In this document: positions 1 to 57,997 of the stretch, in pieces
Layout: each line of letters begins with the position of its first letter
How positions within the stretch are numbered: the stretch's first letter is position 1
NCBI GenBank assembly: GCA_018647505.1
Contig: JABGSX010000013.1
Coordinates: 1-57,997 of the forward strand
Reading direction: 5' to 3'
Length of the DNA stretch: 57,997 bases
Source of the DNA: a bacterium
GTDB taxonomy: Bacteria > Babelota > Babeliae > Babelales > JABGSX01
Position numbers and translations under genes: made by a program
The notes under the pieces: model-generated
The model's database searches: none
The model's input: only the letters and a program-made list of their open reading frames with translations
What the model was told of the DNA's origin: nothing

Positions 1-1980
1 GTTGATTGCTCATCATTTGAAGCCGGCCAACAGAAAATATTGGATTCATTGGACAATGCATTAGAATGGCATGAAAGCCTGGAGCCTAATATCCGCCCAA
101 TTATAGCATTTGTGTTGCAAGATATAGAGTCGACATACCAATTTTCTACAAATGGATATCAAAAAGAATCAGGCGGAAAGTTGGAGCAAGTACAAAAACT
201 TCTTGGTGAAAATGAATATGGCCAACCATTTGATCGAGTCCACCTTATTGATCAGTTCAAAAAATATGTAGAACCAATTGCAAATCGAATTGATGATAAC
301 TGTACCTATAAAGGCAAGGGTGAATTTGCAGACGAATATCTTTTAACGGACGAAGAGCAAAAAGAATATAACATTGAGGGAAATTCGCTTTTGATGCGAA
401 TGAACCATTTTACTAATCAGAGCAAGCTGGAAGATCTTCGCAAGGTCAACTATGAAAAGCTTGCAAATTACTTACTCGAAAATAGAAAAGTTTCTTATAA
501 ATCAGCCAAAGAGCATGAAGCCCTTTTTATCGAGCAAAGCAATAACTACAAAAAGACTTACGACAACCAAACGGCTGGCCGATATCACAAGCGAATTGTT
601 GCAATTGAAAAAACAATGGTAGCGCCAAATAACTTTCAAATACAAAGATTGGAACTTTCATGGCAGGTGCATTCGATTTTGCGGACCCATAAAATTGCCC
701 CGTATAAGTTTGAGCAAGTCATGGGTAACGACACACAAATTCAGGCCTACTCTGAATCGGTAAATATTTTGAATAAAATTCCTGGGCTTGTGTCTCTTGA
801 AACAGAGAGTATAGATATAAACAATATTGTGAATGCGTTAGCACATCTTTCTGAAGCCTCTCGCAAAAGCACAGAACAAGGAACCGTCGTGCGAAGTTTT
901 GACATAAATGATTTGTGCTATGGTGCAATAGAATGTGTTAAAACAACAGTTAAATATGGAAAGGCAGTTGGTTTAGGAGTTCTTGACGGTTGTTCGGCTA
1001 CAGGGTCTAAGCTTTTGCATCCAGTGGACACTGCTACAAACATGATAATGAGTACATATTATTTAGGTCAAGGACTGACCAAAATATGTGTTCGTTACTT
1101 TGATTGGGATATTTGTAGTGAACTACGGCCAAAAGAAGGGGCTGGACAGCAATTTATTGATGATGTTTCAAATTTGTATGAAATTGTAAAAACAAAACTG
1201 TCTCAAATGTCTGGCCCGGCAATTACACGGCGCGGAACAAAGGAGGCAACTGAACTTGTCACTTCTGCAATTATGCTCAATGGTCTTTCAAAAATACTTA
1301 ACCCGGTAAAAAACGGAGTATTAAAACACAGTGCTTCAATTGGGAAAAAGCTATCTAAATCAATAGGCAATAAATTAGAATATACAGGATTGTCAGAAGA
1401 CATTATTGCCAATCCCTTTGGTGCAGCTGTAGCACAGTCAGCCCATGATGTTTTTGATATTGTCCAAACGGCACAACATGTTTCTAAAACCAAATCGATT
1501 CCATTCCAAATTGCTTTTGCAGATGTTAGTACCAGTTGTTTTTTGGAAAAAGACCGCGAGTTTGAAGATGCTGCAAAGAACGTTCGGACCAATGCTGCGT
1601 GGAAAAAAATGCGCGAGTATGAAAAAAGGAAAGGTAACAAGGGGCCGGAACATGACCATGATGATCCTAGAGAAAAGGAACGGGAGGAAAGAAAAAAGTT
1701 TATTCCTTCAACACAGGACATAGCTGAGGCAAAAGAGCTGAATAGATACGTGCAAAAACTTTGTGCAGAGAGTCAAAAAAATTTCAACAAATATCAAAAG
1801 TTAGGATTAGAGTCTCCATCCAAAAAATTTTTTGACCATATTCTTAGTAAACACCACCCAAAAGGAGCCAAGTTCAAATATAATAAAAGAATAAAAAAAA
1901 ATCACAGAATCGGTTTTTATGGAGGACATAGATGTAAACAGCTTGTCTTTAGAGGCTTGGAAAAATGGTCGTTTAGTTGA
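1..1980 (+). CDS. Large polymorphic-toxin-like protein, 5' partial, frameshifted near its 3' end
   Basis: The frame is open from base 1, so the start lies outside the window; a TTG at position 40 is only the first possible internal start. About 660 codons are visible. I recognise no named N-terminal domain. The middle is helical, and the last part has a charged linker rich in Asp, Glu, Arg and Lys (about 1640-1700) followed by a compact tail with DHILSKHHPKGAKF. That layout, with two small paralogous genes directly behind it, is typical of polymorphic toxins with a C-terminal effector domain and immunity genes. The present frame ends in an unconvincing tail after an A9 run at 1893-1901. Removing one A would join it to the open frame ending at 2113. 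Residues encoded at 1362-1548 recur at 3754-3940. The toxin role is inference from architecture. Confidence 0.6.
   Translation, partial: VDCSSFEAGQQKILDSLDNALEWHESLEPNIRPIIAFVLQDIESTYQFSTNGYQKESGGKLEQVQKLLGENEYGQPFDRVHLIDQFKKYVEPIANRIDDNCTYKGKGEFADEYLLTDEEQKEYNIEGNSLLMRMNHFTNQSKLEDLRKVNYEKLANYLLENRKVSYKSAKEHEALFIEQSNNYKKTYDNQTAGRYHKRIVAIEKTMVAPNNFQIQRLELSWQVHSILRTHKIAPYKFEQVMGNDTQIQAYSESVNILNKIPGLVSLETESIDINNIVNALAHLSEASRKSTEQGTVVRSFDINDLCYGAIECVKTTVKYGKAVGLGVLDGCSATGSKLLHPVDTATNMIMSTYYLGQGLTKICVRYFDWDICSELRPKEGAGQQFIDDVSNLYEIVKTKLSQMSGPAITRRGTKEATELVTSAIMLNGLSKILNPVKNGVLKHSASIGKKLSKSIGNKLEYTGLSEDIIANPFGAAVAQSAHDVFDIVQTAQHVSKTKSIPFQIAFADVSTSCFLEKDREFEDAAKNVRTNAAWKKMREYEKRKGNKGPEHDHDDPREKEREERKKFIPSTQDIAEAKELNRYVQKLCAESQKNFNKYQKLGLESPSKKFFDHILSKHHPKGAKFKYNKRIKKNHRIGFYGGHRCKQLVFRGLEKWSFS
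1362..1548 (+). repeat. Copy A of a direct repeat within the toxin locus
   Basis: This segment of the large toxin-like gene recurs at 3754-3940 with many mismatches but long identical runs, for example around GCACAGTCAGCCCATGATG. It encodes the region immediately before the variable C-terminal part, which is where homologous exchange of toxin tails would be expected. Confidence 0.9.
1893..1901 (+). repeat. A9 homopolymer at the frameshift point
   Basis: Nine consecutive A residues lie inside the toxin-like gene. With eight A the upstream frame would run on as IKKITESVFMEDIDVNS and end at 2113. With nine it leaves that frame and stops at 1980. The tract could be a slippage or phase-variation site, a real inactivating mutation, or a sequencing error. 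Confidence 0.7.
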
Positions 1981-2113
1981 AAAAAATGTTAAAGAATATT
2001 CTTTCAGAATGGCTGTTGGTTATACTAACAAAAATAATCCAACAAGTGTTGTAAAAATTGTACTAAACCCAGAAGGGAAAAGCTTCGCTAGCTTTTTCCC
2101 AAAATATGAGTGA
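1902..2113 (+). pseudogene. Out-of-frame C-terminal end of the toxin-like gene
   Basis: This stretch is open in the +1 frame relative to the upstream gene. It encodes a well-formed domain end with the pattern AWKNGRLVEK, then VGYTNKNNPTSVVKIVL, then GKSFASFFPKYE. The alternating strands and final FFP motif look like the end of a small nuclease-type toxin domain, and they fit the DHILSKHHPKG segment just upstream. An ATG at 1919 exists, but no ribosome binding site was seen before it. I read it as the displaced end of the preceding gene rather than an independent gene. The exact toxin family is not recognised. Confidence 0.55.
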
Positions 2114-2125
2114 AGTGGATGCAAA

Positions 2126-2434
2126 GTGAGAATAGACGTGAGTGTTATAGAAAAGACTAATGACGGTATTGACTACATAGGCAGCATAGAAGGTGGTGAG
2201 TTGAAAATAACGTTAAGATCTTTCAAAGAAAATGGTTTGAAAAACCTATGTTTTGTAGGTTGGATAGGAAATACAATTTTTAATTCTAAGCAATCAAAAG
2301 AAATATTGAAAGAGATAGAGCATTTATTTGGGGAGGGGCTATTGCCAAAAATAGTTTATAAACTCATAAAGGATGGAGCAGAGCGAGTGGAGTCCAGCCC
2401 TGGGGTGCATTATCTTTTGTTTGAGGGAGAGTGA
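2126..2434 (+). CDS. Candidate immunity protein (copy 1)
   Basis: A protein of 102 residues, without signal peptide or membrane segment, that begins 12 bases after the displaced toxin end. The start is a GTG; another in-frame GTG at 2138 is possible. Its C-terminal half (TIFNSKQSKEILKEIEHLF, later HYLLFEGE) aligns by eye with the next gene (TVFNKNQVMIIKREI, later TYLLFEV), so the two are paralogues. Small cytosolic duplicated proteins immediately behind a toxin domain are typically its immunity proteins. The role is inferred from position; the family name is not recognised. Confidence 0.55.
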   Translation: MRIDVSVIEKTNDGIDYIGSIEGGELKITLRSFKENGLKNLCFVGWIGNTIFNSKQSKEILKEIEHLFGEGLLPKIVYKLIKDGAERVESSPGVHYLLFEGE

Positions 2435-2437
2435 AGC

Positions 2438-2803
2438 ATGGTTTTAACCGTAGCAATAATGAATGAATTTTTTGAGTTAGAGTCTGTGTTGGGAGATATT
2501 TCTGAAAGTGATGTGACCAAGATCATCAAATTTGCGAAACAAAAAAATACAAGCTGTCTTGGTTTTATTTCTACAAAGGAAGATACGGTTTTTAACAAAA
2601 ATCAAGTCATGATTATAAAGAGGGAGATAACCGAAATAAGTGAAGATATAGATAAAGGTGTTTTGAAAATTATAAATGACGGAATAAGTATTGTTAATGA
2701 TGAAATATACACTTATTTGCTTTTCGAGGTGAAAAACGACGATTACAAAGAAAATATTGATGGGTGGAAAAGTTTTCACAAAAGAGTTGGACTGATGTCA
2801 TAA
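2438..2803 (+). CDS. Candidate immunity protein (copy 2)
   Basis: A protein of 121 residues, starting at ATG 2438 three bases after the stop of the preceding gene and preceded by GGGAGAG. It is a diverged paralogue of the 2126-2434 product, sharing the FN..Q....I..EI block and the terminal LLFE block. It has no signal peptide, as expected for a cytosolic immunity protein. Duplication followed by divergence may protect against different versions of the same toxin. The inference rests on context and on the paralogy visible in the translations. Confidence 0.55.
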   Translation: MVLTVAIMNEFFELESVLGDISESDVTKIIKFAKQKNTSCLGFISTKEDTVFNKNQVMIIKREITEISEDIDKGVLKIINDGISIVNDEIYTYLLFEVKNDDYKENIDGWKSFHKRVGLMS

Positions 2804-2879
2804 AAATATTTTATTGACTGAAAAGAAAGCATGTTGAAGAGAAAAAAGAGCGGTCTAAAAAAGTTTGTATCACTAGAAA

Positions 2880-3341
2880 ATGAAATTGGAGTTTTTACAA
2901 CGAGAAATAGGCGACGGGCTGAAGGGTTATGAAGAACTAGGAAATGATAAAATTCAGTTGAATTTAAAACATTTTCTGCAACCCGATGCTGATAAAAAAG
3001 GATTTCCAACGGGCTTCCACTATAATTACTTGGGTCATTACAAAGACAAATACAAAGTTACAAAGGCTGTGGATTTGAAAAATGGATGTTATATTGCTAA
3101 GTGGTTTAATGGTGTTAAGTGGAAGACGTCATCTTTTGTGCCAGATAATATTACGCGATTGGAATATGTAAAATCTGTAAAGGAGGCGTATTATAATTTG
3201 ATTAATAAAGTAGCGAATGCAGATGCAAGTTTTAATCTCATCGGTGGGGCGAAAAATGGAATAATTTTTGAAATGGAAACAACGGGGAAAGGGGTTGTGA
3301 ATACGGCTTATCCATGTATAAAAAAAATGAGTATACAATGA
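2880..3341 (+). CDS. Orphan EndoU-like nuclease toxin module
   Basis: A protein of 153 residues with the layout of the bacterial EndoU RNase toxin domain: a first histidine in LKHFLQPD, a second in PTGFHYNYLG, then a strand block NGCYIAKWFNG, a lysine and serine block KWKTSSFVP, and a closing helix YVKSVKEAYYN. EndoU enzymes use two His and one Lys. There is no signal peptide or delivery region, so this is a free-standing C-terminal module like the orphan cassettes of contact-dependent inhibition loci. An in-frame TAG lies at 2874, just before the ATG. In another frame, about 2818-2880 encodes a Lys/Glu-rich stretch resembling the linker of the large toxin-like gene, possibly a scar. It overlaps the next gene by ATGA. 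Confidence 0.6.
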   Translation: MKLEFLQREIGDGLKGYEELGNDKIQLNLKHFLQPDADKKGFPTGFHYNYLGHYKDKYKVTKAVDLKNGCYIAKWFNGVKWKTSSFVPDNITRLEYVKSVKEAYYNLINKVANADASFNLIGGAKNGIIFEMETTGKGVVNTAYPCIKKMSIQ

Positions 3342-3739
3342 AACGATTGACTCTCGTAAAAAGTAAAAGTGGTATATATATGCCAGTTACAACAAAAAAA
3401 GCATCTGAAATGTTGGTGAAAATAGAAAATGCGACGCTCGGCCTAATTTATACTTTTTTAGAACGCGATGGAGTTATTTTAGTTCCAAATTTAATTTTAG
3501 ATTGGGTTGATAGTGATGAAGATTGGATGGGAACAAATGTGTGTTTTTTGAAAAAAGAGGGTGATAAAATTGTTTTGGGTCGGGATAATGACGAAGATGA
3601 AGATTTTTTATTTTCCACGAGTAGAAATAACTTTATTACAATGGTTAAAAAATGGTTAGAGGTAATAAAAATGGAACCAAAAAAAATAACTATAAGTCTA
3701 TACGATGATGGTCGAGTAGAAATCAAACCTATCGATTAA
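3338..3739 (+). CDS. Candidate immunity protein for the EndoU-like module
   Basis: A protein of 133 residues if it starts at ATG 3338, which overlaps the toxin stop as ATGA; a start at 3314 inside the toxin module is also open but would overlap it more. It is acidic in the middle (DSDEDW, DNDEDEDF) and has no signal peptide. Translational coupling to the EndoU-like module suggests it is the matching immunity protein. It is not obviously related to the two immunity candidates upstream. Family not recognised. Confidence 0.5.
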   Translation: MKRLTLVKSKSGIYMPVTTKKASEMLVKIENATLGLIYTFLERDGVILVPNLILDWVDSDEDWMGTNVCFLKKEGDKIVLGRDNDEDEDFLFSTSRNNFITMVKKWLEVIKMEPKKITISLYDDGRVEIKPID

Positions 3740-3753
3740 AAGCTAACAAAATA

Positions 3754-3952
3754 AATAGGCAACAAATTAGAATATACAAGCCTATCCGAAGGTATTATTG
3801 CCAATCCTTTTGGAGCAGCTGTAGCACAGTCAGCCCATGATGTTTTTGATGTTGCCCAAACGGCACAACACGTATCTAAAACAAAATCGATTCCATTCCA
3901 AATTGCTTTTGCAGATGTTGGTACAGATTGGTTTTTTGAAACAGGCAAATAG
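3754..3952 (+). pseudogene. Fragment of a second copy of the toxin-like gene
   Basis: It is collinear with 1362-1548 and translates to IGNKLEYTSLSEG followed by the same ANPFGAAVAQSAHDVFD block, then ends at TAG 3950-3952 after FFETGK. There is no start codon with a ribosome binding site, and the rest of the gene is missing. It is best explained as a remnant of a duplicated toxin gene or of a deleted cassette. The surrounding intergenic region (3740-4064) holds nothing else I can support. Confidence 0.8.
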
Positions 3953-4064
3953 CTTAATGGTTTGGTTCTCTTTCTTTAAATGGAAATAAAATAAAATTTG
4001 CGCTAAACTAGCTCATTCAAGGTTTTTGATATACAAGCATGAACTGTAAATAGGAATGATCTTT

Positions 4065-7022
4065 ATGAGCTGCAAAAAATTATTATTAATTTGTTCCACA
4101 CTTTTTTTTTCTTGGTCCGTTAGTCCTTTAACTTTGTTAAAGGGTGATCTTGAAGATTCTACAACAAACTCATTTTCTTTTGGCGTAGGCCCAACGGTGG
4201 CCGTTTCAACTGGTGCGTTTACTACTCAGGATTATTTTATTGTCGGATCAAACGCTGCTCTTACGGGTGATGCACAAAAGTATGCGGTGTCGGTTATTGG
4301 GCCTGGTGATGAATTTATTCCGGCAGCTCCAGCAACGGTTACTCTTAATGGAGACGCAGATGAATCAAATCCTTTATATGGTGAACAAATTTCCCTTATA
4401 AGTAATTTTGGTGACAAAATTTTGACTGTGACACAGGGTGATCCAAAGGCTATCTGCATGATAAACACGAGTGTTAGCTCTATAAGTGATGATGGAACAA
4501 TATCTGTTATTACTTCAGAACGCTTGCGAGATGCTCAAGGGGAAAGCACAAATATCACCGGTGGTATTATTGCTTTGGATACAGGGATCACGTCAACGGC
4601 CGGTACTGGAAATGTAAACTATATTTTTGCGGCAGTTAAAGATAGTGCTGATAACTTTGGCTCTAACAACTCTGGCATTGCTATGTTGTCATTGGGAGGG
4701 TCTTCAAGTTTAATTTCTACCATAACACAGCTTGATGCTTATGACGTATCTGGTGGTGATGGAAAAACAAGAGCGGTTCCATTAAGCCCTTCTATTAATG
4801 CATTAAAAATTGGTTCTAATTTATCTAGCATCGCGGAGCATGCTGATCTTCATTGGGATTCAAGGTTGGAGCGATTGTATATAGCGTTGGATGTTACTGG
4901 TGCTTTGGCGCCAACAAGTGGGGCCATCTCTGTGGTCGTCGGTCGTCCGGATTGTACAAAAAATAAACTATACTTTGATTTGATAGCTCTGCCTGATTGT
5001 TTTGATGGTAGTAACAGGGTTGTTGGTAAAACTGGAGTTTGGGCGCAGACTAATATGCGTAAAGTTCGGACAATGCACACAAGCACCATGCTTTCATACC
5101 TAGTTTGTGTTCAAAGAAGTGGGGAGGTTGATTCTGTATACGCTCTTCCATTGGTTGACCTTCAGCCAGAGCTTGGCAGAGACGGTGTAGGTGACAAAAA
5201 ACATGGAACAATTGCTAAAATTGATACAACAACCAACACAGATATTTACGAAAAATGGTATTCAGAGACTACAATGATTGACCGTGCGTTTACAACAACA
5301 GCGCAGTCTGTTGGTGATATTCCTGCAACCAGTGATGTTCGTGTAAAAATTGGTGGAGACGGTTCGTTGCCACAAACTGCTACAGGCCATACACATATAA
5401 CCGATATTGTTATAAATGGTGATAGTGTTTATGTTTCTATTGGCGAAGATGGGGCTGCATTAGCTGCTGGTATTTTTTATTCTCAAGCAATTTTTGATGA
5501 GTGTGGAAGGGTTCGAGCATGGACAAATTGGCGCAGAGTGTGTGGTTCGGCTGCAAACACCTTCTCATTTGCAACGGTTAGCGAAGGAAATTTTTTATTT
5601 GGTAGTGGTACAAGCGAAAACAGCGTTAATACATTCAAAAGAACAGATTGGGCACAAGAAAACCAAGACGGGCTTCTTGGTGGAACAACAAGTGATGGTT
5701 CTATTGGGCTTGTTGCTCAGTTAGAACAGGACCTTTCTTCTGAGTGCGGAGGAATACAGGGGTTGTTTGATTTTTCTCGTTCAACTCCAGGGTTTACAGA
5801 TGTAGCAGCAAGCAAGATTTCCATGATGGTTGCAACAGGGTACAAGAAAGTTGTTTTGTTGGAAACAGGAAGAAGCGTTGCGAGTGTTTATACCCCTGAT
5901 ACTGGGGATTTTGCGACGACTAAAAAAACGTATGATGAGGCAAAAATTAAATTAACCGATTCTCCTGTAGGAACAACAAAAATTATGTCATTTTCTGGAG
6001 GAGTTCTTGATGATCTTGGGCCAATTACGCAAGCTGAGGTTGCAAAGGCAGGAAATAAAGCCTGGCTTTTTGCTGGAGGCGTAGGGGGCTTGGCGGTATT
6101 GTGTGCGGCGAATGGAGACGGTTGGGCTGCAGCGACTGGTTATGGTCTTAAGCTAGGTTTTGAAGGAATAAATCTTGTTGGTGGTGTGGATACAGAAGTA
6201 CAGTTTAGAGAAGTTGGAGATTATTCGTATATTAAAAAAATTGTGAGTGATGGAAACTTTCTTTATGTTTTAACCAATAACAAATTGGATAGAATTGATT
6301 TAACATCTGTAGATCTTAGTAATTTTGACTCAACGGCAGATGTTGTAACTCTGGCAAACACAGAAACCTTTTTTGGAAATTCTACATTTGATTGTTTCTC
6401 GGATCTGATTATTTCTGGAAACTTTGCTTTATTGGCTACGAGCAACGGCTTGTACCGTGTCGGAAATGGCAATAATATTTCTACAGAGACATCTGAAGAT
6501 GATGTTAGCTGGGCCTTGGTTGATGTTCCAGATGGATTACCAACAATTTTGCAGCTTTTTGCTGTTTGTCCAACGGGAAGAGCACAGGATTGTACTGGTG
6601 CAGATATGTATAGCCAGTTATATGTTCTAAGTGCATACAGTGGTTATGACCAGGCGCGAGTGAATAGATTTTTATTGAGTGATTCTTCTGGTGGAATTGT
6701 TGATGATACAATAAAACCGCTTGAGTCTGATTCATTTGTAAATGGTACAAATTCATTTTTCATAAACTATGGATTGTTTAGAGATTCATTTGCAACCGAT
6801 GGTGCAATGTACTTTGCACAGCGGTCAAAAGACGGCTCGGCAGGTCCACTGGTTCAAGCTTTGGCATCGGGGTATACTTGTGGAAAAATGTATCTTATTA
6901 AAAAAGCCTATAATTTGAGTCTTGGTCTTTCGGATGCAAATACGATTGGAAAAATTGTCCGAAATTCTGCATCGGGGGCGTGGATTGTTAATGGAGATTT
7001 TGGATTAAAAGTTAACGAATAA
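4065..7022 (+). CDS. Large secreted protein, possibly propeller-like
   Basis: About 985 residues. ATG 4065 is preferred over ATG 4056 because AGGA at 4052-4055 then has normal spacing. The N-terminus is a clear signal peptide (KK, then LLLICSTLFFSW). The mature protein is rich in Gly, Ser, Thr and Asp and strongly beta. Loosely repeated units such as SDGNFLYVLTNNKLDRID and SGNFALLATSNGLYRVGNG resemble blades of a propeller; that is inference. It has scattered cysteines. It lies 17 bases before a barrel-type outer membrane protein gene and is probably cotranscribed, so it may be a surface or periplasmic partner of that barrel. No family recognised. Confidence 0.8.
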   Translation: MSCKKLLLICSTLFFSWSVSPLTLLKGDLEDSTTNSFSFGVGPTVAVSTGAFTTQDYFIVGSNAALTGDAQKYAVSVIGPGDEFIPAAPATVTLNGDADESNPLYGEQISLISNFGDKILTVTQGDPKAICMINTSVSSISDDGTISVITSERLRDAQGESTNITGGIIALDTGITSTAGTGNVNYIFAAVKDSADNFGSNNSGIAMLSLGGSSSLISTITQLDAYDVSGGDGKTRAVPLSPSINALKIGSNLSSIAEHADLHWDSRLERLYIALDVTGALAPTSGAISVVVGRPDCTKNKLYFDLIALPDCFDGSNRVVGKTGVWAQTNMRKVRTMHTSTMLSYLVCVQRSGEVDSVYALPLVDLQPELGRDGVGDKKHGTIAKIDTTTNTDIYEKWYSETTMIDRAFTTTAQSVGDIPATSDVRVKIGGDGSLPQTATGHTHITDIVINGDSVYVSIGEDGAALAAGIFYSQAIFDECGRVRAWTNWRRVCGSAANTFSFATVSEGNFLFGSGTSENSVNTFKRTDWAQENQDGLLGGTTSDGSIGLVAQLEQDLSSECGGIQGLFDFSRSTPGFTDVAASKISMMVATGYKKVVLLETGRSVASVYTPDTGDFATTKKTYDEAKIKLTDSPVGTTKIMSFSGGVLDDLGPITQAEVAKAGNKAWLFAGGVGGLAVLCAANGDGWAAATGYGLKLGFEGINLVGGVDTEVQFREVGDYSYIKKIVSDGNFLYVLTNNKLDRIDLTSVDLSNFDSTADVVTLANTETFFGNSTFDCFSDLIISGNFALLATSNGLYRVGNGNNISTETSEDDVSWALVDVPDGLPTILQLFAVCPTGRAQDCTGADMYSQLYVLSAYSGYDQARVNRFLLSDSSGGIVDDTIKPLESDSFVNGTNSFFINYGLFRDSFATDGAMYFAQRSKDGSAGPLVQALASGYTCGKMYLIKKAYNLSLGLSDANTIGKIVRNSASGAWIVNGDFGLKVNE

Positions 7023-7039
7023 TTTGTTGGAAGATGTAT

Positions 7040-8302
7040 ATGGTAAACAAGAAATTATGGTTTTTATTTTCAACTGTATTGTTCTATGCAAATGGAATAT
7101 GTGCATTGCCTCAGATAAGCGTGACAGATCCGTTTGATGTCAGGTTTGATAATCCTAAGTATAAAAAAACAAAGTGGAATATTGGCTTGTTTGCGGAAAC
7201 ATCGCTTGGCCTTGATGCTCGTAATGAAGATGCAGAAAAAGTTAATGTTATGCAATTGTGGCAAGAAAAACAAAATTCGCTAGCTATGATAAAGGGTTAT
7301 ACCTCTTCTGCTGATATTGGAACTATGCAGGCACTTTTTGATTCAAATGGTGTTAGCGATGATGGTATAAGGGGGTATTTTACTCCAGAGGGTAAAATGC
7401 AATGGAAAGACCTTGTTTTGGCCGGTCGCTATGAGCTTCCATATAATTTTAGCGTTACAGTACATGTTCCGTTTTATTTTTCTAAGTTGGACAATGTTTC
7501 TTGGACAGAGCACACCAAAAACTATGCGACGGCAGATGGTATTGTTAAAGACAATCTTACAAACAGTTTTGTTGCCAATGTTAAAAAGTATGGGGATGGC
7601 CTTGACTTGGAAGGTTGGAGTCGGGCCGGATTTGGTGATGTTGATGCAATGATAAAATGGGAAAAATATTTTCCTCAAATGAAAGCTTGGCTTAAAGAGG
7701 TCGGTATCAATGTTAAGTGTGGGGTTACAATTCCAACAGGGCTAAAAAAAGACGAGGACTCTGTCCTTTCTGTACCATTTGGAAACGATGGATCTTTTGG
7801 TCTAGTTTTTGGAGGGGGGCTGGGCTTGCGTTGGCTTGAGCATGTTGTTGGTGGAGTGCAAGCAGAATTTATGCAGCAATTTGGAAATACCAAAGAACGA
7901 AGAATAAAAACCAATCGAAATCAAACAGATTTGCTGTTATTAACAAAGGCAAATGTTAGAAAGTCTTATGGCTTCTCGCAACACTTTACTGTTCACCTTG
8001 GTGTAGAAAAGTTTGCGGGAGGGCTATCCGCTTCTATACAATATGATCACTATAGACATGATGATGATCATGTTTCGGTAATGGATAATGTTTATTCCGA
8101 TTCGATAGCAAATACAGCAAAGAGCTTAGAAGAGTGGTCGCTAAATACGTTGCAATGTAATTTGGAATATGACTTTGGTGTTCATAGGGCAGAAGAAGCT
8201 ACCCTTAAGCCAAAAATTTCTGTGTTTTATAGGTTGCCTATAAAGGCGCGACAGGTAGTAGCAGGTCATTTTGTTGGTGGACAAATTTCTTTTGAATTTT
8301 AA
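7040..8302 (+). CDS. Predicted outer-membrane beta-barrel protein
   Basis: About 420 residues with a signal peptide (NKKLWFLFSTVLFYANGICA). ATG 7040 is chosen over 7034 because GGAAG ends just before 7034. The mature part has alternating amphipathic strands (LGLRWLEHVVGGVQAEF, FTVHLGVEKFAGGLSASIQY) and ends in GGQISFEF, with the terminal aromatic residue used as a barrel-assembly signal. The length suits a mid-sized barrel. It is the last gene before a strong terminator. It resembles in style the barrel at 46161-47630, but I cannot claim homology by eye. Function unknown; channel or surface protein. Confidence 0.75.
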   Translation: MVNKKLWFLFSTVLFYANGICALPQISVTDPFDVRFDNPKYKKTKWNIGLFAETSLGLDARNEDAEKVNVMQLWQEKQNSLAMIKGYTSSADIGTMQALFDSNGVSDDGIRGYFTPEGKMQWKDLVLAGRYELPYNFSVTVHVPFYFSKLDNVSWTEHTKNYATADGIVKDNLTNSFVANVKKYGDGLDLEGWSRAGFGDVDAMIKWEKYFPQMKAWLKEVGINVKCGVTIPTGLKKDEDSVLSVPFGNDGSFGLVFGGGLGLRWLEHVVGGVQAEFMQQFGNTKERRIKTNRNQTDLLLLTKANVRKSYGFSQHFTVHLGVEKFAGGLSASIQYDHYRHDDDHVSVMDNVYSDSIANTAKSLEEWSLNTLQCNLEYDFGVHRAEEATLKPKISVFYRLPIKARQVVAGHFVGGQISFEF

Positions 8303-8303
8303 A

Positions 8304-8328
8304 AAAGCCCCGAAAATTTCGGGGCTTT
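8304..8328. terminator. Bidirectional intrinsic terminator
   Basis: A perfect inverted repeat built on AAAGCCCCGAAA / TTTCGGGGCTTT. It closes the 4065-8302 operon, and its flanking A and T runs would also serve the minus-strand gene ending at 8354. Confidence 0.85.
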
Positions 8329-8353
8329 AGCTTTTATTTGTGAGGCTTTAAGA

Positions 8354-8923
8354 TTATTTTTGTTTTCTATATTGGCCCATTGCGTAATGCAAAAATCCCA
8401 TAGTTGAAATGTTGAATGTCCCTTTGCCTGCCTTGAACAATGTTGGTGTTTCGTGATAGCAAATGTCTCCAGATTTTTTAAATCCTGAAGGGCAGTAGTT
8501 CCAAATCCATAAAAATGTTTTTTCTTTTTCAATCTGGTAAAAGGTTCCATTTTTTATCATTAGTCCACTGCTTTTTAATACTTTGTGCCCGTCTTCAAGG
8601 GTAATCCACATTCCTGCGTTGCGCTCTGGAATTATTACAGTTGATTTTATTGGCTGGCTTTCGAGTGGCATTTTGGTTTGTGTCTCTGGAGATATTTTGT
8701 TTGGAACAAAGTCCATGTAAGAAACTTTTCCGGTCATGCCCTTTGGAATGCTAAAGAAAACTGTATTTTCTGTAAGTCTAAGCGCATCAGGATCTTTTAA
8801 TTCTGATATTACGCCTTTTAGTATCTTTTGATATTCTGAATCTTCTTTTGCCATAAGTCTTGGCAGAAATGATGAAAAAACAAATAAAACAGAAATGAAT
8901 AAAACGAAAATTTTCTTACTCAT
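8354..8923 (-). CDS. Small exported protein of unknown function
   Basis: About 189 residues. The start at 8923 is chosen because GGGGGAG lies four bases upstream; the longer ATG at 8941 would sit before that site. An N-terminal signal peptide (KKIFVLFISVLFVFSSFLP) is followed by a soluble domain with two cysteines near NYCPSG and GDICYH that could pair. No family recognised. It sits alone between two terminators on the minus strand. Confidence 0.7.
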   Translation of the reverse strand: MSKKIFVLFISVLFVFSSFLPRLMAKEDSEYQKILKGVISELKDPDALRLTENTVFFSIPKGMTGKVSYMDFVPNKISPETQTKMPLESQPIKSTVIIPERNAGMWITLEDGHKVLKSSGLMIKNGTFYQIEKEKTFLWIWNYCPSGFKKSGDICYHETPTLFKAGKGTFNISTMGFLHYAMGQYRKQK

Positions 8924-9001
8924 GTTACTCCCCCTCTTCAAAAAATATTACTACTTTCCATTATAGAAAAAGAGGGCGACTAAAAACAAGGCTTAACGCT
9001 T

Positions 9002-9046
9002 AAAAAACCCAGGGGGGTTTTTAGCCTCTCCCTGGGTTAATTTTTT
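9002..9046. terminator. Intrinsic terminator
   Basis: Stem AACCCAGGG (9006-9014) pairs with CCCTGGGTT (9030-9038). It is flanked by A6 on the left and T6 on the right, so it can end transcription on either strand, and it follows the minus-strand gene ending at 9066. Confidence 0.8.
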
Positions 9047-9065
9047 GTTGCTGTGGTGTTACAGT

Positions 9066-10103
9066 TTATGACGGAATAATTCCATATTGTGCTCTTGCTT
9101 GTGCTGTTGCTGAGCCGTCCCAAAGAGCTTTTTTAAGAAGGTCTTTTTTTGTAGTGATATTTGCATCTTGTTCTTCGATTTCTAAAAATTCAACCGATCC
9201 AGATTCAACGTCCTCTGCAACTTCTGTGTAAAATTCCATAGGAAGTTCTGATCCAGATATTTCTAATAATTTGCAGACTTGCATTGTCAGGGACCAATAA
9301 AGGTCATTAATATCTGCCGGGTCGGTTATGATGTTTGTTTGAACACAGTTTTGTATTCCAGCAGCGATTGATCTTACATTTGGCCAAATATGCTCAGGTT
9401 CTTGTGGACTCCATACAAGTTTATTTAAACAATGGTCCAAAAAGCGTATACATGTTTGACGTAGCTTTTCTTCAGAAATTGATCCGTCAGAGTTTTGGTT
9501 TAATTTTACAGCTTGTACAATTTCCTTAGCTAGTGATTCTATAAAATCAGATGGTTCATCTTTTAGTAGATTAAATTTGTCTAACAGATATTTATAGATT
9601 ACATTTTTGATTTTCTTTAAAATGTGTTCTTCCTGTTGTGGTTCTTCTTTTACGAAATATTGTTTTAGAAGTTCGGGCATTTGTTGTAAAAACTCGTTAA
9701 AAGCATAAGCGTTAACAAAAGAATGTTCTTTAAGTTTTATTAAAAACATTTTTGTAATAGCTTGTGGATAAATATTTTTTTGTTTTGTTTTTACACCGAA
9801 TTCCATAAATTGTTTCAGGTGCTCAAGAGAATGTGGAAGAAAGTTTTTGTATTCTTTGTGATTGAATGTGTGGTGAATAAAGCATTTTACACCCTGTGAT
9901 GTAAATTTAATTGGTGAAAAGAAATGTTCAATTAGGTTTTGTTGATCGTCCAGTGATACAACTACTCCATCATCAATTATGATTCCCGCTTGGGAACTTT
10001 GTGAAAAAGATTCTTGATAAACTTGAGCTTTTGCTTTATGAATAGTAACGAGTAAAAAAAGAAGAAGAAAGGAAAGTGCCTTTGTATGATTAAAAAGTTT
10101 CAT
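9066..10103 (-). CDS. Exported helical protein of unknown function
   Basis: About 345 residues. The start at 10103 is supported by AGGAGGGG five bases before the ATG; the longer open frame to 10190 lacks such a site. The signal peptide is KLFNHTKALSFLLLFLLVTIHKAKA. The mature protein is mostly helical with a run of acidic residues near the end (VAEDVESGSVEFLEIEEQD). It is divergent from the type II secretion operon, with about 120 bases between. No domain recognised. Confidence 0.75.
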   Translation of the reverse strand: MKLFNHTKALSFLLLFLLVTIHKAKAQVYQESFSQSSQAGIIIDDGVVVSLDDQQNLIEHFFSPIKFTSQGVKCFIHHTFNHKEYKNFLPHSLEHLKQFMEFGVKTKQKNIYPQAITKMFLIKLKEHSFVNAYAFNEFLQQMPELLKQYFVKEEPQQEEHILKKIKNVIYKYLLDKFNLLKDEPSDFIESLAKEIVQAVKLNQNSDGSISEEKLRQTCIRFLDHCLNKLVWSPQEPEHIWPNVRSIAAGIQNCVQTNIITDPADINDLYWSLTMQVCKLLEISGSELPMEFYTEVAEDVESGSVEFLEIEEQDANITTKKDLLKKALWDGSATAQARAQYGIIPS

Positions 10104-10220
10104 AAAAACCCCTCCTGTATTTTTTTGATTAGAACAGACAATATTTCCAGGCCATGCTAACATAAAAAAATTGAATTGTACAAGACGCAAAGAAGGGGGC
10201 TCGAAAAGTAAGGACGATTG

Positions 10221-11429
10221 ATGGCATTATACTATTACAGAGGTTTTACAAGGAACGAAAAAAAGGTAAGCGGTCAGATTGATGCGCAGTCTGAACAGGA
10301 AGTTAAAAATTCCTTGGAAAAACAAGAAATTTTTCCTATCCATATTGTTCTTGCAACGAAGGTGCGACAAGGCTTTTCTTTTAAAAGTCTTTTTTCTCGG
10401 GCTGTTTCAATTAAAGATAAAATTTTATTTACAAAGCAATTGGCTGTTCTTCTTAAGTCTGGAGTTCCTCTTTTACAGGCCATTGATCTTTTAAGTGAAC
10501 AATTTGAAGGTAAATTTAAATCAATTTTAGTTGAGGTAAAAGACGGCCTAAAGGAGGGAGCCTCGCTTGCAAATTGCTTGAGTAAATATCCACAAATATT
10601 TGATAAAACATATGTACAACTGGTAAATGCTGGAGAGGCTAGCGGAAAGCTGGAAAGTATATTAGATCGTCTGACTGGTTACTTAGAGCGTCGAGAGGAA
10701 ATAACAAAGAAGGTAAAAAAAGCTTTTTCATACCCATTGTTTCAACTTTGTTTGACGATGGCTGTTGTAACGGTTTTGCTAGCTTTTGTTGTTCCCCGCT
10801 TTGAGAAAGTTTTTAAGTCGCAAGGTAAAGACCTTCCTGAGGCAACAAGGCTTTTACTTTATATCTCTTCGCTTTTTACCAAACACTATATTCTTTTATT
10901 TTCGATTTTATTGGCTCTAATAGCAGGGTTGTACTATTGGTCAAAAACACCAAAAGGCGGGTATATAATCGATAAAGCAAAGTTGCACATTCCAGTTATT
11001 AGTTTTTTTACCAGGATGAGTGCTGTTGTTCAGTTTTGCAGCACCCTAGGAATGTTGCTTGAGGGAGGTGTTAATCTTGCTGAGGCGTTGGATATTGTGT
11101 GTAAAATTATCGACAACAAAATTTTGGCCGACACGCTTAATGAGGCTCGGGATAAAATTGTAAAACAAGGAAAGATTTCTCAGTATTTAAAGCAAACAAA
11201 AATATTTCCACCAATAGCTGTTTATTTAATAAATACAGGGGAGCAAAGTGGTCATTTGGACCAGATGTTGTTAACTGTTTCAAAGAACTATGAGGTTGAG
11301 CTTGCAGAGTTGTCAGATAGTTTGGCTGCAAAAATTGAACCGGCCATGTTACTATTTATGGCTGGGATTGTAGGGTTTATAGTCATGGCTGTTATGATGC
11401 CGATTGTTGATGTAACAAATCTTTTATAA
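10221..11429 (+). CDS. gspF: Type II secretion / type IV pilus inner-membrane platform protein GspF/PilC
   Basis: About 402 residues, the usual length. It is the inner-membrane platform that contacts the motor ATPase and helps assemble pseudopilins. The N-terminal region YYYRGFTRNEKKVSGQI is the typical opening. Two repeated T2SSF domains are visible: LFTKQLAVLLKSGVPLLQAID and FCSTLGMLLEGGVNLAEALD, each followed by a membrane segment, and a last membrane helix near the C-terminus (LLFMAGIVGFIVMAVMMP). ATG 10221 has AGGA upstream at 10211. It is the first gene of an operon with six pseudopilin-type genes. The matching ATPase gene is at 51515. Confidence 0.93.
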   Translation: MALYYYRGFTRNEKKVSGQIDAQSEQEVKNSLEKQEIFPIHIVLATKVRQGFSFKSLFSRAVSIKDKILFTKQLAVLLKSGVPLLQAIDLLSEQFEGKFKSILVEVKDGLKEGASLANCLSKYPQIFDKTYVQLVNAGEASGKLESILDRLTGYLERREEITKKVKKAFSYPLFQLCLTMAVVTVLLAFVVPRFEKVFKSQGKDLPEATRLLLYISSLFTKHYILLFSILLALIAGLYYWSKTPKGGYIIDKAKLHIPVISFFTRMSAVVQFCSTLGMLLEGGVNLAEALDIVCKIIDNKILADTLNEARDKIVKQGKISQYLKQTKIFPPIAVYLINTGEQSGHLDQMLLTVSKNYEVELAELSDSLAAKIEPAMLLFMAGIVGFIVMAVMMPIVDVTNLL

Positions 11430-11441
11430 CAAGGAGTTTTT

Positions 11442-11864
11442 ATGATAAGAAAAAGTGCTTTAAAACCTGGTCTTACTCTTATTGAAATGGTTGTTGTATT
11501 AATGATAATTGGTATTTTTGCAGCGATAGCAGTTCCAAGTTACTTCAAATTTGTTTCTATCGTACAAGAACGAAAAGCAACCAGCGATCTTAAAATGCTT
11601 TCAACAAGTGTTAAGACATATCATTTAACAATGATGCGTTGGCCTGATAAGTTGGAAAATTTGGTTGAGGCTCCAGCAGATGAAAACTTGCGCAGAAAAT
11701 GGGGCAAGGGTGGATTTTTAGAGGGAGACGAGTTGCCTATTGATCCGTGGGATCATTCATACGAGTATGAAAAGGTTCATGGAGAGGCTAAGCCATATAA
11801 AATTTGGTCGTATGGCTCTGGTGGAGAGGATGCTCCTGAGGAAGATTGGATTTATGCAAAATAA
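11442..11864 (+). CDS. gspG: Major pseudopilin GspG
   Basis: 140 residues, close to the family norm. It has a class III signal: a short basic leader, then G|LTLIE with Glu at +5, then a hydrophobic helix (MVVVLMIIGIFAAIAVP). The globular end has the GspG pattern PIDPWDHSYEYE and a Gly-Ser-Gly-Gly loop followed by acidic residues, the family's calcium site region. It starts 12 bases after gspF, preceded by AAGGAG. It forms the shaft of the pseudopilus. Confidence 0.93.
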   Translation: MIRKSALKPGLTLIEMVVVLMIIGIFAAIAVPSYFKFVSIVQERKATSDLKMLSTSVKTYHLTMMRWPDKLENLVEAPADENLRRKWGKGGFLEGDELPIDPWDHSYEYEKVHGEAKPYKIWSYGSGGEDAPEEDWIYAK

Positions 11865-12393
11865 ATCCTTAGGATTTGCTCTTATAGAATTAATTATTGT
11901 CATTCTCATTTTGGGAATAGTTGGCGGGACGGTTATACCTCGATTGCGGTATAACCGTCCCCAGGACGATAGAAAAAAACTGTATGAAGATGTTAATGAA
12001 CTGACGCAGTTGGCATGGCAAAATGCTATGCAAACACGCAAAATACACAAAGTTATTATGGATTTTAAAAAAAGGCTTGCTTGGGTTGAGTCGCTAGAGG
12101 ATAGAGAAAAAGGTGAGCCTAAAGTGGTGCCATCTATCGACAAAGTTTCTTGGCCAGGGGGTCTGGAAGTTGTAGAGTTTTTTATAAATGGAGAAGATGA
12201 GCTGCGCCACCATCATGGACATAAAAATGCAGATGATGCATGGTTTTTTATTGTTCCGGATGGATTGTGTCAGTCGGTCATAATAAATATAATTGATCCA
12301 AGAGAAAATGATGATGACCCGGCTCATATGAGTTTTGTTTTAAATCCGTTTTTGGCTCAATTTGAGATGTATGATGAATTTAAAAGTCCGTAA
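11854..12393 (+). CDS. gspH: Minor pseudopilin, GspH-like
   Basis: About 179 residues from ATG 11854, which overlaps the end of gspG by 11 bases and suggests coupled translation. The leader ends in LG|FALIE with Glu +5, followed by LIIVILILGIVGGTVIPRL. The pattern after the helix (alignment of DVNELTQLAWQNAMQTRKIHKVIMDFKK with GspH N-terminal helices and the strand that follows) suits GspH. The open frame extends upstream inside gspG, but that part lacks a leader and is not used. Assignment to GspH rather than another minor pseudopilin rests partly on order. Confidence 0.8.
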   Translation: MQNKSLGFALIELIIVILILGIVGGTVIPRLRYNRPQDDRKKLYEDVNELTQLAWQNAMQTRKIHKVIMDFKKRLAWVESLEDREKGEPKVVPSIDKVSWPGGLEVVEFFINGEDELRHHHGHKNADDAWFFIVPDGLCQSVIINIIDPRENDDDPAHMSFVLNPFLAQFEMYDEFKSP

Positions 12394-12856
12394 AAATCTG
12401 TTACGAATGATTTTTAGCAAGAAAAGAGCAAAGCAATCAGGCTTTATGTTGGCCGAAGTTGTTATTGTTTTGTTGCTTGTTGGATTTGTGTTTTCTTCAT
12501 TGCTTGTTTTGGAGGGGACGATAATAAATAGTGTTCGTGTATCCAGAGAGGCGCTTGAGACATTGGCTATTCTAGAAAATTACTCAAATAAAATTATGCC
12601 GTTTTTGTCTGGAAATGTGTTGCATCGGGACGAGAAAATAAAAAAGGTGTTAACTGTAAAAAGTAATGAGCAAAGCTTGTCAAAAGAGATTTTGCAGTAC
12701 AAGGATAAAAAAGATTCAACAAGTCAATTCATAAGACAGTATGACGGACTGGATTGTGGAGTGTTGAATTTGGCCATACATAGTGGGGTTGAGACTTTGA
12801 AAAAGCATGTTCAGTTGTTTTTTTATAACCCTTCAAAAGAAGGTGAAGAAAAATAA
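12371..12856 (+). CDS. gspI: Minor pseudopilin, GspI-like
   Basis: About 161 residues. It overlaps the end of gspH; possible starts are ATG 12371, 12374 or 12407. The last gives a 12-residue leader before SG|FMLAE, with Glu at +5. A hydrophobic helix follows (VVIVLLLVGFVFSSLLVL). The globular part is short and not distinctive, so the GspI call rests on position between gspH-like and gspJ-like genes. Its stop overlaps the next start as TAATG. Confidence 0.7.
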   Translation: MMNLKVRKNLLRMIFSKKRAKQSGFMLAEVVIVLLLVGFVFSSLLVLEGTIINSVRVSREALETLAILENYSNKIMPFLSGNVLHRDEKIKKVLTVKSNEQSLSKEILQYKDKKDSTSQFIRQYDGLDCGVLNLAIHSGVETLKKHVQLFFYNPSKEGEEK

Positions 12857-13824
12857 TGAGAAGGGGCTTTGTTTTAATTGATGTTATTTTAGCGATAACA
12901 ATTTTTTCTGTTATTAGCGCGATGTTGTTCTCTGTGTTTTTTCAGACAAACAATATATTTGAGCGCATCGATTCTTTGATTAGTTGTCATATAAAGGGAA
13001 CAACGTTATCAATGGTATTAAAGCGTGATTTTTCTGGTGTGTTTATTCCAATGTATTCTGAGCCATCGAAGGAACAGAAGCACCCTGGACCCCCAAAAAA
13101 GGACGAACAAAAAAAGGATGGATCGGATGAAAAAGAATGGCCAGAGCCGGAGAATGTTTTTCTGTTTAAGAAGGGTGAAGGCAAACCGTTTGATTTTTTG
13201 ACGTTTATAACAAGCAATCCTATTGAGGCTTTCGGAGTTTCAAAGCCAAGAGTTGCGAGGATTGTTTATCTAATGGACAAACGCGATGACGGTACGTTTA
13301 AGTTTAGGCGATTTGAGAGTGATAAACTTGAGTTTGACGTGGAAAAAGTGCCGGGTGAATACAAAGATAAATCGTTTGTAGTTGTTGAGAAAATAAACAA
13401 TTTTTCTATTAAGTTTGGTGTTTTTGCTTTGCCAAAGCGTGATGATGATAAAAAACAGGCAGAAGAAAAAAAAGATAAGAAAGACAAGAAGAAAGAGAAT
13501 AAACCTGTTGACCTGCAATATAAAACTTACAATGTTTGGCCATTAGACGATGAGCAAAAGGATGACAAGCTTGATTTGGATCAAAAAATTCCAAATTGTG
13601 TTGAGTGTGAGTTTATGTTGTATGACGATGATAAAAAGTTTTATATGGTTGTGCCTATGTATGCTGCTACACCATTTGTCCAGATTAATTCTACCAAAAC
13701 AGTTCCCAAGAAGGCTGATGATGTGAAGGCAATAGAAAACGTGAAGAATATGATTAATAAACAAACTGGCGATAAAGATAAAAACGATAAAGAAAAGAAT
13801 GCTCAAGGGGCTTCTGTTGGATAG
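12856..13824 (+). CDS. gspJ: Minor pseudopilin, GspJ-like, with Asp at +5
   Basis: 322 residues, longer than typical GspJ. The leader is very short (MRRG|FVLID), and the +5 residue is Asp, not the usual Glu. The helix ILAITIFSVISAMLFSVFF follows. Two inserts make it long: a Pro/Lys/Glu/Asp-rich stretch around residues 70-100 and a Lys/Asp-rich stretch around 195-220, with another charged tail at the C-terminus. GspI, J and K normally form the tip of the pseudopilus, and the order here fits that. The GspJ label is by order and size. Confidence 0.72.
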   Translation: MRRGFVLIDVILAITIFSVISAMLFSVFFQTNNIFERIDSLISCHIKGTTLSMVLKRDFSGVFIPMYSEPSKEQKHPGPPKKDEQKKDGSDEKEWPEPENVFLFKKGEGKPFDFLTFITSNPIEAFGVSKPRVARIVYLMDKRDDGTFKFRRFESDKLEFDVEKVPGEYKDKSFVVVEKINNFSIKFGVFALPKRDDDKKQAEEKKDKKDKKKENKPVDLQYKTYNVWPLDDEQKDDKLDLDQKIPNCVECEFMLYDDDKKFYMVVPMYAATPFVQINSTKTVPKKADDVKAIENVKNMINKQTGDKDKNDKEKNAQGASVG

Positions 13825-13881
13825 TAAGATTGCTCTTAAAAATAATAATGTCTGCTGGTTATCGCAAGGGAAAAAATTGTG

Positions 13882-14958
13882 ATGATAAAGCGTCATAACC
13901 GCGATGGATATATGATATTATTAGCCATGATGTTTATCGCGGCCATGGTTGTACTTGTGACAAGGCTTGTTCAAAAATGTTCCATATACACAAGCTATGT
14001 TGAAACAGTATGCGCAAGAGAGCGTGCGCAGAATGTTGCTATGAGCGGATTAAACATTGCGCTTGCGCAGTTGGGTGGTCCACCAAAAAAAGAAAACGAA
14101 AATAAAGAAGAGGGTGGCAAAGATGAAGATCCGAACAAAAAATATTTTCAGTGGATTGCGCCTTTAATAAATTATTGGCAGGCCTACAATTTTACCGAGA
14201 AGAATGAAGGGATAGATGCGAAGTTGAAAATTTGTATTTGTGTTGAGTCGGGAAAGATAAACATAAATGATTTATATGATTTTAAAGAAAAAAAGTTTGT
14301 AGATGAGGGTGGCAAGGCCGTTTATAAAAAAGCGTTTTCAAAGAGACTTTTCGAGTGGTTGGAAAAAATTACAGAAAAAAATATTTGGAATTTGTTTGAA
14401 AAGATTTTGAGTAAAAGGAAATACCCATTTAATGATGTTACAGAATTGCTTGACGACAGTGAGATCAGAAAGGTTTTTGGGGATCGCATTTTTATTGATT
14501 CTGTAAATTATTTAGATAAAGATAAAAATGAAAAAGAAACAAAATCAATTTTTTTGACGGATATTTTCACTGTTTGGCCAACGCAGGACAAAAGAATTAA
14601 TCCGTGGGTTTTATCAAGTAGTTTGTGTTCGTTTTTTGGTTTAGAACAAGATTTTGGGGTCGATCTAAAGGCGCAACGAGAAAACGCGGCGGATTGGTTG
14701 AAAAAATTTTCGGCAAGTAGTAATTGGAAAAAAGATTGGGACAATTCGTTAGCCATAAAATACAAAAAAAAGGCACAGGTTTTACCTTCTGGTTTTTTTG
14801 ATATACTGAGTGATAAATTTGAAATAGATATTTTCTCTGTGTTATGCTACGGAAAAGTTGGACAAGTTGAGCAAAAACTATTAGTAATATTACAAAGAGA
14901 TGCTTCAACGACGCAGGGAAAAATAGAGTTTAAAATAAAGAAGTTATATTGGCTTTGA
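13882..14958 (+). CDS. gspK: Minor pseudopilin, GspK-like
   Basis: About 359 residues; ATG 13882 is taken, with GTG 13879 as an alternative, and AAGGG lies at 13866. The N-terminus DG|YMILLAMMFIAAMVVL lacks Glu +5, as is normal for GspK. The motif SGKININDLYDF corresponds to the GspK hallmark (G-x-I-N-I-N). It is large and helical, like the tip-capping subunit. A charged insert (KENENKEEGGKDEDP) resembles those in the GspJ-like neighbour. It ends the pseudopilin series, 15 bases before the MCE gene. Confidence 0.82.
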   Translation: MIKRHNRDGYMILLAMMFIAAMVVLVTRLVQKCSIYTSYVETVCARERAQNVAMSGLNIALAQLGGPPKKENENKEEGGKDEDPNKKYFQWIAPLINYWQAYNFTEKNEGIDAKLKICICVESGKININDLYDFKEKKFVDEGGKAVYKKAFSKRLFEWLEKITEKNIWNLFEKILSKRKYPFNDVTELLDDSEIRKVFGDRIFIDSVNYLDKDKNEKETKSIFLTDIFTVWPTQDKRINPWVLSSSLCSFFGLEQDFGVDLKAQRENAADWLKKFSASSNWKKDWDNSLAIKYKKKAQVLPSGFFDILSDKFEIDIFSVLCYGKVGQVEQKLLVILQRDASTTQGKIEFKIKKLYWL

Positions 14959-14973
14959 AAAAAAGGAAAGATC

Positions 14974-16605
14974 TTGCGTATAAAAACAGAAACGCGGGTG
15001 GGATTATTCATTTTGGTTGCACTCGCCATCTTTTTTTACATGACCTTCCATATTGGGGTTTTTCGTTTAAATGTTAGTTCTTATAGTCCTTATTTAATAA
15101 ACTTTAAGGATGTGTCTGGACTTGCGCCAAAGGCTCCTGTAAAGGTGGCCGGTGTTAAAGTTGGGTGGGTTGAAGACATTTACCTTGTGGAAGATGATTA
15201 CGATGTGCAGGCAAGGGTCATGATTAAAAAGACCTGTATTCTTCGCTCTGATAGCTCTGCCATTGTGCGTCAAGATGGTGTTTTGGGAACAAAGTACCTA
15301 GAAATTGTTCCTGGGGACCCGTTGCTTCCATCGCTTTCTGCGGGGGCGACGCTTGGAAAACCAAGCCGAGAGCTTGTCTCAATAGATGAACTTCTATATA
15401 AATTCCAGTCCATAGCTAACAATGTTGATGATGTAACTTCTGCGTTAAAAGATGTGTTTGGCTCAGAGGAAAACAAAAAGCGATTGACTGATTCTATGAA
15501 GAATATGGACTATGCAATTGAACGTTTTGCCGCCGTTACAGAATCTTTAGATAGGACAATGGCCAACAATGAAACCAATATAAATATTATTTTGGAAAAT
15601 TTCCGAGAGTTTTCTGTTGACGCAAAAGATATTTTACCATCGCTTAAGGGTGACATAAGTCGTGTTGCAAATAGACTTGATTCCGATGTATTTCCTGCAT
15701 TCCAAGAGAGTATGGAGAGAATATCAGAGGTTTTTGATAGAGACTTTAACAGGGTGGCCACAAAACTTGAGGGAACAACGTTCTCATTAGAAGAAGCAGC
15801 AGAGCAGGCCCGTGATAGCTTTAGGTCTTTACATTCTGTTACGCAAAAAATAGATGACGGAAAAGGCCTGATTGGTAAGTTGGTTAACGAAGAAGAGGCT
15901 TATCATGACATTCGTGTTGCTGCGCGTGGACTTAAAAACTACTTCTCAACAGTTGATAGCATGGGAATTGTTATAGATTCACATTTTGAATCTATGTTTA
16001 GACCAGCTGAAAACTTTAAATATCAAGACTCAAAGGGATATTTTGGTGCGAGAATTCACCCGTCTCCGGATTATTTCTACCTTATTCAACTTATGGGGAA
16101 TCTCAAGGGAAATATTGAAAGAAAGACATCTTATAGGAGCTGGTATGACGAAGATAACCGCCCAATTGACTACAAGACTTTAAGTCTGTCTGACGGGGAA
16201 AAGCTTTACTATGCTCCGCGGATAGACGATCTTACTGTCGTGCGTGACAAGTGGAAACTTGGCGTTCAGTTTGGTAAAATATTCAAAGACATAGCTGTAA
16301 GGGCAGGGTTGTTTGAGGGTACCCTTGGTGTTGGCGTAGACTATGACATTCCGTTTAAATCGGATGCATTCAGATGGGTAACAACACTTGAGGCCTTTGA
16401 CTTTAGAGGTCGTGACAGAATTGATGACAGTAGGCCTCACCTGAAGTGGCTTAACCGTCTGTTTGTTATGAGAAATATATACTTTACCTTTGGTGCTGAT
16501 GACTTTATTAGCAAGCAAAATGCAAACGCATTCTTCGGTGTTGGATTACGATTTGATGACGATGATCTTAAATATGTATTGTCTGGTATCGGTGGCGTTG
16601 GATAA
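14974..16605 (+). CDS. MCE/MlaD-family protein with a C-terminal strand-rich domain
   Basis: 543 residues with a TTG start, supported by AAAGGAAAG just upstream. Order: membrane anchor at about residues 9-27; MCE domain at about 38-116 with VSGLAPKAPVKVAGVKVGWV and DGVLGTKYLEI; a long helical region at about 130-330, including repeated amphipathic segments; then a strand-rich end (VRAGLFEGTLGVGVDYD, NAFFGVGLRFDDDDLKYVL). MCE proteins carry lipids between membranes. The C-terminal part resembles barrel-like extensions seen on some long MCE proteins, so it may span the periplasm; that is inference. No MlaE or MlaF partner is in the window. It is probably cotranscribed with the secretion operon. 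Confidence 0.85.
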   Translation: MRIKTETRVGLFILVALAIFFYMTFHIGVFRLNVSSYSPYLINFKDVSGLAPKAPVKVAGVKVGWVEDIYLVEDDYDVQARVMIKKTCILRSDSSAIVRQDGVLGTKYLEIVPGDPLLPSLSAGATLGKPSRELVSIDELLYKFQSIANNVDDVTSALKDVFGSEENKKRLTDSMKNMDYAIERFAAVTESLDRTMANNETNINIILENFREFSVDAKDILPSLKGDISRVANRLDSDVFPAFQESMERISEVFDRDFNRVATKLEGTTFSLEEAAEQARDSFRSLHSVTQKIDDGKGLIGKLVNEEEAYHDIRVAARGLKNYFSTVDSMGIVIDSHFESMFRPAENFKYQDSKGYFGARIHPSPDYFYLIQLMGNLKGNIERKTSYRSWYDEDNRPIDYKTLSLSDGEKLYYAPRIDDLTVVRDKWKLGVQFGKIFKDIAVRAGLFEGTLGVGVDYDIPFKSDAFRWVTTLEAFDFRGRDRIDDSRPHLKWLNRLFVMRNIYFTFGADDFISKQNANAFFGVGLRFDDDDLKYVLSGIGGVG

Positions 16606-16617
16606 ACTTGTTTGATA

Positions 16618-17451
16618 TTAAGAAGAATTGGGCCCTGAGCTTTGTTTCAGGGTCCTTTGTTTTATACTCCATTGCCTAAAGATATTTTTAATATACGCAA
16701 GTCTATTAATCTGTTCTTGGGCCTGTGCCATATTGCTTTCGCTTATAAAAAACACTCGTCCAAGATAAAGTCTTCTAATCCATCTAGAAAAGTTGATAAA
16801 TCTCTTAAGCCTAGAAAGTTCTTTATCTATATCACGGTTGAATTTTATAAGCGGTGAAACTTCGTCGGTTGGATTGCCAAGGTCTGTATATTTTTGTTGG
16901 ACTGCAAGAAGGAGCTCTGATTGGAGATTATCATTTGATATCGATAAAAGTTTTTCTGTGCTAATCTCGCTTTTCCAATTGCCCCAGTTGTTATTATTTT
17001 TTATCGATGCTTTTGTGGATTGTAACGGTGCAAATATTCCCAAATAGGTGATCAAAATTGCTGCTATAAAAAGCTTTTTTTTGTCCATTTTTACAATGTG
17101 TTCCATCCATGATGCAGCCTGTTCTTTTCCTCTGCGCATGAGGTCTTCAAGAAATAAAATTGTACTTGAAGAGTAGGCTGTAAGGGCGGCATCGCTTTTA
17201 TTCTTTAAGGTGGATTCTTGCCTGCAATTAAGGCGTTGTGTTTGTTTTGAGTCATTTTCTAGGCAGGGGCTTACTTCGAATGTTGGGTTTATGTTGATTT
17301 CTGGTTGAAAATGTATGGGGATTGAAAGTTCTGTAATTCCTGACGGAATTTTTATTTTTTTTGTCACATCTGCTTCTTTAGTCGAAAACATTTGAAATGG
17401 TATACTCAATAAGAAAAATAAAAATTGTATCAATAAAAAGGACTGTTTCAC
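16618..17451 (-). CDS. Exported protein of unknown function with a central membrane segment
   Basis: About 277 residues. GTG 17451 is the preferred start: AAGGAG lies six bases before it, whereas the ATG at 17457 directly abuts that site. There is a signal peptide (KQSFLLIQFLFFLLSIPFQ), a soluble part with cysteines (SPCLENDSK, LNCRQE), then a membrane helix (KLFIAAILITYLGIFAPL), and a basic C-terminal helical region (LSRLKRFINFSRWIRRLYLGR). No family recognised. It is convergent with the MCE gene. Confidence 0.7.
   Translation of the reverse strand: MKQSFLLIQFLFFLLSIPFQMFSTKEADVTKKIKIPSGITELSIPIHFQPEININPTFEVSPCLENDSKQTQRLNCRQESTLKNKSDAALTAYSSSTILFLEDLMRRGKEQAASWMEHIVKMDKKKLFIAAILITYLGIFAPLQSTKASIKNNNNWGNWKSEISTEKLLSISNDNLQSELLLAVQQKYTDLGNPTDEVSPLIKFNRDIDKELSRLKRFINFSRWIRRLYLGRVFFISESNMAQAQEQINRLAYIKNIFRQWSIKQRTLKQSSGPNSS
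16630..16662 (+). terminator. Probable terminator of the secretion/MCE operon
   Basis: GGGCCCTGA (16630-16638) pairs with TCAGGGTCC (16647-16655) apart from one mismatch and is followed by TTTGTTTT. It lies inside the 3' end of the convergent minus-strand gene, so it does double duty as coding sequence. Confidence 0.55.
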
Positions 17452-17556
17452 TTGCATCTCCTTTTTTAGAGGGTTGTAGCGTTTAAAATGATCGTTGTAA
17501 GTTTATAAGTTATTTATAAAAAATAATCAATATTTTAATTTTTTTTAGGATAGTTT

Positions 17557-18225
17557 GTGTGTAGCGAAGAAGAAAAAAAGTTTGTTGAGTATTTAAAACA
17601 ATTTGTTACAGATAACAAAAAGAACAAATTTAAAGAAGTTTTAGAGTGGAGAACTCGGCATATAGCGGTTGTCCTTGAAGATATTTATCAGCCTTTAAAC
17701 GCAAGTGCAATTATTAGATCATGTGATTGCTTTGGAATACAAGATCTGCATGTTGTTGAAAATGTTAACAGGTTTAAAGATACTCAGGGGGTCTCAAGAG
17801 GCGCTTTTAAATGGGTTAATGTTGAACGCCATACTTCTCTTGACGACGCGGTTAAATTTTTTAAGAAAAATAAATATTCGCTTGTTGTTACCTCTCCAGC
17901 TGCTAAAAAATCTATTTGTGATTTACCATTAAATAATAAAGTAGCCCTTGCATTTGGGACTGAATGGACCGGCGCAAGTGATGAGCTAATTGAAAAAGCT
18001 GACGACCTTGTTTCAATTCCAATGTGTGGTTTTACAGAGAGTTTTAATGTTTCTGTTAGTGTGGCTTTGTGCTTATATGAGCTTACGAGTAGATTGCACA
18101 AATCTGATATCAAATGGAGGCTAACTGAAAATGAAAAGCAAGGCATGATTTTTCAATGGTTAAAGGCTGTGGTTAAAGATCCAGAAAAGTATAAAAAATA
18201 TTTCAATAAAAAAAGTGAAAAATAG
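17557..18225 (+). CDS. trmH: TrmH-type tRNA/rRNA 2'-O-ribose methyltransferase
   Basis: 222 residues from GTG 17557 (TAGGA upstream). The SPOUT methylase motifs are visible: motif 1 NASAIIRSCDCFG, motif 2 ALAFGTEWTGASDE, and motif 3 IPMCGFTESFNVSVSVALCLYE, which form the knotted S-adenosylmethionine site. The N-terminal sequence ERTRHIAVVLEDIYQP-like (here WRTRHIAVVLEDIYQP) and the length match TrmH, which methylates G18 of tRNA. A second SPOUT gene at 31414 is the RlmB type. Substrate is inferred from family. Confidence 0.85.
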   Translation: MCSEEEKKFVEYLKQFVTDNKKNKFKEVLEWRTRHIAVVLEDIYQPLNASAIIRSCDCFGIQDLHVVENVNRFKDTQGVSRGAFKWVNVERHTSLDDAVKFFKKNKYSLVVTSPAAKKSICDLPLNNKVALAFGTEWTGASDELIEKADDLVSIPMCGFTESFNVSVSVALCLYELTSRLHKSDIKWRLTENEKQGMIFQWLKAVVKDPEKYKKYFNKKSEK

Positions 18226-18306
18226 GCCTTGAAAAAGGAGAAAAACAAAACATACTTAATATATTAGTTCATCATTATTATTTTTCTTTTTTTATGGAGA
18301 ACCTAT

Positions 18307-18646
18307 GTGAAATCGCTCATTATTATTTTCTATTTTGTTTTGTTTTGTTTTATTTAGTTTTGTTGGAATGATGGCAACAGGTGACTCAGCCGAACATGTG
18401 CTAGTGGAGCCTCGGTATCTTTTTTCTCTAGAAGTTTCTGGCGAAAACAAGGTAGATTTAGCAAGGGAAATTGCAACAGGTTTTCGCGACGGGGGAAGTC
18501 CAACCATGTTTATGACAGATGGTCCAGAAAAAGGCTTTATGTGCGTATTTATTAGTTCGCCACAAAAAAGCCTTGAAGTTGCAGGAGTATTATCCCAGTG
18601 CCTCGGTGATGCAATGCATGGCTGTGAATTGAGTGAGCTAGCGTAG
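18307..18646 (+). pseudogene. Small exported protein split by a TTTTG-repeat frameshift
   Basis: GTG 18307, with GGAG seven bases upstream, begins a signal-peptide-like sequence (KSLIIIFYFVLFCFI) that stops at TAG. Immediately after, in the next frame, a coding stretch runs to 18646 (about 90 residues: EHVLVEPRYLFSLEVSGEN, later MCVFISSPQKSLEVAGVL). Three TTTTG units at 18333-18347 lie in the signal peptide. Adding one five-base unit would join the two parts into one exported protein with a complete signal peptide. It may be switched off, decayed or wrongly assembled. Function not recognised. Confidence 0.6.
18333..18347 (+). repeat. Three tandem TTTTG units
   Basis: A short pentanucleotide repeat inside the signal-peptide coding region. 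Because five is not a multiple of three, a change in copy number changes the reading frame downstream. Confidence 0.8.
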
Positions 18647-18705
18647 TAAATATAAAAAGGGGAATAGTATTGAATGCTTAGTGGTCAGATTGCTTTCGTA
18701 TTCGC

Positions 18706-18852
18706 GTGAAATTGGGGGTGAGCGGGGTTCTGATATTGTTCCGTAAGACAAAAAAGGTAAGATCTTTAGATGACGAAAGAGTTAAATTTCTTAAGCGTCG
18801 CTTAATCGACGATGGAGATCCGGTTGATTTGCGACGTTCCCTATATGATTGA
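18706..18852 (+). CDS. Possible very small protein
   Basis: GTG 18706 to TGA 18852 gives 48 residues. The second half (RSLDDERVKFLKRRLIDDGDPVDLRRSLYD) reads like a genuine charged protein end and has good codon texture, but no ribosome binding site was found before the start. It may be a remnant of a larger gene. The minus strand here is also open (18678-18875). Low confidence. Confidence 0.25.
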   Translation: MKLGVSGVLILFRKTKKVRSLDDERVKFLKRRLIDDGDPVDLRRSLYD

Positions 18853-18877
18853 GGATGGAGTAACGCAATGTACAACT

Positions 18878-18905
18878 AAAAAGCCGCAATAATTTGCGGC
18901 TTTTT
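18878..18905. terminator. Bidirectional intrinsic terminator
   Basis: AAAAAGCCGCAA pairs with TTTGCGGCTTTTT around a short AT loop. It lies between the plus-strand small genes and the minus-strand gene ending at 18931. Confidence 0.85.
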
Positions 18906-18930
18906 ATATTTTCGGTTCTTTGTGTAAAGC

Positions 18931-19503
18931 TTATGCAGCTGTAGCTGCTGCGCTTGTTTTTTCTGTGATGATTTTCTCTGCTTTTTCTTTTGCTTTTCCT
19001 TCTAATTTTTCAAGAAGTGCTTGAGCTTTTTGCTTGAGTTCTGTTGGAATGTAGGTATTTCTTAATGATTCCTCAAGTTTTCCTGCAAGTTCAGCGTCAT
19101 TTTCAAGTTCAGGATTTTCTAATAATGCTAGAACTTCTTTGTATTGATCCATTGTGTTTCTGTATTCGTTAACACGTGTTCTTTCGGCTGCATTTTTTGA
19201 GTCGCTCCATATTACATAAGCCATGCCACCAATCATTGCTGCCCATACACCTGCAATAATTGCTCTTTCTGAATCGGCTGCAAGCCATTCTGTTGTTGCT
19301 CCACAGGCTTGTTTTGTGCCATTCCAGATTACAGTTGCTGATTTTTCAACAATATTTAGAGCCGGAGTGAGAAACTTAGCAAGACGAGGTGTGTTTTGTA
19401 TGGCCATCTCACTTTGGATAGCTTGTGCAACACCTTCGCTGGCTGTTTGTGTGATGCTAGCTGTAAGCAAAGTTGTAAGTAAAAGTAATTTTATTTTGGA
19501 CAT
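18931..19503 (-). CDS. Small exported or membrane protein with helical tail
   Basis: 190 residues with GGAGG four bases before the ATG. There is a signal peptide (KIKLLLLTTLLTASITQTAS), a membrane helix in the middle (RAIIAGVWAAMIGGMAYVIW), then a strongly helical Glu/Lys/Ala-rich C-terminus (KQKAQALLEKLEGKAKEKAEK) likely to form a coiled coil, ending in an Ala-rich tail. No family recognised. The organisation (signal, one helix, charged helix) is like that of the decayed neighbour at 19728-20252. Confidence 0.75.
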   Translation of the reverse strand: MSKIKLLLLTTLLTASITQTASEGVAQAIQSEMAIQNTPRLAKFLTPALNIVEKSATVIWNGTKQACGATTEWLAADSERAIIAGVWAAMIGGMAYVIWSDSKNAAERTRVNEYRNTMDQYKEVLALLENPELENDAELAGKLEESLRNTYIPTELKQKAQALLEKLEGKAKEKAEKIITEKTSAAATAA

Positions 19504-19950
19504 AAATCCTCCAAATAAAAAGGAATTTAGAAAATAAAAATAAAGAACCTATTTAATTATTCTCTAATAATTGCGGCAAAATAGCAATAAACGTTGTTTT
19601 TGTTTGTGTGTTAAATTCAAATAACAATTGTTTGGGGTGCAAATAATAAGCATCCTTTCATTTGGAAGGACGCTTATTACTTTGTTTTTTAAGTCTTTTT
19701 TGGAGTTTTTATTTTCAGGAAGCAAATTTATTGTGCGAGTGGCTTGGCTGAAGTTTGCTTATTTATTGCAAAAAAAAGTTGTTTTTCATGTGCTTTTTCT
19801 TGCGTCGATAAGATGGAATCCAAAAACTTTTTGTGAAGAAATAAGATTAAACCATAAAATACTGTTGTACTTCCAAGCAATACAATATTAGGATGTTTTC
19901 CGAACCAGATACCAGTTTTTTTAATTGCGGAGCATGAATTTGAAAAACCA

Positions 19951-20003
19951 GCGGATGTTATTCTAGATGTTTTCTCCCATCCTGATGATGCAATGTTTTT
20001 TGC
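19951..20003 (-). repeat. Internal duplication, unit 2
   Basis: Related to 20038-20090 at an 87-base offset. It carries GGA (Gly) where the other unit has TGA. It preserves the pattern IASS-WEK-SRI in translation. Confidence 0.8.
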
Positions 20004-20037
20004 AATTTGAATTGATGCAGATGAAGTTGAAAGACAA

Positions 20038-20090
20038 GCGGCCTTTATTCTAGATGCCTTCTCCCATCATGATGATGCAATGCTTTTTGT
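20038..20090 (-). repeat. Internal duplication, unit 1 (carries the TGA)
   Basis: The partner of 19951-20003. The TGA at 20067-20069 replaces the Gly codon of the other unit; most other differences are substitutions that keep the frame open. Confidence 0.8.
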
Positions 20091-20314
20091 CGGTGTTAGT
20101 GGGCTGGTTGTTTTTTGCGTGTCGTCACGAGCGACGGTGTTTGCGAGTTTATCACCTGGTACTGGAGTTAAGGCTGTGGTAGAGTCCGAAGCGCTTGTAA
20201 TGGTTACAGACAACAACAGGCTAAAAAACACGGCATTACGAATTTTGTTCATAAAGATTCTTTCGAATATTATTTAGGTAAAATAACTAATTGCAGTTCC
20301 AGAATTGTACTCTT

Positions 20315-20767
20315 TTACGCTATTAGTTCAAGAAGTTTTTTTTCTTGTTTTTCCATTTTTTCATATTCTGAATCTATTTTGTGGTCATAACCGAGAAGAT
20401 GGCAAATTCCGTGTACAAGTAGAACATTCAAGTAGTCGCTAAGCGAACAATTTTGCTCTTCTGCGTCAACTTTAGATTTTTCTAGGCTGATTATAATGTC
20501 GCCCAAGCTTTTGTCCTCCTCTGATGTTATTTCTATGTTCTCATCAGGTTTAAGTTTTGTGTGGTATGGAAACGACAAAATGTCTGTGGGGGTATCTTTA
20601 CCTCTAAACTTTTTGTTCATGGTTTGGATTTTAGAATTATCGGTTAACAAAATTCCAATATCAAAATCACCATAACCAAGGAAATTAAGAATTATTTGAG
20701 TGCTTTTCTTAAGACGTTCTGTGTCATAGTCGTATTTCAAAGCGTGTTTTTCGATAATGTTAATCAT
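20315..20767 (-). CDS. ybeY: Endoribonuclease YbeY
   Basis: 150 residues, the normal length. The metal site HGICHLLGYDH (His-x3-His-x5-His) is intact, and the upstream block MNKKFRGKDTPTDILSFPY is the family signature. YbeY is a zinc-dependent RNase that takes part in 16S rRNA 3' maturation and ribosome quality control. It overlaps the end of valS by eight bases, so the two are probably cotranscribed and translationally coupled. Confidence 0.95.
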   Translation of the reverse strand: MINIIEKHALKYDYDTERLKKSTQIILNFLGYGDFDIGILLTDNSKIQTMNKKFRGKDTPTDILSFPYHTKLKPDENIEITSEEDKSLGDIIISLEKSKVDAEEQNCSLSDYLNVLLVHGICHLLGYDHKIDSEYEKMEKQEKKLLELIA

Positions 20768-23240
20768 CGCTGTCTTCCATGTTTATGCATGCACGCATTG
20801 TGTCACCTTCTTTTTCGATTGTGCATTTTTCACATTTATTTTTGTATGTTATTTTTTTTGCCTTTGTAATGCCTTTTACCAGTGCTTCTTCATTTTGAAT
20901 ATCTGAAATTACATTTTTTTCTTCAGAGCAAATTGTCAGTTCTTCAAGCTCTGTTTTTAATGAAAGTTGTTGTTCTGTCTTTATTTTTCTTACACGTCCA
21001 ATTGCGTACAAAATATTTTTCATAGCATTGAAGCTTTGTTCAAATTTGTGTTTTATTTGAACACCTTCAAATGTTGTTTGGTGTACGGAGTCTACACCTA
21101 CAGAGTCTTTGTAAACAATTTGGTACAGTTCTTCTGTAACGTGTGGAAGGTAGGGTGCATACATTTGTAAAATTCGCAGGCCTATGTGGCTTAAGGTTTT
21201 AAGAGTGGCTTTTATTTGCTCAGGCTTGTAATTTTCTGGATTGAAAAGTTGGTCTTTTATAACCTCAAGATAATTGTCGCAGAAATCTTTCCAGAAAAAA
21301 TGCTCTATGGAGTTTAGGGCTAGACTGAATTCATTTTTTTCAAGGTATTGTTCGTATGTGACAAAGCATTCAGAGGATGCTTGCATAATCCATTCGTTAA
21401 CAACTCCAAGATTTTTAAAATCTTTGTTATCAAGATCAGCGCCTTGAATATGTTCTTTCAAAAATCTAAATGCATTCCAAAGTTTTGTAACAAGACGATT
21501 ACCAATTTTGAATTGGTTTTCGGAAAAAGCAGTGTCTTGTCCGAGTGTTCCCGTTGCGGTCCAAAAACGTATAGTGTCTGCGGGATATCTATCCAGAAGA
21601 TTTTTTGGTGAAAGAGGATTGTTGTTTAGCGATTTTGAAATTTTCTCTTTTTTTGGACTTAGAACATGTCCTGATATGGCAATTGTTTTCCATGGTATTG
21701 TTTTAAAGTGCATCCATGATTTTACTATTGTATAAAATGCCCATGTTCTTATTATGTCGTGTGCTTGCGGTCTATAACTCATTGGGATAAATTCTAATGC
21801 ATCGGATACTTCAAACACCTTTGTTGAATTTTTGGTATATAGCATGTTGCAAATTTGTGGTGTAATTGATGAGGTGTTCCACGTGTCCATGATATCTGTG
21901 TCTGGAGTAATCTTGTTTTCGTTGCATTTTGGGCATATTTTACCTGGATAACAACTTTCTTGTGGATCGATAGGAAGCTGGTTAATGTCTGGTAGTAAAA
22001 CTTCTTGGCAGTTTTCACAGTACCAAACAGGAAACGGAATTCCGTAAAAACGTTGTCGTGATATACACCAGTCCCACTGCAAGTTTTCTACCCAGTTTTT
22101 GTACCTAGATTTCATGAATTCTGGGTGCCATGTTATTTTATCTGCTGCTTTTAAAAAATCATCTTTTGAATCAAGAATTTTAATGAACCACTGTGGAAGC
22201 TCTATAAACTCAATATCTTGTTTGCATCGTTCGTGTATGTTGACACTGTGAGATATTGGTTGTTGTTCTAATACAAGATTTTTATCTTGGAGGATTTCAA
22301 GAATTTTTTTGCGCGCCTCTATTGTTTTCAAGCCGCCTATAAAAGGGACACTTTCTAATAATTTGCCGGCTTTGTCAATTGATTGTATACACTTGAGGTT
22401 GTGCTTTTTGTACCATTCAATATCTGTTTTGTCCCCAAATGTGCAGCACATGACAAGACCTGTTCCTTTTTCAATATCAACTTTTTCATCGGCCAAAATT
22501 GGAATTTCTTGGTTGAATAACGGGACAATTGCGACATTTTCTTTAAGATTTGAATATCGCTTGTCGCTTGGATGGTAAAAGAGTGCTACGCATGATGCAA
22601 GCAACTCTGGTCTTGTTGTGGCAATTACAAGTTGGTTTCCGCTTTTGTCAGCAAATGCAATATTGCTAAAAAGTGTCTTTTTTTCTTGGTCTTCAAGTTC
22701 TGCTTGAGCAACAGATGTTCTGCAGGTTGTACAATATGGAGCCGGTTCATTTTTTCGATATATACAGTTTTGCTTATAAAGACGAATAAATGATTCTTGT
22801 GACAGCTTTCTTACGTCGTCTGATATTGTTGAGTAGCAGTAGTCCCAGTCGGCAGACAAACCAATCGCTTTCCACAAACACTCAAATTCTTTTTCAACAA
22901 GTTTTGTTTCTTCAAGGCACTTTTTTATAAATTCTGACCTTGGAAGCAGGTGCCCTTTTGTTTTTTGTTTTTTTTCTACGTATCGTTCTGTTGGCAAACC
23001 GTTGTCATCAAATCCGAAAGGATAAAAAACAGATAGTCCGCACATTCTTTTGTAACGAGCAATAATGTCAGTTTGAGTGTATGAGCAAATGTGGCCAATA
23101 TGGATAGCTCCAGAAACTGTTGGGGGAGGTGTGTCTATACTAAAAATTGGGCCATTTTTTTTGTGAGAATAGGTACCTTTTTCTTCCCAAAATTTTTGTG
23201 ATTTTTTGTCTAGAATTTGGTAATCGTAACGTTTTTCCAT
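20760..23240 (-). CDS. valS: Valyl-tRNA synthetase, archaeal/rickettsial type
   Basis: 826 residues. It charges tRNA-Val. The class I signatures are present: HIGH at residues 47-50 (TVSGAIHIGH) and KISKS near residue 535. The editing domain and a four-cysteine zinc region (YCENCQEV and KICPKCNENK) are visible, as is a CTTCRTSVAQAELED block. The sequence GFDDNGLPTERYVEKK near residues 75-90 is typical of the archaeal type of ValRS also found in Rickettsiales, whereas the common bacterial type has a GTDHAGIATQ-like sequence there. The C-terminal coiled coil of the common bacterial type is not evident. This suggests ancient transfer. Confidence 0.9.
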   Translation of the reverse strand: MEKRYDYQILDKKSQKFWEEKGTYSHKKNGPIFSIDTPPPTVSGAIHIGHICSYTQTDIIARYKRMCGLSVFYPFGFDDNGLPTERYVEKKQKTKGHLLPRSEFIKKCLEETKLVEKEFECLWKAIGLSADWDYCYSTISDDVRKLSQESFIRLYKQNCIYRKNEPAPYCTTCRTSVAQAELEDQEKKTLFSNIAFADKSGNQLVIATTRPELLASCVALFYHPSDKRYSNLKENVAIVPLFNQEIPILADEKVDIEKGTGLVMCCTFGDKTDIEWYKKHNLKCIQSIDKAGKLLESVPFIGGLKTIEARKKILEILQDKNLVLEQQPISHSVNIHERCKQDIEFIELPQWFIKILDSKDDFLKAADKITWHPEFMKSRYKNWVENLQWDWCISRQRFYGIPFPVWYCENCQEVLLPDINQLPIDPQESCYPGKICPKCNENKITPDTDIMDTWNTSSITPQICNMLYTKNSTKVFEVSDALEFIPMSYRPQAHDIIRTWAFYTIVKSWMHFKTIPWKTIAISGHVLSPKKEKISKSLNNNPLSPKNLLDRYPADTIRFWTATGTLGQDTAFSENQFKIGNRLVTKLWNAFRFLKEHIQGADLDNKDFKNLGVVNEWIMQASSECFVTYEQYLEKNEFSLALNSIEHFFWKDFCDNYLEVIKDQLFNPENYKPEQIKATLKTLSHIGLRILQMYAPYLPHVTEELYQIVYKDSVGVDSVHQTTFEGVQIKHKFEQSFNAMKNILYAIGRVRKIKTEQQLSLKTELEELTICSEEKNVISDIQNEEALVKGITKAKKITYKNKCEKCTIEKEGDTMRACINMEDSDD

Positions 23241-23319
23241 GATATCCGCTATTTAAAATATTAGAAAAATTATAATTGTTTTTAGGGTACAATGTAACCT
23301 TAATAGGGTCAAAATAACA

Positions 23320-25461
23320 TTACTGTTTAAGCAGATTGTGTATGTTTTGTGCCTCAACTCGGTGGCCAAGCTTTTTTAAGCATAATTCCATTTTGAGTGG
23401 GTACGAGTGCTTTTTTTCAATAGAGAAACATTTTTGATATTGCTCAAGGGCCTTTTTGTAATTTTTTGCTTTTAAATATGTTTCCGCAAGATAAAATATA
23501 ATGCTAAGTTTCTTTGGGCTGTTTTTTAGAGCTTTTTTGAAGTAAAAAACGGCTTGTTCATATTGCTTTTTGTGAAAGTAGGCCGTTCCGATATTTGCCA
23601 GAAAGTCTGTCACATTTGGCTTGTATTCAAGAGCTTGTTTGTATGCGAAAATGGCTTCGTCATATTTTTTCAATTTGAGTGCGGTAAACCCATATGAAGA
23701 AAATCCTGTTTCGTTAGTAAAGTCTTTTTTTGTGCAACAAATTTTAAAATGTCTGTAAGCATTTAGGAAGTCATTTTTTTTCGCGTGAATTTTTCCAAGA
23801 GTATAATCAAATCTACCATAAAATTTGTTTGTCTTTCTGCCTTGTGTGGCTATTTCTTCAGCTAGCTTGAGATTTCCTTTTTGGTATAGGAGTGCCGAAA
23901 GATTGTTATATGGTTCAGGGTAATTAGGATTAATTTGAACACATTTTTTAAGGAGATCGATTGCTTTTTCAGTTTGTCCAGAATAGGCGTAGTGCATTGC
24001 AAGATTGTTGTATGGGTTTGGGTAATAGGGATCTAATTTTATTGCTTTTTTAAAAAAGACTGTTGCTTTGCCGGATTGGTTGTTCTCGGATAAATGTACT
24101 CCATAGTTGTTGTTTGTTCTTGCTTTGTTTGGTGCTTGTTGCAGAGCGTTTTCCCAAAATTTTATTTTATTACTCCACACAAGGTTTCGCCGATATGTTA
24201 AAAATCCTAGCGAAGCTATCAAGATTATGTAAAACGCGACTATGCAGTTTTTTCGTCTTTCTCTTTTTCTGCAGCAAGCTAATAACGCTTTAATGACTCC
24301 AGAGCTTATTAAAAACAGTATTCCGATAGATGATAGATAGGTTTTGTAATCGTTTATCATCTCTGGAGACGGAATTATTGTTGAGCGAAGCATCAAGCCC
24401 AGAAAAAACCATATTACGCCGAAACATATTGGATTTTTCGGATCTAATTTTAACATTTTGAAAGTGTAATACAATGCCAGTATTAGAAATGCTAGTGGGA
24501 CGATGCAGCTTACATGTAATGGGCTACCAATGATTTTGTAGTCATATTCAACACTGATATTAAATGGCCAAAAAAAGATGAAAATGTAGTGCAGAATTAC
24601 CTGAAACTCGGATATAAAAAACTGTAATGGTCTTATTGGATCGTAATAGTGGTTGGTTATTGTGTTTCCGGCATTATTGTGTGTAAATTTTGTTAAAAAT
24701 TCTCCACCCAGAAAAAACGACGGCTTTAGGAATACCATTAGGATGCCAACAGAAACTAGAAAGAAAAAAGAGTATATAGAAAGTCTTTTTTTAAAGGTGG
24801 TCCAATCACCCTGGGCGATAAAAAACCAGTCAATAGAAACAAGAAGAAGCGGACAAATTATAATAATTTCCTTTGTGCCTGTTGCCAAAAAACAAAATAT
24901 TCCAGTCAAAGATAGCCAAAGCATTTTTTTATAGATTAATTTTGTTTGTAAGAATTTTGTGAAAAACAGACAAATGCTTACAATGCACAGAGTTGCAAGC
25001 CCTTCTGACTGTCCCTGAGATATATAGGAGGTCGTTTGAGACTGAACAGGATGTAGCAAAAAAAATAATGCTGTTGTGCTGGAAATATAAAGTGCGTTTT
25101 TTTGGAAAAAGTTTTTTGTTTTTAGTTTTGATAAAAGTGTGAATAAAAGAAAAAAAACACAAATCCCGCACAGGATGTGGATTGCTATATTGATGGTTCT
25201 ATACATAAAAGGGTTGAATTTTGCTACATTAAAACATAATTTATTGATCACAAATGTTAACCATCTAGTATTTCGTAGAAAAATTGCTTTGAGTGGCAAC
25301 ATTCTTAGACGGTGGAATTTAATTATAAATTCATCGTCGAATTGAAATGGATAATTTATTGATGGCAGATACACCAGCGTAGTAACAAGGACTAAGGCCA
25401 GTGGTATTAATATTTTACACCAAAGTTTTTCCCACAATATTTTTACTGGCTTGGCTTTCAT
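23320..25461 (-). CDS. TMTC-like polytopic membrane protein with TPR repeats (copy 2)
   Basis: 713 residues. The N-terminal 400 or so residues have about ten membrane helices; FQFDDE in the first loop corresponds to the acidic motif of GT-C glycosyltransferases. A series of TPR units fills the C-terminal 300 residues (for example PYNNLAMHYAYSGQTEKAID, then PYNNLSALLYQKGNLKLAEE). This is the arrangement of eukaryotic TMTC O-mannosyltransferases and their bacterial relatives. Its ATG directly follows the stop of its upstream paralogue at 25462. A role in glycosylating exported proteins is inferred. Confidence 0.8.
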   Translation of the reverse strand: MKAKPVKILWEKLWCKILIPLALVLVTTLVYLPSINYPFQFDDEFIIKFHRLRMLPLKAIFLRNTRWLTFVINKLCFNVAKFNPFMYRTINIAIHILCGICVFFLLFTLLSKLKTKNFFQKNALYISSTTALFFLLHPVQSQTTSYISQGQSEGLATLCIVSICLFFTKFLQTKLIYKKMLWLSLTGIFCFLATGTKEIIIICPLLLVSIDWFFIAQGDWTTFKKRLSIYSFFFLVSVGILMVFLKPSFFLGGEFLTKFTHNNAGNTITNHYYDPIRPLQFFISEFQVILHYIFIFFWPFNISVEYDYKIIGSPLHVSCIVPLAFLILALYYTFKMLKLDPKNPICFGVIWFFLGLMLRSTIIPSPEMINDYKTYLSSIGILFLISSGVIKALLACCRKRERRKNCIVAFYIILIASLGFLTYRRNLVWSNKIKFWENALQQAPNKARTNNNYGVHLSENNQSGKATVFFKKAIKLDPYYPNPYNNLAMHYAYSGQTEKAIDLLKKCVQINPNYPEPYNNLSALLYQKGNLKLAEEIATQGRKTNKFYGRFDYTLGKIHAKKNDFLNAYRHFKICCTKKDFTNETGFSSYGFTALKLKKYDEAIFAYKQALEYKPNVTDFLANIGTAYFHKKQYEQAVFYFKKALKNSPKKLSIIFYLAETYLKAKNYKKALEQYQKCFSIEKKHSYPLKMELCLKKLGHRVEAQNIHNLLKQ

Positions 25462-27681
25462 TTACATTTTTTGTTCAATTTGTTGTATTCTCGTCAGAAT
25501 ATTTTTGTTTATAGGAGCTTTTTTTATTTGTTGTAGTATTGCTTTACACTCCTGTTTTCTTCCAAGCATTGCTAAGCATTCTGCCTTTCGTAAAAAAACC
25601 TGCACATTGTTACTTAAAGAGCAGAACTTGTCGTATAAGGTAAGGGCTCTCGCATAATTTTTGGTCTTGAAGTATACCTCTGCAAGATTGCTTAGATTTT
25701 TAATAATCCCTGGTCTAAGTTGATATGCTTTTTCAAAAAATGGGATTGATTTATTTCCCTCATTTTTCATAATGTATATATTTCCAATGTTTATAAGTGC
25801 TTCGTTGTGTGTTGAGACACATTCAAGAGTTTTATTGTATGCCCATAGAGCTTCATCCAGTCGTTTTAGTTTTAAACAGATCATACCAAAGGCCGCGTAT
25901 CCAAGTTCATTGTCAAAGTCCCCAGTTGTGCAACCTTTTTTTAGATACGTGTAGGCTTCCTCAAAGTTGTTTTGTTTAAAGTTGATTCTGCCAAGGTTGT
26001 AATATGCTTTTCCGTAGTGGGGTCTTATTTTTAGTGCTGCCCAGAGGGCTTTTTCGGCTCTTTTGTATTCGTTTTTGTCTATTAAAAATGATGCTAGATT
26101 ATTATATGGCTCTGGAGCTCTAGGGTTAATTTTTATACTTTCCTTAAGGTGCCTTATTGCCAGTTCTTTTTGACCAAGCGCTGAGTAGCAAATTGAAATG
26201 TTATTATGTGGGTCAGGGTAAAAAGGGTCCATTTTTATTGCTTTTTTAAAATGTGGTATTCCTTCCTTAAATCGACCTCGCTCACATACCTGTACTCCGT
26301 AATTGTTGTATGCTCTGGTTTTTCCCGGTGCATTTTTTATAATGTTTTTCCAAAATTCTACTTGATCGCTCCACACAAGGTTTCTGTTGTATGTTGCTAT
26401 CCCAAGAGGCACGGCCAAAATTAAAAGAACGCCCATAATGCCATTTGTTTTTTTTAGAATGTCGGGGCATTTTTGTTTTGTGTTGATGTATACAGTTAAG
26501 AGCTTTACTATTCCTATAGCAATTATGAACAATATACCAATTGAGGATAGGTATGTTTTGTAGTCACTTACTAGTTCTGATGATGGTATTACTGTTGTGC
26601 GTGGAGAAATACCGATAAAGAACCAGGCTATACCAAACAGAACTGGATTGATCCTGTTTTTCCTATAAATTCTGTACGTTAAATAGAATATTCCTACAAG
26701 AACTAAAAAAGGTAAAAGGCAGTCAGGAGAAAAAAATCCATTTACCATTTTCCAGTCATATTCAACGCTTATGTTGAATGGCCAGAAGAAAATCCAAATG
26801 TAGTGTAAAATAACTTTAAACTCAGAGATAAAATATGGGATGGCTGTTATTGGTTCGTGGAAATGGTTGTTAATGACGTTGCCGATGTTGTTGTGAGTTG
26901 TTCCGTTCATTGTTAGTGCGCCGCAGAAAAAACTTGCCCCCAAGAATTTTGCGTACAAAGTTACAAGAATGAGCTGAAGTGTAATATATAAGGGGAGCCG
27001 TTTTTTTAGCAAACTCCAACTTCCTTGTGAAAGAAAGAACCAATCCATCAAGAACAAAATAATGGGGGATAATATTGCTATTTCCTTAGACCCTGTTGAA
27101 AATATTGCAATAACAAAAACCGCAGACAAAAATAGACCTTTTATAAAATAATCTTTTACCTGAACAAACTTTACAACGGCTAGGCATATTGTTGCTATAA
27201 ACAGTGTCGCAAGACCTTCTAGTTGACCCTGAATAATATATGATATTGTTTGTGTTTGCACGGGGTGTAATAGAAACAGCATAGAAGTTGTAAAAGCTAT
27301 AAAGAGAGAGTTTGCTTTAAAAAAGGATTCTTTTTTCAGGTTTGACAGTAAATTTTGCAATAGAAAAAAGATAACAACTCCGCAAAGGATATGGATAAAA
27401 ATATTAAATGTTCGGTAGCTAACAGGATTAAATTTCCCAATTTTGTAATGTATTGTATTAAGCCAATAACTTATCCATCTAGATCCTTTAAACATTAATT
27501 GGCTTAAGCTTGAGTTTCTGACATGAAAATATTTTGTTATGCTGGCAGCATCGTCAAATTGAAATGGATAATAAATAGAAGGGTAGTAAAATAATGCTGT
27601 AATAACTCCCAAAATTGATATAGGAATTATTTTGTATATGGAATTGATAGTTGTTGTGCTTGGTTTTTTTTGTTGAGCCAC
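25462..27681 (-). CDS. TMTC-like polytopic membrane protein with TPR repeats (copy 1)
   Basis: 739 residues, a close paralogue of the gene at 23320: both share YPFQFDD in loop 1, LLHPVQ and QGQLEGLATL / QGQSEGLATL in the membrane part, GSKEIAILSP / GTKEIIIICP, and TPR units such as DPHNNISICYSALGQKELAIR. The GT-C-like N-terminus and C-terminal TPR series suggest an undecaprenyl-sugar-dependent glycosyltransferase acting on the outer face of the inner membrane. The substrate is unknown. It is transcribed with its paralogue; about 200 AT-rich bases upstream separate it from the divergent gene at 27880. Confidence 0.8.
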   Translation of the reverse strand: MAQQKKPSTTTINSIYKIIPISILGVITALFYYPSIYYPFQFDDAASITKYFHVRNSSLSQLMFKGSRWISYWLNTIHYKIGKFNPVSYRTFNIFIHILCGVVIFFLLQNLLSNLKKESFFKANSLFIAFTTSMLFLLHPVQTQTISYIIQGQLEGLATLFIATICLAVVKFVQVKDYFIKGLFLSAVFVIAIFSTGSKEIAILSPIILFLMDWFFLSQGSWSLLKKRLPLYITLQLILVTLYAKFLGASFFCGALTMNGTTHNNIGNVINNHFHEPITAIPYFISEFKVILHYIWIFFWPFNISVEYDWKMVNGFFSPDCLLPFLVLVGIFYLTYRIYRKNRINPVLFGIAWFFIGISPRTTVIPSSELVSDYKTYLSSIGILFIIAIGIVKLLTVYINTKQKCPDILKKTNGIMGVLLILAVPLGIATYNRNLVWSDQVEFWKNIIKNAPGKTRAYNNYGVQVCERGRFKEGIPHFKKAIKMDPFYPDPHNNISICYSALGQKELAIRHLKESIKINPRAPEPYNNLASFLIDKNEYKRAEKALWAALKIRPHYGKAYYNLGRINFKQNNFEEAYTYLKKGCTTGDFDNELGYAAFGMICLKLKRLDEALWAYNKTLECVSTHNEALINIGNIYIMKNEGNKSIPFFEKAYQLRPGIIKNLSNLAEVYFKTKNYARALTLYDKFCSLSNNVQVFLRKAECLAMLGRKQECKAILQQIKKAPINKNILTRIQQIEQKM

Positions 27682-27879
27682 GACCGAGTCCTTTTTTTAA
27701 GTTGTTTGTTTTTTTGATTAACACAGAGATTTTATCGTGAATATTGATTTTGTCGAGTCCAACCATATAACAAGTTTGTGTGTGATAAAATCATTTGATT
27801 TGTCTGTTGATTTGACCGCGAGGGCCTTTTCTTTTATATTCAAAGTTGTTTATTTATACGTGCATTTGAAGGTTTTAAT

Positions 27880-28590
27880 ATGGTTGATTTGAAAAATGCT
27901 GAGTTAATTATTGGTGCGATTTCTCTTTTTGTTTCCTACTTATTTTCGGTTTCATTTTCTGGTTGGTTTCGCGCATGGGCAGCGTCAGCTGTTGGTGATA
28001 GTACAGGAAAACAACTTGGATTTATGACTCTTAATCCGTTGGTTCACATTGATTTTGTCGGTGTTATCCTTTTGTTTCTAATTAAATTTGGGTGGGGTGC
28101 GCATGTTCCTATAAATCCTTTCAATATTACTTATCCACGTCGTAATTTAAAATTGTTTTTTGCATATTTATCAGATGCATTGGCGCATTTTGTTTTGGCT
28201 ATAGTAGCTTTGTTTTTTTTGGTAGTTTTTTTCGGATTAAACGCATTGCATGTTTCAATTCCTATTATGTTGTCAGGGGTTTTATCATTTCCGAGTTTTG
28301 CAAGCAGGTTTCCCGATATATCGTCGCTTTCGATTGTGGTTATATTGATAATGGTTTTTGCGATTTATTTGAATATGATTCTGGGTGTTTTGTATCTAAT
28401 TTATAATTCATTTTTATGTCTGTTTTATATTTTTTATGGGGAGACAATATATCTCTCAGGTAAAAAAATATATTTGATTTTTGTTCCATTATTGTTTGCT
28501 ATCTTTTTTGCCTATCCCTTAAGAAAATATTTTTTGTACATGATATATCTGTTGGGGTGTTATTGGGCAAGTTTTTTGGGTATTTCTTAA
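27880..28590 (+). CDS. Site-2-protease (M50) homologue lacking the zinc site: pseudoprotease
   Basis: 236 residues, almost all hydrophobic, with about six membrane helices. The block GFMTLNPLVHIDFVGV followed by HVPINPFNITYPRRN matches the strongly conserved M50 sequence GRLTLNPLAHIDPIG ... PVPVNPxNF. In active enzymes a HExxH zinc motif precedes it; here the aligned place reads SGWFR (SFSGWFRAWAAS), so both zinc histidines and the catalytic Glu are lost. The C-terminal NPxPPLDG-type ligand motif is also not seen. It probably binds but does not cut membrane proteins. AAGG lies upstream of the ATG. The gene lies just before tyrS. Confidence 0.78.
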   Translation: MVDLKNAELIIGAISLFVSYLFSVSFSGWFRAWAASAVGDSTGKQLGFMTLNPLVHIDFVGVILLFLIKFGWGAHVPINPFNITYPRRNLKLFFAYLSDALAHFVLAIVALFFLVVFFGLNALHVSIPIMLSGVLSFPSFASRFPDISSLSIVVILIMVFAIYLNMILGVLYLIYNSFLCLFYIFYGETIYLSGKKIYLIFVPLLFAIFFAYPLRKYFLYMIYLLGCYWASFLGIS

Positions 28591-28619
28591 TGAATTTGTA
28601 ATGTTGTAGTTGTGGTGTT

Positions 28620-29804
28620 ATGAAAATTATGAAAAATACTATTGAGAATCTAAAAAAAGGAACGGCGCAGGTTTTACCTGAGGATTGTTTTGAGAAAAAA
28701 CTTTCGTCTAAAAAAAAGTTGAAAATAAAATTAGGTATGGATCCAACGGCGCCGGATTTACACTTGGGCCATGTTGTTGTGCTTAATAAACTAAAACAGT
28801 TTCAAGATTTGGGTCATGAAATTATTTTCTTAATTGGAGATTTTACTGCTCGAATTGGCGACCCTACTGGAAAGTCTAAAACTCGTCCTCCTCTTGATGA
28901 AAAAACTATTTCTGAAAATACAAAAACATACTTTGAACAAGTCGGTCGGATTTTAGATCCCAACAAAATATCTATTCGATATAACTCTGAATGGTTGGGA
29001 AAGCTTTCTTGCAAAGAGATTGTGTCATTATGCTCTACGGTTACAGTTGCTCGCCTTACTGAGCGCGATGATTTTTCTAAGCGTCTAAAAGAAGGAACCC
29101 CCGTCGGAATGCACGAACTTTTATATCCAATTTTTCAAGGGTATGATTCTGTTGTTCTTAAGGCGGATATTGAGATTGGTGGTACAGACCAAACATTTAA
29201 TTTGCTTTTTGGTCGGTACTTACAAGAGCGTTATAATCAGGAGCCCCAGGCAATTATGACTCTTCCTCTTTTGGAGGGTCTTGACGGCAAAGAGAAAATG
29301 TCCAAGTCCCTTGGTAACTACGTAGGCTTAACCGAGAAGCCTCAAAACGCCTATGGAAAACTAATGTCGATATCAGATGAACATATGTGGAAGTATTTTC
29401 ATCTTCTGCTAGGGGTTACAGATAAAGAAATTAATGAGATGAAAAAAAGTAATGCGCATCCGATGGAGCTAAAAAAGAAAATGGCTCACGATGTTATTTC
29501 TGCGTACTGGTCAGAATCAGATGCAAGCTTGGCGCAAGATTATTTTGAGAACATATTCCAAAAAAAAGATTATTCACAGGCTGTTGTGGTTGCCATTGAC
29601 AAAAAAGCCTCAAACCCAATCTGGATTGTTCAATTACTGAAGGATCTTGGTGCTGTTAAAACAACATCCGAGGCAAAAAGACTTGTTGAGGCTGGTGCCG
29701 TTAGCGTAGATGAAAAGAAAATAGTCGGGTTTAAGGACTATGTTTCTTGGTCTTCTGGAACGTCTGTGAAAGTTGGAAAACATAAGGTTTATAAACTTTC
29801 GTGA
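28620..29804 (+). CDS. tyrS: Tyrosyl-tRNA synthetase
   Basis: 394 residues. It charges tRNA-Tyr. Class I signatures are HLGH near residue 48 (DPTAPDLHLGH) and KMSKS near residue 226 (GKEKMSKSLGN). The tyrosine-binding region LYPIFQGYDSVVLKADIEIGGTDQ is complete. A C-terminal S4-type RNA-binding domain is present (TSEAKRLVEAGAVSVDEKK). The length and sequence suit the TyrZ-like subgroup rather than the longer TyrS. The 3' end overlaps the convergent deoxynucleoside kinase gene by 16 bases. Confidence 0.95.
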   Translation: MKIMKNTIENLKKGTAQVLPEDCFEKKLSSKKKLKIKLGMDPTAPDLHLGHVVVLNKLKQFQDLGHEIIFLIGDFTARIGDPTGKSKTRPPLDEKTISENTKTYFEQVGRILDPNKISIRYNSEWLGKLSCKEIVSLCSTVTVARLTERDDFSKRLKEGTPVGMHELLYPIFQGYDSVVLKADIEIGGTDQTFNLLFGRYLQERYNQEPQAIMTLPLLEGLDGKEKMSKSLGNYVGLTEKPQNAYGKLMSISDEHMWKYFHLLLGVTDKEINEMKKSNAHPMELKKKMAHDVISAYWSESDASLAQDYFENIFQKKDYSQAVVVAIDKKASNPIWIVQLLKDLGAVKTTSEAKRLVEAGAVSVDEKKIVGFKDYVSWSSGTSVKVGKHKVYKLS

Positions 29805-30493
29805 TATTGTTCTTTTGTAATAGCAGGAATTCCTGACCCTTGTGTTTGATTTAAAAATTTTTCAAGAGCGTCAAACATTTTGTGTGTTTGTAGCTTATTT
29901 GTTTCAAACTCTTTATCACAATTTATAACCAAAACAGGGACTTTTTTGATAGCGCTAGATGCATTTTTTTTGAGAAGCAAAAACTCTTCGTGTCTTTTGT
30001 GCATTTGTTCTAAGTATTCTAGGGTCATTGCTTTTTCTTCTGGCCTGCTTCTTCTTTTTATTCTTTCGTAAGAAATTGGTGGCGTAGTCTGAAGATAAAT
30101 AAATCCTTGTGGTGTAATGTGTTTTTTGCCGACCAAAAAATCAAACCAACGACAATAAATTGCCCATTCAAGATTTGTCATAAATCCACTAAGAAAGCCG
30201 TTATATGCAAAGCAGTGGTGACCAGAATAAACAGAGCGCTCCATAATTGTTGTCACCTTTAAATTTTTGTTTTTTAGGTGATCCCTTATTCTGCATGACA
30301 TTGCCAAAGTTTCAATTGTGTATGCCCATCTTTTTGGGTTGGAATAAAAATCGGCCAACAAAGACTGACCATAAGATTGTTTTTTCCAGTTATCATGTGG
30401 TTCTTGAATTGTATTTATAAATGGATAACGATCTTCTATCAGTTTTAAGAACGTAGACTTTCCAGCCCCAATATTTCCTTCTAGTATGTACAT
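29789..30493 (-). CDS. Deoxynucleoside kinase
   Basis: 234 residues. It phosphorylates salvaged deoxynucleosides. The P-loop is GNIGAGKST at residues 6-14. ERSVYSGHHCFA is the substrate-binding motif of the dCK/dGK/dTK2-type family, and RIKRRSRPEEKAMTLEYLEQMHKRHEEF is the LID and following helix. The start has AGGAT upstream. Such kinases are common in animals and in host-dependent bacteria; the gene suggests uptake of host nucleosides. The 3' end overlaps tyrS. Confidence 0.9.
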   Translation of the reverse strand: MYILEGNIGAGKSTFLKLIEDRYPFINTIQEPHDNWKKQSYGQSLLADFYSNPKRWAYTIETLAMSCRIRDHLKNKNLKVTTIMERSVYSGHHCFAYNGFLSGFMTNLEWAIYCRWFDFLVGKKHITPQGFIYLQTTPPISYERIKRRSRPEEKAMTLEYLEQMHKRHEEFLLLKKNASSAIKKVPVLVINCDKEFETNKLQTHKMFDALEKFLNQTQGSGIPAITKEQYHESL

Positions 30494-30584
30494 TTATATC
30501 CTAATTTAGTGGGTTGCATAACAACTTTCCTTTTAATGCCTTGTATAGTATAAAACACGATGCGAGACCCGTAAATTATAAATA

Positions 30585-30617
30585 AAAAAACCTCGATAAT
30601 AATTTATCAAGGTTTTT
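30585..30617. terminator. Intrinsic terminator
   Basis: AAAAAACCTCGATAA pairs with TTATCAAGGTTTTTT, with one mismatch. It lies in the intergenic space before the minus-strand Hsp20-like gene's end, with T runs on both sides. Confidence 0.75.
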
Positions 30618-30638
30618 TGTTTGGGATAATTTCAAGGC

Positions 30639-31211
30639 TTATTTTATGCTTACTGGAATTTCTAATCCTCTTCTTTTAAGAGGGATTACAAAAACGATAC
30701 TATTTTTTTCGCATTCAACTTTTGTGTTGTCAGGGTCGATTGGAGATTTTAACATTTGTTGTGTTTCGGAATATCCCTGCGTGGAAAGGCGGGAAAAGTG
30801 TTTTTCATCTTTGTTTTCTTGGTCAACGCTGCGTTCTTTTCTTATTGACAACATATTTTTCTTTATTTCGAGTTGAATAACAGAGTTATCTTCTGTTGGA
30901 ATTTTTGCACTCAGATTTTCCGAATCTTCTGCAGAAACCTTAACCATTTCTCCCTTTATTCCAGGGTAACCAATTGTAATTTCTACGGAGTTGTCTTTTT
31001 TTGGATATTGTATGTCGATGTTTATAGAATTTGAATCAGAAACATTTATATCAAAGATTTTAGACGATTCCCTTTGCATGTTGTCAAAATCTTCTTGCAT
31101 GCCGTCCATCATGGATTTTATTCTTTTTTCGAATCTATCAGAGCCAAAAAAACTTTTTGATCCTGATGCTATAGAAATAGTCAAAAGCAATAGTGCGGTC
31201 TTTCCCTTCAT
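30639..31211 (-). CDS. Hsp20-like (alpha-crystallin fold) protein with a signal peptide
   Basis: 190 residues. The N-terminus has a Lys pair, then a hydrophobic stretch (TALLLLTISIASGSKS), a plausible signal peptide. The rest follows small heat-shock order: NSVEITIGYPGIKGEMVKVSAED (strands 2-4), IKKNMLSIRKERS (strand 5), a loop, YSETQQMLKSPIDPDNTKVECEKNSIVFVIPL (strands 7-9), and a tail with IPVSI near the end resembling the I-x-I anchor. Hsp20 proteins are normally cytosolic holdases; an exported one would act in the periplasm or outside. AGGAGG lies about ten bases before the ATG. Confidence 0.7.
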   Translation of the reverse strand: MKGKTALLLLTISIASGSKSFFGSDRFEKRIKSMMDGMQEDFDNMQRESSKIFDINVSDSNSINIDIQYPKKDNSVEITIGYPGIKGEMVKVSAEDSENLSAKIPTEDNSVIQLEIKKNMLSIRKERSVDQENKDEKHFSRLSTQGYSETQQMLKSPIDPDNTKVECEKNSIVFVIPLKRRGLEIPVSIK

Positions 31212-31413
31212 TGCCTTGTCCTCCTGTTTGGTGGAAAATAAAACAATTAATTTTATATAACTAACAAGTTAAAATATAACATGTTTTTTATTGTCGTCAA
31301 TACTGGTTTGCACAGGTGTTTGGGGACGGCTTGTGTCATTTTTTGTTTACACGTTTTTTTGCAATAGAGTTGGTTGTGCGTTAAAGTAATTTTTATTTAT
31401 GGGGACTTAAAAT

Positions 31414-32154
31414 ATGGCTAAAGACAAGAAAAAACAGCTCGATGTTATTTATGGAATTCATTCAATTTGTGAATTGTTAAAGGCTAAAAGGCGAAAACTA
31501 GTTACTCTGTATACTACCAAAATTCCGCCAAAGGGGTGGAAGTCTATTCAGAAAATTGGTATTCCAAAGTTAACGAACCTTCAATATGTTTCAAGAGAAT
31601 TTTTGGCAAAATTTTCTGGGACAACAGATCATCAAGGTGTTGTTGGTTTGGCACAGCAATTTGTCTTTAGAAAATCTTTTTTCGATTCTAAAAAATCACA
31701 ATTTGTTTTATTGCTTGACGGGATACAAGATCCTCGCAATCTTGGTGCAATTTTGCGCTCAGCTTATTGCACTGGTGTGGATGGAGTGATTATTACAAAA
31801 AAACATTCTGCTCCAATAACCGGAGCCGCGCTTAAGGCATCAGCTGGCTTGGCAGAGCATCTTGATATTTACCAGGCACCATCTTCTTTGTCGGCGCTAC
31901 AAGAGCTAGGTAAACAAAATTATAATGTCTATCTTGCGGCACTTTCTTCTAGAGCAAACAATGCAATTGAAGTTACATACAAAATGCCTTTGTGTATTGT
32001 GATTGGAAACGAGGCACAAGGAATATCAAAAAGTCTTTTCAGTTTCGGAACGGTTGTTCAGTTGCCTCAAAAAACATCTGACGTTTCTTATAATGCATCT
32101 GTTGCTGCTGGTATTTTGCTTTTTACTATTGCGACTTATTCCTCCAAAATTTAA
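31414..32154 (+). CDS. rlmB: 23S rRNA 2'-O-ribose methyltransferase, RlmB type
   Basis: 246 residues, the usual length. The N-terminal substrate-binding domain begins with IYGIHSICELLKAKRRKL. SPOUT motifs follow: LDGIQDPRNLGAILRSA, IVIGNEAQGIS and LPQKTSDVSYNASVAAGILLF. RlmB methylates a Gm in the peptidyl-transferase region of 23S rRNA; the precise target is inferred from the family. GGGGAC lies upstream of the ATG. A decayed HAD gene end abuts its stop. Confidence 0.9.
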   Translation: MAKDKKKQLDVIYGIHSICELLKAKRRKLVTLYTTKIPPKGWKSIQKIGIPKLTNLQYVSREFLAKFSGTTDHQGVVGLAQQFVFRKSFFDSKKSQFVLLLDGIQDPRNLGAILRSAYCTGVDGVIITKKHSAPITGAALKASAGLAEHLDIYQAPSSLSALQELGKQNYNVYLAALSSRANNAIEVTYKMPLCIVIGNEAQGISKSLFSFGTVVQLPQKTSDVSYNASVAAGILLFTIATYSSKI

Positions 32155-32314
32155 CTTGCCACTTGGATGTTTTGGGCTTGACCCTGCAGAGACAGTTTTT
32201 ATTGATGACAGGGAGCAGAATGTAAAAGCAGCTGAACAGTTTGGGATTACTGGCATATTATGTGATACACATGAAAATGTTAGGAAAGAGCTGCAATGCC
32301 TAGCTCTTCTTTAA
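32153..32314 (+). pseudogene. C-terminal remnant of a HAD-family phosphatase
   Basis: The frame that overlaps the end of rlmB encodes GLDPAETVFIDDREQNVKAAEQFG and then ITGILCDTHENVRKEL, the typical last third of HAD subfamily IA enzymes: the paired Asp motif and the following helix. The N-terminal DxDx nucleophile and the middle of the protein are absent, and rlmB occupies the upstream sequence. It has no start of its own. Deletion fused this remnant to the end of rlmB. Confidence 0.8.
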
Positions 32315-32373
32315 CAATTTGTATTTGGTTTACTTTCATAATCACTCTTTTCCTTTTTTTTATACCAAAATTG

Positions 32374-32401
32374 TTGACTAAGAGCAGTGAAAAATTATAC
32401 A
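32374..32401 (+). promoter_or_regulatory. Probable promoter of the ftsQ-ftsA-ftsZ operon
   Basis: TTGACT at 32374-32379 and TATACA at 32396-32401 with a 16-base spacer match the vegetative sigma consensus well. They lie about 40 bases before the first gene of the division operon. Confidence 0.6.
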
Positions 32402-32442
32402 AATAAGATAAAGAGAGAGAGACACCTAAGGGGGGAGAAGAA

Positions 32443-33159
32443 ATGAAGAGAGTTAGAAAAATAGCATACAAATTGTTGTACGGCGCAGTGGTTACGATTT
32501 TAGCAAGTTGTCTGGGGGGTGCCGTTGGGGCCTTAGGAAAAGACATGAAATATGTGGTACACTCTGGCGATCATTTGTCTGAAAAGGCTGTTCAAATTAT
32601 TTACTCTGATATTGATAGTCCTGACACGAGTTTTAAAAATCCACAAAAATTATACGAAAAGCTACAACACGATGTTCCAGTTATTAGTCAAGCAACTTTA
32701 GTATATACGAGTCCGTCAGAAGTATCGGTTAATTTAAAGTTGCAACATCCTCGTCTTGTTGTTAATGATAAATACTTGATAATGGAAAATGAAAGTGTTG
32801 TTTCTGCCGATCTGTTTAAAAATTCTATAGTTTCTCCATTGCCTCACATCAATATGGATCACGACGACATTTCACATCAATTTTCTGCTTGTGTTAATAA
32901 CTTGCCAGAGGATGTTTTTAAAGACTACGAGGTTAAATGGGAAGATAACACAAGAATAAAATTACAAGACAAGCACGATGACAAATTTTCAATAATTGCA
33001 TCGTGTTCGTCGTTACCAGACAAGTTGCTTTTGTCAGCTTGTCAAAAAGTGAAAGAAAAGGAGCTCTCTGCAAAGCCACGTTATTTGAAGAAAAATCGAA
33101 AGTGGGTTGCAGATATACGATTTAAAGAGCAGATTGTTTTTAAAGAGGAGGGGGAGTAA
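32443..33159 (+). CDS. ftsQ: FtsQ/DivIB-like cell division protein
   Basis: 238 residues with GGGGGGAG before the ATG. A short basic cytosolic end is followed by one membrane helix (LLYGAVVTILASCLGGAVGAL) and a periplasmic domain. YVVHSGDHLSEKAV starts a POTRA-like region; then PSEVSVNLKLQHPRLVVNDKYLIMEN resembles the FtsQ passage in which a strand and a conserved Pro precede the beta domain, followed by a late LPHI. Divergent, but the position immediately before ftsA and the topology make FtsQ likely. It ends with TAATG overlapping ftsA. Confidence 0.7.
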   Translation: MKRVRKIAYKLLYGAVVTILASCLGGAVGALGKDMKYVVHSGDHLSEKAVQIIYSDIDSPDTSFKNPQKLYEKLQHDVPVISQATLVYTSPSEVSVNLKLQHPRLVVNDKYLIMENESVVSADLFKNSIVSPLPHINMDHDDISHQFSACVNNLPEDVFKDYEVKWEDNTRIKLQDKHDDKFSIIASCSSLPDKLLLSACQKVKEKELSAKPRYLKKNRKWVADIRFKEQIVFKEEGE

Positions 33160-34394
33160 TGGCACGGGTTTTTAAAGATGACATTGTGGTGTCTGTTGAT
33201 GTTGGAACCACCAAAATATGCGTTATAATTGCCAAAAGATTAGGAAATGGAGACGTTGATTTATTGGGTATCGGAACAGTTCCGTCAATTGGTTTAAAAA
33301 AAGGTGTTGTTGTTGACATTAATAAAGCAGTAACATCAATTCGCAAAGCAATCAGAGAAGCTGAGGTTATGGCTGGTACAATGGTGGAGCAGGCATATGT
33401 TGGAATAGCCGGAGGACATATCTCGTCACTTAATTCTCAAGGAATTGTTCCAATAAAAAACGGAGAGGTTTCTCAAAAAGATATAAATACTGTAATTTCT
33501 GCGGCGCAGGCGGTTCCTATTCCAGAAGACCAGCAAATTTTACATGTTTTACCACAATATTTTATTGTTGATTCTCGGGATAGAGTTCAAAATCCACTTG
33601 GTATGCACGGGGTTCGATTAGAAGCGCAAGTTCACATTGTTGTAGGCTCTGTTGCATCTGTGCAGGACTTGGTTAAGTGTTGTCAGCTTGCTGGTATTAA
33701 AGTTAAAGATATTGTTCTAGAGCAGCTGGCTTCGGCGGAGGCCGTTTTAAGTTACGATGAGAGAGAGCTTGGTGTCGCAGTTTTAGACATTGGGGGTGGA
33801 ACCTCTGATTTGGCTCTTTACTATAGCGGAACCATAAGACATACTCGTGTTATTCCTGTAGCCGGTAATCACTTTACTAATGATTTAGCCGTAGGGTTGC
33901 ATACAACTATTAATGGTGCAGAGAGGGTCAAGCAGCGTTACGGAAATTTGTTTGTTAGTCCAAGTGATATTGGTAAACAAATTCAAGTTGAGCATGTGCA
34001 GGGAAATAGATATCAAGATGTTGCACTTAAACAAGTTCAAGATATTTTAAAGGCACGAGCAAAAGAACTTCTGGGTATTGTTCAGAAGGAAATTGTTCAA
34101 TATAATCTTGAACATTTTGTTACATCGGGATTAGTTTTAACAGGAGGTGGATCTTTGCTTGATGGTTTCCGTCAACTTGCATCGGAAAGTTTTGGAATGC
34201 CTGCTCGCATAGGATATCCAAAGAGTGAAGACCAGTTGCCAGAGTTGTTAGAAAGTCCTTTATATGCAACTGGATATGGACTTTTACTTCACGCGATGAA
34301 AAAAGAAAAAAATAATATGATAAATAATTTACAGGGACCAATGACATACAGAGTTTTCATGAGAATGAAATCTTGGGTTTCTGATTTCTTTTAA
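33159..34394 (+). CDS. ftsA: Cell division protein FtsA
   Basis: 411 residues. It is an actin-fold ATPase that tethers FtsZ to the membrane. Motifs: phosphate 1 SVDVGTTKICVIIAKR, 1C domain KKGVVVDINKAVTSI, phosphate 2 VAVLDIGGGTSDLALY, and adenosine LVLTGGGSLLDG. The C-terminus VFMRMKSWVSDFF is the amphipathic membrane-targeting helix. The start overlaps the preceding stop (TAATG). Confidence 0.95.
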   Translation: MARVFKDDIVVSVDVGTTKICVIIAKRLGNGDVDLLGIGTVPSIGLKKGVVVDINKAVTSIRKAIREAEVMAGTMVEQAYVGIAGGHISSLNSQGIVPIKNGEVSQKDINTVISAAQAVPIPEDQQILHVLPQYFIVDSRDRVQNPLGMHGVRLEAQVHIVVGSVASVQDLVKCCQLAGIKVKDIVLEQLASAEAVLSYDERELGVAVLDIGGGTSDLALYYSGTIRHTRVIPVAGNHFTNDLAVGLHTTINGAERVKQRYGNLFVSPSDIGKQIQVEHVQGNRYQDVALKQVQDILKARAKELLGIVQKEIVQYNLEHFVTSGLVLTGGGSLLDGFRQLASESFGMPARIGYPKSEDQLPELLESPLYATGYGLLLHAMKKEKNNMINNLQGPMTYRVFMRMKSWVSDFF

Positions 34395-34417
34395 TATTCC
34401 AAGACGAGGAGTAGTAG

Positions 34418-35701
34418 ATGATCGAATTTGAAGACGAAAAAGTAGAAAGGCAGGCCCCAAAGTCTTCGGCCTCTATTAAGGTTATGGGAATTGGTGGAGC
34501 AGGAGGAAACACCATAAATAGTATGATCGATACCAATCATTCTGGTATCGATTTTTTTGCTGCAAATACGGACGCGCAGGCATTAGATATGTCCAAGTCT
34601 AAGAATAAGGTGCAGTTTGGAGTAAAGGCGACAAAAGGGTTAGGAACAGGGGCAGATCCAGAGCTTGGTCGTAGGGCGGCCGAAGAAGACATCGATAAAA
34701 TGATGGAGCATCTTGACAATGCGGACATTGTTTTTCTTACCGCAGGTATGGGTGGCGGAACTGGTTCTGGCGCTTTGCCTGTTATAGCACGTGCTCTTAA
34801 GGAACGCGGTATTTTATCGATAGCCGTAGTTACAAAGCCGTTTTTATTTGAGGGTAAAAGGCGAACTGAAATTGCAGAAGAGGCGATAGACTTAATTAAA
34901 AAAGATGTTGATACACTTATTGTTATTCCTAATCAAAAGCTTCTTGAGGTTGTTGATGAGAATGTGCCAATGGTAGAAGCATTTTCCATGATCAACGATG
35001 TGCTAAACCAGTCTGTTAAGGGTATTTCTGATATCATTGCAAAGCCAGGTCATATCAATGTTGATTATGCCGATGTTAGAGCCATTATGAAGGGTATGGG
35101 CTACGCTGTTATGGGTAATGGTAGAGCCTCTGGAAAAGATCGTGCCCGTGAGGCAGCGCTAAGTTCTGTTTCTTCACCGTTGCTTGAAAACATGAGCATA
35201 AAAGGAGCAAAGGGTGTGCTTCTTAATATTACCGGTGGCCCAGATATGAGTTTGTATGAAATTAACCAGGCTGCAAATGTTATTTATGAGCAGGTTGATG
35301 AAAATGCCAGTATTATTTTGGGCTCAGTTATAGACCAAGACTTAACAGATGAGATTTTTGTAACAGTTATTGCTACTGGATTTGAGAATGAACATAGCAC
35401 TCAACCTTCAGAATTTTCTTTCCGTGCCAGTGGGGCTTCTGTTGAAATAAATGATGAATCAGATGCTGAAAACTTAGAGTTTAAAGAGGAGGATTCCCCA
35501 ATGGAGCACAGTGAGGCTACCTCTGAGCAGGGGGGTAGTAATGAAGCACAGGAAGAAGAATATATGTTAAATGATTCCAATCAAGAGGGTGACAATTCTC
35601 AAGAGTATGCTCCAGTTGTAGATATAAGTGATTTAGACATTCCAACATTTTTAAGAAACAAGGTAGAAGAAGGTAGCTCGGAAGAAACTCCAGAAGACTA
35701 A
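34418..35701 (+). CDS. ftsZ: Cell division protein FtsZ
   Basis: 427 residues. It is the tubulin-like GTPase that forms the division ring. GGAGGNTINSMI near the N-terminus and GMGGGTGSGALPVIA (T4 tubulin signature) bind GTP; the T7 loop with NVDYADVRAIMKG supplies catalytic acids. An acidic linker rich in Glu, Asp and Ser is followed by the conserved C-terminal peptide SDLDIPTFLRNK at about residues 404-415, which binds FtsA. GAGGAG lies before the ATG. A terminator follows. Confidence 0.97.
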   Translation: MIEFEDEKVERQAPKSSASIKVMGIGGAGGNTINSMIDTNHSGIDFFAANTDAQALDMSKSKNKVQFGVKATKGLGTGADPELGRRAAEEDIDKMMEHLDNADIVFLTAGMGGGTGSGALPVIARALKERGILSIAVVTKPFLFEGKRRTEIAEEAIDLIKKDVDTLIVIPNQKLLEVVDENVPMVEAFSMINDVLNQSVKGISDIIAKPGHINVDYADVRAIMKGMGYAVMGNGRASGKDRAREAALSSVSSPLLENMSIKGAKGVLLNITGGPDMSLYEINQAANVIYEQVDENASIILGSVIDQDLTDEIFVTVIATGFENEHSTQPSEFSFRASGASVEINDESDAENLEFKEEDSPMEHSEATSEQGGSNEAQEEEYMLNDSNQEGDNSQEYAPVVDISDLDIPTFLRNKVEEGSSEETPED

Positions 35702-35719
35702 GAAAAATTAATACAACAA

Positions 35720-35764
35720 AAACATAGCCTCTTGAATTTTTTATTCTGGTGGCTATGTTTTTTA
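35720..35764 (+). terminator. Intrinsic terminator after ftsZ, abutting pgeF
   Basis: AAACATAGCC (35720-35729) pairs with GGCTATGTTT (35751-35760), followed by a T run. The run ends just before the pgeF ATG at 35766, so the next gene must depend on readthrough or on a promoter inside this region. Confidence 0.75.
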
Positions 35765-35765
35765 T

Positions 35766-36488
35766 ATGATCACAAACAAGCCTTACCCACAATTTTTTTT
35801 TGGTGATGCACAATATTGTGTTGAGCCATCTTATTTTAGAGAAAAGAAACTTTCATCAAAAGAGCTTATTTTAAAGCAACCATTTTTTTCATTGGATATT
35901 ACAAAAAACTTTAATGCTTTGGTTTTTTTGCACCAGCAACATGGTGATAATGGCATTATAATTACAGACGAACAAAAAGCTCAAAGGATTCCTGCTTTTT
36001 GTAAAAAGGGAGATTTTTTAATAACAACCGTTTCCAAAATTGGGATTGGAATTGTAACAGCAGATTGTCTACCAGTATTTGTTTTAGACAAAAAAAACTG
36101 GGTCATAGCCGCGGTTCATTCTGGATGGAGGGGAACAGCTTTAAGTATAGTTCCAAAGGTAATAGGTATAATGTGCAATGATTTTGGGTCTATTGTGTCT
36201 GACCTAGAAGTTTTTTTTGGGCCATGTGCAAAATCTTGTTGCTATCAGGTTCAAAAAGACTTTTTGAAAAACATTCAGGACTTTGAATTTTACAACCAAG
36301 TTATTATAGAAAAAGATGACAAAATCTTTTTTGATAATTTACACATGGTAAAGTTGCAGCTTAATGCTTTGGGTCTTTTAGATGACCAAGTAAGCCTTTC
36401 AAATTTACAGTGCACAATGTGCACCCAGAGCTTTTGTTCTTTTCGTAATGGATCGACAAGCAGGAATGTTTCCTTTATATCAATTTAA
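35766..36488 (+). CDS. pgeF: PgeF-type (YfiH/laccase-domain) purine-nucleoside/peptidoglycan-editing enzyme
   Basis: 240 residues, normal for the family. The zinc ligands and motifs are visible: LHQQHGDNG, IGIVTADCLPVFV with its Cys, and VIAAVHSGWRGT with its His; FGPCAKSCCYQV follows. The family is described both as a polyphenol oxidase-like fold with purine nucleoside activity and as a peptidoglycan-editing factor. It often sits near ftsZ. No good ribosome binding site is visible because the terminator stem occupies that place. Confidence 0.9.
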   Translation: MITNKPYPQFFFGDAQYCVEPSYFREKKLSSKELILKQPFFSLDITKNFNALVFLHQQHGDNGIIITDEQKAQRIPAFCKKGDFLITTVSKIGIGIVTADCLPVFVLDKKNWVIAAVHSGWRGTALSIVPKVIGIMCNDFGSIVSDLEVFFGPCAKSCCYQVQKDFLKNIQDFEFYNQVIIEKDDKIFFDNLHMVKLQLNALGLLDDQVSLSNLQCTMCTQSFCSFRNGSTSRNVSFISI

Positions 36489-36530
36489 AGGCAAATAAGA
36501 CCAATTATCAGCACCCAGGGCTAATCCAAT

Positions 36531-36558
36531 TTGTAATTATTTATATTCGTGATAGTAT
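36531..36558 (+). promoter_or_regulatory. Possible extended -10 promoter of the paralogue pair
   Basis: TTGTAA at 36531 and TAGTAT at 36553 are spaced by 16 bases. TG one base before the -10 makes it an extended -10. It is 37 bases before the TTG start of the gene at 36595. Confidence 0.4.
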
Positions 36559-36594
36559 ATATGTATAGATAGTTTTTCAAATAAGGAGGTTGCT

Positions 36595-38151
36595 TTGAAT
36601 TTTAAAAAATCATTATTTTTAGTTTTTGTTTTGTTTTTTTCATTTTTTAATGTTGTTCCTTCGGCGCAAACAAGACGTCGTGGTCTCAATGTTATTCAGT
36701 CTAGGAATTATGCATACGGTCTTTGTATGCAGGAGAAGCTTTTTCAAGCTCTTAGGGGATACATTCATTCTGTAAAAGAGAATAATTTGCAAGCAAGTAA
36801 AGACGCAATGCCAGAAGTAGTACGTGGGTGTATTGATATGGCTAGCATTCCTGCTGGTGCTGATCCGGATACTCCAATTGGTGAGTTTCTGGAGCCTGTT
36901 GTTGAAGGGCCATCTTTGTCAGAACATTGTGGTACAGACTGTTATAAGTTTTCAGGAAAGGCGTTGTACTACAAGAAATGTTTGTATAGCATTGTTGACT
37001 CATACAATGAAAAATATAGAATTTTTAATTGGCGTTTTTTTTGTAGGAGTATATTGTGGCCACTTGAAGGTATGCTTTCAGATAAAAAATGTATGCATGC
37101 ATTTTTTGATTTATTGTCAGATAAATTAACCAATGACAAAATCATTTTGGATGCAATTGAAGTATTGAATCCGGTTGTTATTGCTTATTTTGATTCTAGA
37201 GATGAATTTAACGATTTATACAAAAGAAATATAAACATTGCACGAAGAGGAAAAAAATTTGAACTTATAACAAAGAAGGTTGAATCCTTCAGTCTTTCTC
37301 TTTCAAGTCCTGACATTGCAAGGTTTATAATTGGATATGGTCAGGTATTACCAGATTCTCTAGATGATATAACGGTTGAAATGGAAAAAACTTATCCACC
37401 TGAAGATTGTTTAGTTGAAGGTAGCTCTGTAGACGAGTCTTTGTCAGAAGGCGATGATGCTAGAGATGCAATTATTCGTGATCTTTTGGCGGCGGATATG
37501 CAAGAAAGTATAAAAAGTGGTTGCCGATCAAAAAAATACAAAAAAAGTGCCAAGAAAAAACCAAATAACGCAGCTTATGATTATACTTATCATGGTTTAT
37601 CCGAAACTAAAGAAGCGGGGCCAAAAGAAGAGCCTTCGTTTATGAGAATTTGTGATGTTAATTCAGATAAGGGAATAGATTGTATTATTTTATATAGGCC
37701 TAAAAGCGAGCCAATTCCGGAATTTTTCTACAAAGAGGACGAGCATATTCAAAGGTGGTTTGATAAGCCCAAAGAGTCTTTTAGGCGTTATCAGGCAAGA
37801 AAACTAAAAAAAAGCCACGGCAAGAATGTTGTTCCTGATTCTCATTATGAATATGGTTGCATAATGCATAGATTTTCAAGAGAGGTTGATGCGAATATGT
37901 GGGCCTTTGGAGTTGCGTCAGAATACTTATCTGATTCAGGTACAGATAATTTTTGTATTGTTGTTTCTGGAGAGTTGCACCGGAGCACTGGGGAGTGTTT
38001 GTTTGGTACTTTTAATTTTACATTTGAAGAACTTAAAGATGGTATCAAGAGCTGTTACCATCGTTGTTTTCACAGAATTAAAGCAAAAGACTTTTTAAAG
38101 GGTTATAGAAGGACAATTCACCAGGAGATTGTAGCTTGCGCTTGTGCTTGA
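36595..38151 (+). CDS. Exported protein, paralogue A
   Basis: 518 residues with a TTG start, preceded by AAGGAGG at ideal spacing. The signal peptide is NFKKSLFLVFVLFFSFFNVVPSA. The body is helical, with many cysteines. The C-terminal 150 residues are shared with the next gene: DCIILYRPKSEP, EDEHIQRWFDKPKESFRRYQ, YGCIMHRFSREVDANMWAFG and CYHRCFHRI. The block CIMHRFSREV with conserved Cys, His and Arg is almost identical between the two and may be a functional site. A Lys-rich linker (about residues 305-325) separates the halves. No known family recognised. Confidence 0.8.
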   Translation: MNFKKSLFLVFVLFFSFFNVVPSAQTRRRGLNVIQSRNYAYGLCMQEKLFQALRGYIHSVKENNLQASKDAMPEVVRGCIDMASIPAGADPDTPIGEFLEPVVEGPSLSEHCGTDCYKFSGKALYYKKCLYSIVDSYNEKYRIFNWRFFCRSILWPLEGMLSDKKCMHAFFDLLSDKLTNDKIILDAIEVLNPVVIAYFDSRDEFNDLYKRNINIARRGKKFELITKKVESFSLSLSSPDIARFIIGYGQVLPDSLDDITVEMEKTYPPEDCLVEGSSVDESLSEGDDARDAIIRDLLAADMQESIKSGCRSKKYKKSAKKKPNNAAYDYTYHGLSETKEAGPKEEPSFMRICDVNSDKGIDCIILYRPKSEPIPEFFYKEDEHIQRWFDKPKESFRRYQARKLKKSHGKNVVPDSHYEYGCIMHRFSREVDANMWAFGVASEYLSDSGTDNFCIVVSGELHRSTGECLFGTFNFTFEELKDGIKSCYHRCFHRIKAKDFLKGYRRTIHQEIVACACA

Positions 38152-38228
38152 TCTGAAAGTGAAAAAAGGTTGGACGTTTTGTTATTGATTTAAATAGCAT
38201 TAAAACGATAATAGACTTGGAGGTTATT

Positions 38229-39986
38229 GTGGGTTTTAAAAAAATATTTTTAACATTTTTACTATTATCAAAATCAATTTGTTTGTTTTCGGCTGGTCGC
38301 GCGGTTGAGGGTGAAATGGGTGCCCTAAAAGTTAAGATTGTAAGAGCTAAAGAGTTTAAAAAGATTCCAAGATCATTCAAAGATAGGTCTTTGGCATATT
38401 CTTTTTTAATGCAAGAAAAACTGATGCAAACTTTGAGAAAGCTTATACCGGCCACAAGGAGAATAATTGAAATAAGGGAGGCGCGAAATGCCATGATGGG
38501 CACTCCTGAAAAAACAGCTGAAGCGCACCACGATGGTTGTAGCTATAAAGTAATGTTCTTTAAAGATTTTGGGGATATAGCGAATTCTCCAGAGGAAGTT
38601 TCTGGCTGTATGGACTTAAGTTTAGAAGAAAAAAGTGTAATTGAGTATCTATTTAATAATCCATGTTTGGCTTCGGAAGAAATTATTGATTTTTTTAGGG
38701 GTAGCGGAAATCCATTTTTGTTTAAGACTGCATTGCTTTTGTCATTTACCAAAGAGATTTTTCGCCAAACAGTTATAGTAAGAGACTGCTTGCAAAAGAT
38801 TGTTTTTTGTGTTGCAGCAGAAGGAGACGAAAGCTTATATGGTGCTTATGATTGGTGTAGGGAGGAGTTCCAAGGATATCGTTTTCTTTCTTGTTGGAAT
38901 GATTGTCGGCCTGGGGCAACTCTTATTGCCGATACAAATTTTGTAACAGATCCAAAACACATTAGAGCCGTTGAAATTTTTGAGAGAGCTCTTGAGGAAT
39001 ATGCCACAATACGTGAAGAAATAAATAGATTATATTCAAGAGCCGTGGAAAACATAAACTGTAGCAGGGTGTTTATTTTGCCTAGAAAGTCCTTAGATGG
39101 TCTTGTTACAGAAGAAAAGAACTTAGATTTAGCATCCTTTATATTGGGTTATAATCAACCGTTTCCACCGTCTTTGGATGCCGTTTCTGTAGATTTTGAT
39201 GCTGTTGTTGCCGGTGAAGGAGCTGTCGATGGTGCAGTAGCTGATTCTTCAGCAGAAGATGAAGCTAGAGTTGTTGCTATTAGAGAACTTCTTGAACAAG
39301 AGCGCAGGAAAAAAGCTGCTGAGGCGAAAAAAGAGAAAGATAGAGAACGAAAAAAAGCGAGAAGAAGGGCTAAAGCCAGAGAAAAGGTTTTGGCTGGTGC
39401 GGCAGCTGTTGGAGTTGAGCCAGCGGCAGCAAGAGAAAAACTTCCATTTATTGTTATTTCTGATGATAGAGCTGATGAAAACATAGATCATATTATTTTG
39501 TACAGAACTGAGAGGCGGTCCATTGGCCAATTTTTATATACAGAAAACGAACATGTTCAAAAATGGTTTGAGAGTCCTGAGGAGTCTTTTGAGCATTATA
39601 GAAGAAGAATTTTAGTAAAAAGCCGCGGGTCAAGAGTTATTCCTGATTCTTATTACCAATATGGTTGTGTTATGCATAGATTTTCAAGAGAGGTTGAAGC
39701 TAATATGTGGGATTTTGGAGTTGCTTCAGGGTGGTCACCTAATCCAGGAGTTGTAGAACCTCTTCCACAAATTGTTGTTCCAGGAGAGCTTCATAAACGT
39801 GATGGAGAGAGGTTGTTTGGTATGTTTGCATTTACATTTGAAATTCTTCCAGAAGGAACAAAAAGGTGCTTTCATCGTTGCTTTCACAAAATGCCAAAAA
39901 TAAACTTTTTAAAAGGTAAGGCTGAAAGAATTTACTGGCAGGTTGAGGCCTCTGATTATCTTGATTTAGAGGCTGTAGAAGCTTAA
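38229..39986 (+). CDS. Exported protein, paralogue B
   Basis: About 585 residues. GTG 38229 is preferred because TTGGAGG ends five bases upstream; the frame open from 38217 would begin in that site. The signal peptide is GFKKIFLTFLLLSKSICLFSAG. It shares with the gene at 36595 both an N-terminal block (LAYSFLMQEKLMQTLRKLI vs YAYGLCMQEKLFQALRGYI) and the C-terminal domain (DHIILYRTE, NEHVQKWFESPEESFEHY, YGCVMHRFSREVEANMWDFG). Its linker is a Lys/Arg/Glu/Ala-rich helix (EQERRKKAAEAKKEKDRER). It ends before a strong terminator. The pair looks like an ancestral duplication. Confidence 0.8.
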   Translation: MGFKKIFLTFLLLSKSICLFSAGRAVEGEMGALKVKIVRAKEFKKIPRSFKDRSLAYSFLMQEKLMQTLRKLIPATRRIIEIREARNAMMGTPEKTAEAHHDGCSYKVMFFKDFGDIANSPEEVSGCMDLSLEEKSVIEYLFNNPCLASEEIIDFFRGSGNPFLFKTALLLSFTKEIFRQTVIVRDCLQKIVFCVAAEGDESLYGAYDWCREEFQGYRFLSCWNDCRPGATLIADTNFVTDPKHIRAVEIFERALEEYATIREEINRLYSRAVENINCSRVFILPRKSLDGLVTEEKNLDLASFILGYNQPFPPSLDAVSVDFDAVVAGEGAVDGAVADSSAEDEARVVAIRELLEQERRKKAAEAKKEKDRERKKARRRAKAREKVLAGAAAVGVEPAAAREKLPFIVISDDRADENIDHIILYRTERRSIGQFLYTENEHVQKWFESPEESFEHYRRRILVKSRGSRVIPDSYYQYGCVMHRFSREVEANMWDFGVASGWSPNPGVVEPLPQIVVPGELHKRDGERLFGMFAFTFEILPEGTKRCFHRCFHKMPKINFLKGKAERIYWQVEASDYLDLEAVEA

Positions 39987-39991
39987 TAGAT

Positions 39992-40022
39992 AAAAAGGCC
40001 GAATTGCAATTCGGCCTTTTTA
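39992..40022. terminator. Bidirectional intrinsic terminator
   Basis: AAAAAGGCCGAATT pairs perfectly with AATTCGGCCTTTTT. It separates the paralogue pair from the convergent gene ending at 40051. Confidence 0.9.
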
Positions 40023-40050
40023 TCATTATAAATTTATTAATCTTTATGTC

Positions 40051-41499
40051 TCAGATTTCTGGATATAGATGAAAATTTTTCTCCATGCATACAGCTTCTT
40101 CATATGGGCTCAGGCTTTCTGTTTTCTTGCAAGCTCTTGAGTTTGCAAGAAAGTCTCTCTTGTAAATAGCAAAGTTATTTTCTTCGGAAAAAAATTGTCT
40201 TATATCAGGATTTATTTTTTCATCAGCATTTCCCTGCGCGTAGTAAATTTTGTCTTCAAATTTTAAATTATATCTCGGTAATGCGGTATGTATTCCATAT
40301 TCATGGGCAAGTCTTTGTTGGTCTTCTGGAATTGTATCAAGCCTAAGTTCTGGAATTCCTCGTAATAATTCTAAGAGTTCTTGTGCAAGTCTTTGTGCAT
40401 TTTCTTGCCCTTCTGATGGATAAACAACAATGCGTGGAAACAATTGGCTGTCTATAAATACTGCTCTGTCATAATTGAATGAAAATTTTAAAGTACTTAT
40501 AAGGCTGGAAAATGCTGGGTCGGCATTGGCTTTTTCTACTATTCTTCTTATTGTTTCTCTAGTGTGTTCTTCTCCAAGAGTTGGCATAATATGAATTTTA
40601 TACAACTTTGTTAGTTGTTCTCTTTGCCTTAACTCTTCAATAGGATCCTCGAATTTTTTAAGAATAGACTCTGTTGTCTGATTTATTCGTGTGCCACTGA
40701 AAATAGGACCGGCAACAAAATAAAAAATAAAATCTCTTCTATAAAAAATACGAGCTTTTTTATCAGTTAGTCTATTTAGAAATTCGTTCCATCTTGTTAT
40801 TTCTTCTTCTCGCTGCCTTATTTGAGCTTTTGTGTTTACGAGTATTGATTCATCGTACGTATTTAACAAGTCTCGAAGTCTGCTGTGTTCAGCTGTAAAT
40901 TTGTTTTTTCCACGATCAAAAACAGGATATCTGCTTTTGTGTCCAGAAATATGTTCTAGCCATGCTCTGTAATATTCATTTATATTTGGAGGTTCAAATG
41001 TTGTGTCAAAAAGGGTATGCATAATTTTATCTTTATGGTGCATGCCATGTGCCATATCGTATTGTAGGCATTGTGTTACAAATTCAGACCATACTAGGAA
41101 AAAATATTGTGAACTGTATTGAGAGTAGTCATCTGAAAGAAGTTCTTTTACGTGGAGCCACTTGTCTAAAGCCTTAGTTATTGTTTTTTGTTGTGTAACT
41201 TCTTCTAATGCTTCCCTAACTTCTTTTATTAGCCCATCGTCTCCATCACCTACTAAAAGTTCTTTTGATGGCATTAATATATCAATTTCTGGTTCTGGGC
41301 CAGCAGCTACCTCTTTGTCGGTTCTGGCTTCTGGGGTTATTGACTCTGATTCGGTGCCACCGCCTTCCATCTCTTCGAATGTTGCTAATATGCTGGCCAC
41401 TCGCCTTGGTATCGGGGCTCTTAACGCGGCGCAAAAACATTGTGGGCTTATTTGTAGAAGCAAGAAAAAAAGAATTACGTAAAAAACCGTGCTTTTCAT
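40051..41499 (-). CDS. Exported protein of unknown function
   Basis: 482 residues with CAGGAG upstream of the ATG. The signal peptide is KSTVFYVILFFLLLQISPQCFCA. An acidic stretch follows (GGGTESESITPEARTDKEVAAGPEPE). The rest is helical with aromatic residues, such as DYSQYSSQYFFLVWSEFV and YRAWLEHISGHKSRYPVF. The C-terminus has two cysteines (SRACKKTES and EEAVCMEKN). No domain recognised. It has the same general layout as the exported proteins across the terminator, but no alignable block was found by eye. Confidence 0.75.
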   Translation of the reverse strand: MKSTVFYVILFFLLLQISPQCFCAALRAPIPRRVASILATFEEMEGGGTESESITPEARTDKEVAAGPEPEIDILMPSKELLVGDGDDGLIKEVREALEEVTQQKTITKALDKWLHVKELLSDDYSQYSSQYFFLVWSEFVTQCLQYDMAHGMHHKDKIMHTLFDTTFEPPNINEYYRAWLEHISGHKSRYPVFDRGKNKFTAEHSRLRDLLNTYDESILVNTKAQIRQREEEITRWNEFLNRLTDKKARIFYRRDFIFYFVAGPIFSGTRINQTTESILKKFEDPIEELRQREQLTKLYKIHIMPTLGEEHTRETIRRIVEKANADPAFSSLISTLKFSFNYDRAVFIDSQLFPRIVVYPSEGQENAQRLAQELLELLRGIPELRLDTIPEDQQRLAHEYGIHTALPRYNLKFEDKIYYAQGNADEKINPDIRQFFSEENNFAIYKRDFLANSRACKKTESLSPYEEAVCMEKNFHLYPEI

Positions 41500-41708
41500 T
41501 ACAATTTCTCCTGACTTTTTTTATGACTTTTTATAGTTCTTTATTCAATGCTACAAAAAAAATGGGTACGCCTGTCAATCTTTTGGAAAGTTTTTTGCTT
41601 TTATGATAACCTTTTCGTATTAGTTTTATATTAAATATTTACTTTTAAGGGGTCTGATTTTTAGACTGTATAAAAAATGAAAATTAACCCTTTGAGATGG
41701 AGCAAATC

Positions 41709-44240
41709 ATGATAGCAAACTTACTAGCAAAAGTTTTTGGAACTGCCAACTCTAGGCAGCTTAAAAAAATGCAACCGATGGTTGATAAAATCAATTCTTT
41801 AGAGCCAGATATTAGTGCATTAACAGACGAACAACTATCTTTAAAAACCAATGAATTTCGTGAACAATTAAGCCAAGGCAAAACGTTGAAAGACATTATG
41901 CCAGAGGCTTTTGCCGTTGTTAGAGAAACAGCAAAAAGAAAATTGGGCGAGCGCCCATATGATGTTCAACTCATGGGTGGAATAGTTTTGTTTGAAAGTA
42001 GCATTGCTGAAATGAAAACTGGTGAGGGAAAAACATTAACAGCTACACTTCCCTTGTATTTGCATGCTTTGGCTGGAAAAGGGGCGCACCTTGTCACGGT
42101 CAATGATTATTTGGCTCGTCGTGATGCAGAATGGATGGCACCAATTTATAACCATCTGGGACTTTCTGTTGCGGCACTTTACAATTCGATGGAAGATGAC
42201 GAGCGAAAAAAAGCTTATCAATGTGATATTTTATATGCGACGAACAATGAATTAGGCTTTGATTATTTGCGCGACAATATGAAGTTCCGTATAGAAGATT
42301 ATGTACAGCGTGATTTATACTATGCAATTGTTGACGAAGTTGACTCAATTTTGATTGATGAAGCTCGGACCCCGCTTATTATTTCTGGACCTTCGAATGA
42401 GGGTAGCAAGTTGTATTTGACTGCGGACAAAGTTGTAAGGCGCTTGGACAAAGAACAAGATTATGAAATTGACGAAAAAGCTCGCTCTGTACAGCTTACA
42501 GAGTCTGGAAATGACAAGGTAGAGAGAGACTTTGGAATTAAAAATTTGTATGCAATTGAAAATTTGAACTATTTGCACCATATTACACAGGCCTTAAAAG
42601 CAAACACTTTGTTTAAGCTTGATGTTGATTACATGGTTAGGGATAACCAGGTTTTAATTGTCGACGAGTTTACTGGGCGTGTTTTGTCTGGACGTAGATA
42701 TAGTGATGGTTTGCACCAGGCTCTTGAGGCAAAAGAGGGGGTAAAAATTGAAAGAGAGAGTCAAACACTGGCTTCTATTACACTCCAAAATTATTTTAGA
42801 CTTTATAAAAACTTGTCCGGGATGACTGGTACTGCAGCTACAGAAGCTGAAGAGTTTCATAGAATTTATAGCCTGGGTGTTGTTTCTGTTCCAACCAATA
42901 GACCGTTGGTTCGTGATGACAAATCTGATCTTATATTTTTATCAAAAAAAGCAAAATATAAAGCTGTTGTTGAAGACATTCTTGAGCGTCGTAAAAAGGG
43001 TCAACCTGTTTTAATAGGCACGGTAGCCGTTGAGACTTCCGAGCTTTTGAGTGGAATTTTGACCAGCAGTGGTATTCCTCACAACGTTTTAAATGCAAAG
43101 CAGCATGAGCGGGAAGCAGATGTTATTGCAGAGGCCGGACACGCTGGAAAAATTACTATTGCTACCAATATGGCTGGTCGAGGGACCGATATTAAATTAA
43201 GCGAAGAATCAAAAAAGGCAGGGGGTTTGTATATTTTGGGTACAGAGCGTCATGAAAGTAGACGCATTGATAATCAGCTGCGTGGTAGATCTGGGCGACA
43301 AGGAGACCCTGGTGAGTCTAGATTTTATATAGCTTTAGAAGATGACGTAATTCGAATTTTTGCAGGAGACTCAATACGCAAAAACATGAAACGTTGGGGA
43401 ATGGGTGAGGACGAAACAATTGAGTCTAAGTCTGTTTCGAAGTTAATTGAGCGGGCGCAAGAAAAAGTTGAAAAGCATAACTTTGACATTCGTAAGCATC
43501 TTATTGAGTACGATGATGTTCTTAACCAACATCGTACCGTTATTTATGGTCAAAGACGAGATGTTTTAGCAAGTGAGCGCGACATTTATGAGGTTGTTAG
43601 AGATCTTATTGTTGGTATGGTACAAGATGTTATTTCTTGGTATTGTCCAAAACGCTCATTGGAGCGTGAGCAGATTGACACGGTTTTTGGGGTTTTAAGC
43701 AGAATGACAAGTCTTGAAAAGTCTGTCTTTGAAAATGCGAGTCTTGGGTTTGAGAATAGTGATATGTTCAAAAAAGACCTTATTAATTTCTTGTTGATTA
43801 AGTATTCAGAGTATCGTGGCTTACAAAATCAAGAAATGATAAAAGAGGCGGAAAAGTGGCTCATGCTTGAAACCATTGACCAAGCGTGGAAACAGCATAT
43901 GTTGAATATTGACAACTTAAAAGAAGGCATAAATTTACGCAGTTGGGGCCAAAAAAACCCTCTTATTGAGTATAAGCGAGAGGCGTTTGCAATGTTCCAA
44001 GAAATGATGGTGCAAATACGCAGCGACGTTGTTCACCATATTTTCCATCTCAAACTTGATCAATTTAGTAGCCAAGATATCGAGGAAAAAAGAGAAAAGG
44101 AACTTGACCAAATTAGTATGAGCTCTGGTTCCGGTGGTTCAAAAAAAGAGCCGCGTCGAGTTGAAAAAATTGGCAGAAATGACCCCTGTCCATGTGGATC
44201 GGATAAAAAATACAAAAAATGTTGTGGAAAAGAGGCTTAA
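41709..44240 (+). CDS. secA: Preprotein translocase ATPase SecA
   Basis: About 843 residues, the usual length. ATG 41709 is chosen because TGGAG then lies at normal spacing; ATG 41697 would give four extra residues. Motifs: Walker A MKTGEGKTL near residue 105, ELGFDYLRDNM, DEVDSILIDEARTPLIISG, and TNMAGRGTDIKL in the second ATPase domain. The C-terminal zinc tail CPCGSDKKYKKCC, which binds SecB or ribosomes, is intact. It drives export of the many signal-peptide proteins found here. Confidence 0.97.
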   Translation: MIANLLAKVFGTANSRQLKKMQPMVDKINSLEPDISALTDEQLSLKTNEFREQLSQGKTLKDIMPEAFAVVRETAKRKLGERPYDVQLMGGIVLFESSIAEMKTGEGKTLTATLPLYLHALAGKGAHLVTVNDYLARRDAEWMAPIYNHLGLSVAALYNSMEDDERKKAYQCDILYATNNELGFDYLRDNMKFRIEDYVQRDLYYAIVDEVDSILIDEARTPLIISGPSNEGSKLYLTADKVVRRLDKEQDYEIDEKARSVQLTESGNDKVERDFGIKNLYAIENLNYLHHITQALKANTLFKLDVDYMVRDNQVLIVDEFTGRVLSGRRYSDGLHQALEAKEGVKIERESQTLASITLQNYFRLYKNLSGMTGTAATEAEEFHRIYSLGVVSVPTNRPLVRDDKSDLIFLSKKAKYKAVVEDILERRKKGQPVLIGTVAVETSELLSGILTSSGIPHNVLNAKQHEREADVIAEAGHAGKITIATNMAGRGTDIKLSEESKKAGGLYILGTERHESRRIDNQLRGRSGRQGDPGESRFYIALEDDVIRIFAGDSIRKNMKRWGMGEDETIESKSVSKLIERAQEKVEKHNFDIRKHLIEYDDVLNQHRTVIYGQRRDVLASERDIYEVVRDLIVGMVQDVISWYCPKRSLEREQIDTVFGVLSRMTSLEKSVFENASLGFENSDMFKKDLINFLLIKYSEYRGLQNQEMIKEAEKWLMLETIDQAWKQHMLNIDNLKEGINLRSWGQKNPLIEYKREAFAMFQEMMVQIRSDVVHHIFHLKLDQFSSQDIEEKREKELDQISMSSGSGGSKKEPRRVEKIGRNDPCPCGSDKKYKKCCGKEA

Positions 44241-44248
44241 AGGGCTGC

Positions 44249-44575
44249 ATGAAAAAAATTATTTTTACTTTGTTTGGCTTTATGTTGTTTTTTGCATCAG
44301 AGGTTATTGTATGTGGCGATGGAGTAAAAAAAAGAACATGTTTAGGCTATATTTGTTCTTTTTTGTGTCCATGTTGTTGTTTTAATAAAAAACAATCATC
44401 AGGTAGCGGTGATAGATTAGAAAGTAGCCCATTGCTTGTAAAGCCTCCTTTAGTTGTACATTCCTCTGCTTCAAGAGCTGCTAATCCAGGAATTGTTGAT
44501 CCAGAAGCTGCAGAAAGAAGTTTTTTTTATGAAGACCATCCAAATGCCCCCGGTGAAGGAGGAGTTTGGTTTTGA
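44249..44575 (+). CDS. Tiny exported Cys-rich protein
   Basis: 108 residues. ATG 44249 has AAAGGG upstream at good spacing and lies eight bases after the secA stop; the longer frame from 44219 would overlap secA. The signal peptide is KKIIFTLFGFMLFFASEVIVCG. A Cys cluster follows: TCLGYICSFLCPCCCFNKK, six cysteines in 14 residues, then a Ser/Pro/Gly-rich tail. The cluster could be a disulfide knot, a metal site or a lipid-modified segment. No family recognised. Confidence 0.65.
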   Translation: MKKIIFTLFGFMLFFASEVIVCGDGVKKRTCLGYICSFLCPCCCFNKKQSSGSGDRLESSPLLVKPPLVVHSSASRAANPGIVDPEAAERSFFYEDHPNAPGEGGVWF

Positions 44576-44665
44576 GGTTCTTTTATGCCTGAACAGAGAG
44601 GTTCTATTGGATGAGGTTGTTCATTGTATAAAGTAATATTAGCATCCGTTTTACATTAGCCAACT

Positions 44666-45685
44666 TTAATTTTCGGCTTGTTTGTTCTGATTCCTAGCAT
44701 TAGCAACGAATGTGTCATTACTACACTCAAATTCGTAAGCAGATTGCAAAATATTTTGTATGTCAGAATATTGTGGCACCCAGCCCAATACGTCCGCAGC
44801 TTTGCTGTTGTCGGCAATTAGTACTGGAGGGTCACCTTCACGGCGTTTTATTGAAGTTGTTTGTATTTTTGCTTGTGTAACAAGCTCAACTTCTTTAATC
44901 ATTTCTTGTACAGAGTGTCCTTGCCCAGAGCCCAAATTAAACGCGTCAGATTTTTGTCCTGAAAGCAAATATTCCAAAGCCTTGCAATGAGCGTCGGCAA
45001 TATCAAGAACATGTAAATAGTCTCGAATGCACGTTCCATCTGGGGTTGGGTAATCGTCACCAAAAATTTTAAATGTATTACCATTTTCTGCTGCGCGTAG
45101 TAAAAGGGGGATAATGTGGGATTCTGGATTATGTCTTTCACCAAGACCATGTTCTGGCAACGCTCCGGCTGCGTTAAAATATCGCAGCGACACGTGTTCC
45201 AATCCATAAGCTCTGTTAAAGTCTTCAAGGGCCATTTCGATTATCATTTTTGTTCTACCGTATGGGCTCACGGGATTCTTTTGATGTGTTTCGACAAGGG
45301 GAAGACGTTGTGGTTTTCCGTAAGTTGCGCAGCTTGAAGAAAAAATGAATTTATTAACATTATGTTTTAGCATTGTCTGAAGGAGAGAAATGGTTTTTGA
45401 GACGTTGTTGTGGTAAAACCTTGCAGGGTCTTGTACCGAATGACCAACTTCTATAAATGCTGCAAAATGCATAACAGCGACGGGGTTGTAGTGCTTAAAA
45501 GTTTCTTCCAAAATTGTTAAGTCTTCAATGTCACTCTTTACCAACGGCGCCCACGAAGCGCTCCATTCTTGTCCTTGGCAAAGATTGTCAATTATAACAA
45601 CATTGTATCCACGTTGAGTAAGCAAATATGCCGAGTGTGACCCTATGTATCCTGCGCCACCTGTAACTAAAACCGTTGGTCTCAT
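44666..45685 (-). CDS. galE: UDP-glucose 4-epimerase
   Basis: About 339 residues. ATG 45685 is chosen because AAGGAG lies seven bases before it. It interconverts UDP-glucose and UDP-galactose with bound NAD. The Rossmann motif GGAGYIGSH is at the N-terminus. The active-site pair SSSCATYGKP and YGRTK (Tyr-x3-Lys) is complete. The C-terminal sugar-binding region includes RRXGDPP (RREGDPPVLIADNSKA). It probably supplies sugars for surface glycans, together with the TMTC-like transferases; that link is inference. Confidence 0.95.
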   Translation of the reverse strand: MRPTVLVTGGAGYIGSHSAYLLTQRGYNVVIIDNLCQGQEWSASWAPLVKSDIEDLTILEETFKHYNPVAVMHFAAFIEVGHSVQDPARFYHNNVSKTISLLQTMLKHNVNKFIFSSSCATYGKPQRLPLVETHQKNPVSPYGRTKMIIEMALEDFNRAYGLEHVSLRYFNAAGALPEHGLGERHNPESHIIPLLLRAAENGNTFKIFGDDYPTPDGTCIRDYLHVLDIADAHCKALEYLLSGQKSDAFNLGSGQGHSVQEMIKEVELVTQAKIQTTSIKRREGDPPVLIADNSKAADVLGWVPQYSDIQNILQSAYEFECSNDTFVANARNQNKQAEN

Positions 45686-45816
45686 ATGCAAACTCCTTCT
45701 TACAAGCATGAAAACCTATTTTTAATGGAATATAGTTCAACATGAGAAAAATAGAATTGCAAGCTTTTTTTGGTCATAAAGGAAATTTAAATAATTAGGT
45801 TAAAAATGGGCACAAA

Positions 45817-45846
45817 AAAGAGCCGGGATAAATTCCCGGCTCTTTA
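45817..45846. terminator. Bidirectional intrinsic terminator
   Basis: AAGAGCCGGGA pairs with TCCCGGCTCTT around a short AT loop, with A-rich sequence on its left. It lies upstream of galE and directly downstream of the minus-strand gene ending at 45875. Confidence 0.85.
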
Positions 45847-45874
45847 CTTCTAAGTTGTAATTACTTCTATTGTG

Positions 45875-46141
45875 TTATGGTCTTTTTGCAGCATCAATTT
45901 GGCCTCTAAGAGTTGCGCATTTTGCTACTAGCGCGTCTACTTCAACACCAACGGCTTCGAATGCAGCTTTTTCAGCGGCTGTAGGTCCAACAGGTCCAGC
46001 AGGAGGTGTTGCTACTCTTGGTGGTGGTGTTACTCTTGGTGCTGATGTAGGTTTTGCTCCCCTTGTTCTTGGTGCTTGGCATTCAAATACAACAAGCGCT
46101 GCTAACCCGACGAATAATGTTAATAATAAAGTTTTTTTCAT
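45875..46141 (-). CDS. Small exported Pro/Ala-rich protein
   Basis: 88 residues with a signal peptide (KKTLLLTLFVGLAALVVFEC). A Pro-rich stretch (TPPPRVATPPAGPVGP) is followed by an Ala-rich helix with one Cys (VDALVAKCATLRGQID). The Cys at the signal peptide end (VFEC) does not fit a normal lipobox. It follows the outer-membrane barrel gene at 46161 by 20 bases and is probably cotranscribed. Function not recognised; it might be a small accessory of the barrel. Confidence 0.6.
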   Translation of the reverse strand: MKKTLLLTLFVGLAALVVFECQAPRTRGAKPTSAPRVTPPPRVATPPAGPVGPTAAEKAAFEAVGVEVDALVAKCATLRGQIDAAKRP

Positions 46142-46160
46142 ATTGTTTCCTTTCTGTTAA

Positions 46161-47630
46161 TTAAAAGGAGAAACCAAATTTGCCCCATAGGCTCCACTTG
46201 TTCATAACTGTGTTGTCGAGTCCAAAGTCAAATGCTCCACCAAGGCCAACTATGCAAGGATAATCTTGGTCATCCCAGCGATATCCAAGGGCCAGGGATG
46301 TGTTGCATTTTATAATTGCTGGATGTGCTGCTGAGCAAAGGTCAAGGTCAGCTTCTTTTACTGTAGCACTGGAAAGAAGCATTTCTTGTGGATATTCGCC
46401 AGATGTTTTGGATGCGAATTCTTTATCTATAGTAGAAGCTGGAGAAATCGCTCCTGTATTATCAGTTATTGCTCCTGCTAGACTTGCGATTCCAATTGTG
46501 TCATCATAGGTTCCACTCAAAACAACTTTTTCAGCTTGTCTTGCAAGGATTCCAAATCCTAATTCACAGTCAAAACCTTCATTTACGTATACAAATGCGC
46601 AATTTCCAGCGACTGACATGCGAGGTGTTACTTTTACGTCTTTTGTTAAGTAGTTAATACCATCTTTGTAAGTTCCTGTTAAAACGTCTGCTTCACTTGC
46701 GTAATATTTCATGTAACGGGACCATGGTTTGCCGCGAAGGTCAAATGAACGTTTTTGTGTGCGTGCAAAGAGGTATTGTCCTTTACTATCTGCCTTGAAT
46801 GCCAATGAACTGTCGCCTTTTTCATCTTCCCATATTTGTAACTTAGCGTGTCCGCCTGCTAGTATACCAAAGTGTCCACCGTGGCCGACAACTGGTTCAA
46901 ACATATATTTTGCTTCTGGTTTGTTTCCGACAGGAATTAATACACCAACGTAGCTTTCAAGGTAGTTAGGATCTTCGATATCTTTGTATTTCCAACCAAC
47001 GTTAAATACAACGTCGCCGATGCCCCACTTGGTTTGTTTGCCGTCAATTTTACCATATGTCCAGTTCTCTTGTTTGAACGCTGCTTCTACGGATGATGCG
47101 GTTGCTGTTGCTGTAACAATTGTTCCAGTTGTTGCTATTGTTTCATTCAATTTAATTTCAGCTGCAACGTATGTAATTGGAGCAGAAATGTCAAAGAAGA
47201 ATGTGTCACCAAGGTCTTGTTTGTATCTTAGGCCAAATCCGTATGTTGTATACTCAGGCTTTAATACAATTGTGCTTTTAAATCCGTCGGATGCTATTCC
47301 AAGGTAATCGGCTAGAACGTCAACATCTGCGCCTTCTATTGTTGCAACGGTGATGCTGTCAGATCCGTGTGGAGAGAAGTAACGACCTAATTGTTTGTAG
47401 TTTGTTGATTTAGCAAAAAAGCCTGCTGCGTCGAATGATCCGCCTACGCCGTCTTTAGCTTTTTGTCCATCAAAAAATGCTGAGTATTCTGGAGTTGCTG
47501 GTTGGTACATTTGTGGAACTGAGAAGTAAGTTTTACTTTTTACTTCGTAGGGATGTGTTGGTGCTGTTATTGCATTATTCAAAGTTGTTACTGCTGCTAA
47601 CAAGAGAAATAGTGGAATGTATCTTTTCAT
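46161..47630 (-). CDS. Predicted outer-membrane beta-barrel protein
   Basis: About 489 residues. ATG 47630 is supported by AAGGAG six bases upstream; the longer frame to 47696 has no such site. The signal peptide is KRYIPLFLLLAAVTTLNNAITA. The protein shows alternating strands (TYGFGLRYKQDLGDTFFFDI, NCAFVYVNEGFDCELGFGIL) with periplasmic-turn-like short gaps, and ends in WSLWGKFGFSF with terminal Phe. It is an abundant-protein type of gene with a long leader containing a structured element (47713-47773). Channel or surface protein; family not recognised. Confidence 0.78.
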   Translation of the reverse strand: MKRYIPLFLLLAAVTTLNNAITAPTHPYEVKSKTYFSVPQMYQPATPEYSAFFDGQKAKDGVGGSFDAAGFFAKSTNYKQLGRYFSPHGSDSITVATIEGADVDVLADYLGIASDGFKSTIVLKPEYTTYGFGLRYKQDLGDTFFFDISAPITYVAAEIKLNETIATTGTIVTATATASSVEAAFKQENWTYGKIDGKQTKWGIGDVVFNVGWKYKDIEDPNYLESYVGVLIPVGNKPEAKYMFEPVVGHGGHFGILAGGHAKLQIWEDEKGDSSLAFKADSKGQYLFARTQKRSFDLRGKPWSRYMKYYASEADVLTGTYKDGINYLTKDVKVTPRMSVAGNCAFVYVNEGFDCELGFGILARQAEKVVLSGTYDDTIGIASLAGAITDNTGAISPASTIDKEFASKTSGEYPQEMLLSSATVKEADLDLCSAAHPAIIKCNTSLALGYRWDDQDYPCIVGLGGAFDFGLDNTVMNKWSLWGKFGFSF

Positions 47631-47712
47631 TCCGTGCTCCTTTTTTAAAAAAGGTTTAACATATACTCTTACAAAACTTATCAAATTTTTTAACATGTAT
47701 CGGTTGGGTTAG

Positions 47713-47773
47713 TCAACTATTTATTTGTTTTAAGACAAAGTAGCTTTGTCACAAAGTATAGTTGATTTTTTTT
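47713..47773. other. Nested inverted repeats in the region between two divergent genes
   Basis: TCAACTAT (47713-47720) pairs with ATAGTTGA (47758-47765). Inside, GACAAAG (47734-47740) pairs with CTTTGTC (47744-47750). Eight T follow at 47766-47773. It lies in the 423-base space between the barrel gene (47630, minus) and hisS (48054, plus). On the minus strand it falls in the 5' leader of the barrel gene, about 80-140 bases before its start. The rest of this space is AT-rich, with no gene that I can support. Confidence 0.5.
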
Positions 47774-48053
47774 CTATAGGCCCTCCTTTTGCTTAAAAAT
47801 TCAAATTTTTTTTCAAAAACCTGTTACAGAATTTACTTCTACCACGATTTGGTATGTTCCGTCAATTATTTTAAACATTTTACTTTGTCTTTGAAAGTAC
47901 GGAGTTAAATTTTTTTTTCAAGGTTAAATTTAAAAGAACGACAGGACTACGTTTAAATGAAAATTTTGTTTTTATGATACACTTATTTTAAATAGTGTTT
48001 TTACATGTCCATTATGTGGGCGAATAACGTTTTTCAATTGATTAGGTGCTTTT

Positions 48054-49307
48054 ATGTTTTCAAGAGTAAAAGGGACTCGAGATTTTTTGGATTTAACCCT
48101 GTTTGATTTTTTTATTAAAAAAACATCCATACATGTAGAAAATTATAACTTTGAGCATATCGATACACCAATTTTGGAAACAACGGAGCTTTTTAAGCGT
48201 TCGCTTGGTACAAACACAGATGTTGTAAACAAAGAAATGTATGTTTTTGAAGGCTCAGAAGAGGGTGAAAAATCAATTTGTCTACGACCAGAAGTAACTG
48301 CTTCTACCATGCGTGCTTTTTTGGAAAATAATATTTCAAGTCTTCCTTGGAAAGTCTATTCATGGGGGCCGATGTTTCGCAAAGAGCGTCCTCAGCGAGG
48401 TAGGTATCGACAATTTCATCAGTTTAATATTGAGGCAATAGGGAGTGGGGAAATTTCTCTGGATGCAAATTTTATTGCGATGTTAGATCATTTGTTTTCA
48501 GAAGCCCTTATGTTGGACAATTATACTGTGCATGTTAATTTTCTAGGTTCTCCTGATGATCGAAAAGTATATAAAACAATCCTTGGAGATTTCTTAGACA
48601 AAAACAATAGTGCATTGTGTGGAAAGTGCAAAGAGCGACGCGAAAAAAACATTATGCGTGTGTTTGATTGTAAGCAAGAAGATTGTCAAAAATTATATAA
48701 AAAAGCTCCATATATAGTTGACTCGTTATCAGAAGAATCAAAAAAAGAGTGGGAGCAGTTGCAGTCTCTTCTTGAGTTATTATCCATTTCATTTTCTTAT
48801 ACTCCAACATTGGTGCGTGGTTTGGATTATTACAACAAAACAGTTTTTGAATTTTCAAGTACAGCGCTAGGAGCACAGAGTGCTTTTTGTGGTGGTGGCC
48901 GATATGATTATCTTGCTCAGGAGCTTGGAAGTAAGGAATGCTATCCATCATTTGGTGTTGCAATTGGAATTGAAAGGGTTTTAATTCTTTTGGAGCAAAT
49001 TAAGGACAAGTTACCGTTGCCACACAAAAAACCTTTACACTTGTTTTTGCCGTTGAGTGAAAACCAATATTCACTTGCTTCGTTATTGGCTGATCATGTC
49101 CAAGCTGCAAATTTGTGTGTTGATATTTTGTTTGACAAGCCGTCGCTAAAAAGCATGATGCGTAAAGCAAATAAAATGGGCGCGTCATATGTTTTACTTG
49201 TTGGAGATGATGAGCAAAAAAACAACACAGTTGTGGTAAAAAACATGGTTTCTGGGACAGAGGAAACAATTGCACAAAATGATTTGGTTGGGCACTTGAA
49301 AAAGTAA
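48054..49307 (+). CDS. hisS: Histidyl-tRNA synthetase
   Basis: 417 residues. It charges tRNA-His. Class II motifs: KGTRDFLD at the N-terminus, motif 2 MFRKERPQRGRYRQFHQFN, the histidine-A sequence VRGLDYYNKTVFE, and motif 3 FGVAIGIERVL. The insertion with CGKCKERREKNIMRVFDC and then EDC is the Cys-containing insertion seen in many HisRS. The C-terminal anticodon domain is complete. It ends two bases before the convergent cdsA end. Confidence 0.96.
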   Translation: MFSRVKGTRDFLDLTLFDFFIKKTSIHVENYNFEHIDTPILETTELFKRSLGTNTDVVNKEMYVFEGSEEGEKSICLRPEVTASTMRAFLENNISSLPWKVYSWGPMFRKERPQRGRYRQFHQFNIEAIGSGEISLDANFIAMLDHLFSEALMLDNYTVHVNFLGSPDDRKVYKTILGDFLDKNNSALCGKCKERREKNIMRVFDCKQEDCQKLYKKAPYIVDSLSEESKKEWEQLQSLLELLSISFSYTPTLVRGLDYYNKTVFEFSSTALGAQSAFCGGGRYDYLAQELGSKECYPSFGVAIGIERVLILLEQIKDKLPLPHKKPLHLFLPLSENQYSLASLLADHVQAANLCVDILFDKPSLKSMMRKANKMGASYVLLVGDDEQKNNTVVVKNMVSGTEETIAQNDLVGHLKK

Positions 49308-49308
49308 A

Positions 49309-49962
49309 TTAAAAACCAAAAAGCTTCATTAGTATGGTTCTACCGAAATAAAAAAATGGTGCCACAAATAAAATGCTATCAAGACGATCTAAAAGGCCTC
49401 CATGTCCAGGTAAAATACTTCCAGAGTCTTTAATTTTGGCCTTGCGCTTTAAGTAGGACTCAAAGAGATCACCTGCAAATGCTACAATGCATATTGCAAT
49501 TGAGGTTATTATAACCAAAATGTGCGAAAATTGTTTTTCTGAGCTGGACAAGGCTAATGCCAAAATTATATATGAAAAAACAGCTGATCCAATTAAACCT
49601 TCCCATGATTTTTTTGGGCTGATCCGTGGTGCAATTAAGTGTTTGCCAAACTTTGTTCCAATAAAATAGGCCCCTGTATCGGCTGCAAATACAGAAATTA
49701 AAAGAAATGCAAAAAGCACACGGTATATTCCAGAATGGTTTAAAAGAATTAGTAAAATACATGGTGCAATTGGATACAGTGGGGTCAGGAGCCAGATCAA
49801 TTTGTTTTTTTTTGCTAACTTTGGCCATTCAAATATCAAAATTAAAGTTAAGGCGGCTGCAATAATTATGGAAATAGCAATCGTAGGACATTGCTTATAC
49901 AGAAGCCACAATAAAACTATTCCTACTATTCCGGTTATAACTCGTTTGTATACATTCTTCAT
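49309..49962 (-). CDS. cdsA: Phosphatidate cytidylyltransferase (CDP-diacylglycerol synthase)
   Basis: About 217 residues; the start at 49962 has AGGAG upstream and overlaps the yraN stop as TAATG. Polytopic, about seven helices. The family signature is complete: SYLKRKAKIKDSGSILPGHGG and then LLDRLDS. PRISPKKSWEG is the second conserved block. It makes CDP-diacylglycerol from CTP and phosphatidate in the inner membrane, the precursor of membrane phospholipids. Confidence 0.95.
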   Translation of the reverse strand: MKNVYKRVITGIVGIVLLWLLYKQCPTIAISIIIAAALTLILIFEWPKLAKKNKLIWLLTPLYPIAPCILLILLNHSGIYRVLFAFLLISVFAADTGAYFIGTKFGKHLIAPRISPKKSWEGLIGSAVFSYIILALALSSSEKQFSHILVIITSIAICIVAFAGDLFESYLKRKAKIKDSGSILPGHGGLLDRLDSILFVAPFFYFGRTILMKLFGF

Positions 49963-50339
49963 TAAAAATTCTCCTGAACAAACGCATTTGGTATGTATGT
50001 TATTTTCCAATTTTTTTGCTCGACAAAAGCAACATCAAATCGAATTGCCTTGTCATACAAATTATTCTCAGCAATAAACATTTTTGCTGTGGCTATTATT
50101 TTTTTTTGTTTTGATTTTCTTATCAAGTCCGAGAATGGAACTGTTTCTTTTATTCGGGTTTTCACTTCTACAAAGGAGATTAGATCTCTTTTTTGTGCAA
50201 TAATATCAACCTCTCCGCATCGTTTCGAATAATTTTTTGCGATTATTACAAAACCATCCTGCTCAAGGTATTGGGCAACATTTTTTTCTCCCTGATTTCC
50301 TAGTAATTTTCGCGATGAAAAATCAGAACTTGGAGACAT
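49962..50339 (-). CDS. yraN: UPF0102/YraN family nuclease-fold protein
   Basis: 125 residues, the normal length. The fold resembles restriction endonucleases/Holliday-junction resolvases: GNQGEKNVAQYLEQDG, then RCGEVDIIAQKRDLISFVEVKTR with the Glu-x-Asp and Glu-x-Lys metal residues, and KQKKIIATAKMF. The cellular role is not established. It overlaps the end of the bamD-like gene by 17 bases and its stop overlaps the cdsA start, so the three form one operon. Confidence 0.92.
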   Translation of the reverse strand: MSPSSDFSSRKLLGNQGEKNVAQYLEQDGFVIIAKNYSKRCGEVDIIAQKRDLISFVEVKTRIKETVPFSDLIRKSKQKKIIATAKMFIAENNLYDKAIRFDVAFVEQKNWKITYIPNAFVQENF

Positions 50340-51357
50340 AGTCTATTTTTTTTCGTCGTTTCGTTTTTTGTTTTCCTGGACTGGTTATATCCAAAATATC
50401 ATTGGAGCTTTTATCTCGTAAGTTTTCGTATTGCTTTTTGAATGTTAAAGCCTTTTTGTTTTCTTCTTTTCGTTCTGTTTTTACCCATTTGATGTAGTTG
50501 GCTAATGGGCCTGGAGCATTTTTAGGGCGCTTATATTTTTTTGGATCTTTGTTTTTTGCGAGGATGTATCGCAATTCTTCAATTTTTTCTTTTGTGTTTT
50601 CTAGCCGTTTTTCAAATTGTTTTACAATTGAGTCAAGACGTTTTTCTGCGGCCTTTAAATTTTTCTTGTTTGCATGGAATTTAAATATTTCAACTTCGTT
50701 GTCAAAAAGTTTCTCCAGGCAATGCTTTAAAATTTTTGCTACGTCAGCTGTGTACTTTTTGTACAATTTTTTTCTTTGCAAAAAATTTTCTGCTAACAAA
50801 ATTGCCTGTCTTGTAACCGATTGGTCTCTGTCGTGGTCTGGAAGTCTGTAAACATGACACAATATAGCTCTATATTCAACCTCTTCCGTGTCTGTACTTC
50901 CTGGGTATAACAGTGCAAATTCTGTGTATAATGTTCCAGCTTTTTCAAGGTCTTCTTTTTCAAAGTATGTGTTTGCAAGCTTAAGTTTTAAATTTTTTAG
51001 TTTTTGCGTGTCAGAGCAGATTGAAGTTTTTCTTTCAAGACAACGGGCAACCATTCTCAAGTTTTTTTGCTGTTTGTACAATAATATTGCTTCATCCAGT
51101 TCAGTATCGCTCAGAGATTTATAACTTTTTCGAAGAACTTCCGGAAGATTGGCCAGCTTTTTCCACTTTGGTTTTTTTATGACTTTTTTTGAAACCTGTT
51201 GTTTTTCTTTTGCTTTTTGATATTTGTTTTTTCTTTTTTTTGCCTTTGTTTGTGTTTTGTTTTTATCGGAGCTTTTCGTAGCTAAGGTGTGGCTGGTGAG
51301 TGGGCTTGTTAAAAAACAAGCAAACATGATTAATAAAAAAATATTTTTTGTGGACAT
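50323..51357 (-). CDS. BamD/ComL-like TPR protein of outer-membrane assembly
   Basis: About 344 residues. The start at 51357 follows AGGA and gives a signal-peptide-like N-terminus (STKNIFLLIMFACFLTS). The long frame to 51501 lacks a site. A Lys-rich linker follows, then TPR units with the BamD pattern: ANTYFEKEDLEKAGTLYTEFALLYPGS, VEYRAILCHVYRLPDHDRDQ, VTRQAILLAENFLQR. BamD is normally a lipoprotein; here the possible lipobox Cys (FAC, about residue 14) is imperfect. Basic C-terminal extension (KTKRRKKIDYV). A BamD role is likely but not proven. Confidence 0.65.
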   Translation of the reverse strand: MSTKNIFLLIMFACFLTSPLTSHTLATKSSDKNKTQTKAKKRKNKYQKAKEKQQVSKKVIKKPKWKKLANLPEVLRKSYKSLSDTELDEAILLYKQQKNLRMVARCLERKTSICSDTQKLKNLKLKLANTYFEKEDLEKAGTLYTEFALLYPGSTDTEEVEYRAILCHVYRLPDHDRDQSVTRQAILLAENFLQRKKLYKKYTADVAKILKHCLEKLFDNEVEIFKFHANKKNLKAAEKRLDSIVKQFEKRLENTKEKIEELRYILAKNKDPKKYKRPKNAPGPLANYIKWVKTERKEENKKALTFKKQYENLRDKSSNDILDITSPGKQKTKRRKKIDYVSKF

Positions 51358-51464
51358 AACAGATCCTGTTGTATTAAAAAGTAAGAAGCAATCAATATTT
51401 TTATCAACGTAATGGTTTAAGGTACCATAGCTTCTACCACGAGGCAAGACACAGGTACAGTTTG

Positions 51465-51473
51465 TGATATAAT
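51465..51473 (+). promoter_or_regulatory. Extended -10 promoter of the gspE operon
   Basis: TG followed by one base and a perfect TATAAT (51468-51473). No convincing -35 box lies at the usual distance. The start codon of gspE is about 40 bases downstream. Confidence 0.5.
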
Positions 51474-51514
51474 GGTGGAATGAAAAATAAAAAACGAACA
51501 AAAAAGGACCTACA

Positions 51515-53197
51515 ATGAAAAGTTTGGGTGAATTTCTTGTTGAAAAAAAGATAATTACACAAGAGCAACTTCAGCTTTCTTCTGAAGAAGCAGAAAAGGG
51601 AAAAGAGTCATTCCACGAATATTTGCTAAAAAATAAGGTTATCACTGATCAGCAGCTTGCTAAAGCCTTGGCCGAATATTCTTCATTTCAGTATGTAGAA
51701 AAAATTACTGACAAAATGACAGAACCTTCATTGCTTGCAAAAACAACTTTTAAATTTTTACGAGACAATGCGATAATTCCAATCGAACAAGACAAACAGA
51801 TTTTAATTCTTACGGCAAACCCTCTGGATTTTCAACCTCTTGATGAACTTAATATAATTCTAGGCGGAAACGCTGTTTATGCTGTTTCTACAAGGGCGGT
51901 TATCATTGACGGTGTTAATAGATTTTATCCTCTTGAAGAGACCAGTCAAATGATGGAAGAGCTTGAGGATGAAGACCCAGAAACATTAGAGTTTGAAGAG
52001 ATTGATGAAAAAGATATTTTGGGAATGGCAAGCGAAGCCCCTATTATCAAGCTTGTAAATCACATTCTCTTTCAGGCTGTAAAGCGTGAGGCATCTGATA
52101 TTCATATTGAACCACAGGAAAAAGAGGTAAGAGTTAGATATCGTGTTGATGGTGTTATGTATTCAGTTTTAACTCCACCAAAAAGAGTTCAGGGGGCGTT
52201 AATTTCACGTATCAAAATCATGGCAAATCTCAATATAGCAGAAAAAAGAAAGCCACAGGATGGAAGAATTCAGATAAAAATTGCTGACAGGTCAATTGAT
52301 CTTCGTGTGTCTGTTCTTCCAATAATTTTTGGTGAATCTATTGTAATGCGTCTTTTTGATCAAACAAAATCAATTGAAACCTTGAAAAAATTAGGATTCA
52401 ATAAAAGAGATTACGATATTGTTCACAAGTCAATAACCAGGCCAAATGGTATTGTATTTACGTCTGGTCCAACGGGCTCTGGTAAAACAACAACGTTATA
52501 TTCTATTTTGAGTTTATTAAATCGCCCAGAAGTTAATATAATTACGGTTGAAGATCCCGTTGAATACCAGCTAGCAGGACTTTCTCAGGTTGCTGTGAGG
52601 GAAAAAGTTGATCTTACCTTTGCTAATGCACTTCGTTCTATTTTACGTCAGGATCCTGATATTATAATGATTGGTGAAACTCGAGATCAGGAAACGGCGC
52701 AAATAGCTATCCGGGCTGCGCTAACAGGGCACCTTGTGTTGAGCACGATTCATACAAATAGTGCTGCTGCCACAGTTACTCGTTTGATCGATATGGGTAT
52801 CGAGCCATTTCTTGTCTCGTCTTCAGTTATTTGTATCATCGCTCAAAGACTTGTCAGGCAGCTTTGTGATAAGTGCAAAAAAGAATATAAACCAACAAGC
52901 GAGATTTTAAAACTTATCGGTCTAACAGAAAAAGACGTCAAAGGTGCGACTCTGTACAAGGCCAAGGGTTGTGAGGAATGTTCTTTTTCTGGCTATAAAG
53001 GCCGGTTGGCAATTTTTGAAGTTATGGAAATTACTGAAAAAATCGCTGAATTAACAATAGAACGGACAGACATGCTTTCAATACGCAAGTTGGCAATTGA
53101 GCAGGGAATGACAACCTTGCTTCAAGATGGAATAGAAAAGGTAAAGCAGGGACTTACAACTACAGAAGAGGTTCTTACTGTTGCATCAAGCTTGTGA
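51515..53197 (+). CDS. gspE: Type II secretion / type IV pilus assembly ATPase GspE/PilB
   Basis: 560 residues. It is the motor that adds pseudopilins. The N-terminal MshEN-type region (LGEFLVEKKIITQEQLQLS, then LAKALAEYSSFQYV) comes first. The core has Walker A GPTGSGKTT near residue 318, the Asp box, and Walker B IIMIGETRDQETAQIAIRAALTGHLV. Zinc Cys motifs are CDKCKK and CEEC, around residues 451-489, as in GspE. AAGGAC lies upstream of the ATG. It is separated from its membrane partner gspF by about 40 kb, next to a pseudopilin and tamB. Confidence 0.95.
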   Translation: MKSLGEFLVEKKIITQEQLQLSSEEAEKGKESFHEYLLKNKVITDQQLAKALAEYSSFQYVEKITDKMTEPSLLAKTTFKFLRDNAIIPIEQDKQILILTANPLDFQPLDELNIILGGNAVYAVSTRAVIIDGVNRFYPLEETSQMMEELEDEDPETLEFEEIDEKDILGMASEAPIIKLVNHILFQAVKREASDIHIEPQEKEVRVRYRVDGVMYSVLTPPKRVQGALISRIKIMANLNIAEKRKPQDGRIQIKIADRSIDLRVSVLPIIFGESIVMRLFDQTKSIETLKKLGFNKRDYDIVHKSITRPNGIVFTSGPTGSGKTTTLYSILSLLNRPEVNIITVEDPVEYQLAGLSQVAVREKVDLTFANALRSILRQDPDIIMIGETRDQETAQIAIRAALTGHLVLSTIHTNSAAATVTRLIDMGIEPFLVSSSVICIIAQRLVRQLCDKCKKEYKPTSEILKLIGLTEKDVKGATLYKAKGCEECSFSGYKGRLAIFEVMEITEKIAELTIERTDMLSIRKLAIEQGMTTLLQDGIEKVKQGLTTTEEVLTVASSL

Positions 53198-53234
53198 TCC
53201 AATTGTCGGCTGATTTTTTTTGCGTAGGGTTGAG

Positions 53235-53738
53235 ATGAGACGTTTTTTTCGTCGTGGATTTTATCTTCTCGAGCTTGTCGTTTTGGTTGGCATAATAAGT
53301 TTTTTGGCGCTTGTGAGTGTCCCGCGTCTAGGCTTTATTAAAAGTGCGATGGTAAGGGCCGAAATGGATAAGCTTTATTCAACTTTTTTGTATGCGCAGC
53401 AATTATCTATTGTCGAAAATAAGCAAAAAACGCTAACATTCGATACACAAAAAAATGTATATCATTTTGAGGGAAAAACGTATCCATTGCCGCATAAAAT
53501 CACTTTTGGAGTTTTACCCCGGGTTTTAGGGTCGCCTTCTAATCCTAACAAAGTTCTTAAGCGTGGGGTTTCCTATGCGCATAAATCTGTTGAGTTTTAT
53601 CCTTCGGGGATAGTCAAGCCTGGAATGGCCTGCTTGGTTGACCTCTCTGAAAACTATATGTGTTGTATAAGTTCTTCTGTCGCGCAAGTTTCCTATATTA
53701 GGCGCTATGAATACAAAGGGTCCTGGAGACAGATTTAA
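53235..53738 (+). CDS. Pseudopilin, GspH-like, in the gspE operon
   Basis: 167 residues. ATG 53235 is preferred over TTG 53220 because AGGGTTGAG gives normal spacing. A very short basic leader ends in RRG|FYLLE with Glu +5, and the helix LVVLVGIISFLALVSVPRLG follows. The globular part has a strand pattern like GspH (AQQLSIVENKQKTLTFDTQ, VEFYPSGIV). The gene order gspE-pseudopilin-tamB is unusual. Its stop overlaps the tamB start as TAATG. Confidence 0.75.
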   Translation: MRRFFRRGFYLLELVVLVGIISFLALVSVPRLGFIKSAMVRAEMDKLYSTFLYAQQLSIVENKQKTLTFDTQKNVYHFEGKTYPLPHKITFGVLPRVLGSPSNPNKVLKRGVSYAHKSVEFYPSGIVKPGMACLVDLSENYMCCISSSVAQVSYIRRYEYKGSWRQI

Positions 53739-56473
53739 TGTTTTTAAAATGGTTGTGGGCATTTACTAAAATAATTTTTGCAGTAGCGTGTGGTGTTTTG
53801 CTTTCTTTGTATTTGCTTGAGAGAGATGATCGAATACAACAGACAATAGAAAAGCACTTCTTTTGCTCTCTTCGCGAAAAATTGGGGTGTGAGGTTGAGG
53901 GGAACCTCAAAAAAGCCAGCTTATTTTCTTCCTGTTTTGTAATTGATAATTTTAATGTGGTAAAAAAAGATAAACAAGGAAAAACTAAGTGGCGGTGCTT
54001 TTGCAAAAAGTTTGAAATGCATTTTTCATGGATAGACTGTTTTGCTTTGGGTTGGATAAATGCCAAAGTAATATATAACAATCTAGACGCTTATTCGGAG
54101 TTTGTTGATGGTGAGCTTTTGATGCAAAAAGATGTCTCTGCATTTCTTGATTTGCCCGCGCCGGTTCCACTAAGTATAAAGTCAGTTTCTGTTGTTAAAG
54201 GACACTTGAATTTTTTTGACGTAAAGACACGCATGTCTTTTGTTATGGACTTTAACAGTGATTCTGGAAGAATGCGTAATATATTGAGAAATAACATAAA
54301 GATTAAAGATGGCTCTTTGCGCGGTCCTAACAAAACATTTTTAAGATCGTTGCAAGGAACTTTTTGGTATGATTTTAGGTACGATAGAATCATATCGGGG
54401 TCTGTAGACTGCACGGCGAGTTTTCCAATTTTACAAAAAGATGATGATAATGTTCTTGTTTTTGGAAAGTGGAATTTGGAAGCAGGTGAGTTTGGTATTT
54501 ACAACAAGGATCATTCTTTTGTTGTATCTCCAATTGAGTTGAAATTTAAAAACGGAAAAACATGCTTTGATATCCAAGCAAGATCATCTATAGACAATAT
54601 TATAAAAATTTTTCAAAAGAGTGATGTGAATTTTGCTCATGGTGATGCGAATGTTGCGGCCTGTGGCTACGTTGAGAATGGTGTTTTTAGTATAAAAGGT
54701 GATGCCAATATAGACTTGTCCAAGTACAAAAACTTCAACATTGAAAATATAATATTTGGTTTTTTAGGTAACAATGAAGGCTTTTCTGGTACGGCGGCGG
54801 TTCCAGCCGTTGGCTTTTCAGGAGACTGGACGTGGGATACAAAGCGTGAGCGTGGTGATGCTGTGATTACCAATGTTATCCCAATTAGCATAATGTCTAA
54901 CAGATATTGGAAAACTTTGAGTGGAGATATTAAGGCAAAAGTTTCTGTAGATAAAGATTTTAACGTTGCCGGGACGTACGATTGTATTGCAACACATACA
55001 AAGTTGGGGACAAAAATAAAAACAAGTGGGACAGTCTCGTACGACAAAAAGATGGTAAAAACTGTTGGGCAGACAAATAGATATTTATATGAATTAGACT
55101 TTTGTACAGACCCAAAAATTTTACTTAAAAAGATTTTTTTCTCAGATAAAAATGGAAATATTTTTATCAACATTTTTACTAAAAAAGGAAAAAATTTAAA
55201 TGGCACCGTTACATTTGAGGGTCTGAAGGAATTTCTTTCAATTTATTTTGATACAGAAATTTCTGGCGAGGGAGCGCTGGATCTTAGCGGTTGTGTATCT
55301 TCAAAAAAAATAGATTTGCGAATAGATCTGAAAGATGGAAATATTCGGCTTCCAAAAACTTATAGCTTTGTTAAAGACTTTGGGTGTTTGGCTGTGCTTG
55401 ACCTTGAAAAAAGAGAATTGGAAATAGAGGGAGCAAGGGTTGGCTTTCATGATGGAGAAATTACATGCAAAAGAATATGTGCAGAGTTTTCTGATGCTTG
55501 GGAATTGGATACGCTTTGTATTCCTATGTGTATAAATGATCTTTTTGTAAACCTGGAGCAAGAGTTGTTTGTTTCCATTTCCGGAAACTTGTTGCTTAAT
55601 AAGAAGAAAAATAATATTTCAGATTTGGGTGGATTTTTGATATTAAATAGTTCGCAATTTAATCAGAATATTTTTTCATCTGCGTTTAAGCGAAAAATTG
55701 TGGGAATTGCTACCAGCCCCTTTGAGAAACAACTATATGATGCGGTTATTGATATAGATTTAGTTACATATAAACCAATGCGGGTTAAAACTTCATTTTT
55801 AGAAACAAAAGCCCATTGTGATCTTAAAATTAACAAAACTCTTCTTAATCCTGAGATTGTTGGCACAATTCAACTTGAGGGTGGCTTTTTATCGTTTCCA
55901 TACAAAAATCTTAACATTACCAATGGAACAATTTTCTTTTTCCCTGGACAAACGAAAGACCCAACAATTGAGCTTGAGGCTAAAAATAAGGTAAAGAGAT
56001 ATAATGTTGGCCTGAATGTAGAGGGTTCACTGCTAAACCCCCATATTATGTTTGAATCTAATCCTTCTCTTACCGATGAGCAAATTGTTGCATTGTTATT
56101 GGCGGGCACGGAGGATGATTCTCTAAACATTGTTGTACCAACCTTGCTTATGCAGAATATTAAAAACATTGTGTTAAGCAATGATCAGACAAAATCTAAA
56201 CTAGATAAATGTTTTGATGCGTTGTTAAAACCCCTTAAGAGTGTTCGACTTGTTCCAAAATTTAGTGATCAGACTGGTCGTGGTGGATTACGCGGTGCTG
56301 TGGAAATAGACGTTAGTGACAGACTTCGGGCTCTTGTAGAAAAAAACTTTAGTTTGTCTGAGGACACAAGGTTTGAGGTAGAATATCTTCTTACTGATGA
56401 GGTTGGACTGAAGGCTGTTAAGGATGAGCGCGGTGATCTTGGTGGCGAGATTGAAATGCGTTGGAAGTTTTGA
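53738..56473 (+). CDS. tamB: TamB-like inner-membrane-anchored lipid-transport protein
   Basis: 911 residues, shorter than enterobacterial TamB. One N-terminal membrane anchor (LWAFTKIIFAVACGVLLSLYLL) is followed by a long beta-rich region. The C-terminal DUF490-type part is recognisable: PHIMFESNPSLTDEQIVALLLAG, a stretch with DISSR-like repeat (VEIDVSDRLRALVEKNF), and the final LGGEIEMRWKF. TamB spans the periplasm and helps move lipids to, or assemble proteins in, the outer membrane. No TamA (BamA-type) partner is in the window. Confidence 0.88.
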   Translation: MFLKWLWAFTKIIFAVACGVLLSLYLLERDDRIQQTIEKHFFCSLREKLGCEVEGNLKKASLFSSCFVIDNFNVVKKDKQGKTKWRCFCKKFEMHFSWIDCFALGWINAKVIYNNLDAYSEFVDGELLMQKDVSAFLDLPAPVPLSIKSVSVVKGHLNFFDVKTRMSFVMDFNSDSGRMRNILRNNIKIKDGSLRGPNKTFLRSLQGTFWYDFRYDRIISGSVDCTASFPILQKDDDNVLVFGKWNLEAGEFGIYNKDHSFVVSPIELKFKNGKTCFDIQARSSIDNIIKIFQKSDVNFAHGDANVAACGYVENGVFSIKGDANIDLSKYKNFNIENIIFGFLGNNEGFSGTAAVPAVGFSGDWTWDTKRERGDAVITNVIPISIMSNRYWKTLSGDIKAKVSVDKDFNVAGTYDCIATHTKLGTKIKTSGTVSYDKKMVKTVGQTNRYLYELDFCTDPKILLKKIFFSDKNGNIFINIFTKKGKNLNGTVTFEGLKEFLSIYFDTEISGEGALDLSGCVSSKKIDLRIDLKDGNIRLPKTYSFVKDFGCLAVLDLEKRELEIEGARVGFHDGEITCKRICAEFSDAWELDTLCIPMCINDLFVNLEQELFVSISGNLLLNKKKNNISDLGGFLILNSSQFNQNIFSSAFKRKIVGIATSPFEKQLYDAVIDIDLVTYKPMRVKTSFLETKAHCDLKINKTLLNPEIVGTIQLEGGFLSFPYKNLNITNGTIFFFPGQTKDPTIELEAKNKVKRYNVGLNVEGSLLNPHIMFESNPSLTDEQIVALLLAGTEDDSLNIVVPTLLMQNIKNIVLSNDQTKSKLDKCFDALLKPLKSVRLVPKFSDQTGRGGLRGAVEIDVSDRLRALVEKNFSLSEDTRFEVEYLLTDEVGLKAVKDERGDLGGEIEMRWKF

Positions 56474-56578
56474 ATCTGTTCTTATTGAATCCTGTCATTA
56501 AATTTGCGATTTTTAATATTATTTTGTATGAGTAATCAAGAATAAGTTTTTTGGCAGCTTGAAAAAAGGAAGATTGCG

Positions 56579-57283
56579 ATGAAGTATAAATTTTTTTTAG
56601 TCATATCGTTTTTTGTATCATCTTTGTTCATAACCGATCTTTTCCCAACCACTTGGGCCTATTTTTCTCCTCATGACAATATAAAAGACAAGGTTCTGCA
56701 ATATATGAAGAATGAGGAAAAATCAATTTGTGTGGCTGTATATTGGCTTACAGATAAGGATTATATTAACGAGGCCATAAAAGCTGTAAAACGTGGTGTA
56801 AAGGTTGAAATTATTGTTGATAAGGAGACAATGTCTTCTTACGTGCAAACGTTGAGAAAAAACATCATCAGACTAACGGACGCAGGAGTAAAAATTCTTG
56901 TTTATGGGGCATTTTATGGAACAATGCACAATAAGTTTTGTGTTTTCGAAAAAAACAAAGGAATTGGAAAGTTGGAGGGCAAGCCAAGAAGTATTGCGTA
57001 CACAGGTTCATTTAATCTGACCTGGAAGGCAAATTTTGTAAACCAAGAAAACGTTATATTTTTTGATGATCCAGAGATTGTCAAATTGTACAAGGAGCGA
57101 TTTAAAAGAATCAAGGCTGAAGTTACGTCTTTTGGACAGGAAGTGAACAGAGTAAAAAGAAGTATTAAAACTCGCTATGATCATAATTATGGAGATGATG
57201 AGAGTATTAATATAGAACCAGAGGACGCTCTATCTGGTGGTGACTATGATGATGAAGCGGAGGCTTTAGCGCAAGTTGCATAA
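56579..57283 (+). CDS. Secreted phospholipase D-family (Nuc-like) protein
   Basis: 234 residues with AAAGGAAG upstream and a signal peptide (KYKFFLVISFFVSSLFITDLFP). A single PLD motif MHNKFCVFE (His-x-Lys-x4) is followed by SIAYTGSFNLTWKANF. With one motif per chain it would work as a dimer, like the Nuc endonuclease or the PLD6-like mitochondrial lipase. The region before it (SICVAVYWLTDKDYINEAIKA, then GVKVEIIVDKETM) is the normal first strand-helix. The C-terminal tail is acidic (DDESINIEPEDALSGGDYDDE). Exported, so its target is probably outside the cytosol. Confidence 0.85.
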   Translation: MKYKFFLVISFFVSSLFITDLFPTTWAYFSPHDNIKDKVLQYMKNEEKSICVAVYWLTDKDYINEAIKAVKRGVKVEIIVDKETMSSYVQTLRKNIIRLTDAGVKILVYGAFYGTMHNKFCVFEKNKGIGKLEGKPRSIAYTGSFNLTWKANFVNQENVIFFDDPEIVKLYKERFKRIKAEVTSFGQEVNRVKRSIKTRYDHNYGDDESINIEPEDALSGGDYDDEAEALAQVA

Positions 57284-57291
57284 TTATTCAT

Positions 57292-57333
57292 GGTGCCTAG
57301 CAAGAATGCCAGGCACCGGATGATTGTCTTTTT
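57292..57333 (+). terminator. Possible terminator after the PLD gene
   Basis: GGTGCCT (57292-57298) pairs with AGGCACC (57311-57317), and a T-rich run comes about ten bases later. The distance to the T run is longer than ideal, so it is a weak prediction. The following 57334-57446 shows no gene. Confidence 0.5.
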
Positions 57334-57446
57334 TATCAATAAGAAATTTGCAGTGTCATCCCGTTTTAAATGTTTGCTTTTTAAGTTGTTTGGTGATAGA
57401 ACTTTGCTCCAACAAGTTTATTCTTTTCTTTGGCCTGGAGCATGCA

Positions 57447-57997
57447 GTGAAACACCCATTTTTCATTATAAACTCAATGATTTTCTTGTTTTTGGCATCT
57501 TTGTACCCCAGTACAAATGCACATGATTTTACTTTTGCTGTTGGACATTTTGCTGCTCGGGAGTTGCCGGCATATGAAAAGGAAAAACTTTTGCATGAAT
57601 ATGAAAAAAAACAAGCTGAGAGGTTTTCTGACAATGGTTTTTTTTCACGTATTGATTTTGTTCGACGGGAAGATTCTTTTCTAGGTCGTTCTCATGTTTT
57701 TCCTGCCCATAGACATGCAAATGACAATCAAGAAAATATTCAACGGGCAGAAGAGCTGCAACTACAAATTCGAATAGAGCAGGAACAAAAAAAGCAAGAA
57801 CAACGACGAATAATAGAAAACCAAAGAAAAAGTGTTTGTGTGTTGTTTCATGCTGACTCTGTGCCGGTGGAAATAGTTGATCAGGTGAGAGGCGTTGGAA
57901 ATGAGCATGATCAAATAATTTTTATAATCGATAAAATAAAAAATTCTCCTGACATGAAAAGATATTTTTGTGTACCAAGTGGAATTTTAAAAAGATA
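57447..57997 (+). CDS. Exported protein, 3' partial, unknown function
   Basis: The frame starts at GTG 57447, with GGAG six bases upstream, and stays open to the end of the window (183 codons). The signal peptide is KHPFFIINSMIFLFLASLYPSTNA. The rest includes a charged helix (EYEKKQAERFSDNGFF), then a Gln/Glu/Arg-rich coiled coil (LQLQIRIEQEQKKQEQRR), and a predicted soluble domain beginning KSVCVLFHADSVPVEIVD. No family recognised. The coiled coil suggests a tether or a binding protein. Confidence 0.7.
   Translation, partial: MKHPFFIINSMIFLFLASLYPSTNAHDFTFAVGHFAARELPAYEKEKLLHEYEKKQAERFSDNGFFSRIDFVRREDSFLGRSHVFPAHRHANDNQENIQRAEELQLQIRIEQEQKKQEQRRIIENQRKSVCVLFHADSVPVEIVDQVRGVGNEHDQIIFIIDKIKNSPDMKRYFCVPSGILKR

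What the first reader, a model, noticed from the sequence alone, without database searches (positions are those of the whole stretch)
1..3952. A compact polymorphic-toxin locus with an orphan EndoU module and three immunity candidates
A large toxin-like gene is followed by two paralogous small genes, a free EndoU-like nuclease module, its own small partner overlapping by ATGA, and a degraded piece of the large gene. This is the layout of modular toxin loci that swap C-terminal domains. Such a locus in a probably host-dependent organism is noteworthy: the target could be rivals or the host.
Basis: partly seen in the sequence, partly recalled or inferred. Interest (0 to 1): 0.8.

Follow-up and report, generated by a model that had tools for sequence, protein, structure and literature searches.

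The report
Swappable toxin locus in intracellular bacterium
A bacterium of the phylum Dependentiae, whose known members live inside single-celled hosts, carries a locus with a large toxin, a spare RNA-cutting toxin module and matching immunity genes, and nearly half of the examined members of its phylum carry toxins built on the same frame with different killing ends, which suggests weapons against rival bacteria rather than simple host digestion.

Summary
The finding holds and extends beyond its coordinates. The EndoU module (2880-3341) passes the Pfam cut-off. Its partner overlaps it by ATGA. The two small genes are paralogues. The remnant at 3738-3944 is a decayed copy of the toxin core. 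Two sister loci in the same genome show how the locus was built. Contig C50 carries the same core (94.7% DNA identity) but EndoU as its C-terminus. Homology stops at window 1682 and resumes at 2845, so a toxin-plus-two-immunity cassette (1683-2844) lies between core and EndoU cassette. The front toxin's C-terminal domain is in no library searched. Intact relatives occur in three other Dependentiae genomes, always followed by relatives of the window's two small genes. A profile of the core finds it in 47 of 101 genomes of the phylum, with at least 22 C-terminal types (27 of 63 EndoU). Best reading: a phylum-wide polymorphic-toxin family with an undescribed core, probably exported through Sec and mainly aimed at related bacteria. 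Target and delivery are inferred; the window copy may be partly decayed. New variant of a known kind.

The parts
1..1682 (+). Toxin trunk (5' end off the contig), with the conserved core at about 583-1305
   Evidence: Core profile hit 580-1305, E 2e-77; 1038-1682 is 94.7% identical to contig C50, where homology ends; dS 0.14, dN 0.03
1683..2113 (+). C-terminal toxin domain of the front toxin, frame 1 to about 1902 and frame 2 from about 1901 to 2113; domain homology starts about 1792
   Evidence: Frame-2 half matches intact domains in L055, L056, L057; frame-1 half 50% identical over 30 aa to L064; translations
1893..1901 (+). A9 run at which the reading frame changes
   Evidence: the only one of four intragenic 9-base runs in the window that coincides with a broken frame
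2126..2434 (+). Immunity candidate A for the front toxin
   Evidence: 34% identical, E 4e-10, to the gene after the intact toxin in L055; confident alpha+beta model, pLDDT 93, no PDB match
2438..2803 (+). Immunity candidate B, paralogue of A
   Evidence: 33% identical, E 2e-14, to the gene after the intact toxin in L056; tandem pairs in L057/L064 and L061/L063
2880..3341 (+). Orphan EndoU module with its own start codon (domain 2967-3314)
   Evidence: PF14436 above cut-off; keeps G-x-H and T-x-Y-P positions
3338..3739 (+). Immunity candidate for EndoU, ATGA overlap
   Evidence: 66% identical to the gene after the EndoU toxin on C50; related to the genes after both EndoU modules on C43
3738..3944 (+). 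Decayed remnant of the toxin core
   Evidence: 88% to 1346-1552, 92% to C50 core, two in-frame stops

Best explanation
This is a polymorphic-toxin locus. A long protein with an N-terminal leader carries a constant trunk and a replaceable C-terminal toxin. Each toxin type travels with its own immunity gene or genes as a cassette. New cassettes are placed directly behind the trunk by recombination and push the older toxin-immunity cassette downstream, where it survives as an orphan. In the window a cassette with an unnamed toxin and two immunity genes sits between trunk and EndoU cassette. Shown here: constant trunk with changing ends, cassette boundaries, toxin-linked immunity families, EndoU family membership, and phylum-wide spread. 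Inferred: Sec export, ribonuclease action in the target, use against related bacteria that share the protist host, and neutralisation by the neighbouring genes.
For: Within the genome: C47/C50 core 94.7% identical, then different ends; C50 EndoU cassette collinear with the window orphan at 76.8%. C43 carries core + EndoU + immunity + orphan EndoU + immunity. Elsewhere: core in 47 of 101 genomes, 22 C-terminal clusters among 63, including EndoU and Ntox21, and PT-HINT in two trunks. A second same-genome pair, L017/L019, is mostly 80-95% identical in the trunk and 8-40% at the end. Small gene of 80-200 aa at the toxin stop: 43 of 60 against 6 of 27 background genes, Fisher p 2e-5. The unnamed toxin and its immunity family are linked in five loci of four genomes; one of these has the toxin as an orphan and one repeats the window's layout. 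Purifying selection on the core.
Against: No activity, pairing or delivery has been tested. The front toxin is out of frame as assembled and the remnant is dead, so this copy may not work. No secretion partner was identified. The trunk has no known structure or family. Sampling of C-terminal types is biased towards EndoU because some loci were fetched through EndoU.
Confidence: 0.88

Rival explanations
1. The toxins are host-directed effectors that act in the protist; the neighbouring genes only protect the producer before export.
For: Known Dependentiae isolates infect protists; a Dependentiae isolate's EndoU was read as part of host breakdown (PMC6561590); 44% of its proteins carry export signals.
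Against: Dedicated immunity genes follow each toxin type and change with it; Zhang et al. note that host-directed toxins of endosymbionts lack associated immunity genes (PMC3482391).
Confidence: 0.2
2. The window copy is a decaying relic: real polymorphic-toxin ancestry, but front toxin dead and orphan silent.
For: Frameshift in the front toxin domain; dead core remnant; C50 orphan EndoU also broken in two places.
Against: Core under purifying selection between C47 and C50; EndoU module intact with conserved active-site positions; both halves of the split domain free of stops.
Confidence: 0.35
3. The frame break is an assembly error or is bridged by slippage on the A9 run, so the front toxin is functional.
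For: The break lies at an A9 run; the downstream frame keeps conserved residues.
Against: Three other intragenic 9-base runs in the window sit in intact frames. No reads were available.
Confidence: 0.35
4. The toxin-immunity sets act as an addiction module that ties the protist to the bacterium.
For: Proposed for the polymorphic toxin systems of a Bodo saltans endosymbiont with the same orphan layout (PMC8163844).
Against: Presence is patchy (core in 47 of 101 genomes), and a described isolate of the phylum is a host-destroying parasite (PMC6561590).
Confidence: 0.07

Closest known systems
MafB/MafI polymorphic toxins of Neisseria (PMC4287609)
   Same: Leader peptide, constant N-terminal part, variable C-terminus including EndoU, immunity gene directly downstream, arrays of spare C-terminal cassettes each followed by immunity genes
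   Different: Trunk is unrelated by sequence: no DUF1020 match; no mafA partner seen; different phylum
CdiA-CT/CdiI and Rhs orphan modules
   Same: Displaced toxin-immunity pairs downstream of the full-length toxin with a homologous stretch for recombination
   Different: No FHA or Rhs repeats in Pfam scans; no CdiB-type partner in the window's genome
Polymorphic toxin systems of Ca. Bodocaedibacter vickermanii, endosymbiont of Bodo saltans (PMC8163844)
   Same: Protist endosymbiont with full-length toxins followed by orphan toxin-antitoxin modules
   Different: A Paracaedibacter-like bacterium with a T6SS; toxins are AHH/HNH nucleases; no T6SS sheath gene in 101 Dependentiae genomes
Amoebophilus APD1/APD2 effectors (PMC3482391)
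   Same: Constant N-termini with polymorphic C-termini in an amoeba endosymbiont
   Different: Read as host-directed by their authors; here immunity genes and orphan cassettes are present

Membership tests
Polymorphic toxin system (Zhang et al. 2012) | Homologues alike over most of their length that differ in the C-terminal domain | tested here: met
   C47/C50 and L017/L019 pairs; 22 C-terminal clusters on one core
Polymorphic toxin system (Zhang et al. 2012) | Recognised toxin domain at the C-terminus | tested here: met
   EndoU in 28 of 63 and Ntox21 in 2 of 63 relatives; the window's own front domain is in no library searched
Polymorphic toxin system (Zhang et al. 2012) | Immunity gene directly downstream | tested here: met
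   Position and toxin-linked homology; neutralisation itself not testable here
Polymorphic toxin system (Zhang et al. 2012) | Standalone toxin cassettes near the full-length toxin | tested here: met
   Window 2880-3341; C43 5763-6296; L063 4905-5321
Polymorphic toxin system (Zhang et al. 2012) | N-terminal trafficking signal | tested here: inconclusive
   Window gene is cut at its 5' end; full-length relatives show hydrophobic leaders by eye; no predictor was run
EndoU_bacteria (PF14436) | Profile score above the curated cut-off | tested here: met
   28.0 against 25.3 bits
EndoU_bacteria (PF14436) | Conserved active-site positions | tested here: met
   G-x-H and T-x-Y-P kept as in 32 relatives
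EndoU_bacteria (PF14436) | Uridylate-specific ribonuclease activity | not testable with these tools
   Needs purified protein and an RNA cleavage assay
CDI (CdiA/CdiB two-partner system) | CdiB/ShlB outer-membrane partner | tested here: not met
   No PF03865 hit in the window's genome; only 5 partial weak hits in 101 genomes
T6SS effector | T6SS sheath in the genome | tested here: not met
   PF05943 in 0 of 101 genomes; control E. coli positive
MafB | DUF1020 N-terminal domain | tested here: not met
   No such match in trunk proteins from the window, C43 or relatives

The most novel reading that the evidence does not exclude
Dependentiae carry their own class of polymorphic toxins with an undescribed trunk and many undescribed toxin and immunity families, and use them to fight close relatives inside shared protist cells, so that a parasite phylum read as host-focused is also engaged in kin-level warfare.
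Probability: 0.5. Interest if true: 0.75.

Novelty: new variant of a known kind. Interest (0 to 1): 0.58.

Why it matters
No paper in the searched library links Dependentiae with polymorphic toxins; the one paper that names EndoU in the phylum counts it among cytoplasmic enzymes that finish the breakdown of host polymers. Immunity genes and swapping ends point to conflict between bacteria instead. That makes competition between intracellular parasites inside one protist a testable question. The unnamed C-terminal types, about half of those sampled, are a source of new toxin and immunity families.

Tried and rejected
Naming the front toxin domain: Pfam and NCBIfam gave nothing for the window halves or the intact relatives; the remembered resemblance to Ntox50 and the BECR fold was not borne out, since the model was weak (pLDDT 66) and had no PDB match. 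Phages and plasmids: no relative of that domain. Genome contigs: only three loci, two titled Candidatus Dependentiae and the third matching held genome G078 of the same order. PDB sequence hits for the EndoU protein were chance matches to fluorescent proteins. Immunity A: confident model without a meaningful PDB match. CDI and T6SS delivery were tested and not supported. Secretins are near-universal in the phylum, so their presence does not single out a route. C47 and C50 as strain variants of one locus: their downstream genes differ and no homology beyond the toxin region was found in 12 kb of C50, so they are read as two loci, though a mixed bin cannot be fully excluded.

Full report
What is there. 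The window is contig C47 of a 1.08-Mb, 57-contig genome. The first 3.95 kb hold, in order: a large frame cut by the contig start (1-1980), two small genes (2126-2434, 2438-2803), an EndoU module (2880-3341), a partner gene (3338-3739) and a remnant (3738-3944). EndoU passes the Pfam cut-off and keeps the G-x-H and T-x-Y-P positions found in 32 relatives.

How the locus was built. The same genome holds two sister loci. C43 has a full-length 1401-aa toxin that starts with a hydrophobic leader and ends in EndoU, followed by a partner gene with ATGA overlap, an orphan EndoU and a second partner with ATGA overlap. C50 starts inside a toxin whose core is 94.7% identical in DNA to the window's up to position 1682, and which then carries EndoU instead of the window's end. 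C50's EndoU and partner align with the window orphan from 2845 (76.8%), so the window reads as C50's arrangement with a cassette at 1683-2844 between core and EndoU. The 45 bases before the window orphan also match those before C50's second, broken EndoU, so the orphan is a mosaic of both C50 cassettes. Along the cassette the linker and first EndoU half are mostly 74-96% alike, the second EndoU half and first partner half about 40-64%, and the rest of the partner 84-94% to C50's first. A divergent middle between conserved flanks is what toxin-immunity specificity would leave; that is an inference. The core evolves under purifying selection (dS 0.14, dN 0.03).

The front toxin. Its C-terminal domain matches no family in Pfam or NCBIfam. 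The second half lies in another frame after an A9 run (1893-1901). Intact relatives stand at the end of long frames in L055, L056/L062 and L057/L064, and as an orphan behind another toxin in L061/L063. Each is followed by relatives of the window's two small genes: tandem pairs in L057 and L061, one full and one short in L056, one in L055. L056/L062 repeats the window's layout: unnamed toxin, two immunity genes, EndoU pieces, EndoU partner. The two small genes therefore belong to the front toxin. The break may be decay, an assembly error or a site of slippage; reads are needed.

How far it reaches. A profile of the core from 14 relatives finds it in 47 of 101 genomes of the phylum, up to 16 places in one genome. 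PF14436 finds EndoU in 38 of 101 genomes, 34 over the cut-off, none in 14 control genomes; all 33 EndoU modules inspected sit at the C-terminal end of their frame. Of 63 C-terminal regions behind the core, Pfam names EndoU in 28 and Ntox21 in 2; clustering gives 22 groups. The set is enriched for EndoU because some loci were fetched by it. A small gene starts at the stop of 43 of 60 core toxins against 6 of 27 other long genes of the window. Two trunks carry a pretoxin HINT domain.

How it most likely works. The trunk leads the protein out of the cell, most likely through Sec, since full-length relatives have hydrophobic leaders. A T6SS sheath is absent from all 101 genomes and no CdiB-type partner is present here. 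The step across the outer membrane and into the target is unknown. An EndoU relative in Neisseria is a secreted, uridylate-preferring ribonuclease blocked by the next gene's product (PMC4287609). By analogy the window's EndoU would cut RNA in a bacterium without the matching immunity. Immunity genes favour bacterial targets, because host-directed toxins of endosymbionts were noted to lack them (PMC3482391), but an earlier paper on a Dependentiae isolate read EndoU as part of host breakdown (PMC6561590), and both uses are possible.

Known and new. The organisation is that of known polymorphic toxins; MafB of Neisseria is the nearest in layout, and the Bodo saltans endosymbiont shows a precedent in a protist symbiont (PMC8163844). 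New here are the trunk family, the front toxin domain, its paired immunity family and the spread through Dependentiae. No paper in the library searched joins Dependentiae with polymorphic toxins; subscription literature was not searched.

Noticed in passing
L011 (contig C50) 1604-2045: The second EndoU module on C50 is broken by at least two frame changes, one at an A10 run and one at a short deletion, while its partner gene is intact.
   Followed up: partly
window 3189-3432: Toxin second half and immunity first half are far more divergent between cassettes than the sequences on either side.
   Followed up: partly
L063 2069-4836 (contig JAJCZD010000014.1): Another trunk toxin with a different unnamed C-terminus and a 195-aa partner with ATGA overlap; the same end type occurs in L094.
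   Followed up: partly
L017 and L019 (genome G041): Two trunk toxins of one genome with near-identical trunks, pretoxin HINT domains and divergent Ntox21 ends.
   Followed up: partly
L055 2131-3195: A long run of ankyrin-like repeats is encoded directly downstream of a toxin-immunity pair.
   Followed up: no
window 4056-8302: Two long genes after the locus (988 and 422 aa) with hydrophobic starts and no Pfam or NCBIfam family.
   Followed up: no
L114 1496-2494 (contig C4 of the same genome): A weak core match inside a 333-aa frame, possibly a further trunk relative or fragment.
   Followed up: no
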